Assembly (NCBI RefSeq): GCF_002803605.1
Contig: NZ_PHRG01000003.1
Coordinates: 248,001 to 312,000, forward strand
From: Acinetobacter pseudolwoffii
Lineage (GTDB): Bacteria; Pseudomonadota; Gammaproteobacteria; Pseudomonadales; Moraxellaceae
DNA length: 64,000 nt
Direction of reading: 5' to 3'
Numbering within the stretch: position 1 is the first letter of the stretch; every line of letters begins with the position of its first letter. Positions 1 to 64,000 of this stretch are shown in pieces. The notes below the pieces were generated by a model. The model ran no database searches and was not told the DNA's origin. It saw only the letters and a program-made list of their open reading frames with translations. A program made the position numbers and the translations under genes.

Positions 1-1
1 T

Positions 2-358
2 GAATTGGCGCAGTGGGGTAAATGGGCGCGTCATGCTTCATACAATCCAAGTGAATTGACTTATACCTCACCTACTTATGGTTTGATGCGTTTGAAAGAG
101 GGGCAGAAGTCGTCAGGTATTCAGGTGATGCTGGATGATGATGCTTTGGTTGCTGTTGATCACCTGGTGACGCAGTTGCGCTTTTCACGGCCAGATCTGT
201 ACCAGTGGATTGAGTTCCATTATTTGAAAGGGTATCCGATCGCCGTATTGGCAAGTAAGACCAAGGTGGCTCGATATAAGATTGATGGGTATTTATTGGC
301 GGCTGAGAGTTGGTTGGATTGTCAACTAGGGAATCTAGCTAAAAATTTAATGACTTAA
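2..358 (+). CDS. phage antitermination protein Q-like, 5' end missing
   Basis: The reading frame is open to the left edge, so the true start lies outside the window; the TTG at base 5 is only the first in-window start-like codon. The visible 118 residues begin with a WGKWAR motif. They then have an acidic DDDALVAVDHLV segment, a PDLYQWIEFHYLKG stretch and a final helix-turn-helix-like part (LASKTKVARYKIDGYLLAAE). This layout is that of the Phage_antitermQ family (PF06530), proteins that let RNA polymerase pass late-operon terminators. Its position just before a cluster of intrinsic terminators and then the packaging genes fits that role. Family assignment is from recall of the motif order. 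Confidence 0.75.
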   Translation, partial: ELAQWGKWARHASYNPSELTYTSPTYGLMRLKEGQKSSGIQVMLDDDALVAVDHLVTQLRFSRPDLYQWIEFHYLKGYPIAVLASKTKVARYKIDGYLLAAESWLDCQLGNLAKNLMT

Positions 359-415
359 GATAGTAAATGTTTATAATTACGACAATTTTTATACAGTAAA
401 ATTCTCGGAATTATC

Positions 416-1480
416 ATGACCACTGATAAGCTAATTATAAATAGTGAAGATGAAGCTTTAGAATTATTAGGCCGAGTACTCCGAGGGGAAGAAAAACTTG
501 ATATTCGTAATATTGAATTTGGTGATTGGGCAAAGCTAAAAATTCGTTTAACAGGGGATGACTTTCACTCCAGTATCAACGCTACTGTAATGAAGGGTTT
601 GTTAGCGTTACAGGATGGTATCTATCAATCTTATGCGATAGCAAAAGATATGGACTCAACAAGGTTCTTAACGCAACAAGAGCGTTCGGATCTTGAAATA
701 GATATCGAAGTTAGTGAAGGAAGTTCGATTCTAGGAGTTGATCTTCAAGAATTAGGTGAAAAGTTTATTACATCTACGGTGGATAAAATGCCTGGCGAAT
801 ATATATTAATTGTTTTTATATTGTTTGGTCTTGGGTGGGCTAGCAATAAAGCATGGGCTACTTATATCCAAGCAAAAAGTAGTGAAAAAATTACAGAGCT
901 TGAAGGCGCTGTGAAGCTAGATGAGCAAAAACAAAATATGCTCCACCAGCTTGAGGTGTTAAAAGAGGCTAATTCTAATGCATTAGAACACGCTAAAATC
1001 AATCAAGAAAATATGAAGTTGTTTACTCAAGCTATAGCAATGAACCCTAAGCTAAAGCAAATTGCTGAGGTGGTTGATGACTCAAAAGAAACTATGATAC
1101 GAGCAATGGCTAACTCTGGAGCTGAAACAGTAGAGTTTCAGGGAATTGCTTTAGAAACTTCGGTGGCTAAAGAGCTTGTAACAACGCCGAAGAATAAATG
1201 GCTGCCTTCAAGATTGGATGGGGTATACCAAATTATTAATATCGATTATTCGAATACCGAGGCATATCGTATAAAGCTGAAGGATACTTCTAGTGATTTT
1301 GAAATTACAGCAATTTTCGAAGATTTAACTTCGAACAATGAGAATATTGATTTATTGACCACAGTTGCAAATTCTCGATTACCAATTCGTGTGAATATGA
1401 ATGTTAGTAAATTTGGAGATAGCTATAAAGATGCGACTATTGTTAGCATTGCAAGTCTTCAAGAAGAAATGCCAGATTAA
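416..1480 (+). CDS. membrane-anchored hypothetical protein, prophage cargo
   Basis: This 354-residue protein is not a recognised family member. Residues 1-125 are mixed alpha/beta and end in a strand-like LEIDIEVSEGSSILGVDL. One strong transmembrane segment follows at about residues 130-150 (ILIVFILFGLGW), then a charged, probably coiled-coil region (about 155-235). A beta-rich C-terminal domain (about 265-350) is last. It sits between the Q-like gene and the late terminator cluster, a usual slot for prophage cargo genes. A weak GGA stands upstream of the ATG. Its layout resembles that of the protein at 12868-13662. Function is unknown; phage exclusion or another lysogen-benefit role is only a guess. 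Confidence 0.7.
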   Translation: MTTDKLIINSEDEALELLGRVLRGEEKLDIRNIEFGDWAKLKIRLTGDDFHSSINATVMKGLLALQDGIYQSYAIAKDMDSTRFLTQQERSDLEIDIEVSEGSSILGVDLQELGEKFITSTVDKMPGEYILIVFILFGLGWASNKAWATYIQAKSSEKITELEGAVKLDEQKQNMLHQLEVLKEANSNALEHAKINQENMKLFTQAIAMNPKLKQIAEVVDDSKETMIRAMANSGAETVEFQGIALETSVAKELVTTPKNKWLPSRLDGVYQIINIDYSNTEAYRIKLKDTSSDFEITAIFEDLTSNNENIDLLTTVANSRLPIRVNMNVSKFGDSYKDATIVSIASLQEEMPD

Positions 1481-1509
1481 TTGACTTGTATACAGCAACA
1501 TGGCATATT
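1481..1509 (+). promoter_or_regulatory. candidate sigma-70 promoter, possible late promoter
   Basis: TTGACT at 1481-1486 is followed by a 17-base spacer and CATATT at 1504-1509. It starts directly after the stop codon of the preceding gene. It is followed by two intrinsic terminators within 170 bases, as at lambda pR', where Q loads polymerase. This is an inference from spacing and hexamer match only. Confidence 0.4.
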
Positions 1510-1600
1510 TGTGTTATGGTTGGCGAAGTTATACAGCGTTGACCATATTGGATTGATCTCCAATTTTTGTGCAAGAAAGCTACTGTTTTTGATTGCACCA

Positions 1601-1628
1601 AAAAGCCTGCTTAGATGCGGGTTTTTTA
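1601..1628 (+). terminator. intrinsic terminator 1 of the late leader
   Basis: GCCTGC and GCGGGT arms (with GU pairs) around a 6-base loop are followed by six T residues. This is the first of seven such signals before the packaging genes. Confidence 0.6.
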
Positions 1629-1651
1629 ATGCCTGGGCTATTTGAAAATAA

Positions 1652-1674
1652 GCTCGCCAAATGGTGGGCTTTTT
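1652..1674 (+). terminator. intrinsic terminator 2, copy A of a repeated terminator
   Basis: The arms GCTCGCC and GGTGGGC close a 4-base loop, and a T run follows. The same hairpin sequence occurs again at 1990-2007, on the other side of the small gene at 1735. Confidence 0.65.
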
Positions 1675-1734
1675 GACATTATTTATTCATAAAATTAAGT
1701 GATAATGCCTTTTTGTTTTTGAGCTCTAATTGAA

Positions 1735-1971
1735 ATGGCGATTTTAACTGTTAAAAAACTAGAAGATACTCTCGGTAAATTAGTGGCTGAAGGCGAAAAG
1801 CCTGAAAAGATTTTATTAGGCTATAAAGCGTATGGCGAGCTAATGAATGATCGTAGCTTTTTTGAGGAAGTGGCTGGCTCGGCAATGGATCCAAACAAAC
1901 GAAAATATAAAAATATTAAAATTAAGGTTACTCAAGACGAATACCAGTTTAACGTAAAATGTCAAAAATAG
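1735..1971 (+). CDS. small hypothetical prophage protein
   Basis: This is a 78-residue soluble protein, lysine-rich at the C-terminus, with no membrane segment and no recognised domain. Its N-terminal half reads as a long helix (KLEDTLGKLVAEGEKPEKIL). It lies between two copies of one terminator hairpin (1652 and 1990), so it looks like a self-contained insert in the late leader. No strong ribosome binding site precedes the ATG. It could be a regulator or a cargo protein; nothing in the sequence decides this. Confidence 0.5.
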   Translation: MAILTVKKLEDTLGKLVAEGEKPEKILLGYKAYGELMNDRSFFEEVAGSAMDPNKRKYKNIKIKVTQDEYQFNVKCQK

Positions 1972-1989
1972 GTTTAAGCATCAAGGAAA

Positions 1990-2012
1990 GCTCGCCAAAT
2001 GGTGGGCTTTTT
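1990..2012 (+). terminator. intrinsic terminator 3, copy B of the repeated terminator
   Basis: The hairpin has the same sequence as the one at 1652-1669, with a longer T run. It ends the unit of the 78-residue gene. Confidence 0.65.
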
Positions 2013-2147
2013 TATACTCATCATTTTAATAAATGTATTTGAAATACATATTTTAAAACTTGATTAGCAACATTTTTAAATAGGTCTATCCTTTATTCGT
2101 TGCAATTACTGCAACACACCCCCTAATCAGCGCAAAATGATAAGGGG

Positions 2148-2181
2148 AGCCCACATTGTCCCTCTACAATGTGGGCTTTTT
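2148..2181 (+). terminator. strong intrinsic terminator 4
   Basis: A perfect 12-base-pair stem (AGCCCACATTGT with its complement) closes a 5-base loop and is followed by a T run. The stretch 1972-2323 (about 350 bases) holds no supported gene. It contains terminators 3 to 5 and spacer sequence and could give a short leader RNA. Confidence 0.8.
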
Positions 2182-2282
2182 ATTGTGATTAATAAAGTAA
2201 CATTATGCCAATGAACAAATTACGACCTTGTATAGTCTAACCTAACTAGATTCTATCGCTGTAGGATCTACTTGATTTCAGT

Positions 2283-2310
2283 CTCCTTCCACCAAAGGAG
2301 GTTTTTTTTA
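2283..2310 (+). terminator. intrinsic terminator 5
   Basis: CTCCTT and AAGGAG arms surround a 6-base loop, followed by a run of eight T residues. It lies 14 bases before the next small gene. Confidence 0.65.
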
Positions 2311-2323
2311 TTAGGAGAAAAGT

Positions 2324-2425
2324 ATGCTCCAATTTATATTCTGCTTATTTGGCCTGCATGGTGTGACTGAAATTAATTGTGATGACCAGAAAGAGTGTCG
2401 TCATTGTTTGAAAGAAGTTGAATAG
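2324..2425 (+). CDS. 33-residue Cys-containing small protein
   Basis: The ATG at 2324 has a good ribosome binding site (AGGAGAAAAG, about 5 bases upstream). The 33-residue product starts with a short hydrophobic stretch (MLQFIFCLFGLHG) and ends with a polar part containing Cys-x6-Cys-x2-Cys. The Cys spacing suggests metal binding but the protein is too short to be sure. Terminators stand on both sides. Small proteins like this are frequent in Acinetobacter prophages by recall. The good binding site is the main support. Confidence 0.55.
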   Translation: MLQFIFCLFGLHGVTEINCDDQKECRHCLKEVE

Positions 2426-2518
2426 CAAAAACCCAAGCAAAGAGCTGTTTCATAAAGCTGTAATATTTAAGCAATATAGTTGCTCTGCAAAAGAAGAAAG
2501 ACGTTGTGACGCAAGTCA

Positions 2519-2554
2519 AACCCGTTTAATTGGAGAGAGTTAAACGGGTTTTTT
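2519..2554 (+). terminator. intrinsic terminator 6
   Basis: AACCCGTTTAA pairs with TTAAACGGGTT around a 10-base loop, followed by a T run. It ends the unit of the 33-residue gene. Confidence 0.75.
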
Positions 2555-2601
2555 ATTGAAATATATTACTATTTTCCTTTTGTCGAACATATTACGACTC
2601 A

Positions 2602-2630
2602 AACCCCGTCATTAATTTGGCGGGGTTTTT
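2602..2630 (+). terminator. intrinsic terminator 7
   Basis: AACCCCGTC pairs with GGCGGGGTT (one GU pair) around an 8-base loop, followed by a T-rich tract. It is the last terminator before the continuous late gene block. Confidence 0.75.
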
Positions 2631-2651
2631 CTTTTCTTATTGGTGGTGCGT

Positions 2652-2825
2652 ATGGATGTCAAAGAAGCCCAAAAGAATCTAAATGAATTGCATGATGAGC
2701 TGGTGAAGTACCAGAACCTAAGTCGAGCATTCATGAATAGCAAACAGATGATGGCTATTGATGAAGTAATGGCAAACATCCGTACTCGCATGAAGAACAT
2801 TCAAATCAATTTAAGTCGGAGATAG
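2652..2825 (+). CDS. small helical hypothetical protein
   Basis: This encodes about 57 residues starting MDVKEAQKNLNELHDEL. The whole protein looks like two amphipathic helices. The ATG at 2652 is preferred over the TTG/GTG codons just upstream at 2640. It is the first gene of a tight run of overlapping small genes leading to the HNH endonuclease, with a 4-base gap to the next start. No domain is recognised. Confidence 0.6.
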   Translation: MDVKEAQKNLNELHDELVKYQNLSRAFMNSKQMMAIDEVMANIRTRMKNIQINLSRR

Positions 2826-2829
2826 CGCC

Positions 2830-3048
2830 GTGGGTACAAGTGACCAAGAACGACTCGATGCCTTTAAGCGGGATCTATACCAGGACATAGCTGATCGTAA
2901 GCGATTGTTTGAGGTTGAGACTGGTTTGGCAATCAAAGATGTTGAGTTGGTATTTGTGGATGTATCCACTGTGGATCACGCCAATCAATACCTACTCAAT
3001 GAAATCAATGTGACCTTGGGTGATTCAGATGACATGTGCATCGTGTGA
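2830..3048 (+). CDS. small hypothetical protein
   Basis: This 72-residue protein starts at GTG 2830, four bases after the previous stop. It is acidic and has a predicted helix (about residues 5-25) followed by strand-like VELVFVDVSTV. Its 3' end overlaps the start of the CxxC protein at 3029 in another frame. It belongs to the small-gene cluster before the packaging genes; no function is visible. Confidence 0.55.
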   Translation: MGTSDQERLDAFKRDLYQDIADRKRLFEVETGLAIKDVELVFVDVSTVDHANQYLLNEINVTLGDSDDMCIV

Positions 3049-3202
3049 AAGAAACCGTGAATGGATAAGGAAGCAAAGTGAACGAGCAAAAGAAAGAATG
3101 CGGCTGTGTATCGAACGCTTTACTGGTCGAGATGCTTCAAGCAATGAACAGCCAAAGCCAAGCGACGATAGCTCAAAACAATCTATTGGCAGAACAGAAT
3201 AA
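3029..3202 (+). CDS. CxxC small basic protein, heavily overlapped
   Basis: The 57-residue product starts MTCASCERNREWIRKQSERAK. A CxxC pair is followed by a basic helix, a layout seen by recall in other Acinetobacter prophage small proteins. It overlaps the preceding gene by 20 bases and the gene at 3078 by 125 bases in a different frame. One of the two overlapping frames may be a shadow, or both may be translated. A weak purine-rich site (TTGGGTG) is upstream. Confidence 0.4.
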   Translation: MTCASCERNREWIRKQSERAKERMRLCIERFTGRDASSNEQPKPSDDSSKQSIGRTE

Positions 3203-3299
3203 AGTCATGGCTCGTATCGTGGATCAGAACAATGAGCTGATAGCGATGATGCAGACTGAAGATGATGAAGATAAACCTAAGTCGCCTTATTTGGATTGA
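3078..3299 (+). CDS. small coiled-coil hypothetical protein
   Basis: This 73-residue protein starts at GTG 3078 with an AAGGA binding site 5-9 bases upstream. It opens with a CGC cluster and then has a long Gln/Asn/Leu helix (residues 15-60), probably a coiled coil, and an acidic tail. Its stop overlaps the ATG of the HNH gene as TGATG, so the two are translationally coupled. It is the better-supported frame where it overlaps the CxxC protein. Confidence 0.6.
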   Translation: MNEQKKECGCVSNALLVEMLQAMNSQSQATIAQNNLLAEQNKVMARIVDQNNELIAMMQTEDDEDKPKSPYLD

Positions 3300-3658
3300 T
3301 GGATATGAGCAGACCATGCCGTGAGTTTCGCTGCCCAAACCTAACCAAGTCACCAAAAGAACAAGGCTATTGTGATAAGCATGCACATAAGCGCAGCAAC
3401 TGGACAGCACGCCAAGACCGATCAGGATCAACTACGGCGCGTGGCTATGGCCATGCATGGCGATTACTGCGTGAAAGCATATTGAAGCGTGATAACTATC
3501 TCTGTGTGAAATGCGCCGTTGCTGGGCGTGTGGCTGAGGCCACAGACGTCGATCACATCAAGGCTAAGGCTCATGGTGGTACAGACGATCCAGACAATCT
3601 GCAAGCATTGTGTGCGCCGTGTCATAGAGAAAAGACAGCAAACGAAGGGAAGAAGTGA
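3299..3658 (+). CDS. HNH endonuclease, packaging-associated
   Basis: This 119-residue protein has an N-terminal Cys/His group (Cys7, Cys12, Cys25, His28) that could hold one zinc. The HNH core (about residues 60-112) has VDHI at 84-87, Asn100 and His109. Core zinc cysteines are at 69, 72, 105 and 108. In cos-type phages an HNH protein acts with the terminase in DNA cutting, and this gene sits just before the terminase small subunit as in those phages. The start is ATG 3299, coupled to the previous stop; a second ATG lies two codons in. Confidence 0.85.
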   Translation: MDMSRPCREFRCPNLTKSPKEQGYCDKHAHKRSNWTARQDRSGSTTARGYGHAWRLLRESILKRDNYLCVKCAVAGRVAEATDVDHIKAKAHGGTDDPDNLQALCAPCHREKTANEGKK

Positions 3659-3837
3659 TGAGTGAGCAAACAATAGAGCAGATGGTACATGACTATGCTG
3701 TTGCAAAGATTCATTCCGGTGAGCGAGTTAGTCAGTCCGACATTGAAGGTTTTTGCTTGTTAGCTCGTGATATTAAACAAGAAGCTAAGCGAGCACAAAA
3801 GGACATAGACGAAGATAGTCGTCGCCGTCGCTGGTAG
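3658..3837 (+). CDS. small hypothetical protein next to HNH
   Basis: This is a 59-residue protein, helical, with a basic C-terminus (DIDEDSRRRRW). ATG 3658 overlaps the HNH stop as TGATG, which implies coupled translation. It may be an accessory DNA-binding protein for packaging, but that rests on position and charge only. Confidence 0.55.
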   Translation: MSEQTIEQMVHDYAVAKIHSGERVSQSDIEGFCLLARDIKQEAKRAQKDIDEDSRRRRW

Positions 3838-3935
3838 GGAGGGGGTAGGTCAAAAGTTCAGGGCCTTTGCCTAAATGACCGCCCCCCTCCGTTCATTTTT
3901 ACGTGCGCGAAATTAAAAATTCAGGGTGTTGACAA
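3838..3935 (+). other. candidate cos/packaging region with inverted repeat
   Basis: The gap between the HNH cluster and the small terminase gene holds a G-rich left arm (3838-3852) and a C-rich right arm (3876-3890). They pair at 13 of 15 positions across a 23-base loop. A T run and an alternating CGTGCGCG follow. HNH-type cos phages carry cos just before terS, so this is the likely packaging site; the cut position cannot be read from sequence. Confidence 0.45.
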
Positions 3936-4427
3936 ATGGGTGGAGTTTCTTCAGTTCCTGGTCGTGGCCGAAAGCCAAAACCGCAGGAAGAAAAACGGGC
4001 AGCTGGCAACCCGGGCAGACGCCCTCTCAATACCAATGTGCCTGAATTCGCAGATGTCGTTGATATTGATGTGCCGGAATATCTCTCGACAATGGAGTAC
4101 GCGGACATGATGTGGCGTTCGGTTATTCCAGAGCTGTTAAAAAACAAAGTTCTTAAAATTACAGATATGCACAACGTGGAAATGTTCTGCATGGCTTACC
4201 ACAACTTGCGCGTAGCCCAAAAAGAAGTAGTCCAAAAAGGACCGACACTGGAAACAGCGCAAGGCAGTACGATTAAAAATCCAGCCTTGACTGCAGTGAA
4301 TGAAGCATCAAAACAGATGGCTTCTTTTGGGGCAATGCTGGGTCTGGATCCATCTTCCCGGGGGCGGTTAGGTGGTGGGGGTAATAAACCTAAAACAAAT
4401 AAATTTGCGCAGGTGCTGAATATGTAG
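3936..4427 (+). CDS. terS: terminase small subunit, P27 family
   Basis: This 163-residue protein fits the P27-type small terminase (PF05119). A basic, proline-rich N-terminus (GRGRKPKPQEEKRAAGNPG) is followed by a helical core (about residues 45-115) and a Gly-rich C-terminal tail. The small subunit recognises the packaging site and feeds DNA to the large subunit. The gene begins just after the candidate cos region and ends 10 bases before terL. Two GGTGTTG-like purine stretches precede the ATG. Confidence 0.85.
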   Translation: MGGVSSVPGRGRKPKPQEEKRAAGNPGRRPLNTNVPEFADVVDIDVPEYLSTMEYADMMWRSVIPELLKNKVLKITDMHNVEMFCMAYHNLRVAQKEVVQKGPTLETAQGSTIKNPALTAVNEASKQMASFGAMLGLDPSSRGRLGGGGNKPKTNKFAQVLNM

Positions 4428-4437
4428 CGAGGCCGAA

Positions 4438-6153
4438 ATGACAGCTTTCCCAAACGTTGGCATTGCAAATAGATGGGCAAAGCAGGTTGTTTCAGGAAAA
4501 ATACCTGCATGTAAGTGGGTGAAACTTGCTTGTAAACGCCACTTAGATGACTTAATTAAGTCAAAAAATAAAGATTTTCCTTATAAATTTGAGCCAAAAC
4601 TAGCAGAAAAGAAGATCGCTTTTATTGAGTTGCTGCCTCATACAAAGGGTGAGTGGGCAATGAAGCGCCTAAGTATCACGCTTGAGCCCTGGCAAAAGTT
4701 TGGTATTGGCTGCACATTTGGTTGGGTTCGTAAGAAAGATGGGTACCGCCGCTTCCGTGAGAGCTATTGGGAGGTGCCGCGTAAAAACGGTAAGTCTGCA
4801 ATCGCTGCTGGTGTGGCTCTTAACATGTTTGCCAATGATGGCGAGTTTGGTTCAGAAGTTTATGCTGGTGCTACTACCGAGAAGCAGGCTTGGGAAGTTT
4901 TTAAACCTGCACGCTTAATGGCGGTACGTTCGCCAGACTTCATTGAAGCAGCTGGCGTACTGATTAATGCAGGGAGCCTAGAGATTCCAGATGAAGGTTC
5001 TATCTTTGAGCCTATCATTGGTGATCCACCTGATGGTCAGTCACCGCATTGTGCTGTAGTCGATGAATTCCATGAGCATCCAACATCTGCGCTGTATGAC
5101 ACCATGCAGACCGGTATGGGTGCACGTCGACAGCCTATGATTTTCACAATCACAACAGCCGGCTTTAATATTGAAGGCCCTTGTTATGATTTACGTGCAC
5201 GTGTTCAGGAAATGCTCCTGGATACCGTACCAGATGATGAGCTGTTTGGCTGGATATGGACCATTGATGAGGGAGATGACTGGACAGATCCGGCAGTATT
5301 GGCCAAAGCAAACCCCAATTATGGGGTTTCTGTTTATTCAGACTATCTGGAATCTCAGCAACGCCGGGCAATTCAGAATGCATCAAAGCAAGGTGCTTTT
5401 AAAACTAAGCACCTAAACGTCTGGGTATCTGCAAAATCTGCATTTTTCAACATGGAAAGGTGGAAGGCTTGCGGTAATCCAAACCTGAACATTGATGACT
5501 TTGAAGCAACACCTTGCATGATGTGTGTGGATCTATCATCAAAAATTGATATTGCAGCACGTATTAACCTGTTCTATCGAATAGAAGATGATGGCCGACT
5601 GCATTACTACTGTATAGATCCTCAGTTCTATCTACCTGAAGACACGGTTTATAGCGGTGATGAAAAGCAGGTGGTTGAGCGATACCAGAAATGGTTCAAC
5701 AAAGGTCTGCTGAATGTGTGTGATGGCTATGAGAATGACCTGAATCAAATTGCAAAGGAATTAATCGAAGATGCTCAGCGAGTGTCTTTGACTGAGGTTC
5801 CTTACGATGAGTGGGGTGGATTCCAGATTGCTAAAACTGTGGATGATGCCGGATATACCTCAATCAAGATGCCCAAAACTACAAAGACATTCTCACCAGC
5901 AATGAAGGAGCTTGAAGCTGCTATTGCTGCAGGTCGTTTTCATCATGATGGAAATCCAATTCTTAGCTGGATGATCGGTAATGTTATTTCTAAAACAGGA
6001 AAAAATGAAACCGAGTTCCCGGATAAGGAAAAGAAGTTTAAGAAAATCGATGGTGCTGTAGCGTTGTTAATGGGCATCAGTCGGGCAATGGTGCTTGCAG
6101 GGGAACCTACAGGTGATGAATTTTATGATGATCCAATTATGGTAGGTGTTTAA
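4438..6153 (+). CDS. terL: terminase large subunit
   Basis: This 571-residue protein is the packaging motor ATPase and nuclease. The Walker A-type PRKNGKS is at residues 114-120 and the Walker B VVDE at 207-210. A later acidic cluster near residue 364 (CVDLSSKIDIAA) starts the RNase H-like nuclease domain. Length and motifs match the Terminase_1 group (PF03354) used by HK97-like phages. The stop overlaps the portal start (TAATG), so the two are coupled. Confidence 0.93.
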   Translation: MTAFPNVGIANRWAKQVVSGKIPACKWVKLACKRHLDDLIKSKNKDFPYKFEPKLAEKKIAFIELLPHTKGEWAMKRLSITLEPWQKFGIGCTFGWVRKKDGYRRFRESYWEVPRKNGKSAIAAGVALNMFANDGEFGSEVYAGATTEKQAWEVFKPARLMAVRSPDFIEAAGVLINAGSLEIPDEGSIFEPIIGDPPDGQSPHCAVVDEFHEHPTSALYDTMQTGMGARRQPMIFTITTAGFNIEGPCYDLRARVQEMLLDTVPDDELFGWIWTIDEGDDWTDPAVLAKANPNYGVSVYSDYLESQQRRAIQNASKQGAFKTKHLNVWVSAKSAFFNMERWKACGNPNLNIDDFEATPCMMCVDLSSKIDIAARINLFYRIEDDGRLHYYCIDPQFYLPEDTVYSGDEKQVVERYQKWFNKGLLNVCDGYENDLNQIAKELIEDAQRVSLTEVPYDEWGGFQIAKTVDDAGYTSIKMPKTTKTFSPAMKELEAAIAAGRFHHDGNPILSWMIGNVISKTGKNETEFPDKEKKFKKIDGAVALLMGISRAMVLAGEPTGDEFYDDPIMVGV

Positions 6154-7418
6154 TGAGTACAAAGAAGCCGGGTCGGTTTGCTCAAGCAGCTTTGCGCTTC
6201 CTTGGGCTTGATGGGCATCTGAGTCTGGAGCCTGAATTACTAAGGGCGCTATTGGCCACATCGAGTGGCAAGCATGTAACTGTAGATTCGGCGCTTCAAT
6301 TGAGCGCCGTTTTTTCATGTGTGAGTTTGATTTCAGAAACTGTATCAACGCTGCCTCTTAAGATTTACCAGCGAAAAGCGGACGGTAGTCGGGATGTTGC
6401 AGTTAAGCATCCGCTCTACAATCTTTTGTGCCGGTCACCAAACTACGAGATGACACCCAGCCGGTTCATGCTGATGATTGTGGCCAGTATCTGTTTATGG
6501 GGAAACTCATATATTGAAATTATTCGCAGTGCATCAGGCCGGATTATTTCATTGAACCCATTGTTACCTCAAAACATGGTGGTGATCAGAAACAAGACCA
6601 ATGGAATGCTGAAATACACTTACACCGAAAGCGGTGTTAATCGTGAAATCACTGAAAAAAACATGATGCATATTCGTGGTTTTGGTATCGATGGAGTGAT
6701 GGGCTTATTTAAGGTCCAGAAGGCGCGTGAAACTATTGGAGCTGCACAGGCTGCTGAAGAAGCTGCAGCAAAGTTCTTTGAAAACGGGTTGCAAACATCA
6801 GGTCTTTTATCTGCCCAGGGGAAATTAACGCCGGATCAGCGTGAATCACTCAGAGAGAACATGACCAAATTCATGGGATCTAAGAATGCTGGAAAAATGA
6901 TGGTGCTTGAAAACGGTATGGAATACCACGGCATCACCATGAATCCTGAAGCAGCTCAAATGTTAGAAACTCGAACTTTTGAGATTGAGGAAATTTGTCG
7001 CTGGTTCCGAGTACCGCCATTCATGGTTGGGCATTTAGATAAACAAAGTTCATGGGCTTCAAGTACAGAAGGCATGAACATGCAATTCCTCACCAATACC
7101 TTACGCCCTTTACTGGTCAATATTGAGCAAGAAATTGCACGGTGTCTGATTGGTGCGGCAGAGTTTGAAACTTACTATGTTGAATTTAGTGTGGAAGGTC
7201 TACTTCGAGCAGATTCAAAAGGCCGTGCTGAATACTATGCATCTGCACTTGATCATGGTTGGTATAACCGTAATGAAGTCAGACGTAAAGAAAATGAAGC
7301 ACCTATTCCGGGTGGGGATATTTATACAATTCAATCGGCATTAATTCCGCTTGATAAAGTCGGGACCAATTACAAAGGTGATAATAATGAGCAAACGAAA
7401 CCTGCTGCCAGTCGCTAA
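6153..7418 (+). CDS. portal protein, HK97 family
   Basis: At 421 residues it matches the usual size of HK97-type portals (PF04860). Typical segments are visible: ALQLSAVFSCVSLISETVSTLPL near residue 45, a central IRGFGIDGVMG, and EEICRWFRVPPFMVGH near residue 280. It forms the dodecameric ring at the head vertex through which DNA enters. It is coupled to terL by TAATG and overlaps the start of the protease gene by 32 bases. Confidence 0.93.
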   Translation: MSTKKPGRFAQAALRFLGLDGHLSLEPELLRALLATSSGKHVTVDSALQLSAVFSCVSLISETVSTLPLKIYQRKADGSRDVAVKHPLYNLLCRSPNYEMTPSRFMLMIVASICLWGNSYIEIIRSASGRIISLNPLLPQNMVVIRNKTNGMLKYTYTESGVNREITEKNMMHIRGFGIDGVMGLFKVQKARETIGAAQAAEEAAAKFFENGLQTSGLLSAQGKLTPDQRESLRENMTKFMGSKNAGKMMVLENGMEYHGITMNPEAAQMLETRTFEIEEICRWFRVPPFMVGHLDKQSSWASSTEGMNMQFLTNTLRPLLVNIEQEIARCLIGAAEFETYYVEFSVEGLLRADSKGRAEYYASALDHGWYNRNEVRRKENEAPIPGGDIYTIQSALIPLDKVGTNYKGDNNEQTKPAASR

Positions 7419-8232
7419 TTTTAATGCAAAAGAAAAAGGTGGTGTTTCGCCGTTAGCTTTTGATCGTTGGAATCCTGCAATTAAAGCATCAGATGAAAAT
7501 GAAAATACGATTGGTATTTATGATCCGATTGGTTATGACTACTGGGATGATTCTGGTGTGACGGCTAAGCGGATCAGTGCTGCATTGCGTTCACTCGATG
7601 GGGCTGATGTTGTGGTCAATATCAACTCTCCAGGTGGTGATGTATTTGAAGGTCTGGCTATTTATAACCTGCTTCGCGAATACAAAGGTCATGTGACTGT
7701 ACGTGTTTTAGGGGTAGCAGCTTCAGCAGCATCATTTATTGCCATGGCTGCTGATGAGATTCAAATTGCCCGTGCTGGATTCTTTATGATTCACAATGCC
7801 TGGACCGGACTTTGGGGGAATCGCAACGACTTGCGTGAAACTGCAGATTTCCTTGAGCAGATCGATGACACGATTGCTGATATTTATCACGTGCGATCCG
7901 GACTGAGCATGGATGAGCTTAAAGCCGATATGGATAAAGAGCGCTGGATCAATGGGCGTGATGCTATTGATAGTGGCTTTGCTGATGCTTTCCTGCCATC
8001 TGACGTGGTTGTTGAAGATACAAAGAACTTCACTAAAGAAAAAGTCGCTGCTCATAAGGCAGATATCTTGCTTGCCAAAGCAGGAATGTCTCGAAGCTCG
8101 CGACGGGAACTTATTCAAGATTTAAAGGGTACGCCTGGCGCTACCAACCAAGCTACGCCAAGCGCTAGCAATGATGTACTCGAAAGTGTTCTTCAAAGTA
8201 TGCGTAACGCTACCGAGAAATTCAGCACTTAA
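7387..8232 (+). CDS. prohead protease, ClpP-like
   Basis: The ATG at 7387 has a good binding site (AAGGTGA) and gives 281 residues; an upstream in-frame ATG at 7351 is inside the portal gene and less likely. The ClpP-like core carries NINSPGGDV near residue 80, the probable catalytic Ser113 in GVAASAAS, and His136 in MIHNAW. This peptidase cleaves the N-terminal scaffold-like arm of the capsid protein during head maturation. The C-terminal tail (about 235-281) is polar and probably disordered. Confidence 0.92.
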   Translation: MSKRNLLPVANFNAKEKGGVSPLAFDRWNPAIKASDENENTIGIYDPIGYDYWDDSGVTAKRISAALRSLDGADVVVNINSPGGDVFEGLAIYNLLREYKGHVTVRVLGVAASAASFIAMAADEIQIARAGFFMIHNAWTGLWGNRNDLRETADFLEQIDDTIADIYHVRSGLSMDELKADMDKERWINGRDAIDSGFADAFLPSDVVVEDTKNFTKEKVAAHKADILLAKAGMSRSSRRELIQDLKGTPGATNQATPSASNDVLESVLQSMRNATEKFST

Positions 8233-8251
8233 ACCTGATAGCAATTTTATG

Positions 8252-8273
8252 ACCGCCTATATGGCGGTTTTCT
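8252..8273 (+). terminator. intrinsic terminator before the capsid gene
   Basis: ACCGCC and GGCGGT arms with a 5-base loop are followed by T residues. It lies between protease and capsid genes, so upstream transcripts may be thinned or need antitermination. Confidence 0.65.
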
Positions 8274-8295
8274 TATTTTTGAGAGATGAAAAATC

Positions 8296-9504
8296 ATGAC
8301 TGATCAAACTAAAGACCAAGCTGCAGCGGCACTTAAAGAAGTAAATAATCAACTTAAAGCGCTTACTGAAAAAGTTCAACCACTGGCTGAAAATGCTTTA
8401 AATGAAGCGAAAAAAGCCAATGATCTATCTGTTGAAACCAAAGAAGCAGTAGATAAAACGCTGACTGATCTAAACAACTTGCGCCAAGCCCAGAATGACC
8501 TACAGGTGAAGTTGGGTGAAGCTGAGCAATTATTTGCACGTGGTGGCACTGGTAATCCAGGTGCACAAGTGGATGCTCGTGCAGGTGATCTTGCTGTAAA
8601 AGATGAGCAGATTATTTCATTTGCAAGCAATGCAACTTCTGGAAAACGTATCAGTGTAGCTGTTCCCCGTAATGCACTGACATCATTTGCAGTAAACCCT
8701 GTTGATGGTTCGACTCGTATTGTGACTGCGCCAAATCAGCGCGTGACCATCCGTGACCTATTAGCTCCAGGTCAAACGGCCAGTAATGCGATTGCTTACT
8801 TACGTGAAACTGGATTTACCAATAACGCTGCACCAGTAGCTGAAAACACCACCAAGCCATATTCAGAATTAACATTCGAAGAAGTGCTGGAAGGTGTGAA
8901 AACGATTGCTCACATGCTGAAAGCATCTAAGCAGATCCTTGATGACTTGCCTCAGTTACAAAGCTTTATCAATGGTCGTTTGCTTAATGGCCTTAAGCGT
9001 GTTGAAGATGCGCAACTGTTATTTGGTTCAGGCACTGGTAACAACCTGCATGGTATTTATACTCAGGCAACCGCCTATTCAGCTCCAATTACGATTGCAT
9101 CACCGACTCGCGTAGATACTATGCGTTTGGCCATGCTGCAAGCTGCTTTGGCGGATGTGTTTGCAACAGGTCATGTGCTACACATGCATGATTGGACTGC
9201 AATTGAATTACTGAAAGACACTACCGGTGCATACTTGTTTACCAACCCGTTCTCACCTAATACGCCAAGTCTTTGGGGGCTGCCTGTTGCTGAAACCAAT
9301 CATGCAGCAATGGCTAGTAAATTTTTGACTGGTAGCTTTGCTGAGGCTGCTCAAATCTTTGACCGTGAAGATGCAAACGTGGTGATTTCAACCGAAAATG
9401 CTGATGACTTCGAAAAGAACATGATCTCCATCCGTTGTGAAGAGCGTCTTGCATTGGCTGTGTATCGCCCAGAAGCATTCGTAAAAGGCGAATTTCCAGC
9501 TTAA
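8296..9504 (+). CDS. major capsid protein, HK97 fold
   Basis: This 402-residue protein has an N-terminal, strongly helical region (about residues 1-75, coiled coil), which corresponds to the delta domain removed by the prohead protease. The HK97-like core follows (about 100-400), with features such as RVTIRDLLAPGQT and LLFGSGTGNNLHGI. The size fits the Phage_capsid family (PF05065). The gene stands alone between two hairpins and has its own binding site. That fits a need for high expression. Confidence 0.93.
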   Translation: MTDQTKDQAAAALKEVNNQLKALTEKVQPLAENALNEAKKANDLSVETKEAVDKTLTDLNNLRQAQNDLQVKLGEAEQLFARGGTGNPGAQVDARAGDLAVKDEQIISFASNATSGKRISVAVPRNALTSFAVNPVDGSTRIVTAPNQRVTIRDLLAPGQTASNAIAYLRETGFTNNAAPVAENTTKPYSELTFEEVLEGVKTIAHMLKASKQILDDLPQLQSFINGRLLNGLKRVEDAQLLFGSGTGNNLHGIYTQATAYSAPITIASPTRVDTMRLAMLQAALADVFATGHVLHMHDWTAIELLKDTTGAYLFTNPFSPNTPSLWGLPVAETNHAAMASKFLTGSFAEAAQIFDREDANVVISTENADDFEKNMISIRCEERLALAVYRPEAFVKGEFPA

Positions 9505-9514
9505 TTAAAATCCC

Positions 9515-9535
9515 GAAGGGGCCAGTCGGCCCTTT
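9515..9535 (+). terminator. hairpin after the capsid gene
   Basis: AAGGGGCC and GGCCCTTT arms form a GC-rich stem with a tiny loop and only three T residues. It may be a weak terminator or an mRNA-stabilising stem for the capsid transcript. Confidence 0.45.
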
Positions 9536-9553
9536 CACCTTGGAGTTTAGAAC

Positions 9554-9886
9554 ATGAAAATTAAATTCTTAGATGCTGCAATGCTTGGAAACAAGGTTTA
9601 TGTCAAAGGTGATGAGGCAGAAATTCCAGACATTACGGCCGGTGAACTCATCAAGAAAAAATTAGCGATTGATCCTGAGCAGGCGGCAGCTGATAAAGCT
9701 AAAGCTGATGCGGAAAAGAAAGCCAAAGCCGCAGCCGATAAAGAGGCTAAGGCCAAAGCGGATGCAGAAGCTAAGGCAAAAGCCGAGGCTGAGGCGAAAG
9801 CTGAAGAGGAAAAGTTGAAGGCAGAAGAAGAGGCTAAGGCCAAAGCTGCTGCAGAAGAAAAAGCTAAAGAAACTAAAACAAAGTAA
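9554..9886 (+). CDS. Ala/Lys/Glu-rich head-module protein
   Basis: Residues 1-40 form a small folded-looking part (MKIKFLDAAMLGNKVYVKGD). Residues 45-110 are almost only Ala, Lys, Glu and Asp in short repeats such as AEAKAKAE, which would form one long charged helix. Similar proteins follow the capsid gene in related phages by recall, but the role is unknown. A good GGAG binding site is present. The repeated GCTAAGGC-type codons make this a site for slippage. Confidence 0.6.
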   Translation: MKIKFLDAAMLGNKVYVKGDEAEIPDITAGELIKKKLAIDPEQAAADKAKADAEKKAKAAADKEAKAKADAEAKAKAEAEAKAEEEKLKAEEEAKAKAAAEEKAKETKTK

Positions 9887-9895
9887 GGTCATATC

Positions 9896-10369
9896 ATGCC
9901 AGTTATTAACATTGAAAAAGCTATGGTTCATTTGCGAGTAGATGAAGATACTGGCGGTGATGTCCTGGCAAAGTTGAATTCGGCAGAAGATAAAGCGGCT
10001 CAATATTTGAACCGCTTTTTTTATGCCACTTCAGCTGCATGGACAGATGCGATTTCTCTCAGTTTAGACCAGCTAAATTATGAGCTTGTGAAATACAAAG
10101 AGAGTTGCGATGCAGCTAATCTGGTTACAGATCCAGTCTCAAGAAATATGCTGTTATCTGCGGCTGAAAACCTTAAGAAAGAAGCTCAGCGCAATACCAA
10201 AATGGCTATGCAGGGCATTGTTATCAATCCATCTATTGAAGCTGCTGTTTTACTGATCTTAGGTAGCCTTTATGAAAATCGGGAAGATGAAACCAGCACT
10301 ACGGTAAATGAGTTGCCGAAAGGCGCTTTGTGGTTGCTCGATCCATACCGTTTAGATCTGGGGGTATAG
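9896..10369 (+). CDS. head-tail connector protein
   Basis: This 157-residue, mostly helical protein starts with a segment typical of gp6-like connectors (PF05135 type), in which residues after the N-terminus pack as AEDKAAQYLNRF. The C-terminal ELPKGALWLLDPYR is characteristic of the family by recall. It forms the ring below the portal. It is in a run of directly abutting genes (0-base gap to the next). Confidence 0.7.
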   Translation: MPVINIEKAMVHLRVDEDTGGDVLAKLNSAEDKAAQYLNRFFYATSAAWTDAISLSLDQLNYELVKYKESCDAANLVTDPVSRNMLLSAAENLKKEAQRNTKMAMQGIVINPSIEAAVLLILGSLYENREDETSTTVNELPKGALWLLDPYRLDLGV

Positions 10370-10726
10370 ATGAGAGCAGGTCCTTTAAGACATCGCATCC
10401 GTATTGAAGCCTTTACCGAAACCCAAGACAAAACCACAGGTCGTATTACTCAAGCCTGGACAGAGTTTTGTACAGTCTGGGGAAAACACGAGGCTTTATC
10501 TACGCGTGACCAGCTGCAAGCTCAGGCAATTGATTCGAGCATGACCGCACGTTGTCGCATTCGTTACAGCTCAAAGGCAAGTCAGATTGATTCGACCATG
10601 CGTCTATATTTCCGGGATAAGTATTGGAAGATTGACGGTGATCCGGTGCCAGATAATGAAAGTGGCCTTGAATGGTTGACACTCAACCTTGCAGAAGGGG
10701 AATCAGAATGGCATCAGTCGAGTTAA
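10370..10726 (+). CDS. phage head closure / head-tail joining protein
   Basis: The 118-residue protein begins MRAGPLRHRIRIEAF and has the beta-barrel pattern of the head-tail joining family (PF05521), including WTEFCTVWGKHEAL and RIRYSS. It closes the head and joins the tail tube. ATG 10370 follows the previous stop with no gap, and its end overlaps the next gene by 19 bases. Confidence 0.8.
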   Translation: MRAGPLRHRIRIEAFTETQDKTTGRITQAWTEFCTVWGKHEALSTRDQLQAQAIDSSMTARCRIRYSSKASQIDSTMRLYFRDKYWKIDGDPVPDNESGLEWLTLNLAEGESEWHQSS

Positions 10727-11178
10727 ATATTGAAGGATTGGATGAGTTAAATAAGAAACTTAAACAGCTTGGAAATAGCAAAATTGCCAAACGTATTGCA
10801 CGAAAAGCTGGGCGCCAAGCAATGAACCTAGTTCGTGATGCTGCACGTAGCAATGCAAAGGCAATTGATGATCCTGAAACACGGGAAAAGATTCATAAGA
10901 ATATTGTGACCCAAGGTGGTAAGAGCCGTAATCCCAATGAGATTAAGATTCGAGTGGGGGTGAAAGGTGGGGCGGGTCAGAATCAATACTCTGTCAGCAC
11001 GGCTGGTTTAAGTGGTGGAGATACTCGGCACTTTAGATTTATTGAGTTTGGTACCAGCAAGATTCCAGCCACTCCATTTTTAAGACCTGCTTTAGCTAAT
11101 AATGTTGATAAGGTCACAACCAAGTTTGTCCAGGTATTTGATGCTGAAATCACCAAAGCATTACGTGAGGCTATATGA
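10708..11178 (+). CDS. tail completion protein, HK97 gp10-like
   Basis: ATG 10708 is chosen for its AGGGGA binding site and gives 156 residues. It starts MASVELNIEGLDELNKKLKQLG, the usual opening of HK97 gp10-like proteins (PF04883). The FIEFGTSKIPATPFLRPAL signature is near the C-terminus. It acts at the head-tail junction. The longer frame from 10672 lies inside the previous gene and lacks a binding site. Confidence 0.85.
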   Translation: MASVELNIEGLDELNKKLKQLGNSKIAKRIARKAGRQAMNLVRDAARSNAKAIDDPETREKIHKNIVTQGGKSRNPNEIKIRVGVKGGAGQNQYSVSTAGLSGGDTRHFRFIEFGTSKIPATPFLRPALANNVDKVTTKFVQVFDAEITKALREAI

Positions 11179-11549
11179 CAGCACCTATTTTCCCATTACT
11201 TAATGCGAGTGATGAAGTTAAATCTTATCTGAAATCTGGCGGGATTTTACGTGCATTTGAATTTGGTCTTGCACCAGATAAACCAAAGCCGCCGTACCTG
11301 GTATGGCAGGATATATCTGGTATTCCGCAAAATCATTTAGATTGCCCGGCAAACATCGATCATGTGACGATCCAAGTTGATATCTATACGACGAATGCTG
11401 ATGACCTGCGAAATATCCGTGAAGCGGTTCGTAGAGCTTTTGAGGCTGATAACTCGTGCACTGTAACTAGTCTGCGAGGTAATGAGCGCGATCCAGACAG
11501 CAAAATGTACCGGACCGGTTTTGATTCAAACTGGTTTGTAGGTCGATAA
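11175..11549 (+). CDS. tail completion/terminator protein, DUF3168-like
   Basis: This 124-residue protein has the pattern of the DUF3168 tail terminators (PF11367). It contains PYLVWQDISGIP, then VTIQVDIYTTNADDLRNIREAVRRAFE, and a C-terminal strand. It caps the tail tube. ATG overlaps the previous stop (ATGA). It ends the connector operon, with a terminator right after. Confidence 0.8.
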   Translation: MTAPIFPLLNASDEVKSYLKSGGILRAFEFGLAPDKPKPPYLVWQDISGIPQNHLDCPANIDHVTIQVDIYTTNADDLRNIREAVRRAFEADNSCTVTSLRGNERDPDSKMYRTGFDSNWFVGR

Positions 11550-11565
11550 AAAGAATTTTCCACAT

Positions 11566-11589
11566 AGCACCCAAACGGGTGCTTTTTTT
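11566..11589 (+). terminator. intrinsic terminator after the connector genes
   Basis: AGCACCC and GGGTGCT arms with loop AAAC are followed by seven T residues. Confidence 0.8.
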
Positions 11590-11616
11590 ATGCCTAAAAT
11601 TGAGGAGTAGCTACTC

Positions 11617-12102
11617 ATGGCGAAGAAAGGTGTTTTATCTCAGGGTACGCATGTATGGATTTTACATGGCGATACTCCAACACTGACAAAGATGGACTGC
11701 GTTAAGGCCTTAGCGCTTGGTGATGACAGTACCACAGAAATCAGTACAACTTGCTTGGAAGAAAAAACCACAGCAACATCGGACTGGGGTTTGACCACAC
11801 CGGGTGAAGGCTCAATTCAAATTGATACCGATCCTAAAAATGCGACTCACATGAAGCTACTGGAACTGGCAGCGGATCGTGCTGAAGTTGGTGTGTATGT
11901 AGGTTGGTCGGATGGTGATGTGCCACCAGAAATTACCGGGAACACCGTAACCCTTCCAGAAGATCGTACATGGTCGTCTTTCCGCGCAATTCTGCGTAAA
12001 GGCTCACCAGTATTTGATGCTGATGCTCTGGTAAACCACACCGTGCCAATGAAGCGCCAAACTGAAGTGACTGATGAATTTAAGGTGGTGATAGGTGGCT
12101 AA
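11617..12102 (+). CDS. major tail (tube) protein
   Basis: The 161-residue product is placed directly after the tail terminator and before the tail chaperones, where siphophages encode the tube protein. It has a beta-rich composition with ISTTCLEEKTTATSDWGLTTPG and a C-terminal RQTEVTDEFKVVIGG, as in lambda gpV-like tube proteins. It has its own binding site (TTGAGGAG) and lies between a terminator and the chaperone gene, fitting high expression. Confidence 0.75.
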   Translation: MAKKGVLSQGTHVWILHGDTPTLTKMDCVKALALGDDSTTEISTTCLEEKTTATSDWGLTTPGEGSIQIDTDPKNATHMKLLELAADRAEVGVYVGWSDGDVPPEITGNTVTLPEDRTWSSFRAILRKGSPVFDADALVNHTVPMKRQTEVTDEFKVVIGG

Positions 12103-12544
12103 GTTAAATACATCCGAACTTTTAGCGCTCTCGAGCACAGCCTTATCCGACCTATCCCCAAAGTCTCCGAAATTCATCATTAATGATGAGGAGTTTGAAG
12201 TAGATATTTTGGTTAAAGCTTTGAGTTACGATGAAGTGACGAATATGTTTAAAGGTGAAGATCCTGAAAAAATCACTGTCGCGGATGTTGTAAAGCGACG
12301 GGTTTTGCTTACAGTCTTTAATGCGGATACAAAGAAGCCACTGTGCTCTACGATTGAAGAGGTTGGAAACCTTCACCCAGCCATTATTGGTGCGATTCAT
12401 GACGCTTCGAATGAAGTGAATGATTTTTTGGGAAAGAACAAATTGAAGTTGAAGAGTACGAACTCTGGTGTGAACTCGTCCTCAACGGAATCGGTGGAAG
12501 AACCATCGAGCAAGCAAAAAAGAAAATCACTCCAAAAGAGCTAA
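12095..12544 (+). CDS. tail assembly chaperone, G-like unshifted product
   Basis: The 149-residue product starts at GTG 12095, overlapping the tube gene by 8 bases. Residues 1-114 look folded. The last 35 residues, which follow a slippery site, are low-complexity Ser/Lys and appear to be the fall-through tail. Tail chaperones of this kind coat the tape measure protein before tube assembly. The other product of this gene is made by a -1 shift and is listed separately. Confidence 0.8.
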   Translation: MAKLNTSELLALSSTALSDLSPKSPKFIINDEEFEVDILVKALSYDEVTNMFKGEDPEKITVADVVKRRVLLTVFNADTKKPLCSTIEEVGNLHPAIIGAIHDASNEVNDFLGKNKLKLKSTNSGVNSSSTESVEEPSSKQKRKSLQKS

Positions 12545-12756
12545 GGATTTGGCAGGCATATCGCAATAGGTATGGCTCATTTAATTTGGGTCGTCGCATA
12601 GAGCAGGGCGCGGGTAACTTATACGCGCTTTATTTCAATGGCAAGGTCGAAGAAGACAAGCGTGTTGATGCTCGTATCTTTATGCCTCATGAAACAATGC
12701 CAGAGCTAACCTTTGAAGAACAGCGCATGCAAGCCATTAAGAAGAAATCAGCGTAG
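12095..12756 (+). CDS. tail assembly chaperone G-T frameshift fusion
   Basis: A -1 ribosomal frameshift near 12424-12436 joins residues 1-114 of the G frame to an open frame that runs without stop to TAG 12754-12756. This adds about 106 residues, for about 220 in all. The downstream frame has no suitable start of its own. Its protein looks real, with EEYELWCELVLNGIGGRTI and RIWQAYRNRYGSFNLGRRI, as expected for the T part. In lambda the GT fusion recruits the tape measure protein. Coordinates span both frames. Confidence 0.85.
12424..12436 (+). promoter_or_regulatory. programmed -1 frameshift slippery site
   Basis: TTTTTTGGGAAAG holds two overlapping X-XXY-YYZ heptamers in the G reading frame: T TTT TTG at 12424-12430 and G GGA AAG at 12430-12436. 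The second is the same heptamer used by lambda G/GT. Both would move ribosomes into the T frame. Confidence 0.85.
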
Positions 12757-12867
12757 GTTGGTTTCTTTTTACAATTTATTTCTTTATTCATATACTTGCC
12801 CTGATGATTTAAAAATATGCGACACAAAATGTCGTTAAATATGTATAGATTTAAAATTAAGGGGTGA

Positions 12868-13662
12868 GTGGTGGGTACAATAGAATTAGATGCACATGTT
12901 GAGGATGCTATGTTACAAGTCCGCATAAACAACACCAGACCAATTGATCTAATTGATTATGCTCAAAGCATGCTGAATTTAGGCAATGAGTATTCTAGTT
13001 TTATTAATAAGACAGATATTCACTTATCCTCTGATGATATAAAACTATATGTAAAAGAAATTCGCACCGGGTCAATAATTACCGAGCTGGTTGCTATAGC
13101 GCCAACGCTGATGCCATTTATGGAACACAGCAATACCGTGCTGGATTTCGCAAACCATATCAAGGTTAGTTTTGATTACTTACTTGGAAAAGGAAGTAAG
13201 CCGCAAGACCTAGATAGGGATGGATTAAAAAGAATCTCCAAGTTTGTTGAGCCGATCGCTAATGATAATGGCTCGGTTATGCAAATTGATGCATCGAATA
13301 ATAAAGGGGAAATTCACATCCACCTTAATAGTGAAGGTGCAAATGCTATCCAGAATAGAGCACATAAAGAGCTTGAGAAAATGAAAGAACCGGTTATTGG
13401 GCTTCATAAACAAGTGGTTTTATATTGGTCGCAAGCTAGAAATGATAATAAGAAAGGCGACAAGGCGGTAATTGAAAGCATTTCGGATAGAGAAGTTAAG
13501 GTTATCTATGATACTGAAGAGCTTAAGTACCGGATGATTCACGAGCAACCACATATATTTGATACTGCATACGTAGTAGATGTGTATGTTGAAACCATAA
13601 GGGATAAGCCAGTAGTTTATAAAATTGTAGCCTTTCACGATACCGTGGATATTCCAGACTAA
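12868..13662 (+). CDS. hypothetical cargo protein between chaperone and tape measure
   Basis: This 264-residue protein is unrelated to tail assembly as far as can be seen. Residues 1-60 are helical. A strand-like IKLYVKEIRTGSIITELV and a moderately hydrophobic patch (AIAPTLMPFM, about 85-95) come next. A middle region and a beta-rich C-terminal part (about 185-264) follow. This layout parallels the protein at 416-1480. It has a binding site (AAGGGGTGAG) and its own terminator, so it is a self-contained cargo unit. Function unknown; phage exclusion is a guess. Confidence 0.7.
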   Translation: MVGTIELDAHVEDAMLQVRINNTRPIDLIDYAQSMLNLGNEYSSFINKTDIHLSSDDIKLYVKEIRTGSIITELVAIAPTLMPFMEHSNTVLDFANHIKVSFDYLLGKGSKPQDLDRDGLKRISKFVEPIANDNGSVMQIDASNNKGEIHIHLNSEGANAIQNRAHKELEKMKEPVIGLHKQVVLYWSQARNDNKKGDKAVIESISDREVKVIYDTEELKYRMIHEQPHIFDTAYVVDVYVETIRDKPVVYKIVAFHDTVDIPD

Positions 13663-13677
13663 TAATTACATCAAACC

Positions 13678-13702
13678 AAACCACTCCCCGGAGTGGTTTT
13701 TT
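13678..13702 (+). terminator. intrinsic terminator of cargo unit 1
   Basis: AAACCACTCC and GGAGTGGTTT arms form a 10-base-pair stem with a very short loop, followed by T residues. Confidence 0.75.
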
Positions 13703-13710
13703 CATTCTGG

Positions 13711-13722
13711 AATTAGTATCTT
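13711..13722 (+). repeat. 12-base repeat AATTAGTATCTT, copy 1
   Basis: The same 12 bases recur at 14471-14482. Each copy lies just after a terminator and about 27-31 bases before the next cargo gene start, so it is probably part of a shared promoter or operator. Confidence 0.5.
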
Positions 13723-13748
13723 ATGATTTCTTATAAGAGGGAAATCAC

Positions 13749-14432
13749 GTGAAAAAATTATTAATTGCAGGGGCGATTGGTTTTGGGCTGGTTGGGTGTG
13801 CCTCACCGGCATATAATTATCAAGCAACTCCAAAACACGTTAGTAAACCACCTTTGAATACAGTAAATACTGCATATGTTGGCGATAAGATGTTGGAGCA
13901 GGGGATATTTGTTGATCGGGAGGCTTTGCACGTTCCATCTAGCACCAAGCTTAGTTTCGCCTACACATTAACCACGGGTTACTATCAAAAAAGCGGTGAG
14001 GATGCGAAAGGTAATTACTACCTCCCATTAAACAACATCCCGAATGGCGGAATGGTTCAAAAAAGCGCTTTAGCAGATCCTTACAAAGCGGTAATGCTGG
14101 GAGGTGATGGAAAGTTATGTGTTATCACAGCATTTAACGTTAAAAGTTGTGGTGGGGAGCATCAAGCAAAACAAACTGTAATTGGTATTGCTTCCGATAA
14201 CTCATTCCAGCAAACATTAATTTATAGCGGTAAGGTGGGGAATAAAATTAATGTTGGCTATCGAGAGTTTTCCAGCAATTTAGCGCGTCCTGCCTTTAAT
14301 AATGATGTAGAGTACGACCTTAATCAATCCAAGCAAATTGGATATAAAGGCGCCCTGCTAGAGGTTGTGGATGCAAACAACCAGAATATTACTTATAAGG
14401 TTTTAAGAAACTTTAATAAGGTTGAAGATTAG
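13749..14432 (+). CDS. prophage-encoded lipoprotein
   Basis: The 227-residue product has a lipoprotein signal peptide: a KK start, a hydrophobic core and the lipobox GLVGC with Cys17. The mature part is beta-rich with two further Cys residues (LCVITAFNVKSCGG) that could form a disulphide. It has its own binding site (AAGAGGG) and a terminator. Outer-membrane lipoproteins in this prophage slot often block superinfection by other phages, but that is only inferred from position and export signal. Confidence 0.8.
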   Translation: MKKLLIAGAIGFGLVGCASPAYNYQATPKHVSKPPLNTVNTAYVGDKMLEQGIFVDREALHVPSSTKLSFAYTLTTGYYQKSGEDAKGNYYLPLNNIPNGGMVQKSALADPYKAVMLGGDGKLCVITAFNVKSCGGEHQAKQTVIGIASDNSFQQTLIYSGKVGNKINVGYREFSSNLARPAFNNDVEYDLNQSKQIGYKGALLEVVDANNQNITYKVLRNFNKVED

Positions 14433-14437
14433 TGTAG

Positions 14438-14463
14438 ACCGCCCAAGTGGCGGTTTCTTTTTA
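14438..14463 (+). terminator. intrinsic terminator of cargo unit 2
   Basis: ACCGCC and GGCGGT arms with a 5-base loop are followed by a T-rich tract. Confidence 0.7.
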
Positions 14464-14470
14464 TCCCGAT

Positions 14471-14482
14471 AATTAGTATCTT
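14471..14482 (+). repeat. 12-base repeat AATTAGTATCTT, copy 2
   Basis: This is identical to 13711-13722 and occupies the equivalent place before the third cargo gene. Confidence 0.5.
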
Positions 14483-14512
14483 GTCCTGAATAACAAATAT
14501 TTGGGGTGAGTT

Positions 14513-15166
14513 ATGGCTATAAAGCCTTGCAAGGAATGCGGTGCGCCGGTAAGTGATAAGGCTGAAAGTTGCCCGATGTGCGGAGCAAAACAACCAAAAG
14601 CAACCAGTGTTTTGACTTGGGTGTGTGTGGGTATTTTGGGGTTGGCTGCCATAATTTGGATGTATTCTGATAAGGCACCTGGTACATCATCAGGGGCGGT
14701 GTCGACAACTCAAGCAACGGAATCGGAAAATGTAAAACCAAAAAATTGGCAATACGAGACATCCAAAGATGAGATGCGAGGTATTGAGTCTAAATTTGCA
14801 ACCACAGTTAGCACCAATACGGTTGATTTTGACTTTCCATACAATGGTGGATCAAAGTTGATACTAGCTTTAAGAAAACGCGGATCAGAGGTTGATGTGA
14901 TGGTAAGTATCACCAAGGGTCAAATTCTTTGTGGAATACAAAATTGCGAGGCCGCCTTTAAATTCGATGATGGCGCAGTGCAATCTGTAACCATGTCTGA
15001 GCCCGATAACCATTCTTCGGATTTATTATTTATTGCTTATGATAAGACCGAAAGTAAGATTATAAGCCAGTTAAAAAATAGCAAAAAGCTAGTAATCGAA
15101 ATCCCTTTTTATCAAGAGGGTAGAAAGCAATTTACATTTGATGTGAGTGGCTTGGAATGGAATTAA
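14513..15166 (+). CDS. zinc-ribbon membrane protein, prophage cargo
   Basis: This 217-residue protein opens with a zinc ribbon (CKECGAPVSDKAESCPMCG: two CxxC pairs). One transmembrane helix follows at about residues 33-50 (VLTWVCVGILGLAAIIWMY). The C-terminal 130-residue beta-rich domain probably lies on the far side of the membrane and includes two cysteines (LCGIQNC). It has a GGGGTGAG binding site and its own terminator. The domain order suggests a small membrane sensor or inhibitor, but no function is known. Confidence 0.75.
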   Translation: MAIKPCKECGAPVSDKAESCPMCGAKQPKATSVLTWVCVGILGLAAIIWMYSDKAPGTSSGAVSTTQATESENVKPKNWQYETSKDEMRGIESKFATTVSTNTVDFDFPYNGGSKLILALRKRGSEVDVMVSITKGQILCGIQNCEAAFKFDDGAVQSVTMSEPDNHSSDLLFIAYDKTESKIISQLKNSKKLVIEIPFYQEGRKQFTFDVSGLEWN

Positions 15167-15187
15167 TTACATAGAAGATAAACAACA

Positions 15188-15211
15188 AAGCGTCCGAAGG
15201 GGCGCTTTTTT
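15188..15211 (+). terminator. intrinsic terminator of cargo unit 3
   Basis: AAGCGTCC and GGGCGCTT arms (one GU pair) with loop GAAG are followed by a T run, directly before the tape measure gene. Confidence 0.75.
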
Positions 15212-15228
15212 ATTGCCTAGAGGTTTAT

Positions 15229-17805
15229 ATGAGCACCAAACTTGGAACCCTCACCTTAGATTTAATTGCTAAGATTGGTGGCTTTACTGGGCCAATCAGA
15301 GATGCTGAAAGACAAACACAATCCAGTTTTGACAAAATGCGCAAGCATGTAAATACCTACGGGACAATGGCGGTTGCTAGTGCTGCTGCTGTTGGCGCTG
15401 GCATCCTTGCAATGGCAAACGAATATGCAAATGCCGCTCGTGAGCTACAGACTTTTGCTTCCATCTCAAATACAACAACACAAGAATTTCAGAGAATGGC
15501 TGTGGGCGCTGAGACCATGGGTATCAGCTCGGAAAAGTTATCTGACCAGTTAAAGGACTTTAATGAAAAGTTAGGTGAGTTCATCACGATTGGCTCTGGT
15601 GGTGCGGTTGATTTCTTTGAGCAGATCGCGATTAAAACAGAGGGTTCAGCGGAGGCTGCAAGAAAGTTAGCGCTTGAGATGCAGAATCTTTCTGGCCCTA
15701 AAGCACTTCAACTCTATGTAGATAAACTTGAAGAAGCAGGCGTTACTCAGCAACAAATGTCTTTCTATTTGGAGAGCATGGCATCCGATACAACCAACCT
15801 TATTCCACTCTTAAGAGATGGTGGTAAAGGTTTTGAATATTGGGCTGATGCAGCTGAGCGTGCTGGTGTAATCATGGATGAGCACGCCATAGAAAAGGCA
15901 AATGAGCTTCGTGTTCAAATGGATTTGCTTAATCTTCAACTGCAAGGCGTTAAAAATCAATTTATTCAAGGTTTAATGCCAGCACTTGTGTCAGTTGGCG
16001 ATGGTTTGTCTGATGCTACATTGCAAACTAATCTAATGTCAGATGCCGGTGAAACACTTGGTGAGGTGTTTAAGGGCGTCGCAGCAACAGGAATGGGTGT
16101 TTATGCTGTTGTAAAAATGCTTTCCAATTCTATCGCGGGGCTTGCGGCTCAAGCTGTTCAGTCCAAGCAGATGGTAGATAAGGCGGCAGAAGGTCGAGGA
16201 GTTCTTGCTAATCTTCCGGGCGTGAAGGCTCTCAAGGCACTAACCTTGGGTGTGGCTAATGCTCGAACAAATCCTGATAGCGCAGTGCAAATGGCGGTAC
16301 AAGATAACGCTCAGGTCGCAGAGGATGTGGCAAACTCTATTAATCGTATTTATAACGATGCTGTTAATCAGTCTGTTTCAGCTATGGCGAAAATCCAAAA
16401 CAGTCAGGCTGGTGTAACAAAAGGCTCTGATGAGTGGATTAAAAAACAAAACGAAGCAGCCAAAGCCACTAAGGAAAACAACAAGGCTCAGCAAGAATTA
16501 AATAGGTTGCTTGAAGAGCAAGCCCGGGCGCGTGATTCAATCTCCTATGATTACATGGATGATTTTGCGAAATTCTCTGTTGATCTTAAACGCGAACTTG
16601 AGGAAATTCAAAAAGCCAATTTCGGGTCACAAGAATCTGAATATCTAGCCAAAGCAAAAGCTCGTTATGAATATGAAGAGGAGATGTATCTTCGCCAGAT
16701 CACTGAGGAAATTAATACCTTTAAGTGGTCTGAAGAACAGAAGCTTGATTATTTTTATGAGACTCAGCGAATTATTGTGAGTGAGTCCGGAAAATACAAT
16801 GATGAGCTTAAGCAATTAAAACTCAAGGCGCTTGATGAGCAGTACGCAATCGAACTTCAAAAAGCTCGTTTCCATGCTCAAAATGTACAACAGGCCATGC
16901 GAGAAAGTATTAAAGGCCTTTCTTATGGTGTCGATGAAATCTTTGCTCAAGCCACAATGTCACCACAGGACTATGATCGCTGGTCACTGGAAAATGATCG
17001 CTCAAATGCTCAATTGGGTTTAAAGAATGAGCGCGTTAGGGTTGAGCAGGACATCATGACCAGTGATGCCTATTCGACTGATGATGAGCGCTATGCTGCG
17101 TTATTAGAGGCGCATCAAGAGTATCGTGATGCAATGGCTGCCATTGATGTTGATTATCAACAAAAGACGAAAGATTTGGAGTTTCAGCAATATAACGAAA
17201 AAATGGGCATGTACAGCGAAATGTTATCCCAGGCTAGTTCGATTTGGGGCAACATGACTCAACTCGTCAAGGATAGTCAGGGTGAGCAGTCTGGCGCATT
17301 TAAGGCGATGTTTTTAATTCAGCAAGGAATGGCCGCTGCCCAAGCAATTATTTATGCTAACGTCGCATCTGCGGCAGCGTTAGCACCACCTCCTATTGGT
17401 TTAGGGCCGGTTGCTGGTGCTCCACTTTCATCCTTGATCAAGATCAATGGATATATGAGCGCAGGTATTATTGCCGGCCAAACCATTGCAGGCATGGCCC
17501 ACGACGGTATCGACAATATTCCGAAAGAAGGCACATGGCTGCTAGATAAGGGTGAACGTGTTGTTGATAGTCGGACGAATGCTGACTTGAAGAACATGAT
17601 TGCCAATAACGATGGTGGCGGCCCTCAAATCAATATCAATGTCCCACCAGGCTACACAGCTGAACAAAGTCGAGGCGCTGACGGTGCTGTGACGATTGAT
17701 ATTGTAGAGAAGCGGATCAAGCAATCTTGGGGAAATCTAGGTAATCCAAACTCGTATGAGTCAAAGCAGGTACAACGCAATACCACAGCGGGAGTTAAAC
17801 GATAG
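15229..17805 (+). CDS. tail tape measure protein
   Basis: With 858 residues this is the second-longest phage gene here, in the standard place after the chaperones. The N-terminus (LTLDLIAKIGGFTGPIRDAE) is the usual tape measure opening. It is followed by an Ala/Gly-rich hydrophobic stretch (about residues 45-65) and long helical regions (about 400-700). A second hydrophobic segment near residues 685-750 (AQAIIYANVASAAALAPPP) may enter the host membrane. It sets tail length and is chaperoned by G/GT. An AGAGG binding site supports the ATG. Confidence 0.9.
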   Translation: MSTKLGTLTLDLIAKIGGFTGPIRDAERQTQSSFDKMRKHVNTYGTMAVASAAAVGAGILAMANEYANAARELQTFASISNTTTQEFQRMAVGAETMGISSEKLSDQLKDFNEKLGEFITIGSGGAVDFFEQIAIKTEGSAEAARKLALEMQNLSGPKALQLYVDKLEEAGVTQQQMSFYLESMASDTTNLIPLLRDGGKGFEYWADAAERAGVIMDEHAIEKANELRVQMDLLNLQLQGVKNQFIQGLMPALVSVGDGLSDATLQTNLMSDAGETLGEVFKGVAATGMGVYAVVKMLSNSIAGLAAQAVQSKQMVDKAAEGRGVLANLPGVKALKALTLGVANARTNPDSAVQMAVQDNAQVAEDVANSINRIYNDAVNQSVSAMAKIQNSQAGVTKGSDEWIKKQNEAAKATKENNKAQQELNRLLEEQARARDSISYDYMDDFAKFSVDLKRELEEIQKANFGSQESEYLAKAKARYEYEEEMYLRQITEEINTFKWSEEQKLDYFYETQRIIVSESGKYNDELKQLKLKALDEQYAIELQKARFHAQNVQQAMRESIKGLSYGVDEIFAQATMSPQDYDRWSLENDRSNAQLGLKNERVRVEQDIMTSDAYSTDDERYAALLEAHQEYRDAMAAIDVDYQQKTKDLEFQQYNEKMGMYSEMLSQASSIWGNMTQLVKDSQGEQSGAFKAMFLIQQGMAAAQAIIYANVASAAALAPPPIGLGPVAGAPLSSLIKINGYMSAGIIAGQTIAGMAHDGIDNIPKEGTWLLDKGERVVDSRTNADLKNMIANNDGGGPQININVPPGYTAEQSRGADGAVTIDIVEKRIKQSWGNLGNPNSYESKQVQRNTTAGVKR

Positions 17806-18281
17806 TGAATAGTTTTGCATTATGCCCGTTACAAGCCGGGTATTCCTTTTCACCTGGCAACAATATGTTGGAGCAGCAACTTCTTGGCGGGTTCGCCCGT
17901 CAGCGAAGAATGTTTGTAAATAACGTGCATGTGGTCAATGTGTCTGTACTGCTGAAAACCAAAACCCATGCTCAGTATTTCTGGGCATTTTGGCGATTGC
18001 ACACGCTCGATCCAAAGCCGTTTTTATGGCGACTGATTACAGACTCAGCCGAAGCGCAGGACCATACCTGTCAGTTTGTGGCTAATTCCATATCAGTCGG
18101 TGAGCGTAATGGTGTGGCTTATCCCGTGTCTTTTCAGGTGCGATGTAAGCCGCTGAACAATGGTGATCTGGCCTTTGATCAACAGATTGTGGATTTATGG
18201 GAATCAGGCAGTCCACTAGAGATGCTGAATTTACTTGAGAAGCTGGTCAATGAGAGCTTCCCGGATGCCTTGGGGGTGTGA
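17805..18281 (+). CDS. minor tail protein
   Basis: The 158-residue product starts at GTG 17805, overlapping the tape measure stop by one base. It sits where lambda-like phages encode the distal tail proteins (M/L region). Sequence features are FWAFWRLHTLDPKPFLWRL and VSFQVRCKPL. No domain is named with confidence. Tight overlap with both neighbours ties it to tail-tip assembly. Confidence 0.7.
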   Translation: MNSFALCPLQAGYSFSPGNNMLEQQLLGGFARQRRMFVNNVHVVNVSVLLKTKTHAQYFWAFWRLHTLDPKPFLWRLITDSAEAQDHTCQFVANSISVGERNGVAYPVSFQVRCKPLNNGDLAFDQQIVDLWESGSPLEMLNLLEKLVNESFPDALGV

Positions 18282-18805
18282 TGATTACCGTTGATGACAT
18301 TAAAGACTTTCATCTCGATAGTGCGGCCAGTGTAGTTTTACTGGAAACACTTGAGATCAGTCATTCACTCTGGCCCAATCCGATTCGACTTGTCACCAAT
18401 CACCCAGATGGTGTGTCTGTCACTCTGGAGAACGGTCAGCCGGCCACATTTGAATTTATCCCAGTGATGATTCAGCGTGGCAATACCTCTGATGATCTGG
18501 ATCAGTCCCTGAAAATTACAGTCGGGGATTTAGGTGAAGTAGTACCGCCACTAATCAAGTTGATTGAAGATGCATCGAGTGACGAAAAGCTACAGGTAAT
18601 TTATCGCTCGTTTGCTTTTGATGCCGCCTCCATGGTGCTTACCAAGCCCACACCAATTGAATTGATCCGTGGTCTGCATGTGGCACAAATGAATCAGGAT
18701 CATCAGGCTACGACATTTGAAGCTGCAACTTCTGGGAAAAACAGTGTGAAGACAGGTCGAACCTATAACTTCAAGGACTACCCAGACCTGCGAGGATTAA
18801 TATGA
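18281..18805 (+). CDS. minor tail protein, DUF1833-like
   Basis: This 174-residue protein starts at ATG 18281, coupled to the previous stop (TGATG); a GTG one codon upstream is less likely. A hydrophilic, beta-rich core with PATFEFIPVMIQRG and a tail with TSGKNSVKTGRTYNFKDYPDL fit the DUF1833 tail proteins (PF08875) seen before the NlpC/P60 gene in similar phages. It probably has a role in the tail tip. Confidence 0.7.
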   Translation: MITVDDIKDFHLDSAASVVLLETLEISHSLWPNPIRLVTNHPDGVSVTLENGQPATFEFIPVMIQRGNTSDDLDQSLKITVGDLGEVVPPLIKLIEDASSDEKLQVIYRSFAFDAASMVLTKPTPIELIRGLHVAQMNQDHQATTFEAATSGKNSVKTGRTYNFKDYPDLRGLI

Positions 18806-19176
18806 AAAGTGTTGATGCCTTGCTGGACAGGCAATACGACCCAAAAAAATACCATTGTGTCCATTTTCTGATTGAAGCAGCACAGTATCTCTTTGAAAAA
18901 GATTATTCAGTAAGCTTTCTTGGTTTGACCGGTGATCTAAAGCAAAGCATCCAAACTTCGCGTGACACCACAATCAAGAATAAAAGGATCGAGAGGCCAA
19001 AAGACGGCTGCATTGTCTTGATGACTAATCTTCTAAATAGCTCCCATGTGGGGCTTTTTTATTGCGGTCGTGTTTTGCACCTATCCGAAATTGGTGTGCA
19101 TTTTCAGGAACTTCGGTCTCTAGAGCGAAATTATTCAAGGTTTAGATTTTATGAAGCTTCGTATTTATCCCAATGA
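18802..19176 (+). CDS. tail tip NlpC/P60-like peptidase
   Basis: The 124-residue protein has the NlpC/P60 triad pattern: Cys19 in KKYHCVHF, His82 in SSHVGLFY and a third polar residue at His93. Such tail-tip enzymes cut peptidoglycan during DNA entry; lambda gpK carries one. ATGA overlap with the upstream gene, and a 26-base overlap with the large tail-tip gene, show one transcription unit. The sequence is short and diverged, so activity is inferred. Confidence 0.75.
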   Translation: MKSVDALLDRQYDPKKYHCVHFLIEAAQYLFEKDYSVSFLGLTGDLKQSIQTSRDTTIKNKRIERPKDGCIVLMTNLLNSSHVGLFYCGRVLHLSEIGVHFQELRSLERNYSRFRFYEASYLSQ

Positions 19177-22024
19177 GCTTGACCCGACTGAATTTAATGA
19201 AAGAGAGTATGAGTGCCTACTTAAAGACTGGATGAATATTCGTGAAGAATACCCAGAAGCTCGGTTATATAAAGACAGCATCTGTGCCCAAAACGATGTA
19301 ACACCAAAAACCAAAGAAGAAGCGCTTCAGCTTCTGCATGCGGATGGTGATTATTTTGTGCTTTGCCATGCTGGGGAGCCACTTACCATATTCTTGGTTG
19401 TAGTAACCGTGCTATCAGCAGCACTGGCAATTTATACCTACATGAATATGCCTGAGATTCCCGATCAGGCATCAGGGTCTGGCAATAACAGTCTGGCTTC
19501 GCGCCAGAATAAACACCGCACCAGTGAGCGCGCTCCAGATATATATGGGAATGTAAAATCCATCCCGGATCTGATTGCACCTTTGTACCGGTATTACGCA
19601 GACAATGTTCAAGTAGAAGAAGCACTGCTTTCGATTGGCACCGGATACTTTGAGATTGATCCAGATCAAATCAAAGAAGGTGAAACCCCGATCAATACAA
19701 TTGAAGGGGCAAGCTTAAGCGTTTATGAGCCAGATACACTGACCACCGGCGCTGCACAGATTCAGATTGGCGAAGCATTTACGGATGCACCAATTGTAGC
19801 TAAGCAGGTGAGTTCTGTTGATGGAAAACAAAAGTTAATCTCACCGAATAACACCCTAAAAATTTATAAGGGCGTGAGTTTCGCTGGGAATACGGTTTCT
19901 GTTTCAGGGTCAACTGTGCAAGGAAAGCTAGATAAGTATTCGTGGAATTCGATTACCAATGCTTTTTTATATCTACCTCAGTTTACGTATGCTGACTTTA
20001 ATGACCACTTTGTCAATGGTGAGCAGATCATTATTGAGAATGCGATTTATGGTTCAGCGCCCAATGCCAATATTTCAGGTACCACGGATGTTTCGGCCGC
20101 TGGTATTTTAACAATCGCATCTTCTGTAAATATCAGTGAACCAGATAGCTATAAGAAAATTCGTATATCCTCGCTCACGATTGATGATCTTATAGAAGGA
20201 CAATTAAATTTAGCGGGGGAATATTCTGTTTCCAGTATCACCAAGACCGGATCAACTGGAGCATGGTTCTATGAAGTTGAACTAGCATCCAGTTATATGG
20301 AGACCAATATTAATTTTGGCCGAATGTCAGCGGATGGTACCGGTATTTTGTCTGCTGTCTTGACGGACCATGATGAGAATATCGATCTAAGTGGCACATA
20401 CACCATTTCATCGGTTTCGGCCAACGATATCACCTTGGTGAATCCTGCATCAGTCAATCCAGATTGGCTTCTTTTATCGAGCCTTACACAGCAGCAGATT
20501 GCAGATATGCTTGGGCGGAGCATCACCTTCAAAGGCACAAGCGAAAACTTTATTGGTTGGTACTATGCTGGAAATAAAGACACCGAAGGCATGATGCTGA
20601 ACTTTTTGGCAGCCAACGGCATTTATGAGGGGGATCGAGCTAAGCAGGTTGCTATTGAAGTCCATTACCAGCAGGTGATTGATGGTGTGCCGACTGGACA
20701 AATCTACAAAACAGGTATATCCATGCAGGGTAAGGCCAACAACCGCGATCAAGTGGGGGCAACGGTACGTGAGGCATTACCGTTTACCGGTCAATTCCGT
20801 TTCCGTGCCAAGCGCATCAATGATAATGGCAGTAGTGCAAATCTGATTGATGATGTGGTGTTTGAAAGTGCTTATAGTTTTTATGAAACAAAAAAATTGA
20901 CTTATGAGCATGACACCACGATCAGGTTAAAGCGCCTTGCCATTGGATCAGGGACTAATGCATCAGAACTTAATCTGCCAGTAACCCGAAAGCTTTATTC
21001 ATATCGTGATGGTATCCAGTCAGCCGAGCGCATCCCGACCAGTAATTTCGCAGACATCGTTATCAATATGGCCCTCGATCCATTTATTGGTCGTTTTGAT
21101 ATATCTGAAATTGATGTGCAGTCGCTGTATGAAGTGTCAGATGAAATAGAAGCTTATTTCGGTACGCCAAAAGCATGTGAGTTTAATTACACTTTTGATA
21201 ACAAGAATAGCAGTTATCAAGAGATGGCCTTTGCTGTTGCCGAAGCGGTTTTCTGTACTGCACGCCGGGAGAATGGCAAACACTTTTTCACCTCTGAGAA
21301 AGAAACACCAAACTCTTTGATTTTATTCAATCACCGAAATATTAAGCCTGAAAGCCTCACTAAGACTAATCTGTTTGGTGTGCCCGATGAATATGAAGGT
21401 ATTGAGTTTAAGTGGCGTGATGCAACTGATGATTATGCCGAAGCAGTGATTAAGTTGCCGCACGATGGCTTAGCCAACTACAAAACCATTGAAAGCAATG
21501 GCGTGACTAATGCTATTCAGGCGCATTTTTTAGCTCATCGAGCTTGGAATAAAATGCAGTTCAATCGTAAAACCATTGAATTTACCGCATACGGTGAAGC
21601 TGATTTGGTGACGCGTAATGACCGCATTGCTATCGTTGATGATGTTTTTAAAATGCTGGGCAGCGGCGAAGTAGAGGCACAAAACAATACAGTCTTAACA
21701 CTTGATAATCCTATCAATCTTGAGGCTGGTGAAAGCTATGTCATTCACTTGCAATTAAAAGATGGCTCGGTTGATGTAATCAATATTGTTAATCAACTTG
21801 ATGAAAATCGGGTTGAATTGGCGCGAATACCGCTCATGCCTTTGGTTATAGACAAGGTGGTTAATGCTACCTATAGCATCACCAAAGCCAGTGATCAGGA
21901 GAGCGAAGCATATTTAATCCAGGAGAAATCCCCGAGCGCCACCTTTGAAACAGCGGTGAGCGCAATTAAGTATGACACCCGCTACTACAGCAACGACAAA
22001 GACCACATAAACAATTTGATTTAA
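19151..22024 (+). CDS. tail tip host-specificity protein, J-like, with I-like N-terminus
   Basis: This 957-residue protein starts within the previous gene. Residues 1-75 resemble a lambda gpI-type N-terminus and end in one transmembrane segment (about 78-97, IFLVVVTVLSAALAIYTYM). From about 110 onward the protein has the beta-rich pattern of tail-tip hub proteins (J), with ERAPDIYGNVKSIPDLIAP near residue 125. It likely forms the baseplate-like hub to which the spike protein attaches. A single protein here seems to combine functions that lambda splits. Confidence 0.8.
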   Translation: MKLRIYPNELDPTEFNEREYECLLKDWMNIREEYPEARLYKDSICAQNDVTPKTKEEALQLLHADGDYFVLCHAGEPLTIFLVVVTVLSAALAIYTYMNMPEIPDQASGSGNNSLASRQNKHRTSERAPDIYGNVKSIPDLIAPLYRYYADNVQVEEALLSIGTGYFEIDPDQIKEGETPINTIEGASLSVYEPDTLTTGAAQIQIGEAFTDAPIVAKQVSSVDGKQKLISPNNTLKIYKGVSFAGNTVSVSGSTVQGKLDKYSWNSITNAFLYLPQFTYADFNDHFVNGEQIIIENAIYGSAPNANISGTTDVSAAGILTIASSVNISEPDSYKKIRISSLTIDDLIEGQLNLAGEYSVSSITKTGSTGAWFYEVELASSYMETNINFGRMSADGTGILSAVLTDHDENIDLSGTYTISSVSANDITLVNPASVNPDWLLLSSLTQQQIADMLGRSITFKGTSENFIGWYYAGNKDTEGMMLNFLAANGIYEGDRAKQVAIEVHYQQVIDGVPTGQIYKTGISMQGKANNRDQVGATVREALPFTGQFRFRAKRINDNGSSANLIDDVVFESAYSFYETKKLTYEHDTTIRLKRLAIGSGTNASELNLPVTRKLYSYRDGIQSAERIPTSNFADIVINMALDPFIGRFDISEIDVQSLYEVSDEIEAYFGTPKACEFNYTFDNKNSSYQEMAFAVAEAVFCTARRENGKHFFTSEKETPNSLILFNHRNIKPESLTKTNLFGVPDEYEGIEFKWRDATDDYAEAVIKLPHDGLANYKTIESNGVTNAIQAHFLAHRAWNKMQFNRKTIEFTAYGEADLVTRNDRIAIVDDVFKMLGSGEVEAQNNTVLTLDNPINLEAGESYVIHLQLKDGSVDVINIVNQLDENRVELARIPLMPLVIDKVVNATYSITKASDQESEAYLIQEKSPSATFETAVSAIKYDTRYYSNDKDHINNLI

Positions 22025-22027
22025 CAG

Positions 22028-22048
22028 CCGCCTTAGGGTGGTTTTTTA
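22028..22048 (+). terminator. weak intrinsic terminator after the J-like gene
   Basis: CCGCC and GGTGG arms (one GU pair) with a short loop are followed by six T residues. It separates the tail-tip operon from the spike genes. Confidence 0.6.
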
Positions 22049-22063
22049 ATGCCGGAGAGAAAC

Positions 22064-23869
22064 ATGGCTGACCAAGTATTAACGAAGCAAAAATTAATTG
22101 ATGCTGATGAGGATGCGCAGTCGCTAGATGATTTTATTAATGGTGGTGATGAGCAAATAGTTGTCACGCGACTATTAAAGGAGTATCCAACACTAGCAAA
22201 TGCTATCCGCCAAATCTATGAAAAAGGCGGAAAGTTCTACCCGACACTAGCAGAAGCAAATGCGGATATTGCGAACATCCGAACCGATGTCTATGTAATC
22301 ACAGGTGATAACGGTGCTTACTACAAAGCAGCATCCGAGGCGACGAGTTTAACTAAGAGTGTTTATGATCCTCTTACTCAATCAAAAGATTACACAAAAG
22401 CATCTTCACGGAATTTAAAAAAATTCACAGACGAGAATACACGTTCAGTCATAAACAGCAGCAGTGTTGAAAATTTATTTGAATTTAGTGATTCACAAGA
22501 TAGACCTGTTGTTGCGTTTACAGAATCTGGCGATATTTTAACGCCAGATTATGTATTAAGCGAAATCGGTGAAAAATCAGAAAAAGCAAATAGTTTTGTT
22601 GAATCAGCACTGAAAAGCAATTTACAAGAAACCATGAAAAGTGTGCAAATTAATGGTCGTGAAAACTTATACAGCTTTAATGACGAGTCTGGTGCTGAAG
22701 TAATCGCATTCACAAAAAACGGAGACATTATTTTTGATGGTGGTGTTTCTCTAAGAGATTACACTAAGAGCGAAAATAAAACTCACTTTACTGCAAAAGA
22801 GTTTATAGACGAGTCATTTAATCAGGCGGTTTTATCGGGTCTAGCTTTTAATCGTGCAAAAACATCCTATTTATTTGATGGCGCATTTAAACAGCAATTT
22901 CGGATAAAAAATGAAGCGGACTTTTTAGGATTAAAAATATCCCAAGGCGCAGTAATTGATATAGACACTCCATATTTTGAGAAACAGACTGACCCTATTC
23001 AGAGTTCACAAATAGTTCATCCGTTTATTTGTACTTTCAAAAATCATGTGCACGGGTTTAAACATATTCTATTAGCTAATCCATTTCACAATACTAATGA
23101 TCTTTATGAAAATCCGTGCGTTTGGGGAACGAATGATTTAAATGATTTTGTGTTATTAGATAAATTTGATCAGCCGCTGTCCGAATTTTTACCAACGGGT
23201 GTGAGAAATTACAATTCAGATAATGCAGCAATATTCGATCACACAACAGGTGAATATGTTGTCTTATTTAGAAACTCAGAATCTCAGGCATTAGGATTAT
23301 ATAATCGACATTATCTTTTGCGAACTTCTGATTTTATCAACTTCTCAAGCCCGATTAAAATGCTTAAAGAAGATGGAAGCGACTTGTCGGGATCAACACT
23401 AAACCTATCACCAACGATTTTATTCAACCCTGTTTTAAAAAAATGGGTAATGTATCAAGTTGAATGGGATGGTGCAGCTCAAGGGTTGTCATACAGAACA
23501 AGTGATCACTTGGAGTACGGATGGAGTCAACCATTACCTATAGCTAAAAACCCATATATGCAGCCGTGGCATTGTGAAGTTAGGTATTGCGGACAGCACT
23601 TTATAGCAATAGTGAATGACATTAACAGTGCAACTGCTGCTCAAAACGGCTTCGGGGACTTGTTTCTAGGAATTAGTTCAGACGGCATAAATTTCACTTG
23701 GTCAGATTCTATATTTAGCGGAGGTTTTAATAATCCATATAAAGCCACAATCACACATGAGATTGTAGGAAATTCGGTAAAATTTCATATTTTATGGACA
23801 AGCAATGGGAATGATTTTGCGGGCTGGCGTTTATATCATTCAGAAACAAATTTAATTGAGGTTGTTTGA
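22064..23869 (+). CDS. tailspike / receptor-binding protein with beta-propeller-like C-terminus
   Basis: ATG 22064 has a GGAGAG binding site and gives 601 residues; the ATG at 22049 has none. Residues 1-100 look like an attachment domain (KQKLIDADEDAQSLDDFING...ANADIANIRTDVYVITGDNGAYYKA). Two related blocks near residues 134 and 199 (ENLFEFSDSQDRPVVAFTESG and ENLYSFNDESGAEVIAFTKNG) follow. From about 285 the sequence has the repeated strand pattern of five-bladed propeller glycosidases (GH43/GH32-like; LLRTSDFINFSSP, LEYGWSQPLP, CEVRYCGQHFIAIVND). It may bind or digest capsule; this is an inference. Confidence 0.7.
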   Translation: MADQVLTKQKLIDADEDAQSLDDFINGGDEQIVVTRLLKEYPTLANAIRQIYEKGGKFYPTLAEANADIANIRTDVYVITGDNGAYYKAASEATSLTKSVYDPLTQSKDYTKASSRNLKKFTDENTRSVINSSSVENLFEFSDSQDRPVVAFTESGDILTPDYVLSEIGEKSEKANSFVESALKSNLQETMKSVQINGRENLYSFNDESGAEVIAFTKNGDIIFDGGVSLRDYTKSENKTHFTAKEFIDESFNQAVLSGLAFNRAKTSYLFDGAFKQQFRIKNEADFLGLKISQGAVIDIDTPYFEKQTDPIQSSQIVHPFICTFKNHVHGFKHILLANPFHNTNDLYENPCVWGTNDLNDFVLLDKFDQPLSEFLPTGVRNYNSDNAAIFDHTTGEYVVLFRNSESQALGLYNRHYLLRTSDFINFSSPIKMLKEDGSDLSGSTLNLSPTILFNPVLKKWVMYQVEWDGAAQGLSYRTSDHLEYGWSQPLPIAKNPYMQPWHCEVRYCGQHFIAIVNDINSATAAQNGFGDLFLGISSDGINFTWSDSIFSGGFNNPYKATITHEIVGNSVKFHILWTSNGNDFAGWRLYHSETNLIEVV

Positions 23870-23870
23870 A

Positions 23871-24941
23871 ATGGGACTAACATTTAAAAGTAATATTGCA
23901 AGTGTAAAAAAATTGTCTTTAGCATCGGGGTTTTTAGGCCCACAAGATTTTAAAACTTATGCTGATTTTAATACTCAAGAATATTTGAAAAATGGGAATG
24001 ACGTTACATTAAGTAACGTCATCTCATCCCAACGGCCGGCGGTAAGTTACGCTTTATCAAGTGACGTGTTAGATAGTTTTTCGATAGTGCCGATTAATAC
24101 ACCGATTCGATCATACATTTATGACTATAAGACATTCGGTATTTATCCAGATTGGTCGGATCGAATTAATAGAATGCTAGATGTTTCATCTGAACAAGCA
24201 TGGATTGGCTCTGCTGCCGAGGATAACGTGATTTATAGCATATACAGCTTAGATATGGGCAATGCAACCGTAAACCCATTGGAATTCGATGTATTATCCG
24301 GCGATGGTTCACCAGAATACCCTATGTTTTTCAAACAAAAACTAGGTAGTGCGCCAAAATCTGCAAACATTATCAGATTAAATGGTTGTATCTCATGTGT
24401 TGTTCAAGCTACATATAAGGGAGAATCACTATTAGTTCCACACAAGGATCAAACACCTACAGCAAATGAAACTCTAGCCATTAACGTTGATGGCGGCACA
24501 GATGGCACTGTATTTCTTAAACTCGCTTCATCAAAAAGGAAGTCATCAGCAGGTTCGTCACTGATCCCATTATTAAAGTTAGAGCAAGATTCCAGCAAAT
24601 ATTTAGCGGTGGTGGTTCAGCCCGACAACTACCTGGCAATGCGTTATTTCTTTGACGGCACTGAGCAAGCTTTTTTCAAATCGAATAGGCTGATGTTTGA
24701 TCGTGGCGACATAAACAAGCTGTCCTTGAGTTGGTCAAACGGCGTTATATCCTTGTCAGTTAACGGTATTGTTGAGTTTGTGGCCTCATTATCAATGGGG
24801 GTAACATTTCAACCTGCCACCTGTACAGTAATCAGCCCTATACAGGGATGGGTGGAAGATTTTTCAAATCTGTCTTTGCTTGAAATGGCTTCGTATGATA
24901 GACGGCTTGTTACGACTGAGCTTAGTAAGCTTACAGGTTAG
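23871..24941 (+). CDS. tail fibre accessory protein, LamG-like C-terminus
   Basis: ATG 23871 follows the spike gene stop by one base, so they are co-translated; 356 residues. The N-terminal half has no clear domain. The C-terminal 150 residues have a jelly-roll pattern (ILSLSVNGIVEFVASLSMGVTFQPATCTVISPI...) suggestive of a LamG/concanavalin fold, often a sugar-binding module. Its position after the spike suggests a second fibre subunit or a spike chaperone. Confidence 0.6.
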   Translation: MGLTFKSNIASVKKLSLASGFLGPQDFKTYADFNTQEYLKNGNDVTLSNVISSQRPAVSYALSSDVLDSFSIVPINTPIRSYIYDYKTFGIYPDWSDRINRMLDVSSEQAWIGSAAEDNVIYSIYSLDMGNATVNPLEFDVLSGDGSPEYPMFFKQKLGSAPKSANIIRLNGCISCVVQATYKGESLLVPHKDQTPTANETLAINVDGGTDGTVFLKLASSKRKSSAGSSLIPLLKLEQDSSKYLAVVVQPDNYLAMRYFFDGTEQAFFKSNRLMFDRGDINKLSLSWSNGVISLSVNGIVEFVASLSMGVTFQPATCTVISPIQGWVEDFSNLSLLEMASYDRRLVTTELSKLTG

Positions 24942-24970
24942 ATCAAAACGAACATCTTAGAAGTTTTTAA

Positions 24971-24999
24971 ATAAAGCCAGAAGTGGCTTTATTTTTATT
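24971..24999 (+). terminator. intrinsic terminator after the spike genes
   Basis: ATAAAGCCA and TGGCTTTAT arms around a 4-base loop are followed by a T-rich tract. Confidence 0.75.
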
Positions 25000-25001
25000 T
25001 A

Positions 25002-25067
25002 ATACAGGTCAACTCTGCTGCCAGTCAGCCAACAACAAAAGAGCAAGTGGAAGAAATCAATCTCTAG
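25002..25067 (+). pseudogene. 3' stub of a lost tail gene
   Basis: An open frame of about 21 codons (VNSAASQPTTKEQVEEINL at its end) runs into TAG 25065-25067 with no start, right after the spike-gene terminator. A proper terminator hairpin overlaps its stop. It reads like the end of an older tail-fibre gene whose body was replaced when the present spike genes came in. Confidence 0.4.
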
Positions 25068-25087
25068 CACCTTCGGGTGCTTTTTTA
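25066..25087 (+). terminator. intrinsic terminator with TTCG loop
   Basis: AGCACC and GGTGCT arms around a TTCG tetraloop are followed by seven T residues. Confidence 0.8.
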
Positions 25088-25109
25088 TTGCCAAAATTTA
25101 GGGGGATTC

Positions 25110-25391
25110 ATGGAAGACCATGAAAAGAATCTGCTTTTACTGATTGTAATAGGGGCGAGTATTGGTTTTGCCAAACTACTTGTTTCAGATGAAAAACTGA
25201 CATGGCGCTTGACGATTGGCAGAACGATTTTGGGCGCAGCAACATCAACAATAGCAGGTGCCATCATTCTGCAAATCCCAGATATTAATCCACTAGCCTT
25301 GATTGCAATTGCATCTGCTTTAGGGATTTTAGGAAGCACATTTATTGAAAACTGGCTTAAATCACAATCATCAAAGTGGGGTATTAAATGA
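25110..25391 (+). CDS. holin-like membrane protein
   Basis: ATG 25110 has an AGGGGGA binding site and gives 93 residues. At least two hydrophobic segments are visible (LLLLIVIGASIGFAKLLV and the later AGAIILQIP...LALIAIASALGILG), with a charged C-terminus. It lies before the second membrane protein and the endolysin, so it is probably the holin that sets lysis timing. Family (LydA/holin_3-like) is by recall. Confidence 0.7.
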   Translation: MEDHEKNLLLLIVIGASIGFAKLLVSDEKLTWRLTIGRTILGAATSTIAGAIILQIPDINPLALIAIASALGILGSTFIENWLKSQSSKWGIK

Positions 25392-25651
25392 AACTTATTG
25401 AAGACTGGAAACAGGCTTGGAAACTCAAGTCAGTACAAGTGGGTGCACTAAGCGCCTTTTTTTATGGCCTGATTTTATTTTCAGAGCAGTTTTTAAATAT
25501 CTGGAATGTAATTCCCCAGGAGCTGAAAAACAAGATTCCTGAGAATATTGCTGAATGGATCGGCATGCTTGTCGGTGTGGCTATGGTACTTGCTCGACTT
25601 AAAAAGCAACCTGAATTGCATGGTGATAACAATGAATCTAGCCCAAATTAA
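25388..25651 (+). CDS. second small membrane lysis protein
   Basis: This 87-residue protein starts by ATGA overlap with the holin. It has two hydrophobic segments (about 17-35 and 57-72, GMLVGVAMVLARL) and a basic amphipathic N-terminus. It corresponds to the DUF7940-type proteins that sit between holin and endolysin in Acinetobacter phages. It may be an antiholin or the true holin. Confidence 0.65.
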   Translation: MKLIEDWKQAWKLKSVQVGALSAFFYGLILFSEQFLNIWNVIPQELKNKIPENIAEWIGMLVGVAMVLARLKKQPELHGDNNESSPN

Positions 25652-26216
25652 AAAACTCCAAAGGTCAGTAGGCGTGCATGATGACGGTATTATCGGGCGT
25701 GGCACCTTGACTGCGGTATTCAAAAAATTAGGTGCCAGTCAAGCGCGTGCTGAAGAACTCGGTCTTGCTGCCAATGTTCATTTCCGCACGTATGGCATCC
25801 TGGATAATTCACTTCGTTTTATTCACTTCCTTTCACAACTGGCGCACGAATCTGGCAACTTTCGTTATATGGAAGAAATCGCATCTGGTGCAGCTTATGA
25901 GGGCCGAAAGGATTTAGGCAATACGCAGCCAGGGGATGGGAAACGGTTTAAAGGTCGTGGGCCAATTCAACTTACCGGCCGCGCAAACTATCGCAAGTAT
26001 GGTCAGCAGCTCGGCATCGACTTTGAAAACAATCCTGAAGTTGTGGCCATTCCAAGCATCGGTCTTATGGTGGCCTGCAAGTTCTGGTCTGATAACGGCT
26101 TGAATGCCTTGGCTGATAAAGACGATGTGTTGACCATTACACGCCGGATCAATGGTGGCACCAATGGCCTTGCAGATCGTAAGGCCCATCTCATGAAGTT
26201 GCGCCAATGGGTGTGA
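25632..26216 (+). CDS. endolysin, GH19 chitinase-like
   Basis: ATG 25632 with a GGTGAT site overlaps the end of the previous gene; 194 residues. Residues 1-35 look like a peptidoglycan-binding motif (IKKLQRSVGVHDDGIIGRGTLTAVF). The GH19 core follows, with the catalytic Glu73 in AHESGNF, a second Glu near 81 and the conserved GRGPIQLTGRANY at about 108-120. It cuts cell-wall glycan at the end of infection. No signal peptide is seen, so it depends on the holin. Confidence 0.9.
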   Translation: MNLAQIKKLQRSVGVHDDGIIGRGTLTAVFKKLGASQARAEELGLAANVHFRTYGILDNSLRFIHFLSQLAHESGNFRYMEEIASGAAYEGRKDLGNTQPGDGKRFKGRGPIQLTGRANYRKYGQQLGIDFENNPEVVAIPSIGLMVACKFWSDNGLNALADKDDVLTITRRINGGTNGLADRKAHLMKLRQWV

Positions 26217-26308
26217 AAATCATTTTGCTGTGCCTCCTCTTATCAGGTTGCACAGCTCATTCGATTACGACGAATGTGAATGTGGGGGTATGTGTTGGGG
26301 TGGTTTAA
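26207..26308 (+). CDS. 33-residue lipoprotein after the endolysin
   Basis: It overlaps the endolysin 3' end in another frame. ATG 26207 (or GTG 26213) gives MGVKIILLCLLLSGC followed by a short tail. The lipobox LLSGC places Cys15 as the lipidated residue, leaving a mature peptide of only about 19 residues. Position and size suggest an outer-membrane spanin-like (Rz1-type) protein, but no inner-membrane partner is visible. It would easily be missed by gene callers. Confidence 0.55.
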   Translation: MGVKIILLCLLLSGCTAHSITTNVNVGVCVGVV

Positions 26309-26314
26309 GTTGAG

Positions 26315-26761
26315 TTATGATAGCCCCATATTATTAAAATATGGTCCAAAAGTAGCTAAAAGAATAGGGCCATATTCCTTTGAAAAATTAACAACCCTTT
26401 CAGTAATAGATGTAAATTGATCTATTTTAGAAAGTGCACTTTCTTCTAGTATCTCTACACGCTTCTCAGCCGGACTAGTATCTAATTTCTCAAATAAATT
26501 TCGTAATTCATTTAAATCAACATTTTTTGGTATGCCAAAATAATCATAAGGGCTGTACTGGCTTACCCGAATAGCTTCTTTTTTCGCATTTTGTATATGA
26601 TTATGAGCTATTTCGCCCTCAAAAACTTCATCAATATCAATGCCAACATCCACATTGTTCATCCTATTTCCATATATTTGCCCATCAATTAACCCCCTGG
26701 TTTGTATCCCAGTGCCACAATTTAGGAGGGTGTTTCCATAAATTTTTGGTCCTTTACTCAT
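26315..26761 (-). CDS. beta-helix-like hypothetical protein, leftward cargo
   Basis: Minus-strand gene of 148 residues with a TAGGTGGT binding site. The first 65 residues hold about three right-handed beta-helix-like turns (KIYGNTLLNCGTGIQ, QIYGNRMNNVDVGIDI, EIAHNHIQNAKKEAIRV). The rest is helical with FSKEYGPILLATFGPYF at the C-terminus. It faces opposite to the lysis genes and lies 15 bases from an AT repeat, so it has its own promoter region. A lysogen-expressed cargo function is likely but unknown. Confidence 0.6.
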   Translation of the reverse strand: MSKGPKIYGNTLLNCGTGIQTRGLIDGQIYGNRMNNVDVGIDIDEVFEGEIAHNHIQNAKKEAIRVSQYSPYDYFGIPKNVDLNELRNLFEKLDTSPAEKRVEILEESALSKIDQFTSITERVVNFSKEYGPILLATFGPYFNNMGLS

Positions 26762-26776
26762 TTCGCTACCACCTAA

Positions 26777-26794
26777 ATATATATATATATATAT
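26777..26794. repeat. (AT)9 dinucleotide repeat
   Basis: This is a run of nine AT units, 15 bases upstream of the start of the leftward gene at 26761. Copy number changes here would alter spacing between its promoter and binding site. Confidence 0.7.
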
Positions 26795-26965
26795 CTTAAA
26801 TAATAAGTAATTATGTTAAGCCTAAAAGTATTACTCATCTTATTATTTAAAGACATTATTTCCACCTTTTAAGCCCAAACCCCACCCAGACTCCCTCCTA
26901 AAAATCTCCCCATTCTTAATCGTGTGCTCTATGTAAAAGTAGGTCCATGTTCTCATGTAAATTCC

Positions 26966-27181
26966 TCAATAATAAAAATAGGGATCCTGATTGTTCTTAG
27001 CCACCTTATTGCATTCTTTACATTTAATACTCTCAATAGAGTAGAGCCCACGAGTCTGCTTACCCTCGGCAGAAGCAATAATAGAAAAGTGTTGAGTGTC
27101 GTTAAAACTATAGTCATCCCATGCTCTACATACAGAGCACTTAATAATTTTTCTATCACAGTAAATGTGTGGTTGTTCCAT
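26966..27181 (-). CDS. small zinc-ribbon protein, leftward cargo
   Basis: Minus-strand gene of 71 residues with a strong AGGGGAA binding site before its ATG. Two CxxC pairs (CSVC and CKEC, about 35 residues apart) would bind zinc. The opposite-strand frame over the same bases has no such features and is a shadow. It probably marks the last prophage gene before the right attachment region. Function unknown. Confidence 0.6.
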   Translation of the reverse strand: MEQPHIYCDRKIIKCSVCRAWDDYSFNDTQHFSIIASAEGKQTRGLYSIESIKCKECNKVAKNNQDPYFYY

Positions 27182-27359
27182 TATATTTCCCCTCTATCTC
27201 AATCAAAATAGATGATATAATCTACTTACACAAGGATTCAAAGACTTGTGGATAAAGTCACGTTTAGACCAAGATTATCCCATATTAAAATAACCTATTG
27301 TTTTTGCTATAAAGATACTACGTTGACATCGTAGAGCTCTCGAATACATTTTGTTCCTT

Positions 27360-27387
27360 AAGCCAACGTTACGCCGTTGGCTTTTTT
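27360..27387 (+). terminator. intrinsic terminator near the prophage right end
   Basis: AAGCCAAC and GTTGGCTT arms around an 8-base loop are followed by a T run. It probably belongs to the host gene next to which the prophage integrated. Confidence 0.7.
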
Positions 27388-27482
27388 GTGTGCTGTATTT
27401 AAATACAACTGGTTTTTTAAAGCGTGCCTGATATTGATTAAAATGTCATAATTGCAAGTATATTCAACTTTTTTAAATGTTG

Positions 27483-27520
27483 TTTTGCAATGATTTTGCA
27501 ATAGTTTTGCAAGGCAAAAT
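27483..27520. repeat. three phased TTTTGCAA repeats plus inverted copy
   Basis: Perfect TTTTGCAA copies start at 27483, 27494 and 27505, exactly 11 bases apart. The last one forms an inverted repeat with GCAAAA (TTTTGC-AAG-GCAAAA). They lie about 45-80 bases before the gene at 27563, so they may be an operator or a DNA-bending site. Confidence 0.65.
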
Positions 27521-27562
27521 TTTTATTATTGTAATTCAATATTTTATCTACGGAAATTTTCA

Positions 27563-28054
27563 ATGCTTGATATTTATTTAACAGATGTTCAAAGAAAGGT
27601 GCAATTCAAGGATTATCCAGGTGAGCATCCTGTTAAATTTATTCTGAATTTTAAAAAGATTTTTCCGAGTGTCATGGAACTTCTTTTACCTGTGCTTCCG
27701 GATAATGAAAATCTGGAAGAAATGTCTTGGGAATCGACCAGCGATGATTTTGAGACTTTCCAGATGTTTTTAACCGGATGGGGCATTATTGAACTGCGTT
27801 TAAAAGCGATTACCCAGTTTAAAGATAAAGCATTTGCGGATCGTCTGGTTAAACAAGCCCAACAAAAACGCAAAGACTATCAAAAGCAGCAGGCTAAACT
27901 GACTACAGTTGAACTAGACTATCTGTTTATGCATGAGATGCATGCTCTGATTGATGCAGAACTGGTGGAACTCGGTGAGAAATTCTATTTACCGACTTTA
28001 CGTGAGCTGTGGAAGACTAAAGTATCTGCTCAGATGTTGAACGCGAAGTTTTAA
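27563..28054 (+). CDS. conserved hypothetical chromosomal protein
   Basis: This is a 163-residue soluble protein, mostly helical, with a long charged helix about residues 90-125 (AFADRLVKQAQQKRKDYQKQ). There is no signal peptide or membrane segment and no family is recognised. It is the first chromosomal-type gene after the prophage, preceded by phased TTTTGCAA repeats that may regulate it, and followed by a strong terminator. Confidence 0.6.
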   Translation: MLDIYLTDVQRKVQFKDYPGEHPVKFILNFKKIFPSVMELLLPVLPDNENLEEMSWESTSDDFETFQMFLTGWGIIELRLKAITQFKDKAFADRLVKQAQQKRKDYQKQQAKLTTVELDYLFMHEMHALIDAELVELGEKFYLPTLRELWKTKVSAQMLNAKF

Positions 28055-28076
28055 ACTGGGTTTTTAGCTTTTATTT

Positions 28077-28114
28077 ATAAAATTAATCCTCCAATTTTGG
28101 GGGATTAATTTTAT
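28077..28114. terminator. strong intrinsic terminator
   Basis: A 16-base-pair stem (one GU pair) starts ATAAAATTAATCC and closes a 6-base AATTTT loop. A-rich and T-rich flanks allow function on both strands. Confidence 0.7.
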
Positions 28115-28484
28115 CTGCAATATGAGATTTATTTCATGATGTGCTATCTCTTAAAATAGCCTAAGCAATATTGAGTGTGGTCATTGAATGTCTTTATTCT
28201 TATAATTTTACTCAGTAAGAGCGCATGTTGAACCATTGTTTAGCGTCGGGCTCTATCATAGGGCAGCAGTTTTAACGAATGTTCAAAAAATAGATGAAAA
28301 TGATCATTTTTAGCTAAAAAATATATAAAAATATCAATTAAATAGCCTAGTAATTCAGCCCATTATTTTTTAAGGTATAAAAGCTTTATCTCAAGATGAG
28401 CAAAAGCTTCATTGATTAGCTATCCTTCATAAAAATAACTGAAGGTTCAAATTTTCCCGAAGATATATCCCAGGATTTTCAAAA
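28115..28484. other. gene-free AT-rich stretch
   Basis: No coding frame is supported here. It holds one full copy of TAGCCTAAGCAA (28157-28168) and a partial copy (28343-28350). The last 50 bases should hold the promoter of the nitroreductase-like gene. Confidence 0.5.
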
Positions 28485-29087
28485 ATGTCGAATCAGTTTT
28501 TAGATTTAATTACTAAACGCCGTACTATTTATGCTATTGCCAAGAATGTTGAACAATCTCCTGAACAATTGACTGATTTGATTCAGACTGCAATTAAGCA
28601 AAGTCCATCTTCTTTCAATTCTCAGTCTTCACGCGCCGTCATTTTATTCAATTCAGAACATGAAAAGTTTTGGGGCTTCGTCGCAGATAAATTAAAAAGC
28701 TATGCCAAAGATGAAGAAAGCGCTGCAAAAACCACAGCAAAAATGGCCAGTTTTGCGGCAGGGGTAGGTACGGTATTATTCTTTGAAGATCAAACAGTGG
28801 TACAAGCGTTGCAGGAGCAATTCCCGTCTTATGCGGATAACTTCCCTGTCTGGGCAGAGCATTCTACTGCGATTGCGCAATTTGCCACATGGACAGCATT
28901 ACATACTGAAGGCCTAGGTGCATCTTTACAGCATTATAATCCGATCGTAGATGAGCAGGTGCATGCTGAGTGGGACATTCCAGCCAACTGGAAGCTTCGC
29001 GCACAGCTGGTCTTTGGTTCAATCGAAGGCGAAACACATGCCAAAGATTATCTTGCGGACGAAGAGCGTTTTAAAATTTTCAAATAA
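28485..29087 (+). CDS. nitroreductase family protein
   Basis: The 200-residue protein has the FMN-dependent nitroreductase pattern (PF00881). The N-terminal RRTIYAIAKNVEQ supplies the flavin-phosphate contact. The next motifs are QSPSSFNSQSSRAVIL near residue 40 and a C-terminal GLGASLQHYNP around 145. This layout matches the HBN1/Frm2-type group, linked in yeast to fatty-acid response and redox stress. The AGGA binding site fits the ATG. It stands alone between terminators. Confidence 0.85.
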   Translation: MSNQFLDLITKRRTIYAIAKNVEQSPEQLTDLIQTAIKQSPSSFNSQSSRAVILFNSEHEKFWGFVADKLKSYAKDEESAAKTTAKMASFAAGVGTVLFFEDQTVVQALQEQFPSYADNFPVWAEHSTAIAQFATWTALHTEGLGASLQHYNPIVDEQVHAEWDIPANWKLRAQLVFGSIEGETHAKDYLADEERFKIFK

Positions 29088-29098
29088 GCCTGAAATTC

Positions 29099-29136
29099 AT
29101 ATCTGCGCTTAAACAATTTTAAGCGCAGATATTTTA
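29099..29136. terminator. perfect bidirectional terminator
   Basis: Perfect 15-base arms (ATATCTGCGCTTAAA and its complement) close a 4-base loop, with a T run after. Confidence 0.8.
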
Positions 29137-29216
29137 ACATCTCGACGAAATCCTCATCAGCATTGCTAAAATTCAGTTAAAATAGCGTGCTAATGCAAAT
29201 AAATGAGTAATATCGA

Positions 29217-29579
29217 ATGTCGAAAAACACGCAAAATCTATCACCTTTACAAGAACTGATCGCAGAGCAAAAGTTACTTTGTGAAGAAGTAGGCTCAGCT
29301 TATGTTGAAGTCACGGGTGATGATGTTGTTGCTGTGGCCGTACATACCTTAAAGCAGGATCCGATAGTTGGTATTCGTAAAAAGCCTGAGACAGCGGAAA
29401 ATATCAGCTGGTATATTTATGGCGGAGAACCTTCAAGTGAAGATACTTTTGAAACGATGACCGTACGTGAATTACAGGACATCGCACCAGAAGTATTACC
29501 ATATCTTGCTCTGGAAACAGGTTTTCGTTTCATGATTGATGCCGATGATTATGAAGATGTCTGGAAAGAAGAAATCTAA
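29217..29579 (+). CDS. Imm33-like (DUF2185-like) protein
   Basis: This is a 120-residue acidic soluble protein. WYIYGGEPSSEDTFETM in the middle and the C-terminal YLALETGFRFMIDADDYEDVW match, by recall, the end of the Imm33-type immunity fold. Such proteins protect against toxins or occur as orphan genes. The next gene begins directly after its stop and encodes a secreted protein, so they are one operon. No toxin gene is next to it. The family call is moderate. Confidence 0.55.
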   Translation: MSKNTQNLSPLQELIAEQKLLCEEVGSAYVEVTGDDVVAVAVHTLKQDPIVGIRKKPETAENISWYIYGGEPSSEDTFETMTVRELQDIAPEVLPYLALETGFRFMIDADDYEDVWKEEI

Positions 29580-29948
29580 ATGCTAAAAAAATCATCTTTC
29601 ATTTGTGCAGGATTGTTATTCTTACTGAATAGCATGGTCTTTGCAGAACCACTTTCACAAAGTGCGTATGACCAGTTTATTTCAGAACAGACTAAAATCG
29701 TCAATGAAACCAAGCACATTTTAGATGAAGATGATCCAAAGGCCGATGCCAAAACCCAACGTCAGGCTTTTTGTAATCGACTGAAAGCCTATCAGGACAT
29801 TCAAAAAGTTTCTGAAGAAAATAACAGCCTGGATATGGCGCCCATGATGGCTATGGTCGCCAAAAGTTTTCTTGATCGACAGGATCAGAGCCTGAGTAAA
29901 TCAGGAATGACCACCACCGTATTCTGTAAAAATAGGGATGTTGAATAG
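29580..29948 (+). CDS. secreted hypothetical protein
   Basis: The ATG follows the previous stop with no gap. The 122-residue product has a signal peptide (KKSSFICAGLLFLLNSMVFA, cut near residue 22). The mature region is helical and acidic with two cysteines (AFCNRLK and VFCKNRD), possibly a disulphide. It is probably periplasmic. No family is recognised. Co-transcription with an Imm33-like gene is notable. Confidence 0.65.
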   Translation: MLKKSSFICAGLLFLLNSMVFAEPLSQSAYDQFISEQTKIVNETKHILDEDDPKADAKTQRQAFCNRLKAYQDIQKVSEENNSLDMAPMMAMVAKSFLDRQDQSLSKSGMTTTVFCKNRDVE

Positions 29949-30829
29949 GGCGAGTGGTACTTCTTCTCATCACGCATTAATGAAAATAAAGAGAATATTA
30001 TTATTTTAATCTTGGCTGGATTTTGACCAAAAAATATCATCTTAAATAAGATGCATCTATCTGTAGGGTTTTTTGTAAAGTTAAACTAAAGTATAAACAT
30101 GATTGTTACTCATTATATCGGGGATATATCCAGGAAATAAGAAAATTGATAACTATAATTTAATAATTAAACTTTAATATTTTTCTAAGCTTTGTCGAGA
30201 GATCTTTTAATACTGCATAATATTGTTGCTTGATCATGTCACACATAAGCATTATAGAAATGACTTCATAACGAATAGCGTGAATTTTGTCTTCATACAT
30301 AAATGAATGGTATTCCAAGCAGGGTAGTGAAGTTATATCTTATATTTATGCTACAAAACTAATCCTGTTGTATTTATAAAATAGCCTAAGTATTTTATAT
30401 ATTTTAGCAGCAGATCTCGCTGTTAATTTATTACATGCTCTAAAACGAAAAAAGGAGTGTATTTACAAATTTCTGTTATACAAAATGATGGGCTAACTTT
30501 GAAAAAGTAGTGGAAGGGTAATCTATTTGTTCTAGTATCATCCTTATTCTGAAATTAAAAATAAAATATGGGTGCGATTTCTCTTAATCCCAAGGCTATT
30601 TTAAAAATGTATTAGCTCGTCTTTATATTGATGGGGCATTTTTCTTTAATTCAAATTAATAATTAAGCTTTGAACACTTTTAATCTGATGATAAATTTAG
30701 CCTAAGCAAAATTGATCAACCTGCTACAAATAGCCTAAGCAGATTTTTATTTTAAAAATTTGGCAATTGATTAATTTTCAATATCAACCCACTATTAACA
30801 TTTAAATCAAGAAATCACGGAATTCTCAA
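29949..30829. other. long AT-rich gene-free stretch
   Basis: About 880 bases without any supported coding frame on either strand. It holds three copies of the TAGCCTAAG motif (30382, 30698, 30731), the last two 33 bases apart and within 150 bases of the hydrolase start. It could hold a small RNA or decayed DNA; nothing further is visible. Confidence 0.5.
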
Positions 30830-31591
30830 ATGATCCTTAACTATCAATTACACCATCATGAAACTTCAACAGTATCTCCAATGATCTTTATTCATGGTTT
30901 ATTTGGTAGTTTGAGTAATTTAGGAGTATTGGCTCGACATTTTTCTGAACAGAGAACCGCGATCCAAATTGATGTGCGTAATCATGGTCTTTCTGGTCAT
31001 AGCTCTGATATTAACTATCAGCTCATGGCAGAAGATGTATTGGAAACTTTATCCAGTTTAAATGTTCATAAGTTTGTCGTTGTTGGACATTCTATGGGTG
31101 GGAAAATTGCTATGAAACTGGCAGATTTAGCTCGTGAACAGACTGAAAAACTCGTCGTGCTTGATATTACACCGATCCAATATCATGAAAGTCATCATGC
31201 TGAAATTTTTAAAGCCTTATTTGCAGTACAGCAAGAAAATGTTGCTTCACGACTGGAAGCAGCAAAAATTATGCGTAAATATCTTCATGAAGAAATGGTG
31301 ATTCAATTTTTATTAAAATCCTTTAATAAAGGGCAGTGGCTGTTTAATGTTCAGGCTTTATTTGATCATTATCCAGATATTATGGCTTGGGAAAAGGTCG
31401 AAAAAATTAATCGGCCAGCCTTATTTCTGCGTGGTGGTGATTCTTTTTATATCTCAAAACCAGAACATTTTGCAGCAATTAATGAACAGTTTTCTCAGGC
31501 AAAAATTGAAGTTATTGAAAATACCGGTCATTGGCTACATGGTGAAAAACCAGATGAAGTCATTAAATACATGCAAGCCTTTGTTAATTAA
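30830..31591 (+). CDS. alpha/beta hydrolase, YbfF esterase-like
   Basis: The 253-residue protein has the full hydrolase set: oxyanion HG at 22-23, nucleophile Ser88 in GHSMGG, and a C-terminal His near 234 in NTGHWLHGEKP. The early RNHGLSGHSSD segment is typical of YbfF-type acyl-CoA/palmitoyl esterases. The substrate cannot be told from sequence. It converges on the tagX-like gene, only 7 bases apart. Confidence 0.85.
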   Translation: MILNYQLHHHETSTVSPMIFIHGLFGSLSNLGVLARHFSEQRTAIQIDVRNHGLSGHSSDINYQLMAEDVLETLSSLNVHKFVVVGHSMGGKIAMKLADLAREQTEKLVVLDITPIQYHESHHAEIFKALFAVQQENVASRLEAAKIMRKYLHEEMVIQFLLKSFNKGQWLFNVQALFDHYPDIMAWEKVEKINRPALFLRGGDSFYISKPEHFAAINEQFSQAKIEVIENTGHWLHGEKPDEVIKYMQAFVN

Positions 31592-31598
31592 GTAATAT

Positions 31599-32555
31599 TT
31601 AAGGCTGTAATGTATGTACCTGTAATTGACCTTCATGGATCAGTTGATGTGCCATCTCAGCAGTTTTCTTTAAACCGGGCATACGATATTCAGTATGTCC
31701 GAAATCTTTAATGGATTTCCAGCGGCCGCCCCAGGTCAAACCTACCGATTCAGCGACCTGACCATATAACTCATAACCGCGCATGGCCCAGGGATCACGT
31801 TCTGTAATGACTACTTTGCCATGCCGTTTAAAGGCAATATCTGCAGCCAATCCAAATTGATGATAACTCTGAAAGCCTTTGGCCTTGGTAATATTACTAT
31901 CTGTTGCCAACGAATTTTGCCGTTCCGGACTCCGATAGCCTTCAAGTAAAACCAGCTCATAATCATGCTGTTCTTTCATGATTTTAAATACCATCAGTAA
32001 ACGTTGCTTAAATCGTGGATTCATCTTATGCCATTTACGGTCTGCTGTACTGATATCTAAATGTGTATACATTGCTGGTCTATAAATATCTTTAAGATTT
32101 GAATTAAAGCTTTGTGCTGAAATAGCCGGATGATCTGGAAAATGCTCTTGTTGAAGAGCTTCTATAATGAGGTGGTCAGCAACTTCAGGCGGAGCCGTCA
32201 ACATTTGCCCATCCAAAAGAGCATAAATTTGTGGATCAACTTTCCTTAAATATTCAGATTCAAATTTTCTGGCAGTTAAGGGCTGGGTAAAAGCGAGTAG
32301 CAAAATACTGCCAAATAATATTAATCCGGTAATCAAAATCCACCACTGCTGCACATACCAATGAGAATGCAGATGTTCAGGCGAGGCTGCCCGATAAAAT
32401 TTACGTGAAAAATGTATTGCTTGAGTCAATTGCTGTTTGCTTTGCGGAATAAATCTGAGAAAAACACCCTGTATCCTTCGTCTAAATTCATAGGACAGCA
32501 GGGCGAACATTACCAAGCTCATTAGGGTGAAGCTACTCAATATGATAAAAATCAT
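31599..32555 (-). CDS. tagX: M15 (VanY-like) peptidase, TagX-like, T6SS-associated
   Basis: The 318-residue protein has two transmembrane segments (about 1-22 and 71-89) and then an M15 peptidase domain (about 180-300). Zinc ligand motifs are His232 to Asp239 in SYHQFGLAADIAF and His287 in FGHTEY. In Acinetobacter, TagX is an L,D-endopeptidase that opens peptidoglycan so the T6SS can assemble. The location at the end of the leftward T6SS operon supports this. A 167-base gap separates it from tssL, so it may have its own promoter. Confidence 0.85.
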   Translation of the reverse strand: MIFIILSSFTLMSLVMFALLSYEFRRRIQGVFLRFIPQSKQQLTQAIHFSRKFYRAASPEHLHSHWYVQQWWILITGLILFGSILLLAFTQPLTARKFESEYLRKVDPQIYALLDGQMLTAPPEVADHLIIEALQQEHFPDHPAISAQSFNSNLKDIYRPAMYTHLDISTADRKWHKMNPRFKQRLLMVFKIMKEQHDYELVLLEGYRSPERQNSLATDSNITKAKGFQSYHQFGLAADIAFKRHGKVVITERDPWAMRGYELYGQVAESVGLTWGGRWKSIKDFGHTEYRMPGLKKTAEMAHQLIHEGQLQVHTLQP

Positions 32556-32722
32556 AAGTGAAATACTTGATCTAGTTCAGATTCCAACCCAGTCTTTTCT
32601 TAAGCGATATAAATTGTACAACGGCGCAATTCTTTGCAAAGATTGCATTCAATTTTTCTGAAGTAAATACTTTTAAGTTTTTATTTTTATGAGCTTTCAT
32701 GGTATTGATCTGAAAAATTTAA

Positions 32723-33547
32723 TTAGGGTAAATGAATCGTAATATAAGCTTGCTCAGCAGGAGCGCTAATCAGATTCTGATATTGAGTAAAAATAGTTAT
32801 TTGTTCTGTCGATAAAACATATTTAAAAGCGACAAAGCTGAATACTGCAAATAAAAACAGGAAAATTAGAATCCAGAAAAATGGTAATTCTCGATGAATT
32901 ATATGTCTGATTTGATCGGGAAGCGCGGAAAAAGGAGAAAAGGTCGTTTTCTTGACTTTGAGATAATCAATCTGATCTCCGACTCGAGCCACCAAACTAT
33001 TCAAATGTTCAATCGATTCAATCCGGTATTTTCCCTGAAAGCCTAATAATAGACAGTAATGATAAACCTCTAATACTGCCAGTCGATCCTTGTCTTTATG
33101 ACGGATGTTTTCCAGATATTCAAAGAACTGATAGCCAGCCAGTTGTGAACCAAACAGACTTAATTGCAACGGGCTCAACATCCAGGAATTCTGCAAATCA
33201 AAAAAGCGCTCATCCTGTTGTGTGACAATCGTTTCGTCCAGTAAAGCACAATAGGCATATTTGGCATCTTGAATATCTTCAGCTAAAAATTGTACCTTAC
33301 GTGCCTGGCTTTCAAATCGGCTGAGCATCTGCAAAACTTTCTCACGGAATAATTCTATATCAGCAGGTATGTATTTATTTTTTATAAGAAAAATGATATA
33401 AAAACCATCATGCAATAAATCTAGCAAACTTGCCCCGTATGAGATATTGGTTTCGATAGATTGTCTTGCTATATCGCCGATTCCGTTCTGATCCTCTTCA
33501 AACAGTGAAGAAGGATTATTTGTGATTGTATTCATTTGAATATTCAT
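32723..33547 (-). CDS. tssL: T6SS membrane protein TssL (DotU/IcmH-like)
   Basis: The 274-residue protein has a large cytoplasmic helical domain with SLLDLLHDGFYIIF and LAEDIQDAKYAYCALLDETIV, the DotU signature. One transmembrane helix lies near the C-terminus (about 224-245, FFWILIFLFLFAVFSFVAF), with a short periplasmic tail. There is no peptidoglycan-binding extension. It joins TssM in the trans-envelope complex. Its start overlaps the end of tssK by 4 bases. Confidence 0.92.
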   Translation of the reverse strand: MNIQMNTITNNPSSLFEEDQNGIGDIARQSIETNISYGASLLDLLHDGFYIIFLIKNKYIPADIELFREKVLQMLSRFESQARKVQFLAEDIQDAKYAYCALLDETIVTQQDERFFDLQNSWMLSPLQLSLFGSQLAGYQFFEYLENIRHKDKDRLAVLEVYHYCLLLGFQGKYRIESIEHLNSLVARVGDQIDYLKVKKTTFSPFSALPDQIRHIIHRELPFFWILIFLFLFAVFSFVAFKYVLSTEQITIFTQYQNLISAPAEQAYITIHLP

Positions 33548-34923
33548 CCATTCATAACCGCAATGAGTTCAATCGCAATATCCTGAAACCCATTCGGGAT
33601 ATAAACACAAATTGCTTCTGAATCCAGCATACGCTGATACAGTTCATTATTTGGTTCGATCTCAAAATAATGAACACCGGATCGTACCGGAATTGCCGTA
33701 GGAACCTGCATAAGATGCTGCACTGGCACAGCAGGCAAAGCTGCAATTACACGTTGTTCAACATCGATGGTACTGCCGACCTTAAAACGGACCGGAACAT
33801 GCGCAATCAGATTATGCGCTGGCATTACGCTACTCGATACAGCCAGATATAACCTGGTATTTCGGCTGATTTTGTCTGTTTCTAGACTCCCAATCCAATA
33901 GGATGGACGTGTTTCTTTTAAACTGATACTGATATAGCGATTCGAGATAATCGTATCGAGTAAATCTCTGAGAATAATATCCAGCTGATTAAAGCTGTCG
34001 TAAAGTTGATGGTGTTGATACTGTGGCAGTTGATCAATCTCATAAGCAGTCGAGAAGGTGAGTAAAGATCCAGTAAGTCGTAGCAGTTCCGCATATAGTC
34101 GCTCCGGATGAATTTGCGGATACTGCAAAATATGGTTCAAGCTTGCATGGGCTGTATTTAAGGCATTTACCAGCCAGAAAGAGACAATATCTCCCGAGCG
34201 AAATTCAATCAATTTCTGTTCATTTTCACGGTTATTGGATTGAATCGTCTTAATTTTGGCTCGAATGATATTTAAGCTTCGCTTTAAATTGTCTAGCAGA
34301 TACTCACATGCCTGGATATGTAGAATGGGAGGAATAAACTTATGATTGAGAATAAAATTTCCTGAACTTTGTCTCTTGATTTGAGCAACTGGGATATATA
34401 AATAGCCATCCAGATGCTGTTGAGGTATTTGTCCGAGTTCAAATAGCTTAAATTCAGCACGACGGCGTAACAGGGTGATTTCTGCAGTCGTTGCATCGGT
34501 AAATAAGTCGTGGGTTGAAATTAACTGCGAGTGATAGCGGCCAGCCTGAGTACTTTCGGCATGACTTACATTTTGTTTATTCGGTTGTAGCATCGGTAAA
34601 GCCAAATAAACCTGCATCTCTCCATGCAGGTTTAAAGCATCCAGTTGCACGGGTTCCGGTAATAAATCCTGTGCTGGTGCCTGATAAATTTCACCATCCT
34701 GCCAAATCATTTCAATTTTACTTAATGCCAGTATGTGCATATTGAACTGTGCTTCATCAAATTGGATGGACTGAATTCCATGAGCAAAAGGAAATGTCGC
34801 ACGAATCATATGACTCAAACGTTGCTCATGATAAGCATCTTGTAATTGAAAATGTTGCGGTCTTAAAAATAGACCTTCGCCCCAAAGTACTTTTTCTGCT
34901 CTGAACATTTTAATATTTACCAT
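33544..34923 (-). CDS. tssK: T6SS baseplate protein TssK
   Basis: A 459-residue protein. The N-terminal KVLWGEGLFLRPQHFQLQDAY is the diagnostic TssK motif. The rest matches the shoulder, neck and head domain layout. TssK links the baseplate wedges to the membrane complex. ATG 34923 overlaps the tssA stop; an ATG five codons inside (34908, MFRAEKVLW) is a plausible alternative start. Confidence 0.93.
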   Translation of the reverse strand: MVNIKMFRAEKVLWGEGLFLRPQHFQLQDAYHEQRLSHMIRATFPFAHGIQSIQFDEAQFNMHILALSKIEMIWQDGEIYQAPAQDLLPEPVQLDALNLHGEMQVYLALPMLQPNKQNVSHAESTQAGRYHSQLISTHDLFTDATTAEITLLRRRAEFKLFELGQIPQQHLDGYLYIPVAQIKRQSSGNFILNHKFIPPILHIQACEYLLDNLKRSLNIIRAKIKTIQSNNRENEQKLIEFRSGDIVSFWLVNALNTAHASLNHILQYPQIHPERLYAELLRLTGSLLTFSTAYEIDQLPQYQHHQLYDSFNQLDIILRDLLDTIISNRYISISLKETRPSYWIGSLETDKISRNTRLYLAVSSSVMPAHNLIAHVPVRFKVGSTIDVEQRVIAALPAVPVQHLMQVPTAIPVRSGVHYFEIEPNNELYQRMLDSEAICVYIPNGFQDIAIELIAVMNG

Positions 34924-36038
34924 TCATTCTTTGATTCATTATTGGTATGTACACCCAGTAATTCATGGACATGCTCTACAGGATTCTCATTTTTAATGAC
35001 TTGAGCCAGCCATTCATGTAAGGGCAGCTGACTCCATTTAATTGTTTTTTGTAGCATATAGCTCACTGGGCTATGTGGTTCATTGATCTGAAAATACTGA
35101 GCAATCTCTTGTAATAACTGCATTGCCTGTTGACGATTGGCCAAATGGTTTTGGGCGTGGGGCTGAAATTTTTGCAGATTTGAATTTACATGTGAGATAT
35201 TCATCACAACTGCTTCCGAAGTATGAGGTTGTGGTGAGTTCACCTGATCTAATATTATTTCGGAAGGTTGCGCAAATGTTTCGATTTTATAGATTCGCTT
35301 GATACTGGTGAATATTGCTTCGAGCTGAGAGTCTGTGGCTGCAAAACTTGGTGCATCCAGACCCAACAGTTGATCCAAAGTGGTTTTAAGTTTCTGCCAC
35401 TCTGTCTGAATCTCCAAAAGATATTGATTATTTCGGCTCAGTATAGATTTGTCAGTATTTAGCAATAGTTGCTCAAAATATTCCAAGTCCTGAACAGGAT
35501 CATTTTCAGAAGAATAATCCTGTTGTTTTAGCTGCATATTGCGCTGATGTAAAAGTGCTTCATATGTACTTAAACTATAAAAAGGTGCGGAGCTGACCAA
35601 AGGAATCTGTTTCATTAGCCTAGGGAATTGCGCAATCAAACCTTGCAACAAACCCAAACGCTGATCAAGATTATCCTCTTCAATAACAGGATGTATCTCT
35701 AACCAGTAGCGCCTCAGACTTTTTTGGCTTAGTTCTAATCCTCGAGCAATACCTTCAAAACCATATAGATGACTCCATGCCTGAATGAGCCAAGTATATA
35801 ATCGAATATCCTTGGTTTTTTCGTACAATAATTCAATTATTTTGTCATTCACAAATTGCCAATCCGCTTGTTTGGGTTCAGCGATCCAGTCACCTTGATC
35901 CAATAGGGGATCATCCCAAGTTTTGGCTTTTTTAATCGCATGAAAATCATTTGAAAATGAACAATCCACACCACATGGCTGTTCAATGGAAATTCCTTGC
36001 AATAAATATTCAAATTTCAGTGTCATTTCTATACCCAT
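34917..36038 (-). CDS. tssA: T6SS protein TssA
   Basis: The 373-residue product opens with LLQGISIEQPCGVDCSFSNDF, the ImpA N-terminal pattern (PF06812). Strong helices such as WLIQAWSHLYGFEGIARGLEL follow near residue 85. The C-terminal part (about 300-370) resembles the TssA C-terminal domain. TssA helps polymerise the sheath and tube. A second in-frame ATG at 36026 (MTLKFEYLL) may be the true start. The end overlaps tssK. Confidence 0.88.
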   Translation of the reverse strand: MGIEMTLKFEYLLQGISIEQPCGVDCSFSNDFHAIKKAKTWDDPLLDQGDWIAEPKQADWQFVNDKIIELLYEKTKDIRLYTWLIQAWSHLYGFEGIARGLELSQKSLRRYWLEIHPVIEEDNLDQRLGLLQGLIAQFPRLMKQIPLVSSAPFYSLSTYEALLHQRNMQLKQQDYSSENDPVQDLEYFEQLLLNTDKSILSRNNQYLLEIQTEWQKLKTTLDQLLGLDAPSFAATDSQLEAIFTSIKRIYKIETFAQPSEIILDQVNSPQPHTSEAVVMNISHVNSNLQKFQPHAQNHLANRQQAMQLLQEIAQYFQINEPHSPVSYMLQKTIKWSQLPLHEWLAQVIKNENPVEHVHELLGVHTNNESKNEW

Positions 36039-36072
36039 TCTTATATTTATTTGTTTTTATTATTTAATCTGA

Positions 36073-38739
36073 TCATACAACATCAGCTGTATTGCTTTTA
36101 AAACGAAATTTTTTAACTGTTTTAATTTTTGGATCTACACTGTAAAGGATTTCATCTTGCTGGACATCAATATGAATTAATTTAGGCAGCTTTTCTTCAC
36201 TCATGGCCATGAGTATTTCTGTAGCCAAAGCAGGCAATATGGAAGCATTTAAAATATGATCAATATTACGTGCACCGCTATCAACTTCAGTACAGCGGCT
36301 GAGTAGTAGTTCAAGCACGTCTTCATTATAAGTAACTTGCATGGCATATTGCTGCTGGATGCGTTGGATAATCTTTGCTAGTTTATGCTGAATAATCCGG
36401 ATTAACAGTTCATCGTGCAAAGGATAATAAGGCACGATCTGCATACGTCCTAGAAAGGCCGGTTTAAATTGCTGATATAAGCTTGGTTTTAATTGATCTA
36501 TCAAAGTATTGGCATCTGGCCAGTTTTCCCTAGGTTGATTTAAACAAGCCTGCATCATGGCACTGGAACCCACATTCGACGTCAGCAGAATCGTAGTGTT
36601 TTTAAAATCGATTAGTCGGCCTTCGCCATCTTCCAGCATTCCTTTGTCAAAGACCTGATAAAATAACTCCTGCACATCAGTATGCGCTTTTTCGATTTCA
36701 TCCAGTAAAACTACGCTATATGGATTACGGCGCACAGCTTCCGTCAATACGCCTCCTTGACCGTAGCCGACATAACCTGGAGGCGCACCCTTTAAGGAAG
36801 ATACAGTATGAGCTTCCTGATATTCTGACATATTCACCGTAATCAGATGTGACTCACCACCATATAATTCCTGCGCCAAGGCGAGGGCAGTTTCAGTTTT
36901 TCCTACACCACTTGGGCCAACTAACAAAAACACAGCTTGCGGTTTGTTCGGATCATCCAGTTGAGCTTTAGACGTTTTAATGCCTTGTACCAGCTGTTGT
37001 AATGCATCATCCTGGCCCATGACACGTTGTGATAATTTATCTTGGAGCGTTAATACTTGCTGGATCTCATTATTCATCATTTTTCCTACCGGAATTCCAG
37101 TCCAGTCTGAAATGATTTGGTTAATGATAAGCGTGTTCACACCTTCAAAGACCAATGGATCTTGATCCTGAATCTGGGCTAAATGCCGGCGTAATGTTTT
37201 TATTTGATTCTGCTTCTCACTCTGTTCAGATTGAGCCTGTAAGGATTTGATTTGCTGAATTAGCTCCAGTTCTTGCTGCCATTGGCATCTCAGCTGTGAA
37301 ATTTCCTGTTCTAAGTTGGAAATTTTTTCTGATAATTTAATTAAACGCTCTTGATGCATCAGGGGATCTTGATGCTCTTTGTGTAAAAGGCCATATTCCA
37401 GTTGAGAATTATGTAATTGTGCCTGTAACTGGTCTAACTTGACCGGTTGCGAATTTTGGCTCAAAGCCACCCGTGCTGCTGCCGTATCCAAAACACTAAT
37501 GGCTTTATCTGGTAATTGCCGTCCACTGATATAACGATGCGAATTACGTACCGCAGCAATAATGGCTTCATCATCAATGTGCAGCTGAAAATGCTGAGTC
37601 ATGACCGGAATCATGGCCCGTAACATGTCGATAGCCACTTCTTCAGTCGGTTCTTCTACTTTCACGACCTGGAAACGCCGACTAAGCGCAGCATCTTTTT
37701 CAAAATATTGTTTGTACTCAGCCCAAGTCGTCGCTGCAATGGTGCGTAGTTCACCACGTGCCAAAGCCGGTTTTAACAGATTGGCTGCATCATTCTGACC
37801 CGCTTGACCTCCAGCACCAATCAGGGTATGGGCTTCATCAATAAATAAGATAATAGGATAACGACAAGACTGAACTTCCTGAATGATTTGTTTGAGTCGA
37901 TTTTCAAATTCACCTTTGACACTGGCACCCGCTTGTAATAATCCAAGATCCAACATATGCAGCTCTACATTTTTAAGTGGATCAGGTACTTGATGGGTAG
38001 CAATTTTAAGTGCCAGTCCTTCTACAACGGCAGTCTTTCCTACTCCTGGCTCGCCAGTAAGAATAGGATTGTTTTGACGACGGCGCATCAGTATATCTAG
38101 CATCAAGCGGATTTCGAATTCACGACCAATCACTGGATCAATCTGGCCTAGGCGCGCTTTTTCAGTTAAATTTATTGTGTATTGATCGAGTGCTGGGGTT
38201 TTATTAAATTCTGGCTGTTGAACGGGTGAATTTTCTTGTATGTTGCTGCAATGAGTATGATCTGGGCTTTCAATACTTTGCTTACAGTGCTCTAAAAATT
38301 GGTGCTTCATGCTATCAATTGGAAATAGCTCAAATAATGCAGAGGCACGAATCGCAACTTGATATAGATCCGGTGCAGTAAGCAAAGCAACCAGTAAATG
38401 TCCACTCCGGATCATCGTATTTTTTTCTGCTGAAGCCAAAAGCCAGGCTTGTTCTAATACACGAATAATTGATTTAGCAAAGATAGGAGTGCGAGAATTC
38501 CCTTTATTCAGTTGTTGAATACTCAGACGAAGCTCATTAATCAGATTATCTTCATCAATTTTATATTTTTTCAGCAAGAACTTTATATCATTTAATTCAT
38601 TTTGTTGTAGCAATTCTAAGAAAAAATGCTCAATTTCGATTTCATAATTTTGATTTTTAATGCAGGAGTTCGCCGATTTTTCAAGGTAGAGGCGCGCATG
38701 TTCGGATAATTTTGTAATCAAAATTTTTAAATTACTCAT
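36073..38739 (-). CDS. tssH: T6SS ATPase ClpV (TssH)
   Basis: The 888-residue AAA+ protein has an N-terminal Clp_N domain (about 1-150). The first nucleotide site is GEPGVGKT at 229-236, and a coiled-coil middle region is at about 420-520. The second site, GPSGVGKT, is around residue 610. ClpV disassembles contracted TssB/TssC sheaths for recycling. It is the first gene of the leftward operon and diverges from the secreted T6SS accessory gene. Confidence 0.95.
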
Positions 38740-39074
38740 ATTTTTCTCTTTTCAATATATAGCCTGATATTTTGGGAATTTATAGCTATATGATTCTTAT
38801 TATTAAGTTTAATTTTTATTTGTTTAAGTTTATCTATAGGCTGTCAAAATATTTTGACGCACTATTTTTGGCATATTCTACTCAAATCTAATAAAAAGTC
38901 TGCATTCATTGATCGGAATTTAGCAATTTTAGCAAATTACATAAATTTTTTAACTAAAACTCATTTTCGTATTGACTTTTTGTGATCATTTTTTGTTAAA
39001 TCCACATCACGATTTTTAAATTATAAGAATAGAAAAATCATTTTTTAATATTCAAAAATAAAAAACAACAAAAA
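38740..39074. promoter_or_regulatory. divergent T6SS promoter region
   Basis: This is a very AT-rich gap between the two T6SS operons. A rightward promoter candidate is TTGACT at 38972-38977, with a 17-base spacer and GTTAAA at 38995-39000. No clear regulator site can be read. High AT content could attract H-NS-type silencers. Confidence 0.45.
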
Positions 39075-39770
39075 ATGAGGCTCACTTTGAAAAACAATTT
39101 AAGTTTTATCGTATTGCTCATCTCAGGAATGGCACAGCTATGTTTTGCTCAAACCCACGCTGCAGAATTAAATCGATCATGTATCAAGGCCTATCCACAG
39201 GCAAAGGATGTTACTGATTTAGCACTGATCGGTTTATATCAGCAGCTTTGCGACAAATCGGTGAAGAAAAATATTCCGCTACAGCATCAACTCAATACCC
39301 AAATCGCCAAGCGCTATGTCGAACTAGGATATAACCTGAAGGCATTGAATTTAATCGAGCAATTACATCAGCAGAATTACCATCATCAGGATTTGACTGA
39401 TCTTGGTTTTTTGGCCGGTATTGGAATCTCTGCCGGAAGTTTAGAGCAGATGCGTAGTACAGAAGTTCGTGCTTTAAACGAATTTACCTATCCGCAAGCC
39501 AAATCACTGACTGAACATATTTATCTGGCACAACCCGCACCGAAATTTTCTGAATCTTCATCCCATACAGCGTTGAATTCGAAATCAAAACAGATAAAAA
39601 CCAAGGCAAATACTACGCTAAAACAAAATGTTAATCTAAAGAAAAATAAAACATCGAGTAATAATACGAAAGTGAATACAGCAGCCATGAACAATAAGAA
39701 ACCAGAAAATATAAGCACTCAAACCCATGGCCTCACTACCAATCCATTTGGATCATTAAAAAATAATTAA
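39075..39770 (+). CDS. periplasmic T6SS accessory protein
   Basis: The 231-residue product has a signal peptide (NNLSFIVLLISGMAQLCFA) and a helical mature domain with several Cys residues. It ends in a long Lys/Asn/Thr-rich tail (about 165-231). It is the first gene of the rightward T6SS operon. Acinetobacter T6SS loci encode a periplasmic TssM-binding protein, AsaA, and this gene may be it, though the match is by location and export signal only. A TTG at 39087 has a better GAGG binding site than ATG 39075. Confidence 0.65.
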   Translation: MRLTLKNNLSFIVLLISGMAQLCFAQTHAAELNRSCIKAYPQAKDVTDLALIGLYQQLCDKSVKKNIPLQHQLNTQIAKRYVELGYNLKALNLIEQLHQQNYHHQDLTDLGFLAGIGISAGSLEQMRSTEVRALNEFTYPQAKSLTEHIYLAQPAPKFSESSSHTALNSKSKQIKTKANTTLKQNVNLKKNKTSSNNTKVNTAAMNNKKPENISTQTHGLTTNPFGSLKNN

Positions 39771-39781
39771 CAAGGAAAATC

Positions 39782-40294
39782 ATGATGGCTAAGCGTGAAA
39801 GTGTACAAAAAAAATTACAACGCATTCGGCCGCCGCGTGTGCAATTGACCTACGATGTCGAAGTCGGGGATGGCCGTGAAGTCAAAGAGTTGCCATTTGT
39901 GGTCGGGGTGTTGGGAGACTTTTCAGCAGCCTCTGAACTGAAAAGCAGCAAGCTTAAAGATAAAAAATTTATCAATGTAGACCTCGAAAATATTGATGAG
40001 GTAATGCAGTCCTTAGCACCCCGTGCCAGTTTTCAGGTGGACAATAGTTTGACCGAAGAGGGCGGAAAAATTTCGGTAGATCTGATGTTCCATGCTATGG
40101 ATGATTTCCTGCCGGAACAGGTAGTACAACAGGTTGAACCTTTGCGAAAACTGGTTGAAGCAAGAGAACGTTTAACTGATTTGCGCAATAAGATTTCCAA
40201 TAATGAACGCCTGGAAGATTTGCTGGATGAAGTTTTAAAAAATACTGACCAAATTCAGAAAATGAGTGTGGAGGCAGACAGTGAATCATTCTAA
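39782..40294 (+). CDS. tssB: T6SS sheath protein TssB
   Basis: The 170-residue protein carries IRPPRVQLTYDVEVGDGREVKELPFVVGVLGDFS near its N-terminus, typical of the small sheath subunit, and a helical C-terminus. It pairs with TssC in the contractile sheath. The AAGGA binding site stands 6-10 bases before two adjacent ATGs. Its end overlaps the tssC start. Confidence 0.95.
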   Translation: MMAKRESVQKKLQRIRPPRVQLTYDVEVGDGREVKELPFVVGVLGDFSAASELKSSKLKDKKFINVDLENIDEVMQSLAPRASFQVDNSLTEEGGKISVDLMFHAMDDFLPEQVVQQVEPLRKLVEARERLTDLRNKISNNERLEDLLDEVLKNTDQIQKMSVEADSESF

Positions 40295-41762
40295 TGCTGC
40301 AATTGTCCCAGATGTATCTATTCAGGAATACTCGGTTCTGGATTCTATCGTTGAACGTAGTCGAATTGCCCGTACAGAAGAGGAACATGAACGTGCTAAA
40401 AGCCTGATTGGTGAATTGGCCAAGGAGGTTATGGCCGGTACGATTATAGTCTCTGAAAATATGACACTGGCTTTAGATAAACGTATTGCAGAAATTGATG
40501 CCTTAATTTCGACTCAGCTCAGTAAGGTTATGCATCACGAACAGTTTCAAAAAATCGAATCTACTTGGCGTGGACTATACTATTTTTGTCAGGAAACGCC
40601 ATCACATTCTTTAATCAAGATTCGCATGCTGAATACCACTAAAAAAGAACTGGTTAAAGATTTTCAGAGTGCAACTGACTTTGATCAAAGTACATTATTT
40701 AAAAAAATATATGAAGAAGAATATGGTTCTTTTGGTGGAGCGCCTTATGCCACTTTAATTGGCGATTTTGAATTTGATCGCACACCGTCAGACCTGTATC
40801 TGCTAGAGCAGATTTCACATGTGGCAGCCGCCGCACATGCACCATTTATCTCTGCGGCAAGTCCTTCAATGTTTGGACTGGAAGCTTTTACCGACATCGA
40901 TCGTCCACGCGATGTGTCCAAAATCTTTGAAACAGCTGAATATGTACAATGGCGTTCATTCAGAGAAAGTGACGATGCCCGTTATATGGCATTGACCATT
41001 CCGCGAGTATTAGGCCGTTTACCTTATCATCCGAAAGAAGGTACTGCGACAGCAGGCTTTAACTACGTGGAAGATGTTTCCGGTAAAAATCACAATGAAT
41101 ACCTCTGGATGAATGCTGCTTATGCTCTGGGTACACGGTTAACCAATGCCTTTGACATGCATGGCTGGTGTGCGGCAATTCGTGGTGTTGAAGGTGGCGG
41201 TCTGGTCGAAGGTCTGCCAGTACATACATTTAAAACCAATGATGGGGAAGTCATTTTTAAATGTCCGACGGAAATTGCCATTACAGATCGTCGTGAAAAA
41301 GAACTCAGTGATCTTGGATTTATTCCGTTGGTACATTGTAAAAATACGGATTATGCTGCCTTTTTCGGCGCTCAATCTACACAAAAACCAAAGAAATATG
41401 CAAATGACCTGGCCAATGCCAATTCTGCATTATCAAGTCAAATTCAATATATTATGGCAGTTTCACGTATCGCCCATTATTTAAAAGCCATGATGCGTGA
41501 CAAGGTGGGAAGCTTTGCATCAGCAGGAAATGTCGAAGCATTTCTAAATGATTGGCTGTCTCAATATGTACTCTTGGATGACGGCGCTTCACAGGAAGCC
41601 AAAGCACAGTATCCACTACGTGAGGCTTCTATCAAAGTTGTAGAAAATCCGGCAAAACCTGGACACTACAAGTCTGTGGTCTTTTTGAGACCACACTTTC
41701 AGCTAGACGAGTTGTCTGTCTCTTTGCGACTGGTCACTGAGCTGCCGCAGTCAAGCAATTAA
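40281..41762 (+). CDS. tssC: T6SS sheath protein TssC
   Basis: Large sheath subunit. GTG 40281 with a GGAGG binding site gives 493 residues; a start at 40266 would lack that spacing. Family features include IESTWRGLYYFCQ, an early YEEEYGSFGGAPYATLIGDFEF and FRESDDARYMALTIPRVLGRLPY. TssC forms the main sheath body and, after contraction, the site of ClpV attack. It overlaps tssB by 14 bases. Confidence 0.95.
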   Translation: MNHSNAAIVPDVSIQEYSVLDSIVERSRIARTEEEHERAKSLIGELAKEVMAGTIIVSENMTLALDKRIAEIDALISTQLSKVMHHEQFQKIESTWRGLYYFCQETPSHSLIKIRMLNTTKKELVKDFQSATDFDQSTLFKKIYEEEYGSFGGAPYATLIGDFEFDRTPSDLYLLEQISHVAAAAHAPFISAASPSMFGLEAFTDIDRPRDVSKIFETAEYVQWRSFRESDDARYMALTIPRVLGRLPYHPKEGTATAGFNYVEDVSGKNHNEYLWMNAAYALGTRLTNAFDMHGWCAAIRGVEGGGLVEGLPVHTFKTNDGEVIFKCPTEIAITDRREKELSDLGFIPLVHCKNTDYAAFFGAQSTQKPKKYANDLANANSALSSQIQYIMAVSRIAHYLKAMMRDKVGSFASAGNVEAFLNDWLSQYVLLDDGASQEAKAQYPLREASIKVVENPAKPGHYKSVVFLRPHFQLDELSVSLRLVTELPQSSN

Positions 41763-41814
41763 AGCTGTTGGCAAAATTATAATAACGTTTATAACAATAG
41801 GAAAATTATTAAAA

Positions 41815-42318
41815 ATGAAAGATATTTACGTCCAATTTCGAGGCAAATATAAAGTCGATGGTGAATCTCGTGATTCAGAACATAAAAGCTGGTTAGAAGT
41901 GAACTCTTGGTCTCACAATATTCGCCAGCCAAAATCGGCAACCTCTTCCAGTGTAGGTGGTCATACTGCAGAACGGGTTGAACATTCTGACATGATTTTT
42001 ATGAAAGATCTGGATGCAACCAGCCCAAAACTTTGGGAAGCATGTTCAGCAGGTTATACCTTTGATGAAGTACAAATCGATTTTTATCGAGCGAATGGCG
42101 ATAAACGCATTAAATATCTACAAATTAAATTAAAACATGTGTTGGTTTCACAAGTGACTCCAGTAGTGAATCAAGAAGGTGTTCCAACAGAAGCTTTTGG
42201 TCTGAAATATGCAGCAGTTGAATGGACTTATAATCAACAGGATATTAATGGCACGCAAAAAGGTGCAGTGACCAAGAAATGGTCATTGGCAAATAACACT
42301 GCATCTTATGCAGCATAA
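41815..42318 (+). CDS. hcp: T6SS tube protein Hcp (TssD)
   Basis: The 167-residue protein has the Hcp beta-barrel pattern: MKDIYVQFRGKYKVDGES, then SWSHNIRQP and a helix in the middle with AERVEHSDMIFMKDLD. It stacks as rings to build the inner tube and is the marker of T6SS activity. A 52-base gap in front and a hairpin behind allow a higher transcript or mRNA level than the neighbours. Confidence 0.95.
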   Translation: MKDIYVQFRGKYKVDGESRDSEHKSWLEVNSWSHNIRQPKSATSSSVGGHTAERVEHSDMIFMKDLDATSPKLWEACSAGYTFDEVQIDFYRANGDKRIKYLQIKLKHVLVSQVTPVVNQEGVPTEAFGLKYAAVEWTYNQQDINGTQKGAVTKKWSLANNTASYAA

Positions 42319-42329
42319 TTTGCTCCTTT

Positions 42330-42353
42330 AGAGGCTGATCCTGATCAGCCTCT
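42330..42353 (+). terminator. perfect hairpin between hcp and tssE
   Basis: The 11-base arms AGAGGCTGATC and GATCAGCCTCT close a 2-base loop with no T run after. This is more likely an mRNA-stabilising or attenuating stem that raises Hcp over TssE than a full terminator. Confidence 0.55.
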
Positions 42354-42396
42354 CTCAGAATATTTAAAATAATAAATAAAATTAGAAAATAACAAT

Positions 42397-42888
42397 ATGA
42401 ATTTGGATCAGCTCCATCCTTACGGATTTAGAACAACATTATTTGACCGTCTCTTGCCTCAGAACCTAATGAGTGTACAAGGGCTTTCTTTGCAGGCCTT
42501 AAGAGAATCAGTCGCTACTGATCTGGAAGATCTATTAAATAGCCGCATGGCTAATCTGGAGGGCAGGGTTGATCGCTATGATCAGGTCAAAGGTTCCATT
42601 CTTCAATTTGGCATTATAGATTTTGTCGGTCTTTCAACGGCGAATCCACTGGATCGGGACAAAATCTGCCGTTCTATTGAGCAGTCTATTCATGTTCATG
42701 AACTACGTTTAAAACAAGTTAATGTAGAGATGCTGGTAGATGAGCAGAATATGGGGAGCTTGTGTTTGAGTATCCAAGCTTATTTAAATATTTATCCACT
42801 CTATGAGCCGGTGATTTTTGATGCTTTTCTCAACCCCACAACACAACAATACGTGATTTTGCCTAGAACATCAGCAGGTGTGCTGTGA
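42397..42888 (+). CDS. tssE: T6SS baseplate protein TssE
   Basis: This 163-residue gp25-like protein carries the motif SILQFGIIDFVGLSTANPLDRDKICRSIE and VELL-like core strands. TssE is the lysozyme-fold baseplate wedge part that starts sheath assembly. The tssF start codon overlaps its stop (GTGA). Confidence 0.92.
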   Translation: MNLDQLHPYGFRTTLFDRLLPQNLMSVQGLSLQALRESVATDLEDLLNSRMANLEGRVDRYDQVKGSILQFGIIDFVGLSTANPLDRDKICRSIEQSIHVHELRLKQVNVEMLVDEQNMGSLCLSIQAYLNIYPLYEPVIFDAFLNPTTQQYVILPRTSAGVL

Positions 42889-44690
42889 TTGAAGAATTAT
42901 TACCGTATTATGAAAAACAATTACAGGAATTCGGACAACAATCACGAGAATTTGCCAAAAAATATCCGAAAATTGCTCAACGTCTTGCTCTCAATCAGGA
43001 GCAAATTGATGACCCGCATATTGAACGATTGATTCAGGCATTTTCACTCATTTCCGCCCGCATTGATAAAAAGTTACATGACAGCTACGAGGTATTCACT
43101 CGCTCTATTTTTGAGGTGATGTTTCCGCAGTATCTGAAACCTTTTCCAGCATGTTCAGTGGTCAGTTTTGAGGATTGCAATAAAATCCGACAGCTTAAAA
43201 GTAGCCAGCAGATTCCTAAAAAAACTATACTAAAATCAAAAAGTACCCGTGGAGTACAATGCGAATATCGTACGGTAAAACAGGTTGAACTATTACCCAT
43301 CGGATTAAAATCGCTCAGTTTTAAAACACATGCTTCGGCACATATTCATTTAAATCAGAACGCAACTCTAATCTTTGGTTTCGAGATTTTTAACCAGCAG
43401 CAACGACTGCTAGACCAACAAAAACTGCCGATTTATCTTGATGCAATTTCCAATCTCCCCTTGCAAGTACTGGATTGTATTTTTAAACCCGAGACCCGTT
43501 TTTCTATAAACACACAGACCCAAAAGATTGATATTGAAAATCCATTTGAGTTGCAGGGTTTTACTGAGACAGAAAGTGTATTACCAATCGATCAGCATAC
43601 TCACCATGCTTATCGTTTATTAATTGAGTATTTTTGCTTTCCAGAGAAATTTAATTTTCTTGATTTGAATCTGAATTTTCTAAAAAACCTGAATATAGAA
43701 ACTACAGAATTTGAATTAAAGATTCACTTTAAAATGAATCTGAATGATCAGGCAATGATCCGAAACTATTCAGAATTAAATAGCGCCAATTTCAAATTAT
43801 TTGCAACTCCCATAGTGAATTTGTTCCCTAAACAGGCTGAACCACAGAAAATTGATTATCAACGCCTTGAGTATTCACTCATAAGTGATATCCATCATCC
43901 TGAATATTTTCAGGTCTATGCAATCACTGAGATGAATATATTACGAGAAAAAAATGAAAAAAATCAGATGATTTGTTCAGTCTTACCTTTTTTTGCTATG
44001 AGTCATTATCATCAGGCAGATGGGCAGTTTTATTATCATCTACTCCCTGAGGACAATAATAACCGTACAGGACTAAAATATTCCATTATTTCAAGATCTT
44101 TAGAACCGCATCAAATTTCATCTGACTTTGTCAGTATCCAGTTACTATGCTGTAATCGGGATCTGCCTTATGAAAGTTACCATAAAGATCAAAACACCTT
44201 ATCTTTAAATGACAGTAGCTTGATGCGGAAGGTGACCTTAGTCAAAAGACCTAATTTACCTTATTATTTTGATCAAAAACTGCAGGAACAGTGGCGGATT
44301 ATTTCACACTTATCATTAAATAATCTATCTTTAATGCAAGGGGATGCGGTCAGCTATATTAAAGAATTACTTGAACTTTATAACTTGCCACAATCCAAAG
44401 AAAATCGCCTCATTATTAACTCAATTCAGACTGTACAATTTTCCCTGACGCAGAAACTGCGTGAGCATAAACCGTTTCCACTATTTGTACGTGGTGTCAA
44501 AGTTGAAATTCAAATTGATACCGAAATATTTCGGGGAGCTAGTCTCTATATATTTGTGCAGGTTTTAAATCATCTCTTTAATTTAAAGGTTCAGATGAAT
44601 AGTTATGTAGACATGCACGTTATTGATTCAAAATCAAAACAGGAGTTATACCAATGCGTACAGCAGATTGGTGGCAAAAGGCTTCTGTAG
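42885..44690 (+). CDS. tssF: T6SS baseplate protein TssF
   Basis: The 601-residue protein starts MIEELLPYYEKQLQEFGQQSREFAKKYPKIAQRL, the TssF opening (GTG 42885). The DPHIERLIQAFSLISARIDKKLHDSY segment is diagnostic. It is the main wedge component with TssG and TssK. It overlaps tssE by 4 bases and tssG by 37 bases. Confidence 0.93.
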   Translation: MIEELLPYYEKQLQEFGQQSREFAKKYPKIAQRLALNQEQIDDPHIERLIQAFSLISARIDKKLHDSYEVFTRSIFEVMFPQYLKPFPACSVVSFEDCNKIRQLKSSQQIPKKTILKSKSTRGVQCEYRTVKQVELLPIGLKSLSFKTHASAHIHLNQNATLIFGFEIFNQQQRLLDQQKLPIYLDAISNLPLQVLDCIFKPETRFSINTQTQKIDIENPFELQGFTETESVLPIDQHTHHAYRLLIEYFCFPEKFNFLDLNLNFLKNLNIETTEFELKIHFKMNLNDQAMIRNYSELNSANFKLFATPIVNLFPKQAEPQKIDYQRLEYSLISDIHHPEYFQVYAITEMNILREKNEKNQMICSVLPFFAMSHYHQADGQFYYHLLPEDNNNRTGLKYSIISRSLEPHQISSDFVSIQLLCCNRDLPYESYHKDQNTLSLNDSSLMRKVTLVKRPNLPYYFDQKLQEQWRIISHLSLNNLSLMQGDAVSYIKELLELYNLPQSKENRLIINSIQTVQFSLTQKLREHKPFPLFVRGVKVEIQIDTEIFRGASLYIFVQVLNHLFNLKVQMNSYVDMHVIDSKSKQELYQCVQQIGGKRLL

Positions 44691-45649
44691 TTGACCGGCT
44701 TTATCAGCAACCGACCAGCTTTGAATTTATTCAAGCCACGCGATTATTAAGGCATGCGCCTGAACAGAAAAACGAGCAGGAATGGAGTAAAGCCTTTCAA
44801 TTTATCAGTTCACTGAATCTTAATTTTCCAGTCTCTGAAATTGAATCACTACAAACTCAAGATAAGAAAGTGCAGATGACCAATTTAATTGTTGGGCTAA
44901 CTGGTATTCTGGGAGAATTGCCTTATATCTATACGGATAAAATTAAACAGGGCACACGGGCACAACGAGAAGAAAGCTTGCATTTTCTGGGATTATTCAA
45001 TCATAAGCTTACTGCACAATATGTCGATGCCTGTCTGAATTATCACTTAGCCTTACGCTATGAAATTGAGCAGGAAAATCATTATCTGAACCTGCTACAT
45101 GCTTTGAGTGGCTATATGAGTCAGCAGCATGAACAGCAGAATATAGATGATTATTTTGCTGAATTTTCAGGTTTGATGCAGGGTCAAAATAATACACATT
45201 ATGCCTTAAACAGCGTCCTGTCCTGTATCTTTAAGTTTAACTTTCAGATCAATGAGTTCATTCCAGAAACCTTTCAGCTTAATGAACAGCAAAGAAGCTG
45301 TTTGGGAGAATCACGACCGGTTCGGCTGGGAATCAATAGTTTTTGTGGCGAAAGACTTGAGCAAATTGATGAAAAAATTGAAATTGAAATCGGCCCATTA
45401 AAACGTGAAGACTATCTGAATTTTTTATCTGAAGGGATCCATAGTGTCAAATTAAAAAAGATTCTTCAAATCTGGTGTAGCCCAACCTTATTGGTAGATC
45501 TCCGGCTGATTCTAGAAAAAGATGAATTATGTTCAGTCCAGCTCGGACAAGCGAATCCTATGGGTTTGGCAAAAGGGGCGGTATTGCTGGCCAATCAGGC
45601 GACACATAATACGCAAACTTGTTATAGCCTGATAGGAAGCCTGTCATGA
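44654..45649 (+). CDS. tssG: T6SS baseplate protein TssG
   Basis: The 331-residue product has the N-terminal VDRLYQQPTSFEFIQATRLLRH of the family, a middle helical region around YVDACLNYHLALRYEIEQE, and a C-terminal beta part. It forms the wedge with TssF. Its stop overlaps the next start as ATGA, so the uncharacterised gene that follows is translated with it. Confidence 0.92.
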   Translation: MRTADWWQKASVVDRLYQQPTSFEFIQATRLLRHAPEQKNEQEWSKAFQFISSLNLNFPVSEIESLQTQDKKVQMTNLIVGLTGILGELPYIYTDKIKQGTRAQREESLHFLGLFNHKLTAQYVDACLNYHLALRYEIEQENHYLNLLHALSGYMSQQHEQQNIDDYFAEFSGLMQGQNNTHYALNSVLSCIFKFNFQINEFIPETFQLNEQQRSCLGESRPVRLGINSFCGERLEQIDEKIEIEIGPLKREDYLNFLSEGIHSVKLKKILQIWCSPTLLVDLRLILEKDELCSVQLGQANPMGLAKGAVLLANQATHNTQTCYSLIGSLS

Positions 45650-47088
45650 TCAAGCCTGTCATTCAGACTTTTGTAGGCTTATTTGTGCTTACGAGTGGTC
45701 TTGTCATTTATTACTGGAGAGACATTCAGTACGATCCATCCAATATAGAGTTGACATTGTATTTCGGTATTTTACCTTTACTACTTTGCCTGCTGTTATT
45801 TACACCTTATTTGATCTATAAAGCGCTAAAAAAGTATCAGCAAAGAAAACAAAAGCAGCAGGATCAAGCAAATTCATTGGCTCAAATACGGCAGCAAGAT
45901 TCTGAAAATACAAAAGAAACCTTAAAGCCGATTGAAGATTACCCCCTTAATATTTTTTCAGCTGCGGCTTGGCACAGTTTTGGTGAAAATGCAGAAATTT
46001 TAGAGAAAATGATGCAGTTTAGTAGTCCAGAATTAGACCCCAAATTGCTGAATTATTTTGGTCTGCCGCTATTGGCATATCGTATTCATGCCATAGATTC
46101 ATTGCTCGAAAAAGACCAGACTGAGCAAGGAATAATGACAAGCTTAAGTGGACGGCGGATTCAACACCTCATTCAAGATCAACTGGAGCAGCATCAGGAA
46201 AGCCTGAGCTTAATATCAAGACAGTTAAAACATTCTGCATTATTTTATGATCAGGAGCTGGCTTATCAATATCGAATGCATCCGGGATGGAGACAGAAAA
46301 ATTACCAAGAAGATGAGAGTCACATTACACCTCTTACTACCGCACCAGTCGTTCGCTTAAATCGATTGAATCTTCATATTTTGTTAGCCGATCATTTGAT
46401 TGATGATTGGAATGAAATATATCAGAAACAACTCTTAAGCCAGATTGAGCAGCAATATTCAATAATTCCTGCTCAGATTCATCTCCAGTTGCATTTCTTG
46501 CCAGCTGATCGTGCTTATTCCAACTGGTTGAATTTAATACAAGAGAGCGCAGGGCAATCCCATGAGGCCAGTCTTATCATCGTGGCAGATTCTGAAATTG
46601 ATCAGGACTATCTCAATGATCAACTTTGGCAAAATGAACACTATATTGCGTCAGAATATGCTGCCAGCTGGTGTCTAGCTGCGCCTGAGTTAGAAATTGA
46701 AGGAATGATCCCGTTGCAGACCCTGCAAGTAGCTAAGCATGTCACGCATTTGCAGGAATATCTGGCTCAGCATCAAGTTGATCTCTCTACTCAGCTAGAA
46801 TGGCCTCAACCTTTTTTAGTTGTATTGGATGAAGTCACGCATTCCAAAAAAATGAAGAAAATACAAAAAAGTTTCGAAAATATTGACTTCGAACCAGATC
46901 ATGTTGTTTATCCTAAAATTTATTTGGGGCATACACAGCATTTAGCCACCGTTTTTGCCGCGATGTTGTCAGCACATCTAGTAGACAATGTCATTACAAT
47001 AACCTATGGCCTACAACAAGAATCTACCTATTTATATTTTACCAATACAAAAAATGATCAACTCAATCAAAGCACATTAGTCGCTTAA
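45646..47088 (+). CDS. uncharacterised T6SS-linked membrane protein
   Basis: The 480-residue protein has two transmembrane helices (about 3-24 and 39-61). A charged linker and a large cytoplasmic-looking domain (about 95-475) follow. The C-terminal half is alpha/beta with repeated hydrophobic strands (ASLIIVADSEIDQDY, FLVVLDEVTHSKK, HLVDNVITITYGL). It lies between tssG and tssM, overlapping tssG by 4 bases, so it probably acts with the membrane complex or baseplate. It is not one of the 13 core Tss proteins. Family not recognised. Confidence 0.75.
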   Translation: MIKPVIQTFVGLFVLTSGLVIYYWRDIQYDPSNIELTLYFGILPLLLCLLLFTPYLIYKALKKYQQRKQKQQDQANSLAQIRQQDSENTKETLKPIEDYPLNIFSAAAWHSFGENAEILEKMMQFSSPELDPKLLNYFGLPLLAYRIHAIDSLLEKDQTEQGIMTSLSGRRIQHLIQDQLEQHQESLSLISRQLKHSALFYDQELAYQYRMHPGWRQKNYQEDESHITPLTTAPVVRLNRLNLHILLADHLIDDWNEIYQKQLLSQIEQQYSIIPAQIHLQLHFLPADRAYSNWLNLIQESAGQSHEASLIIVADSEIDQDYLNDQLWQNEHYIASEYAASWCLAAPELEIEGMIPLQTLQVAKHVTHLQEYLAQHQVDLSTQLEWPQPFLVVLDEVTHSKKMKKIQKSFENIDFEPDHVVYPKIYLGHTQHLATVFAAMLSAHLVDNVITITYGLQQESTYLYFTNTKNDQLNQSTLVA

Positions 47089-47119
47089 CTATTTATAAAA
47101 ATTAAAATAAGAGATAACC

Positions 47120-50100
47120 GTGAATACACTATTTTATACCGTCTTGGGCTATGTCTGGCAGTACATTGGTAATCCTAAAGCGATGATGGCCTTATCTTTT
47201 TTAGTGGTCATTATTTCCATGAAGAATACGGTCGCTGATCGAGTCTTCTGGATTTTACTGTTGGTCTATGCTGCTATTTTAATAGGTTGGGGGATTTATG
47301 CATTTATCCAGCGTTATCGGTCTGCTAAACAGGACGAAAAAATTGCAACGGCCTTAGCTCAAAATACCGAGGCTGAAAGCAAGAATAATAAAGTAGAACT
47401 TCAGTTGATCAGTCAACAGGTCAAAGAGTCCATCCAGCTGATTCGTAAATCTAAACTGGGCGATTGCAAGGCTAATGCTGCACTCTATGAACTGCCTTGG
47501 TATATGGTGATTGGTCATCCTGAAGCAGGGAAAAGTTCTGCCATTTATCATTCAGGTCTACGCTTTCCATTTGAAGCAACCCATCAGAAAATGCGATCTG
47601 CCGGGCTCAATGGAACTCGAAACTGTAACTGGTTTTTTTCAACACAGGGTGTGTTGCTGGATACCGCTGGGCGGTATTCGGTCTATCCTGAAGACCATCC
47701 GGAATGGCTGGGATTTTTGAATATTCTCAAGAAAAATCGTGCTAAAGCCCCAGTGAATGGATTGATTGTGATGGTCAGTGTGGCCGAACTGGTCAACCAA
47801 AGTCCGGAGAAGTATATGCAACTGGCCAAAAGTCTGCGGGCGCGTATACAGGATCTGACTGAACGTCTAGAGGTATTTGCTCCGGTTTATCTGGTATTTT
47901 CCAAGATGGATCTGATTGCCGGATTCACGGAGTTTTTTGATTGTTATCATGAGCAGGAATTTGATCAGGTTTGGGGTGCCACCTTGGCCTATGAACCAGC
48001 TTCCAGTGAAAATGCTGTTCAGTTGTTTGAAAAGCATTTCAGTATTTTATATGACGGACTCAAAAATGTAAGTACGACCCACTTAACCCGTCGTCATTCG
48101 CAGCAGATATCACCCAGCGTGATGACCTTTCCTTTGGAATTTAAGAGTCTTAAACCAGTATTCAAGACCTTTATTGCAACCTTGTTTCAGGAAAATCCTT
48201 ACCAATTTAAACCGGTTTTTCGTGGCTTTTATTTTACCAGTGCCTTACAGGAAGGCCAGATTGAAAGTCCAATGACAAAACAGATTGCTAAGGATTTTCA
48301 TCTGATTCGCAGTGATGATGAAATTGCGCTATCCACTCCATCAACATCCCAGAATCAAGGTTATTTCCTGAAAAGCCTATTTTCTGAGGTCATCCTTAAA
48401 GATAAGCATCTGGTAAAGCAGCATATTAATCCGGCACGAAAACGTCAGCGCTTTATGGCTTTTACCGGGGCTTTACTCACAGTATCAATTGTACTGAGTA
48501 TGTGGATATGGTCTTATCGGAATAACCAGCAGTTAATGGCTGAGGTTCAGGCTGACCTGAATAAGGTGGTGCTGATGCAGCAACAGTCAGGAACTGAACT
48601 GGCCACACAAACGGATGCATTATTAATCCTGCAAGCGCATTTACAACAGTTGGATCAATTTGATCAAAGGCTTCCATTCAAGTATCGTTTTGGTCTGTAT
48701 CAAGGGCATCAGATCCGGGAAAAACTGCAAGCTGAATATTTGAAAGGAATTGAGCAATTAATCTTGCAGCCTACCCAGCAGAGTATTGCGGAATATCTAC
48801 AACGGGTAAAACAGCATTCGGCGACTTTAAAAGAAAATCATATCAATGTACAAGTTCAGCCGGTTGCACAAGTTCAACAACTGGCCTTAGCGCCATCAGA
48901 CCAAAATCCACAAGATGCCTATAATGCGCTTAAGACTTATTTGATGTTGAGCAACCGCCAATATATAGATTCAAGTCATTTGAGTGACCAGCTGACACGG
49001 TTCTGGCGAAACTGGCTTGATCAGCATCAGGGGCAACAGCCACGTACCGAAATGTTGCAAAAGGCCGAACAATTACTCAGCTATGCCATGACTTTGACAG
49101 GTTCAAGTTCATTTCCTCTGCTTAATCCTGATACTGTTCTGGTGGAACAGACCCGTCAGGTTTTGTCAGCACTGACGACAGGCGTATCCGCACGTGACCG
49201 TGTGTATAACGAAATTAAAATGCGGGCTTCGGTACGTTTTCCAGCCTTAACCATCAAGCAGATGGTAGGGGAAAGTGCTCAAACAATAATGTTGGGAAGT
49301 TATGCCTTACCCGGTTTTTATAGCTATCAAGCCTGGAATGATTATGTACAACATGCCATAGATACGGCAGCTCAAAGCTCAACCGAAAGCAAAGACTGGG
49401 TATTGAATACCATCCAATCAGATGACCTGAGTTTCAGTGGGAGTCCGGAACAAATTCGACGCCAGCTGACTGAAATGTATAAAAAAGAATATATCAGTGA
49501 ATGGCGTAAATTTTTAAATGCAATTCATTATGCCAAGACAACCGATTTTAATCAGCATACCCGTCAGATTGATATTCTGGGTGAGCCAGAAAACTCACCC
49601 ATCCGCAAGGTCATTCAACGTGTAGCACAAGAAACCAGCTGGGATAATCCTGTGGTGCAAGCTGAATTGGCAGTTCCACAAAAAGGTTTTATTGCCTGGT
49701 TTAAACGTAAAGTATTGCAACGTGATGATGTGAAACTGGCACAGAATTCTGCATCACATTTATCTCATGGCGTGATTTCTAAAGATTTTCAGTTGTTTTA
49801 TCAGATTGTACGCTCGCGAGACGATCTGCAGAACCGGTCGCTGCTAGATGAGTATATGCAGTCCATGGCCAAGGTTCGAAGCCGTTTCAATGATTTAAAA
49901 AGTTCTGGCGATATTGGTCCTGCCAGCATGATCTTAGTCAAACAAACCATTGATGAGCAGAACTCTATCTTTAATATCACACAGAAATTTGTCGATGAAA
50001 AAATGTCGGTGGGAAGCAATGAGCTGGATCAACAGCTGATTAAAAAATTATTGAGTGTGCCGCTGACACGTTCCTTTGAAAGCCTGATGATTCCGGCCCA

Positions 50101-50947
50101 GGCTGAAATGAATAAATTATGGCAGATACAGGCCTATCAACCATTTAGTGGAAATTTGGCACAAAAATATCCGTTTAGCAGTCAGGCCAGTTTGCAGGCA
50201 AGCTCTCAGGAAATTAATCAGATTTTTGGTGAAAATGGCAGTATTGCACGTTTTGTCAAAGAGCATCTGGATCCTCTGGTGATCCGTCGCGGCTATAGTC
50301 TGACTTCAAAAACCTGGCAAGATTTAGGCATTAGTCTAAATCCTGCCTTTATTGCAAGTTTTCAGAATTATGTCGCACCGGTACATGGTCTGGCGACTGG
50401 AGAGTTAAACCATACCAATTCAAAAACCGTGAACCTCAATCAATCTAATTTTCAGTTTTATCCCTTAGAACAGTCTCACTTACTAGCGTATACCATTGAT
50501 ATTGATGGACAAAGAATGCTATTTGAAAATGGTGTTCAACAATGGGTGAATTTTATCTGGCCAAATCCTGGCACCATTCCGGGCGCTCGAATCACAGTAA
50601 TCGATCTGGAAGGGAAGACCCATACCATATTTGATGAACCAGGTGAATATGGCATCAACCGCATGATTGATAATGCACAACGTACTCAAAAAGGCAATAT
50701 TTTTGAAATGGTGTGGCGCAGCGAAGATCATCCTGAACTATTTGTGAAGACCCATTTCCGGCTGGTGAGTGGTAATAATTCAAGTTCTATCGGAGGTCAG
50801 CCAAATTATAGCAATTTGCAACTGGTAGATCAGATCGTCTCGAATAAATCGGTACGTGTGGTCGCTGCACAGCGTACTGCGGTGTCTGGACAAATAAATC
50901 AAACATCTATGCTTCCGGTAGGAAAAACAGGAGCGACGACGCCATGA
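47120..50947 (+). CDS. tssM: T6SS membrane protein TssM (IcmF-like)
   Basis: A 1275-residue protein. Two N-terminal transmembrane helices (about 21-35 and 43-62) precede the cytoplasmic NTPase domain, with Walker A GHPEAGKS at 132-139 and DTAGRY around 185. A third transmembrane helix is at about 447-467 (FMAFTGALLTVSIVLSMWIW), and the rest is a long periplasmic part. The full Walker motif suggests nucleotide binding is kept. It starts at GTG 47120 with an AGAGATAA site. It forms the core of the trans-envelope channel with TssL. Confidence 0.95.
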   Translation: MNTLFYTVLGYVWQYIGNPKAMMALSFLVVIISMKNTVADRVFWILLLVYAAILIGWGIYAFIQRYRSAKQDEKIATALAQNTEAESKNNKVELQLISQQVKESIQLIRKSKLGDCKANAALYELPWYMVIGHPEAGKSSAIYHSGLRFPFEATHQKMRSAGLNGTRNCNWFFSTQGVLLDTAGRYSVYPEDHPEWLGFLNILKKNRAKAPVNGLIVMVSVAELVNQSPEKYMQLAKSLRARIQDLTERLEVFAPVYLVFSKMDLIAGFTEFFDCYHEQEFDQVWGATLAYEPASSENAVQLFEKHFSILYDGLKNVSTTHLTRRHSQQISPSVMTFPLEFKSLKPVFKTFIATLFQENPYQFKPVFRGFYFTSALQEGQIESPMTKQIAKDFHLIRSDDEIALSTPSTSQNQGYFLKSLFSEVILKDKHLVKQHINPARKRQRFMAFTGALLTVSIVLSMWIWSYRNNQQLMAEVQADLNKVVLMQQQSGTELATQTDALLILQAHLQQLDQFDQRLPFKYRFGLYQGHQIREKLQAEYLKGIEQLILQPTQQSIAEYLQRVKQHSATLKENHINVQVQPVAQVQQLALAPSDQNPQDAYNALKTYLMLSNRQYIDSSHLSDQLTRFWRNWLDQHQGQQPRTEMLQKAEQLLSYAMTLTGSSSFPLLNPDTVLVEQTRQVLSALTTGVSARDRVYNEIKMRASVRFPALTIKQMVGESAQTIMLGSYALPGFYSYQAWNDYVQHAIDTAAQSSTESKDWVLNTIQSDDLSFSGSPEQIRRQLTEMYKKEYISEWRKFLNAIHYAKTTDFNQHTRQIDILGEPENSPIRKVIQRVAQETSWDNPVVQAELAVPQKGFIAWFKRKVLQRDDVKLAQNSASHLSHGVISKDFQLFYQIVRSRDDLQNRSLLDEYMQSMAKVRSRFNDLKSSGDIGPASMILVKQTIDEQNSIFNITQKFVDEKMSVGSNELDQQLIKKLLSVPLTRSFESLMIPAQAEMNKLWQIQAYQPFSGNLAQKYPFSSQASLQASSQEINQIFGENGSIARFVKEHLDPLVIRRGYSLTSKTWQDLGISLNPAFIASFQNYVAPVHGLATGELNHTNSKTVNLNQSNFQFYPLEQSHLLAYTIDIDGQRMLFENGVQQWVNFIWPNPGTIPGARITVIDLEGKTHTIFDEPGEYGINRMIDNAQRTQKGNIFEMVWRSEDHPELFVKTHFRLVSGNNSSSIGGQPNYSNLQLVDQIVSNKSVRVVAAQRTAVSGQINQTSMLPVGKTGATTP

Positions 50948-51036
50948 TCTTTTTAATCCAAAATAAATAAATAAATGTCAGATGAGCTTAACTCACGATA
51001 TTAAACTATAAAAAACACATGGGGTAGAAACCTGAA

Positions 51037-51813
51037 ATGAAAATAAAAAAAACCTGCTTAAAATTGAATTATATAAATAAAATCATAATTTTATTATCTA
51101 TATGTTTAGGCGGCGGCGTACAGGCCCAATCCATTATTGTTGAAGGTGTTGTACCGAATGAAAGCACACAACAGGAAATTTTGAATAAACTCTATGCAAC
51201 TTATGGCCAGAAAAATGTGATAAATCGCATTCAGATCCGTCAAGTGACAGCACCAATTGGATGGTCGAATGCGGTAAATAAGGTGATTAATGATGATCTT
51301 AAAAAGGTAAAACAAGGTAAATTAACGGTCAAAGGGTCTAATATTCAGTTGATTGGTAAGGTTTTGAATCTTCATGAAATGGATATCACTACTAAAAAGT
51401 TTCAAGGTTTAATACCAGCAAATTATCATTTAAATGCACAGCTCACTGTAAATCAGGCAGAACAGCAGATTATTGATGCGGTATTAAAGAATCGCATTGT
51501 TGAGTTTGAATCTGGTAGTGCGGTACTGGCAGCGTCCGGTGCAAAGATTCTGGATGAAATGGTCATAGCTTTAAATAAGGTGAGCGGAAAGAAGGTACGG
51601 ATTATTGGACATACTGATAGTTCCGGTGATGCCAACAAAAATATAGTACTGAGTCAACAGCGCGCAGAAGCCGTAAAGAATTATTTAATCAGTAAAAATA
51701 TAGCAGCTGAAAATTTAAGTGTTGATGGTTTAGGATCAACTCAACCTATAGCTGATAATTTAACAGCTGAAGGTCGTAAGAAAAATCGCAGGATTGAATT
51801 TGAAGTGCTTTAA
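51037..51813 (+). CDS. OmpA-domain T6SS protein, TagN-like
   Basis: The 258-residue product has an N-terminal signal or anchor (about residues 10-31), then two beta-rich repeats of the BON/OmpA-linker kind. A C-terminal OmpA-like peptidoglycan-binding domain follows (about 155-258), with HTDSSGD, QQRAEAVKNYL and GLGSTQP. OmpA-domain proteins of this sort (TagN) anchor the T6SS membrane complex to the wall, useful here because no TssJ lipoprotein gene is seen. It is the last gene of the T6SS operon. Confidence 0.8.
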   Translation: MKIKKTCLKLNYINKIIILLSICLGGGVQAQSIIVEGVVPNESTQQEILNKLYATYGQKNVINRIQIRQVTAPIGWSNAVNKVINDDLKKVKQGKLTVKGSNIQLIGKVLNLHEMDITTKKFQGLIPANYHLNAQLTVNQAEQQIIDAVLKNRIVEFESGSAVLAASGAKILDEMVIALNKVSGKKVRIIGHTDSSGDANKNIVLSQQRAEAVKNYLISKNIAAENLSVDGLGSTQPIADNLTAEGRKKNRRIEFEVL

Positions 51814-52141
51814 AGCTTAGGTTGCTTGAGCAACATATCTATTTGTGGCTTACAGATTGATTTCGTATAATGTATATTATGTTAAATTGAGTGCATGATA
51901 CTTTAATATAAATGATTGCTCAAAATGTGAAAAATAGAATGCTGTAAACCATAGGCGGTATTCTGTTCTATTAAGATTTAGACAATGGCGGTATCTAGTT
52001 TTACTTAAAATCATGTCAATCACAGCTCTATGAATAATTGATAAATCTCGAATGCATTCTGTTATTAAATGTTGAGACCGAATGCATAAAGCTAGAAAGC
52101 CTCTAAGATATTTCTAAACTTTGTACAGAAAAAGGGAAAAC
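51814..52141. other. gene-free stretch after the T6SS operon
   Basis: No gene is visible. A small stem (GTTGC-TTGA-GCAAC, near 51829) lies just after the stop. Two CGAATGCAT repeats sit at about 52049 and 52079, before the SDR gene. No strong terminator or promoter can be named. Confidence 0.4.
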
Positions 52142-53011
52142 ATGAATAACTATCCTGAAACCCCTGCTTCAACTGAAACTCAAGATCATCAACCTGGTGT
52201 GCAAACCAAAATGGATCCTGCACCGGAAGTCATCAAACCGAATTATAAAGGTAGCGATAAACTTAAAAGTAAAATCGCCCTGATCACAGGTGGCGATAGC
52301 GGTATAGGTCGGTCAGTCTCGGTCTTGTTTGCCCGTGAAGGTGCTGATATTGTGATTTGTTATCTGGATGAAGATCAGGATGCTCAAGATACCAGAAAGA
52401 TGGTAGAGGATGCAGGACGGCGTTGTTTACTGATCAAGTGTGATTTACAAGATCAAGATGAAATCAAGAAAATGGTTGAGCAGACGCTTCAGGAATTTAA
52501 AACCATTAATATTCTGGTCAATAATGCCGGGGTTCAATATCCGCAAAAAAGTATTAGCGATATTTCTCCTGAGCAACTTTTTAAGACCTTTAATGTGAAT
52601 ATTCTGTCGATGTTTCACTTGACTCAGGCTGTGATTCCGCACATGCAAGAAGGTGACAGCATTATTAATACCACCAGTATTACCAGTTATCATGGACATG
52701 ATGAACTGATTGATTATTCAAGTACCAAAGGTGCCATCACCACATTTACCCGCAGTCTTTCCACCAGTTTGTTAAAAAATAAAACCGGGATCCGGGTCAA
52801 CGGCGTAGCACCCGGCCCCATCTGGACTCCCCTCATTCCAAGCAGTTTTGATGAAGAACAGCTCAAAGAGTTCGGTAAACAGACACCCATGGGTCGGATG
52901 GGCCAGCCTAGTGAAGTCGCACCAGCGTATTTATTTCTAGCGAGTGAAGAAGCCAGTTATATTTCCGGTCAAGTCATTCATGTTAATGGAGGCAGTATCA
53001 TTAACGGTTAA
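52142..53011 (+). CDS. short-chain dehydrogenase, YghA-like
   Basis: ATG 52142 with an AAAGGGA site gives 289 residues. An N-terminal extension rich in Pro/Thr (about 1-40) precedes the NAD(P) motif GGDSGIG near residue 50. The NNAG signature follows near 130, then the catalytic TTSIT Ser region and YSSTK pair at about 195. Long-N-terminus SDRs of this type (YghA, GsiB-linked) are often stress-induced. Substrate unknown. It stands alone. Confidence 0.88.
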   Translation: MNNYPETPASTETQDHQPGVQTKMDPAPEVIKPNYKGSDKLKSKIALITGGDSGIGRSVSVLFAREGADIVICYLDEDQDAQDTRKMVEDAGRRCLLIKCDLQDQDEIKKMVEQTLQEFKTINILVNNAGVQYPQKSISDISPEQLFKTFNVNILSMFHLTQAVIPHMQEGDSIINTTSITSYHGHDELIDYSSTKGAITTFTRSLSTSLLKNKTGIRVNGVAPGPIWTPLIPSSFDEEQLKEFGKQTPMGRMGQPSEVAPAYLFLASEEASYISGQVIHVNGGSIING

Positions 53012-53195
53012 TTAGAATTTGAAGATAACAGTCAGTGAGAACCGTTATCTTCATTCATTTATTCTTCAGGTTTTCTATCACTTAAAAGATGCTGGTTTTA
53101 TAAAATAATTTCAACAAATACATGACAGATATTTACCGCCATAGAAACAGGTCATTGTTATAGTAATTTCAGCCAACCTTGATGAGGACAGCAAT

Positions 53196-53366
53196 ATGCC
53201 TAGAGGTGACAAATCAGCCTATACCGATAAACAAAAACGGCAGGCCGAACATATTGAAGAAAGCGAAAAAGAACGCGGTCATTCTGAGGAGGAAGCCGAA
53301 CGTATTGCCTGGTCTACTGTCAACAAGCAAGATGGCGGTGGCAAGAAAAGGAAAAAATCCCATTAA
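53196..53366 (+). CDS. 56-residue plasmid-stabilisation/stress-like small protein
   Basis: ATG 53196 has a GAGGA site 7 bases away and gives a 56-residue, very hydrophilic protein. It opens MPRGDKSAYTDKQKRQAEHI and has EEEAERIAWSTVNKQDGGG, a pattern widely annotated as plasmid-stabilisation or KGG-type stress protein. The C-terminus is lysine-rich. It follows the SDR gene and may be stress-regulated with it. It is easily missed because of its size. Confidence 0.75.
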   Translation: MPRGDKSAYTDKQKRQAEHIEESEKERGHSEEEAERIAWSTVNKQDGGGKKRKKSH

Positions 53367-53410
53367 TAATAGTAAGTTAGGGTAAAATCCTATGTTGAAA
53401 GCTCGGCGAA

Positions 53411-53445
53411 AAACCCTCTCATTACTGCGTATGAGAGGGTTTTTA
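53411..53445. terminator. bidirectional terminator between convergent genes
   Basis: AAACCCTCTCAT and ATGAGAGGGTTT form a perfect 12-base-pair stem, with A and T runs on either side. It serves the small gene from the left and the valine operon from the right. Confidence 0.85.
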
Positions 53446-53455
53446 ATCTGAATCT

Positions 53456-54517
53456 TTAATATGTATTTTCTACGCGCTGTTGAGTCCAAACCGGCCAGAG
53501 TTTTTCCAGCGTTTTTTCAAATTTCGAATTATCGGTTTGCCATTGTGGATTTTTATCTTTATCAATAATCAGTGCACGTACACCTTCAATAAAGTCGCCT
53601 TGCTCCAACCAGACATCCTGCAGATCTCGCTCCAGTTGCATACATTTTTCCAGCGATAAATTTTGTCCTGCCTGCTGTAACTTCAGACTCGTTTGCTTGG
53701 CCATGACTGGACGTTGCTGCAAGATGACCAGCATTTTATTGGCCCACTCCTGATCGGTAGCACTACTTGCATGTGCCAAACTCTGTTCGATCTCATCGAG
53801 GTTTGGATGGCCAAAATGCTGACTAATCAGATCTGCACGTTTTTGCAACTCGCTTTCTACCGGATGGGTAATGTACGCACTGATGATTTTCTGGATTTCA
53901 ATCTGATTTAATACCGGTGCAGCAATCAATGCGGTTTCCAGTTCAGCAAAATTTTCACTCGGTACATGATAATCGACCAGATCCAGATATAGCGCATCAC
54001 TGCTGCTGATCTGCTCCCCTGTCAACGCCATATAAATGCCTACATCATCCAGTCGGGAGAGAAAGTGGGTGGCTCCCACATCCGGGAAAAATCCAATCGC
54101 GGTTTCTGGCATGGCAAAGCGTGATTTTTCACTGCTCACTTTAATATGACAGGCTTGAGCCAGACCAAAGCCGCCGCCCAGAACATAACCATCCATCATC
54201 ACGATGACAGCCTTTGGAAAATTGCGCAGTGTGCTCAGCATGCTATATTCAGTGGCAAAAAAATCCTGATATTGGGTATTGCCTGCCTGATAGCTGTCAT
54301 ACAGATAACGGATGTCTCCTCCGGCACAGAATGCCTTGGGACTGTTAGAATTGATCAGAATCGCTTGCACCGCTGGATCATGGCGCCACTGATCTAGTTG
54401 TGACTGAATCCCTTGAATCATCCGCAGGGTTAAGGCATTTAAATGACTGGTGCGGTCCAGGCTGATAATGCCTAAACGTCCTTGTACCCGAATCGCTAAA
54501 TTATTTTCATCACTCAT
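53456..54517 (-). CDS. 3-hydroxyisobutyryl-CoA hydrolase
   Basis: The 353-residue crotonase-fold protein is about 90 residues longer than enoyl-CoA hydratases, as expected for the hydrolase group (PF16113). Motifs are KAFCAGGDIRYL, GGGFGLAQACH and the catalytic Glu in RFAMPETAIGFFPDVGATHFLSRL (shown by its MPETAIGFFPD core). It releases free 3-hydroxyisobutyrate from its CoA ester in valine breakdown. It is the last gene of the operon, 20 bases after the hydratase. Confidence 0.9.
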   Translation of the reverse strand: MSDENNLAIRVQGRLGIISLDRTSHLNALTLRMIQGIQSQLDQWRHDPAVQAILINSNSPKAFCAGGDIRYLYDSYQAGNTQYQDFFATEYSMLSTLRNFPKAVIVMMDGYVLGGGFGLAQACHIKVSSEKSRFAMPETAIGFFPDVGATHFLSRLDDVGIYMALTGEQISSSDALYLDLVDYHVPSENFAELETALIAAPVLNQIEIQKIISAYITHPVESELQKRADLISQHFGHPNLDEIEQSLAHASSATDQEWANKMLVILQQRPVMAKQTSLKLQQAGQNLSLEKCMQLERDLQDVWLEQGDFIEGVRALIIDKDKNPQWQTDNSKFEKTLEKLWPVWTQQRVENTY

Positions 54518-54537
54518 TTTATTTTCCTATTTTTGTT

Positions 54538-55311
54538 TTATTGATGGGTGAATTTGGCTGGGCGTTTTTCGACAAAAGCCTGCATGCCTTCCTTTTGATC
54601 AGCACCGGCAAAAATGGAATGGAATATCCGTCGTTCAAAGCGTAGACCTTCGGCCAGACTGACTTCAAAAGCCCGATTAATTGATTCTTTAATCATCATC
54701 ACGGCCGTAAGCGACTTTTCAGCAATTTTTTCGGCAGCTTGCAGAGTTTGTTCTAGTAACTCTTCTTTGGCAAAGACACGTGCCACTAACCCACTTTGCT
54801 CGGCTTCTTGCGCGCCCATGTGACGTGCAGTCAGACACATTTCCATGGCTTTGGCTTTACCAATCGCCAAGGTTAAACGTTGCGTTCCGCCAATGCCGGG
54901 CAATACCCCTAAAGTGACTTCAGGCAAACCAAATTTTGCATTATCAGCGCAGTAAATAAAATCGCACATTAAGGCCAATTCACAACCACCGCCCAAGGCA
55001 TAGCCACTCACCGCAGCAATTAAGGGCTTACGGCGCTGGGCAATCCGGTCGGCCAGACTGAAAAAATCATCCAGATAAATTTGCGGAAAATTCAGATCTG
55101 CCATTTCTTTGATATCTGCACCTGCAGCAAAGGCTTTTTCCGAACCAGTGATGACAATACAGCCAATCTGCGGGTCTTTTTCCAGCTGATCCAGCGCCTG
55201 ATTCACTTCAACGATCAATTGATTATTCAAGGCATTTAAGGCTTGTGGACGATTTAAAGTAATCAGCCCGACCCCGTTACGCTGTTCGAGTAAAATAGTT
55301 TGCCATTGCAT
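54538..55311 (-). CDS. enoyl-CoA hydratase
   Basis: ATG at 55311 has an AAAGGGA site and gives 257 residues. The longer frame from 55347 overlaps the upstream gene and lacks a good site. Crotonase motifs are clear: [25 protein letters not shown] and [19 protein letters not shown] with both catalytic Glu residues. In this operon it should hydrate methacrylyl-CoA to 3-hydroxyisobutyryl-CoA. It lies 19 bases after the dehydrogenase. Confidence 0.92.
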
Positions 55312-55330
55312 GATAAAAATCCCTTTAAAA

Positions 55331-56458
55331 TTATAAACTACGTGCAATTACCAGACGCTGAATATCGCTGGTGCCTTCATAAATCTGACAAATACGCGCA
55401 TCGCGATAAATGCGTTCAATCGGAAAGTCTTTCAGATAACCGTAACCGCCAAAAATCTGCAGCGCTTTGGAACAGACACGTTCTGCCATTTCCGAAGCAA
55501 AGAGTTTGGCCATAGAGGCTTCGGTTAAACAGCTTTCACCTGCTTCCTTTTTACGTGCAGCAAAATGGACCAGTTGTCGCGCCGCTTCAATTTCGGTGGC
55601 CATGCTGGCCAGCCTGAACGAAATCGCCTGCTGTTCAAAAATCGGTTTGCCAAAGGCCACGCGATCATGTGCATAAACAGTCGCTTCTTCCAATGCAGCG
55701 CGGGCCAGACCCACTGCTTGTGCGGCAATGCCGATCCGTCCACCTTCCAGATTGGCCAAGGCAATTTTTAAGCCTTCACCTTCTGCACCGAGTCTTAAAC
55801 TTTCATGAACGCGGACATCGGTTAAAGCAATCTGACAGGTATCCGAAGCATGCAGACCGAGTTTTTCTTCGACCCGAATCACTTCATAACCGGGCGTGTC
55901 GCGCGGCACTAAAAATGCACTCATGCCTTTTTTTCCCGCAGTTGGATCGGTCACGGCAAAGACAATAATCATCCCGGCATTATGACCCGAGGTAATAAAC
56001 TGTTTGGCGCCATTGATAATGTAGTGATCGCCATCTTTCACGGCCCGGGTTTTAATCGCTGCAGCATCCGATCCGGTATGCGGTTCGGTCAGGGCGAAGG
56101 CACCAATCATTTGCCCTTGAGCCAAAGGTTTTAGAAACTGCTGCTTTTGCTGTTCCGTTCCAAACTTGAGAATCGGCACACAACCCACCGAGTTGTGTAC
56201 GCTCATGATGGCGGACGTTGCACCATCTGCCGCTGCCACTTCTTCGAGGGCCAGTACATAAGCCAGCGTGCCTGTACCTGAACCGCCCCACTCTTCTGGA
56301 ATCAGCATGCCTAAAAAACCCAGCTCTCCCATTTGGGCCAAGGCATCTTTGGGAAAGATGCCTTTTTGATCCCACTCGCTGGCAAAGGGTTTAATCTGTT
56401 CCTGGGCGAAGCTTTTGGCCATATCCTGAATCAGTTGTTGCTCTTCCGTAAATTGCAT
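55331..56458 (-). CDS. acyl-CoA dehydrogenase, probable isobutyryl-CoA type
   Basis: ATG at 56458 has a GAAGGAAG site; 375 residues. Domains run N-terminal helical, middle beta ([20 protein letters not shown]) and C-terminal helical. The FAD-binding and closing motifs [24 protein letters not shown] and [11 protein letters not shown] are present, with the catalytic Glu in that last motif. Operon context points to isobutyryl-CoA as substrate. It is 59 bases after the ligase. Confidence 0.92.
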
Positions 56459-56517
56459 GGATGCTTCCTTCAATCTCTTTATTTAATATTTTTATTCAAT
56501 CTGCTGGCTTTGGCTAG

Positions 56518-58167
56518 TTATGCGGTCTTTACCTGCTGCTTGTTGATTTCCTGATTACGCAGTAAGAAACGCTGAATCTTGCCACTCGGGGTTTTTGGCA
56601 ATTCTGTGACGAATTCAATCAAGCGCGGATAGGCATGCGCAGACAAACGCTTTTTCACAAATTGACCCAGCTCTTCTTCCAGATGAGATGAAGCTGTAAA
56701 ATTATTCGCCAGAATCACAAAGGCTTTAATCACTTCGGTACGTTCAGGATCAGGCACGCCAATGACGGCGGCTTCGATTACCGCATCATGTTCCAGCAAG
56801 GCACTTTCCACATCAAATGGCCCCACGCGATAGCCTGAGGTGGTAATGACATCATCACTACGTCCAACAAAGCTCATACTGCCATCAGCATGAATTTCCG
56901 CGGTATCACCGGTTAAATAGTAATGTCCAACAAAGGGCGATTTACGGCTTTCTTCATAACCCGAGAACCACATCATGGGTGATTGACTGATATCCACTGC
57001 CAGGACGCCCGGAACGTCAGCCGTTAATTCATGACCTTGTTCATCGACGACTGCAATCCGGTAACCCGGGCTGGCAAAGCCTGCCGAACCTGAACGGACC
57101 GGATGTTGTAGCGCATGATGATTACACACCACCATCCCGACTTCAGTCTGGCCATAATGGTCATAAATTGGCACATCCAGCACCTCTTTAAACCAGCGGA
57201 TCACTTCCGGGTTTAAAGGTTCTCCAGCACTGCTGACCACGCGCAACTTGCCCCGTAGCTGTGCCATCTGTTCAGCATCTGCTGCCATCATCATGCGGTA
57301 AGCGGTCGGCGCACCGGCCAGATTGGTAATGCCATATTGCTTGACAATGTCGCAGACACTTTCGGCATTGAAACCACCCTCATAAAACAGGGTCGAGTGT
57401 CCGAGCAATAACGGGCCGGTAATCCCATAGTACAAACCATAAGCCCAGCCCGGATCAGCAATATTCCAGAAAGCATCATCTTCGGTTAGACCGATGGCAT
57501 TGTGCATATAGCCAGCAAAAGCAATCAGGGCTTTAAGTGGAACTTTTAAGGGCTTGGCCGGTCCAGTGGTTCCAGAGGTAAACATCAATAAAAATGGCTC
57601 ATCGATACTGAGCATTTCCAGTTCACAACCTTCAGCCTGGCGGTTTAACACCGTCCAAAAACTGAGGTCCTGTGGATAACGCTCTGCCTCGGTTTCAACA
57701 TGTACGGTGACGATCGTGGGACAAGCACTAAGATTGGATAGTTTCTCCCGATTCGCCAGATCAGTCACTACCAGCTTGCTTTGCGCCAGCTGAATGCGAT
57801 GTTCAATAGCTTTGGGACCAAAGGCCGTAAATAAAGGTTGATACACTGCACCAATCCGCCAGGTCGCTAAAATGGTAATGATCAGCTCCGGAGTCCGCGG
57901 TAATAATCCGGAAACGCGGTCACCTTTGCCAATGCCTTGAGATTTTAAGAAATTTGCAAACTGGCTGGAATATTTCTTGAGTTCGCGAAAACTATACTGT
58001 TCTTTGCGGCCATCTTTACCGTACCAGTGTAAAGCAATTGCATCGGAATCTGCATGGCGGTCGCAGCATTCATAACAGGCGTTCAGCGCCTGCATCGAAC
58101 CGGACAGATACTGCTTTGCCACTGCATCTAAATCAAAATTTTCAATTGTTTTTTGATAATCTAACAT
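56518..58167 (-). CDS. AMP-dependent acyl-CoA ligase
   Basis: ATG at 58167 with a GAGG site gives 549 residues; the frame extends farther up but runs into the mmsB coding end. Motifs are FTSGTTGPAKPL, YDHYGQTEVG, YLTGDTAEIHADG and PSGKIQR. It resembles acetyl/propionyl-CoA synthetase-like ligases. Within a valine/isobutyrate operon it probably activates isobutyrate or a similar short acid to the CoA ester, feeding the dehydrogenase. A gap of 86 bases follows mmsB. Confidence 0.88.
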   Translation of the reverse strand: MLDYQKTIENFDLDAVAKQYLSGSMQALNACYECCDRHADSDAIALHWYGKDGRKEQYSFRELKKYSSQFANFLKSQGIGKGDRVSGLLPRTPELIITILATWRIGAVYQPLFTAFGPKAIEHRIQLAQSKLVVTDLANREKLSNLSACPTIVTVHVETEAERYPQDLSFWTVLNRQAEGCELEMLSIDEPFLLMFTSGTTGPAKPLKVPLKALIAFAGYMHNAIGLTEDDAFWNIADPGWAYGLYYGITGPLLLGHSTLFYEGGFNAESVCDIVKQYGITNLAGAPTAYRMMMAADAEQMAQLRGKLRVVSSAGEPLNPEVIRWFKEVLDVPIYDHYGQTEVGMVVCNHHALQHPVRSGSAGFASPGYRIAVVDEQGHELTADVPGVLAVDISQSPMMWFSGYEESRKSPFVGHYYLTGDTAEIHADGSMSFVGRSDDVITTSGYRVGPFDVESALLEHDAVIEAAVIGVPDPERTEVIKAFVILANNFTASSHLEEELGQFVKKRLSAHAYPRLIEFVTELPKTPSGKIQRFLLRNQEINKQQVKTA

Positions 58168-58253
58168 GTTAAACCTCAGCCTGAATTTATCGTTATTACT
58201 GACAAGGTATTGTTGATGAAGCGAATCCTTGCTCCATCTGGATATCTTAAGTT

Positions 58254-59144
58254 TTAAGCAGGTGGCGTGGTGTATTGATGCATGATGCTGGAAAAATCCA
58301 GATGCGCATCCCCTTCCTGACAAAGCTGTTGATAGAGTTTCTGCACCATGCTACCCAGAACCACCGGTTGGTCCACCTGTTGCGCTGCATCGACAGCCAG
58401 GCCCAAATCTTTAAGCATCAGTTGTGCTGCAAAACCATCGGTATAACCCCGTGATGACGGCGCATTGGCACAGATATCTGGCCAGGGATTATAGATTTCA
58501 GAACTCCAGCAACGTCCGGTGGAACTATTGATTACCCCGGCTAGTGCTTGCGGATCAATTCCCAGTTTGGCCCCAAGTGCCATGCCTTCTGCAACAGCAG
58601 TCATGGAAATCCCCAGAATCAGGTTATTACAGATTTTTGCAACCTGTCCTGTTCCCACCGCACCACAATGCACCAGATTTTTGCCCATACAGCCAAGGAC
58701 CGGTTTTACGGCCTCAAAGGTGGCATCGTCTGCACCCATCATAAAGGTCAAGGTACCGTCTTTGGCGCCCAAAGTCCCGCCAGAGACTGGCGCATCGCAG
58801 ACGCGAATCTGTCTGGCCTGCGCTGCTGCAGCAACTTCCTGAATGGTTTGCGGGTCAATGGTACTGCTGTCGACACACAAACTGCCCGCCTGAAGCACGT
58901 TCAGAATACCGTGCTCACCGAGATAAACTTCACGTACATGCTTGGCTGCAGGTAACATGCTGACCACAAAATCTGCCTGTTTTGCGGCCGCTTGTGGACT
59001 GTCACAAACGATACCACCCGCTTCGGCAAAATGCTGTAAAGCGACTTCACTCAAGTCATAACCAAAAACCTGATGCCCTGCCTTGAGCAGGTTCTGCGCC
59101 ATCGAGCCACCCATGTTGCCCAAACCAATAAATGCAATCTTCAT
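58254..59144 (-). CDS. mmsB: 3-hydroxyisobutyrate dehydrogenase
   Basis: The 296-residue protein has GLGNMGG at 7-13 (NAD binding), the substrate segment SGGTLGAKDGTL near 121 and the catalytic Lys170 in GQVAKICNN. It oxidises 3-hydroxyisobutyrate to methylmalonate semialdehyde, which MmsA then uses. AAGGAG stands before its ATG. The gene is 11 bases after mmsA in the same operon. Confidence 0.95.
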   Translation of the reverse strand: MKIAFIGLGNMGGSMAQNLLKAGHQVFGYDLSEVALQHFAEAGGIVCDSPQAAAKQADFVVSMLPAAKHVREVYLGEHGILNVLQAGSLCVDSSTIDPQTIQEVAAAAQARQIRVCDAPVSGGTLGAKDGTLTFMMGADDATFEAVKPVLGCMGKNLVHCGAVGTGQVAKICNNLILGISMTAVAEGMALGAKLGIDPQALAGVINSSTGRCWSSEIYNPWPDICANAPSSRGYTDGFAAQLMLKDLGLAVDAAQQVDQPVVLGSMVQKLYQQLCQEGDAHLDFSSIMHQYTTPPA

Positions 59145-59155
59145 GCTGATGCTCC

Positions 59156-60685
59156 TTAGCGCAGGCTAATCGTGGTATTGACACCTGTGGTTTCCTGATC
59201 ATCTTCAAACCAGCGGCTGGTAATGGTTTTGGTCTGGGTATAGAACTGCACTGCCTGCTTGCCATAAGGACCTAAATCCCCCAGTTTTGAACCACGCGAA
59301 CCGGTAAAGCTGAAGAACGGCACAGGTACAGGAATTGGAATGTTAATACCGACCTGACCGATATCAATCTGGTGCTGGAATGTGCGTGCAGTATTGCCAT
59401 TTTGGGTAAAGAGTCCAACGCCGTTACCGAATGGATTGGCATTAATCAGCTCAATCGCTTGTTCTAAAGTATCAACATGTATGATCGCCAGTACCGGACC
59501 GAAGACTTCTTCTTGATAAATGCGCATATCGGTCGTGACCTGATTAAAAATCGTTGGCCCGACAAAATTGCCTTTTTCATAACCCGGAACATTTACATCA
59601 CGGCCATCCAGCAGCAGTTCAGCGTCCTGTTCAACGCCACTGTTAATTAAGTCTATGACACGGGCTTTGGCACGGGTCGAAATCACTGGCCCAACATCAG
59701 TATTCGGTTCATGCCCGGCATTCACCTTTAAGGTTTTGGTTTTAGCCACCAGTTCATCGACCCAGTGCTTGGTGTCCCCGACCATCACGGCCACCGAAAG
59801 CGCCATACAACGCTGACCGGCTGCACCAAATGCTGCACCGACCAACGCATTTAAGGTCTGTTCTTTATTGGCATCCGGCATCACCACGACATGGTTTTTC
59901 GCGCCCATCATCGACTGTACACGTTTACCGTGCTGGCCGGCCAGATTGTAGACATGCGTACCCACAGCGGTTGAACCGACAAAGGAAATGGCTTTGATGT
60001 CACGATGGGTACACAGCAGATCCACCACTTCTTTACCGCCATGCACTACATTCAGCACACCAGCAGGTACGCCTGCCTCAATTGCCAGTTCCACCAGCAT
60101 CATGGTCGATAGCGGATCCTGTTCCGAGGGCTTTAAGACAAAGGTATTACCGCAGACAATCGCCATCGGGAACATCCACAGTGGAATCATCGCCGGAAAG
60201 TTAAACGGCGTAATTCCCGCACAAACACCGAGTGGTTGCTGCAAGGTATAGGTATCGACCCCACGTGCCACACCTTCAACATATTCCCCCATTTGTAGTG
60301 AACCAATAGAACAGGCATGCTCCACCACTTCTAAGCCACGCTGAATGTCACCTTCGGCATCAGCCAGGGTTTTGCCCTGTTCCGCCGTTAATACTTGGGC
60401 AATACTTTTTAAGTTAGTACGAATCAGATCCTGCAGCTTCAACATAATCCGCATACGTGCCTGAATCGGGGTTTGGCGCCAGCTGGCAAAGGCATTTTGT
60501 GCGGCAGCAATCGCGGCATTGACTTCTTCTGCAGTTGCAAATGGTACCTGACCCAAAACTTCTTGAGTGGCAGGGTTGATAATATCTTGCCAATGACTGG
60601 TTTTTGATTCGACAAATTCACCATTAATGAGGAGTTTTGCGGTGGTGAATCCGGTACTTTGCTGTGGATGATGAATGGCGTTCAT
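59156..60685 (-). CDS. mmsA: methylmalonate-semialdehyde dehydrogenase (CoA-acylating)
   Basis: The 509-residue aldehyde dehydrogenase has FVGSTAVG at 235-242, the catalytic Cys293 in AAGQRCMAL, and ITPFNFPAMIPLWMFPMAI near 158, typical of the MmsA group. It converts methylmalonate semialdehyde to propionyl-CoA, the last shared step of valine catabolism. It is the first gene of the leftward operon and has a GGAG site. Confidence 0.95.
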   Translation of the reverse strand: MNAIHHPQQSTGFTTAKLLINGEFVESKTSHWQDIINPATQEVLGQVPFATAEEVNAAIAAAQNAFASWRQTPIQARMRIMLKLQDLIRTNLKSIAQVLTAEQGKTLADAEGDIQRGLEVVEHACSIGSLQMGEYVEGVARGVDTYTLQQPLGVCAGITPFNFPAMIPLWMFPMAIVCGNTFVLKPSEQDPLSTMMLVELAIEAGVPAGVLNVVHGGKEVVDLLCTHRDIKAISFVGSTAVGTHVYNLAGQHGKRVQSMMGAKNHVVVMPDANKEQTLNALVGAAFGAAGQRCMALSVAVMVGDTKHWVDELVAKTKTLKVNAGHEPNTDVGPVISTRAKARVIDLINSGVEQDAELLLDGRDVNVPGYEKGNFVGPTIFNQVTTDMRIYQEEVFGPVLAIIHVDTLEQAIELINANPFGNGVGLFTQNGNTARTFQHQIDIGQVGINIPIPVPVPFFSFTGSRGSKLGDLGPYGKQAVQFYTQTKTITSRWFEDDQETTGVNTTISLR

Positions 60686-60861
60686 GGTCGCTCCGTGCTG
60701 GTTTGTTATTGTCGTTGTGTCTGCCTTTACTGGCTGTTTTAAACGTATTATTTTTACGCTGTTTCAGTAGACTAACAAAGAACACTTTGACCACCAATAG
60801 AAATTGATGCACGATAGATGTGCAAATATGCACAGGGATTTAACAGGATGTTAAATAGAAG
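60686..60861. promoter_or_regulatory. divergent mmsA/LysR control region
   Basis: TGCAC at 60808-60812 and GTGCA at 60820-60824 make an inverted repeat with a 7-base centre. Another TGCAC follows at 60829-60833. These stand between mmsA and the regulator and have the shape of a LysR recognition site. No decisive promoter hexamers are seen. Confidence 0.5.
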
Positions 60862-61746
60862 ATGAAAGTAGATTGGGATCATTTACGTTTCTTTTTGGTT
60901 TTGGCACGTGCCAAAACGCTCACCAATGCAGCACGCTTGATTGGGGTGGAACACAGTACCGTGGCACGGCGGATTCAGGCGCTGGAAAACACCTTGGGTA
61001 CTCAACTGTTTAAACGCGAAGCGACAGGGTATGAGCTGACCTCGGAAGGTCTGGCATTGGTGCCGCGTGTGGAACTGATGGAACAATCCTTTATCCAGAT
61101 TGACAAACGCAACGATCCCTTGCAAGGCCGGGTGCGGATTGGTGCACCAGAAGGTTTTGGTACGGCATTTTTAGCGCGCTTACTGGCCGAGTTCTCCCAG
61201 CACTACCCTTTACTGACCATTGACCTGATTCCGGTGCCGAAAGCGATCAAACTTTCGCATCGTGAAGCCGATATTGTAATTGCGATTGACCGGCCCAAAT
61301 CGGGCCCCTATATCATTACCCGTCTGTCGAATTACTGTCTAAAACTGTATGGCAGTCAGCATTATTTACAGAAAAATCCGCAAATTAAAAAACTGGAAGA
61401 CCTCAAGCAGCACCGTTTTGTCGATTATATTGATGATCTGGTCTATAGCTCGGCCCTGTATTCGCTGGAACGTTTGCCGTTGCAAGTGACGGCCTGTTTT
61501 CGCAGTAACAGTATTCTGGCCCAGCAGATTGCGGTCAGTGCCGGTGCCGGACTGGCGATATTACCGAGATTTCTGGTGCATGATAAAACTGAGCTGGAAG
61601 AAGTCTTGAGTGATCAGGTGAATTTTACCCATACTTTCTGGATGCTCACGCTGGTCGATTTACAGCATGAACCAAAAATCAAACTGGTCTGGGACTTTCT
61701 GCGCAAACAGGCCGATGTCCAGCAAGAGCTGTTAATGGGCGCTTAG
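60862..61746 (+). CDS. LysR-type transcriptional regulator
   Basis: The 294-residue protein has an N-terminal winged helix-turn-helix (about 3-62; LRFFLVLARAKTLTNAARLI, STVARRIQALENTLGTQLF). The effector-binding fold follows from about 90 to 290 (RVRIGAPEGFGTAFLARLLAEF). It is divergent from mmsA, so it probably controls the valine operon, sensing a pathway intermediate. Binding near TGCAC repeats is an inference. Confidence 0.92.
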   Translation: MKVDWDHLRFFLVLARAKTLTNAARLIGVEHSTVARRIQALENTLGTQLFKREATGYELTSEGLALVPRVELMEQSFIQIDKRNDPLQGRVRIGAPEGFGTAFLARLLAEFSQHYPLLTIDLIPVPKAIKLSHREADIVIAIDRPKSGPYIITRLSNYCLKLYGSQHYLQKNPQIKKLEDLKQHRFVDYIDDLVYSSALYSLERLPLQVTACFRSNSILAQQIAVSAGAGLAILPRFLVHDKTELEEVLSDQVNFTHTFWMLTLVDLQHEPKIKLVWDFLRKQADVQQELLMGA

Positions 61747-61879
61747 ATTTAGATCACTTCTTTGAGCTAAACACGTATCGATACAGCAAATGAACGTATC
61801 ACAACATTATTTTCCCTAGACCCTTGTTAAATTAACAGCCGATGAGTCGAATAATTTTAGAACAATTTAGGAAAATCAT

Positions 61880-62557
61880 ATGAAAATTCTGATCGTGCTG
61901 ACCTCACATGACAGCTTGGGCGACACAGGCAAGAAAACCGGTTTCTGGCTGGAAGAACTGGCCGCCCCTTATTATACGTTTGTCGATGCAGGTGCTGAAG
62001 TCACCTTGGCCTCTCCCAAAGGTGGCCAGCCACCGTTAGATCCAAAAAGTAATGAAGCGGATGCCCAGACCAAAGCGACCGAGCGTTTTAAATCAGATAC
62101 CTCAGCGATGCAGGATCTGTCTCAGACCCGAAAGCTGAGTGAAGTTTCGATTGCCGATTTTGATGCGGTATTTTATCCGGGTGGTCATGGACCCTTATGG
62201 GATCTGGCCGAAGACAGAGATTCAATTGCGCTGATCGAGCAAAGTTTACAGGCCAATAAACCGGTGGCTTTGGTCTGTCATGCACCCGGTGTGCTACGAC
62301 ATGTAAAAGGCCATAATGGTCAGCCGCTGGTCAAAGGCAAGTCCGTGACCGGTTTTAGTAATAGCGAAGAAGATGCGGTTGGCTTGACGGATATTGTACC
62401 TTTTCTGGTGGAAGACATGCTGAAAGAACATGGCGGCCAATACTCTAAAGCGGAGGATTGGCAGGTGCATGTCCAGCAAGATGGTTTATTGATTACGGGA
62501 CAAAATCCGGCATCTTCTGCTGCAACCGCAAAAGCCTTACTGAAATTCGCGAAATAA
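61880..62557 (+). CDS. DJ-1/PfpI family protein, Hsp31-like
   Basis: The 225-residue protein has the class I glutamine-amidotransferase-like fold: FYPGGHGPLWDLAED near 95-105 and the nucleophilic Cys133 in VCHAPG, the elbow position. The length and TKKTGFWLEELAAPYYTF-like N-terminal part (GKKTGFWLEELAAPYYTF) match Hsp31/YdeA-like stress proteins, with possible glyoxalase or chaperone activity. It has an AGGAAA site and stands alone. Confidence 0.88.
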   Translation: MKILIVLTSHDSLGDTGKKTGFWLEELAAPYYTFVDAGAEVTLASPKGGQPPLDPKSNEADAQTKATERFKSDTSAMQDLSQTRKLSEVSIADFDAVFYPGGHGPLWDLAEDRDSIALIEQSLQANKPVALVCHAPGVLRHVKGHNGQPLVKGKSVTGFSNSEEDAVGLTDIVPFLVEDMLKEHGGQYSKAEDWQVHVQQDGLLITGQNPASSAATAKALLKFAK

Positions 62558-62604
62558 CAGCTAAACGCCCTCTTAATCGTTGATGTCTAAATGGAATAAA
62601 ACCA

Positions 62605-62637
62605 ATAAACTCCTGAATGGATTTTTCAGGAGTTTAT
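62605..62637. terminator. bidirectional terminator between convergent genes
   Basis: ATAAACTCCTGAA and its complement form a 13-base-pair stem with a loop of about 7 bases between DJ-1-like and ligase genes. Confidence 0.8.
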
Positions 62638-62654
62638 GTTGAGAGAAATGAGAT

Positions 62655-63998
62655 TTAACTGGCGGAAGCAATATGTTGAGCCAGCAGTTCCCGAAGTTTA
62701 AATTTCTGGATTTTCCCGGATGGGGTCATCGGAATTTCTTCCCAGACCTCTAAACGTTCCGGAATATACTGGATTGCCAGATTATGGGCTTTCAGGAAAT
62801 CGACCAGATCCTTTAATGCCATGTGCGGCGCACCTTCTTTCAGCTTCACAATGGCACAGGCTTTTTCACCCAGTCGTTCATCTGCATAAGGAATTAAGGC
62901 CACGGTTGCCACATCTGGATGCAGATAGATCAAAGATTCAACTTCGGCCACCGGAATATTTTCACCACCGCGAATAACCACATCTTTTTTACGCCCGGCA
63001 ATCCGGATATAACCCTGCTCATCTACATAAGCAATATCACCGGTATCAAACCAGTCATCCTCACTGGTTTCGTTTAAATGTGGGCGTTTCAGATAACCAC
63101 CAAAATTCGAACAGCTCCGGATCATTAGCGTGCCGGATTGATGTGGTGCCAATTCCTCGCCATCATCGCCTACCACTTTGACTTCAACGCCAGGCAGCGG
63201 CAGACCGTCAGTATTAAATGAACGCTCATCATCATCTTCCGGACGAGTTGTAGTCACCGCACCACACTCGGTCATCCCCCAAGCGGAAATCACTTTCACA
63301 CCGATGTTTTGACGTGCTTTTTGCACCAGCGTGCTTGGAATAGGTGCACCGGCACACAGGAATATTTTCAGACTATCTAAAGATTTGTGACTATTGAGTA
63401 CCGCTTCAGACAAGTCATTTAAAAATGGTGTCGAAGCCATAGTGAAAGTCGCCTGATGCTTATGCATCAGCTCGATGGCCGTATTGACCTCCCAGACATC
63501 CAGCAATACCGCTTTGGCTTTTAACAGCACAGGCATAATCAGGCCATACATAAAACCGGTTTGATGCGCCATCGGTGATCCCATGAAAATCACATCATTC
63601 TGGTTTAAATGCAAACGCTTGGCATAAGGCACGATATTGGAAAATAAGGTATTCGCAGTATGCATCACCCCTTTGGGTTCGCCAGTGGTACCGGAGGTAA
63701 ACACCAGTTGAGCAATATCATCAGCTGTGATGGTGACATCATTCAGGGTATTCAGGATTTGTGGATCTTGATCCAGTCCGTGGTTAAGCAATAAGTTTTC
63801 AAAACTGTTCTCGCCTTCACCACCGACGACAATAATCTGTTCCAGGCTCTCAATATTTTTCTGTAATTGATCGGCCAGTTTTTCATGGTCAAACTTACGA
63901 AATACTTTCGGTACGATAAAGACCTTACTTTCCGTATGTTTCAGCATGAATGAAAGCTCACGCTCTCGGAAAATCGGCATCAGCGGATTCAGGATGGC
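62655..63998 (-). CDS. acyl-CoA ligase, 5' end off the window
   Basis: The minus-strand frame is open to the right edge (AILNPLMPIFRERELSF reads through 63980), so about 448 residues are seen and the N-terminal part is missing. Motifs are FTSGTTGEPKGV, SAWGMTECG, FDTGDIAYVDEQGYI, IRGGENIPVAEVE and TPSGKIQKFKL. It resembles cyclohexanecarboxylate- or medium-chain acyl-CoA ligases (AliA-like). It converges on the DJ-1-family gene through a shared terminator. Substrate is unknown. Confidence 0.85.
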   Translation of the reverse strand, partial: AILNPLMPIFRERELSFMLKHTESKVFIVPKVFRKFDHEKLADQLQKNIESLEQIIVVGGEGENSFENLLLNHGLDQDPQILNTLNDVTITADDIAQLVFTSGTTGEPKGVMHTANTLFSNIVPYAKRLHLNQNDVIFMGSPMAHQTGFMYGLIMPVLLKAKAVLLDVWEVNTAIELMHKHQATFTMASTPFLNDLSEAVLNSHKSLDSLKIFLCAGAPIPSTLVQKARQNIGVKVISAWGMTECGAVTTTRPEDDDERSFNTDGLPLPGVEVKVVGDDGEELAPHQSGTLMIRSCSNFGGYLKRPHLNETSEDDWFDTGDIAYVDEQGYIRIAGRKKDVVIRGGENIPVAEVESLIYLHPDVATVALIPYADERLGEKACAIVKLKEGAPHMALKDLVDFLKAHNLAIQYIPERLEVWEEIPMTPSGKIQKFKLRELLAQHIASAS

Positions 63999-64000
63999 AC

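Follow-up and report, generated by a model that had tools for sequence, protein, structure and literature searches.

In phage lambda the tail assembly chaperones are made in a proportion of about 30 gpG to 1 gpGT; the binding partner of G is the tape measure protein, that of T the tail tube protein, and the same account describes both gpG and gpGT as absent from the mature virion (PMC5009743). In E. coli, and given stimulators, the lambda slip word, G_GGA_AAG, has been ranked in the top three heptamers by efficiency (PMC4066793). For the tail genes E/E+E' of phage P2 the published -1 site is TTTTTTG (PMC3091744, PMC3931495). Frameshifting of the P2 type is described as 2- to 3-fold more efficient than that of lambda (PMC5009743), and passages of one report state that no downstream hairpins were found in P2-like phages and mention their absence in P2 as well (PMC3091744). 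In the P2 record E runs from 431, TTTTTTG occupies 679-685 and the shift is annotated at 686, one base after the word.

The locus considered here lies in the window, by which we mean the whole stretch of 64,000 nucleotides of Acinetobacter pseudolwoffii DNA that was analysed, taken from a single contig in a bacterial genome of 3.1 Mb. The first ~25 kb of the window form a siphovirus-type structural module, in which the terminase subunits, portal, head maturation protease, major head protein, adaptor, neck protein and tail terminator are followed by the major tail protein, G, T, three small genes, the tape measure protein and more tail genes. Two overlapping genes, the second of them in the -1 frame, are thereby found between the major tail protein and the tape measure, and the nearest named phage relatives infect Acinetobacter. 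We put at about 95% the probability that, as the sequence evidence suggests, a siphovirus-type prophage here uses programmed -1 ribosomal frameshifting to express G and T as its tail chaperone pair. An earlier note, made from the letters of the window, had claimed such a G-T pair, and profile matches, synteny, purifying selection on the shifted frame and in-phase conservation of the heptamer all support that claim.

Table 1 Features of the G-T locus and its surroundings, in window coordinates.
Feature	Position	Strand	Basis or remark
Major tail (tube) protein gene, upstream partner	11617-12102	+	PF16460 Phage_TTP_11, E 7.8e-42; phrog_158 major tail protein
G, tail assembly chaperone, 149 aa, GTG start, unshifted product	12095-12544	+	phrog_1749, PF16459
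First in-phase slippery heptamer, T_TTT_TTG	12424-12430	+	Word and phase of P2 E/E+E'; optional among relatives
T, -1 frame, stop-to-stop ORF, 110 codons including stop	12424-12756	+	phrog_5297, phrog_337, pN/pS
Second in-phase slippery heptamer, G_GGA_AAG	12430-12436	+	Lambda word; conserved shift site
Zero-frame tail of G, overlapping T; low-complexity, weakly constrained	12437-12544	+	pN/pS, entropy, pLDDT
Cargo gene 1	12868-13662		phrog_9226; weak NCBIfam match below cut-off, 'putative phage structural protein'
Cargo gene 2	13749-14432		phrog_1353; lipoprotein-like N-terminus
Cargo gene 3	14513-15166		Zinc ribbon
Terminator-like hairpins, one after each cargo gene	13678-13699, 14436-14456, 15187-15208		
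Tape measure protein gene, expected coating target of G	15229-17805	+	phrog_1506, E 1.2e-119; phrog_2854, E 3.6e-110

In the proposed mechanism, most ribosomes would translate G as far as the stop at 12544 and so make a 149-residue chaperone of 16.3 kDa. At G_GGA_AAG a few percent, a rate taken over from lambda, would shift the pairing of their P- and A-site tRNAs back by one base and continue in the T frame, giving a 220-residue G-T fusion of 25.0 kDa, while T_TTT_TTG would offer a second, optional place for the same shift and the same protein. By analogy with lambda, G would form a coat on the tape measure protein, and recruitment of the tail tube protein would fall to the T part of the fusion. 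The junction peptide of the fusion is predicted to read ...NDFLGK/EQIEVEEYELWC.... Both frames encode Gly-Lys, so that under the standard two-tRNA model slips at the two heptamers would lead to an identical 220-residue fusion, and neither junction peptides nor mass spectrometry could separate the two words.

From 12413 onward the codons of the G frame are GAA GTG AAT GAT TTT TTG GGA AAG AAC. The earlier note had read this site as T-TTT-TTG-GGA-AAG and had seen in it two overlapping slippery heptamers, the second identical to that of lambda. The codons GAT TTT TTG GGA AAG confirm the reading; T_TTT_TTG and G_GGA_AAG are both in the G phase and have a single G in common, and the second is the lambda word in the same phase as in lambda. 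An X_XXY_YYZ heptamer in the G phase is therefore present inside the overlap, in the form of G_GGA_AAG. By pattern alone there is a third such word, T_TTG_GGA at 12427-12433, between the two heptamers. Base composition gives an expectation of 0.0024 in-phase GGGAAAG words for the 39-codon G/T overlap, and the 13-mer TTTTTTGGGAAAG has one copy in the window and is contained in 0 of 100 shuffles.

Profile searches placed G in a tail assembly chaperone family (phrog_1749, E 2.4e-17), with a further match to PF16459 Phage_TAC_13 at E 8.3e-5, below the Pfam cut-off. T falls in the minor tail protein T family, matching phrog_5297 (E 3.4e-20) and phrog_337 (E 1.3e-14), both labelled tail protein, as well as being a homologue of HK022 gp14; its match to PF06223 Phage_tail_T (Minor tail protein T) has E 0.0062, below the Pfam cut-off. 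NCBIfam gave no match for either protein. In the G structure predicted by AlphaFold2 the confident core stops at the shift point, with residues 1-15 and 113-149 at pLDDT below 50. The zero-frame tail has an entropy of 3.04 bits, compared with means of 3.66 in G and 3.72 in T for windows of the same length, and consists to 63% of Ser/Lys/Asn/Thr; the unshifted frame past the site is thus of low complexity, as had been said of it.

The -1 frame had been described as open for about 106 codons, without a usable start of its own and folded-looking. Between its stops it does extend over 110 codons, of which 106 residues lie past Gly-Lys, and the earliest ATG, GTG or TTG in the T frame is a TTG at 12586 that would leave 56 residues. 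For the folded look the support is moderate, coming from an all-helical AlphaFold2 model with a mean pLDDT of 68.9. Fold searches with the predicted G and T structures gave no match at E <= 0.001: G found none in the PDB, and the best match for T among viral models was a 'Minor tail T domain-containing protein' at E 0.14. Sequence searches against solved structures returned nothing meaningful (best E 0.44 and 0.34).

Lambda gpG/gpGT resembles the window locus in the order tube protein, G, T, tape measure and in having G_GGA_AAG in the same phase. It differs in that T_TTT_TTG adjoins the site here, an addition relative to lambda, and in that its tape measure gene overlaps T, whereas three further genes intervene here. 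The label 'lambda-type' given in the earlier note accordingly holds for mechanism and gene order; by sequence, T is closer to the HK022/D3 kind. An alignment with lambda gpT-like proteins had been proposed as a check, and direct comparison of the profiles of the G and T families with lambda gpG and gpT (hmmsearch, hhalign) gave nothing significant. T is homologous to its counterpart in HK022 gp13/gp14 (53% identity over 62 residues) and 40% identical to that of D3 orf17/18 (HK97-type), both of which have GGGAAAG in phase. Unlike the window, they have no upstream heptamer, the codons before the site being GAT CTG in HK022 and AAC CTG in D3. Acinetobacter phage fEg-Aba01, among the nearest named relatives, has a T that is 57% identical and GGGAAAG in phase, but TTT TCG before the site and hence a single heptamer, and its T is annotated as a separate hypothetical protein. 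P2 E/E+E' is similar in its -1 shift at TTTTTTG, in the same phase as the first heptamer here; in P2, however, the word is followed by TCGCCG and there is no GGGAAAG, and P2 is a myovirus, likened by its site alone. Judged by these likenesses, the window locus is a further case of the already known lambda/HK97-type G-T frameshift.

We analysed constraint in the window and 10 close relatives (n=11). Within the overlap, variable columns fell 5, 1 and 14 times on T-frame codon positions 1, 2 and 3 (35 columns each), and pN/pS was 0.09 in the T frame versus 0.67 in the zero frame. In the T-only stretch the corresponding values were 0.13 in the T frame and 1.61 in the other frame. The 13-nt site was invariant in all 11 sequences, so both the heptamer and the -1 frame are kept among relatives under purifying selection. 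The earlier note had named, as one part of what would refute its reading, a downstream frame not conserved among related phages; that frame proves to be constrained. By this pattern of substitution the shifted frame is a real gene, and we infer that T is expressed as the C-terminal part of the 220-residue G-T fusion.

T could instead be translated alone, by internal initiation or by reinitiation after G, with no fusion made. This is how existing records tend to present it: 11 of 13 G-T-type phage records annotate the T frame as a gene of its own, and the ten of these 11 that were checked (all but lambda) end at the T stop, their beginnings lying 14 to 71 codons past the point where the frame opens. 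However, the best-conserved N-terminal stretch of T (within residues 11-45, WCELVLNGIGGRT and what comes after it) precedes the first start codon at 12586, the overlap ahead of that start is constrained in the T frame, and GGGAAAG is kept in phase among relatives, all of which make separate translation very improbable. Under the preferred reading, expression by ribosomal frameshifting, the fusion would be a gene product missed by start-codon-based annotation, here and in the related phage records examined. The absence of T from start-based gene calls, asserted in the earlier note, is borne out in that T is not in the list of ORFs of at least 60 aa and that a joined G-T gene appears in the feature table of 0 of the 13 records. 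The record collection can display such joins, since the P2 record has a joined E+E'. Only one of the 13, that of HK022, carries a note presuming a frameshift, and the record of SC_8_H2H8_2017 has neither a G nor a T gene.

A relative of T (E <= 0.001) was found in 28 of 175 genomes of the same genus, the window's own counted. The G-T overlap was then compared in two sets of loci. In the first, of 61 loci taken from the window, genomes of the genus, viral contigs and named phages, GGGAAAG was present in phase in 57, the window included. In three of the scans behind the large set the best 80 matches were kept, and the set is biased towards relatives of the queries; its loci, at least 320, formed 133 clusters at 90% DNA identity, and among the matches listed 116 of these clusters had GGGAAAG in phase. 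Another heptamer known from such genes or from IS elements was present in 10 of the 17 remaining clusters (L058, L064, L110, L210, L212, L222, L256, L268, L308 and L322), namely GGGAAAA in four, AAAAAAG in three, both in one, CCCAAAG in one and AAAAAAC in one. L050 and L216 read G_GGG_AAG, L168 and L203 have no standard heptamer, and the overlap search was misplaced in L183 and L205, whose T-frame ORFs span 269 and 255 codons. The sequence was inspected for 12 of the 17 clusters, L222, L256, L268, L308 and L322 being assigned from the match listing. In-phase GGGAAAG thus appears to be a strong but not absolute rule across G-T loci.

The last of the 17, L030, was considered as a counterexample, having a T without the site and a start codon near the T beginning, and was rejected. 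In L048, a longer stretch of the same contig, there is no G beside T, the genes directly upstream lie on the opposite strand and the tape measure ORF is 538 aa long, and for these reasons L030 reads as a probable decayed prophage. The remnant, at L048 2556-2876 (minus strand) and flanks, also keeps T and a gene related to the lipoprotein-like cargo gene of the window. Separately, a related G-T junction, in L212, has two in-phase words that likewise overlap, G_GGA_AAA and A_AAA_AAG (677-686).

The six-T run of the window lies exactly at the frame junction, and RNA polymerase slipping on it would give a fusion from edited transcripts rather than from shifting ribosomes. Polymerase slippage normally requires longer runs. 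Among the matches listed, 107 of the 116 GGGAAAG clusters have no TTTTTTG directly before the site, and L090, L109 and L147 keep Phe-Leu there without a T6 run. We consider an origin of the fusion in edited transcripts to be exceedingly improbable, and retain the ribosomal shift.

The two words stand in tandem in 9 of the 116 GGGAAAG clusters among the matches listed, and no other heptamer abuts GGGAAAG in the same manner in these 116. In all nine, Asn or Asp, Phe and Leu precede Gly-Lys, and [N/D]-Phe-Leu contexts spell T_TTT_TTG in 9 of 12 clusters among the matches listed. The account to which we incline is that the tandem is pure chance, Phe-Leu ahead of an obligatory GGA AAG being often written as T_TTT_TTG in AT-rich phages, with only G_GGA_AAG at work. 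Codon use was examined where GC is below 47%, in 72 of the 116 clusters, which include all 12 Phe-Leu contexts. Codon use alone predicts T_TTT_TTG in 27% of [N/D]-Phe-Leu contexts from the window genes, 32% from the other codons at the site and 39% from G genes. Against chance, 9 of 12 has P 0.0007, 0.003 and 0.013 under these three expectations, values that presume independence of the clusters. That independence does not hold: T is 83-87% identical between several of them, and a count by eye from the identity matrix gives roughly six independent lineages. The same residues elsewhere in long ORFs of the same loci read T_TTT_TTG in 0 of 3 cases, too few to weigh.

Close relatives with Phe-Leu but no upstream heptamer also speak for chance. 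Two single-site loci, L090 (TTT CTG) and L109 (TTC TTG), have a T that is 94% and 82% identical, respectively, to that of the double-site L102, and a third, L147 (TTC TTG), is 73% identical in T to the double-site L053. Since all three keep GGGAAAG and have Phe-Leu in synonymous codons, the upstream T_TTT_TTG is optional. In passages of a survey of slippery motifs, U_UUU_UUG is efficient for eukaryotes and is not among the efficient E. coli motifs (PMC4066793). On the other side, T_TTT_TTG is the frameshift word of the P2 tail genes. It is here perhaps mildly favoured, but it does not behave as a conserved site of the P2 type, the conserved word in these loci being GGGAAAG.

The earlier note had suggested that the tandem sites could raise or tune the shift rate; relatives do without the first heptamer. 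A less likely alternative to chance, which we hold to be doubtful, is a two-step slip site, in which the abutting P2 and lambda words would give the ribosome two successive chances of making the same fusion. If so, synonymous changes at Phe and Leu would dial the ratio of G to G-T, and with it the yield of tail assembly, up or down, and the differences of L102 from L090 and L109, and of L053 from L147, would be tuning events. These natural single- and double-heptamer versions, which differ synonymously, provide a ready comparison of whether overlapping slippery words add up. In the open-licence literature, titles and abstract openings described no double slippery site in a phage tail gene; searches of the same literature for a TTTTTTG frameshift in phage tails returned the P2 site only, and those for a programmed frameshift or slippery site in Acinetobacter phage tails returned nothing, each of which is weak evidence of absence. 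Our claim for the tandem is a modest one, namely that it represents natural variation on a known theme and not a new mechanism.

Candidate stimulators were sought on both sides of the site. Downstream in the window, the folding of 80- and 115-nt stretches does not surpass that of shuffles (z -0.45 and -0.34). For a survey, 41 representatives were chosen from the 61 loci, with single-base shuffles for folding; the downstream 60 nt had a mean z of -0.26 across the 41 (+0.18 in the window), and 3 of 41 were below -2. Upstream, anti-Shine-Dalgarno pairing in the window is average, half of the background positions being as strong (0.50). Overall, strong upstream pairing is slightly in excess among the 41 representatives (KS P 0.015, a value that ignores relatedness). 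In L002, L009-L012, L049, L055, L061 and L062 a GAGGT, absent in the window, ends ~9-12 nt before GGGAAAG, and in those relatives it pairs strongly with the anti-Shine-Dalgarno. We take this placement to resemble the dnaX arrangement.

The T proteins of L017 and L013 have the same C-terminal halves and different N-terminal halves, and T of L040-L044 has nearly the whole C-terminus of the window's (ELTFEEQRMQAIKKKS) in common; on these grounds T seems to recombine internally. In L042, L043 and L044, T is 56-57% identical to that of the window and G just 24-27%, so that G and T modules appear to have been reassorted around the shift site. In L046 (CANQXU010000047.1, by its title a Paenochrobactrum MAG), identity to the window is 95% for T and 100%, over 200 residues, for the start of the tape measure; the contig is possibly misbinned.

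Among relatives, T and the matched start of the tape measure are 4 bp apart at the least (L019) and about 2.5 kb at the most (L045), the genes in between differ, and the region looks for this reason like a variable cargo site in the tail operon. The window genes in 12757-15228 had no match in a defence-system library. Between 12700 and 15300 there are 7 terminator-like sites, against a shuffle mean of 1.7, and promoter-like sites are not in excess (4 versus 8.3). The three cargo genes are possibly of the moron type, with transcription of their own.
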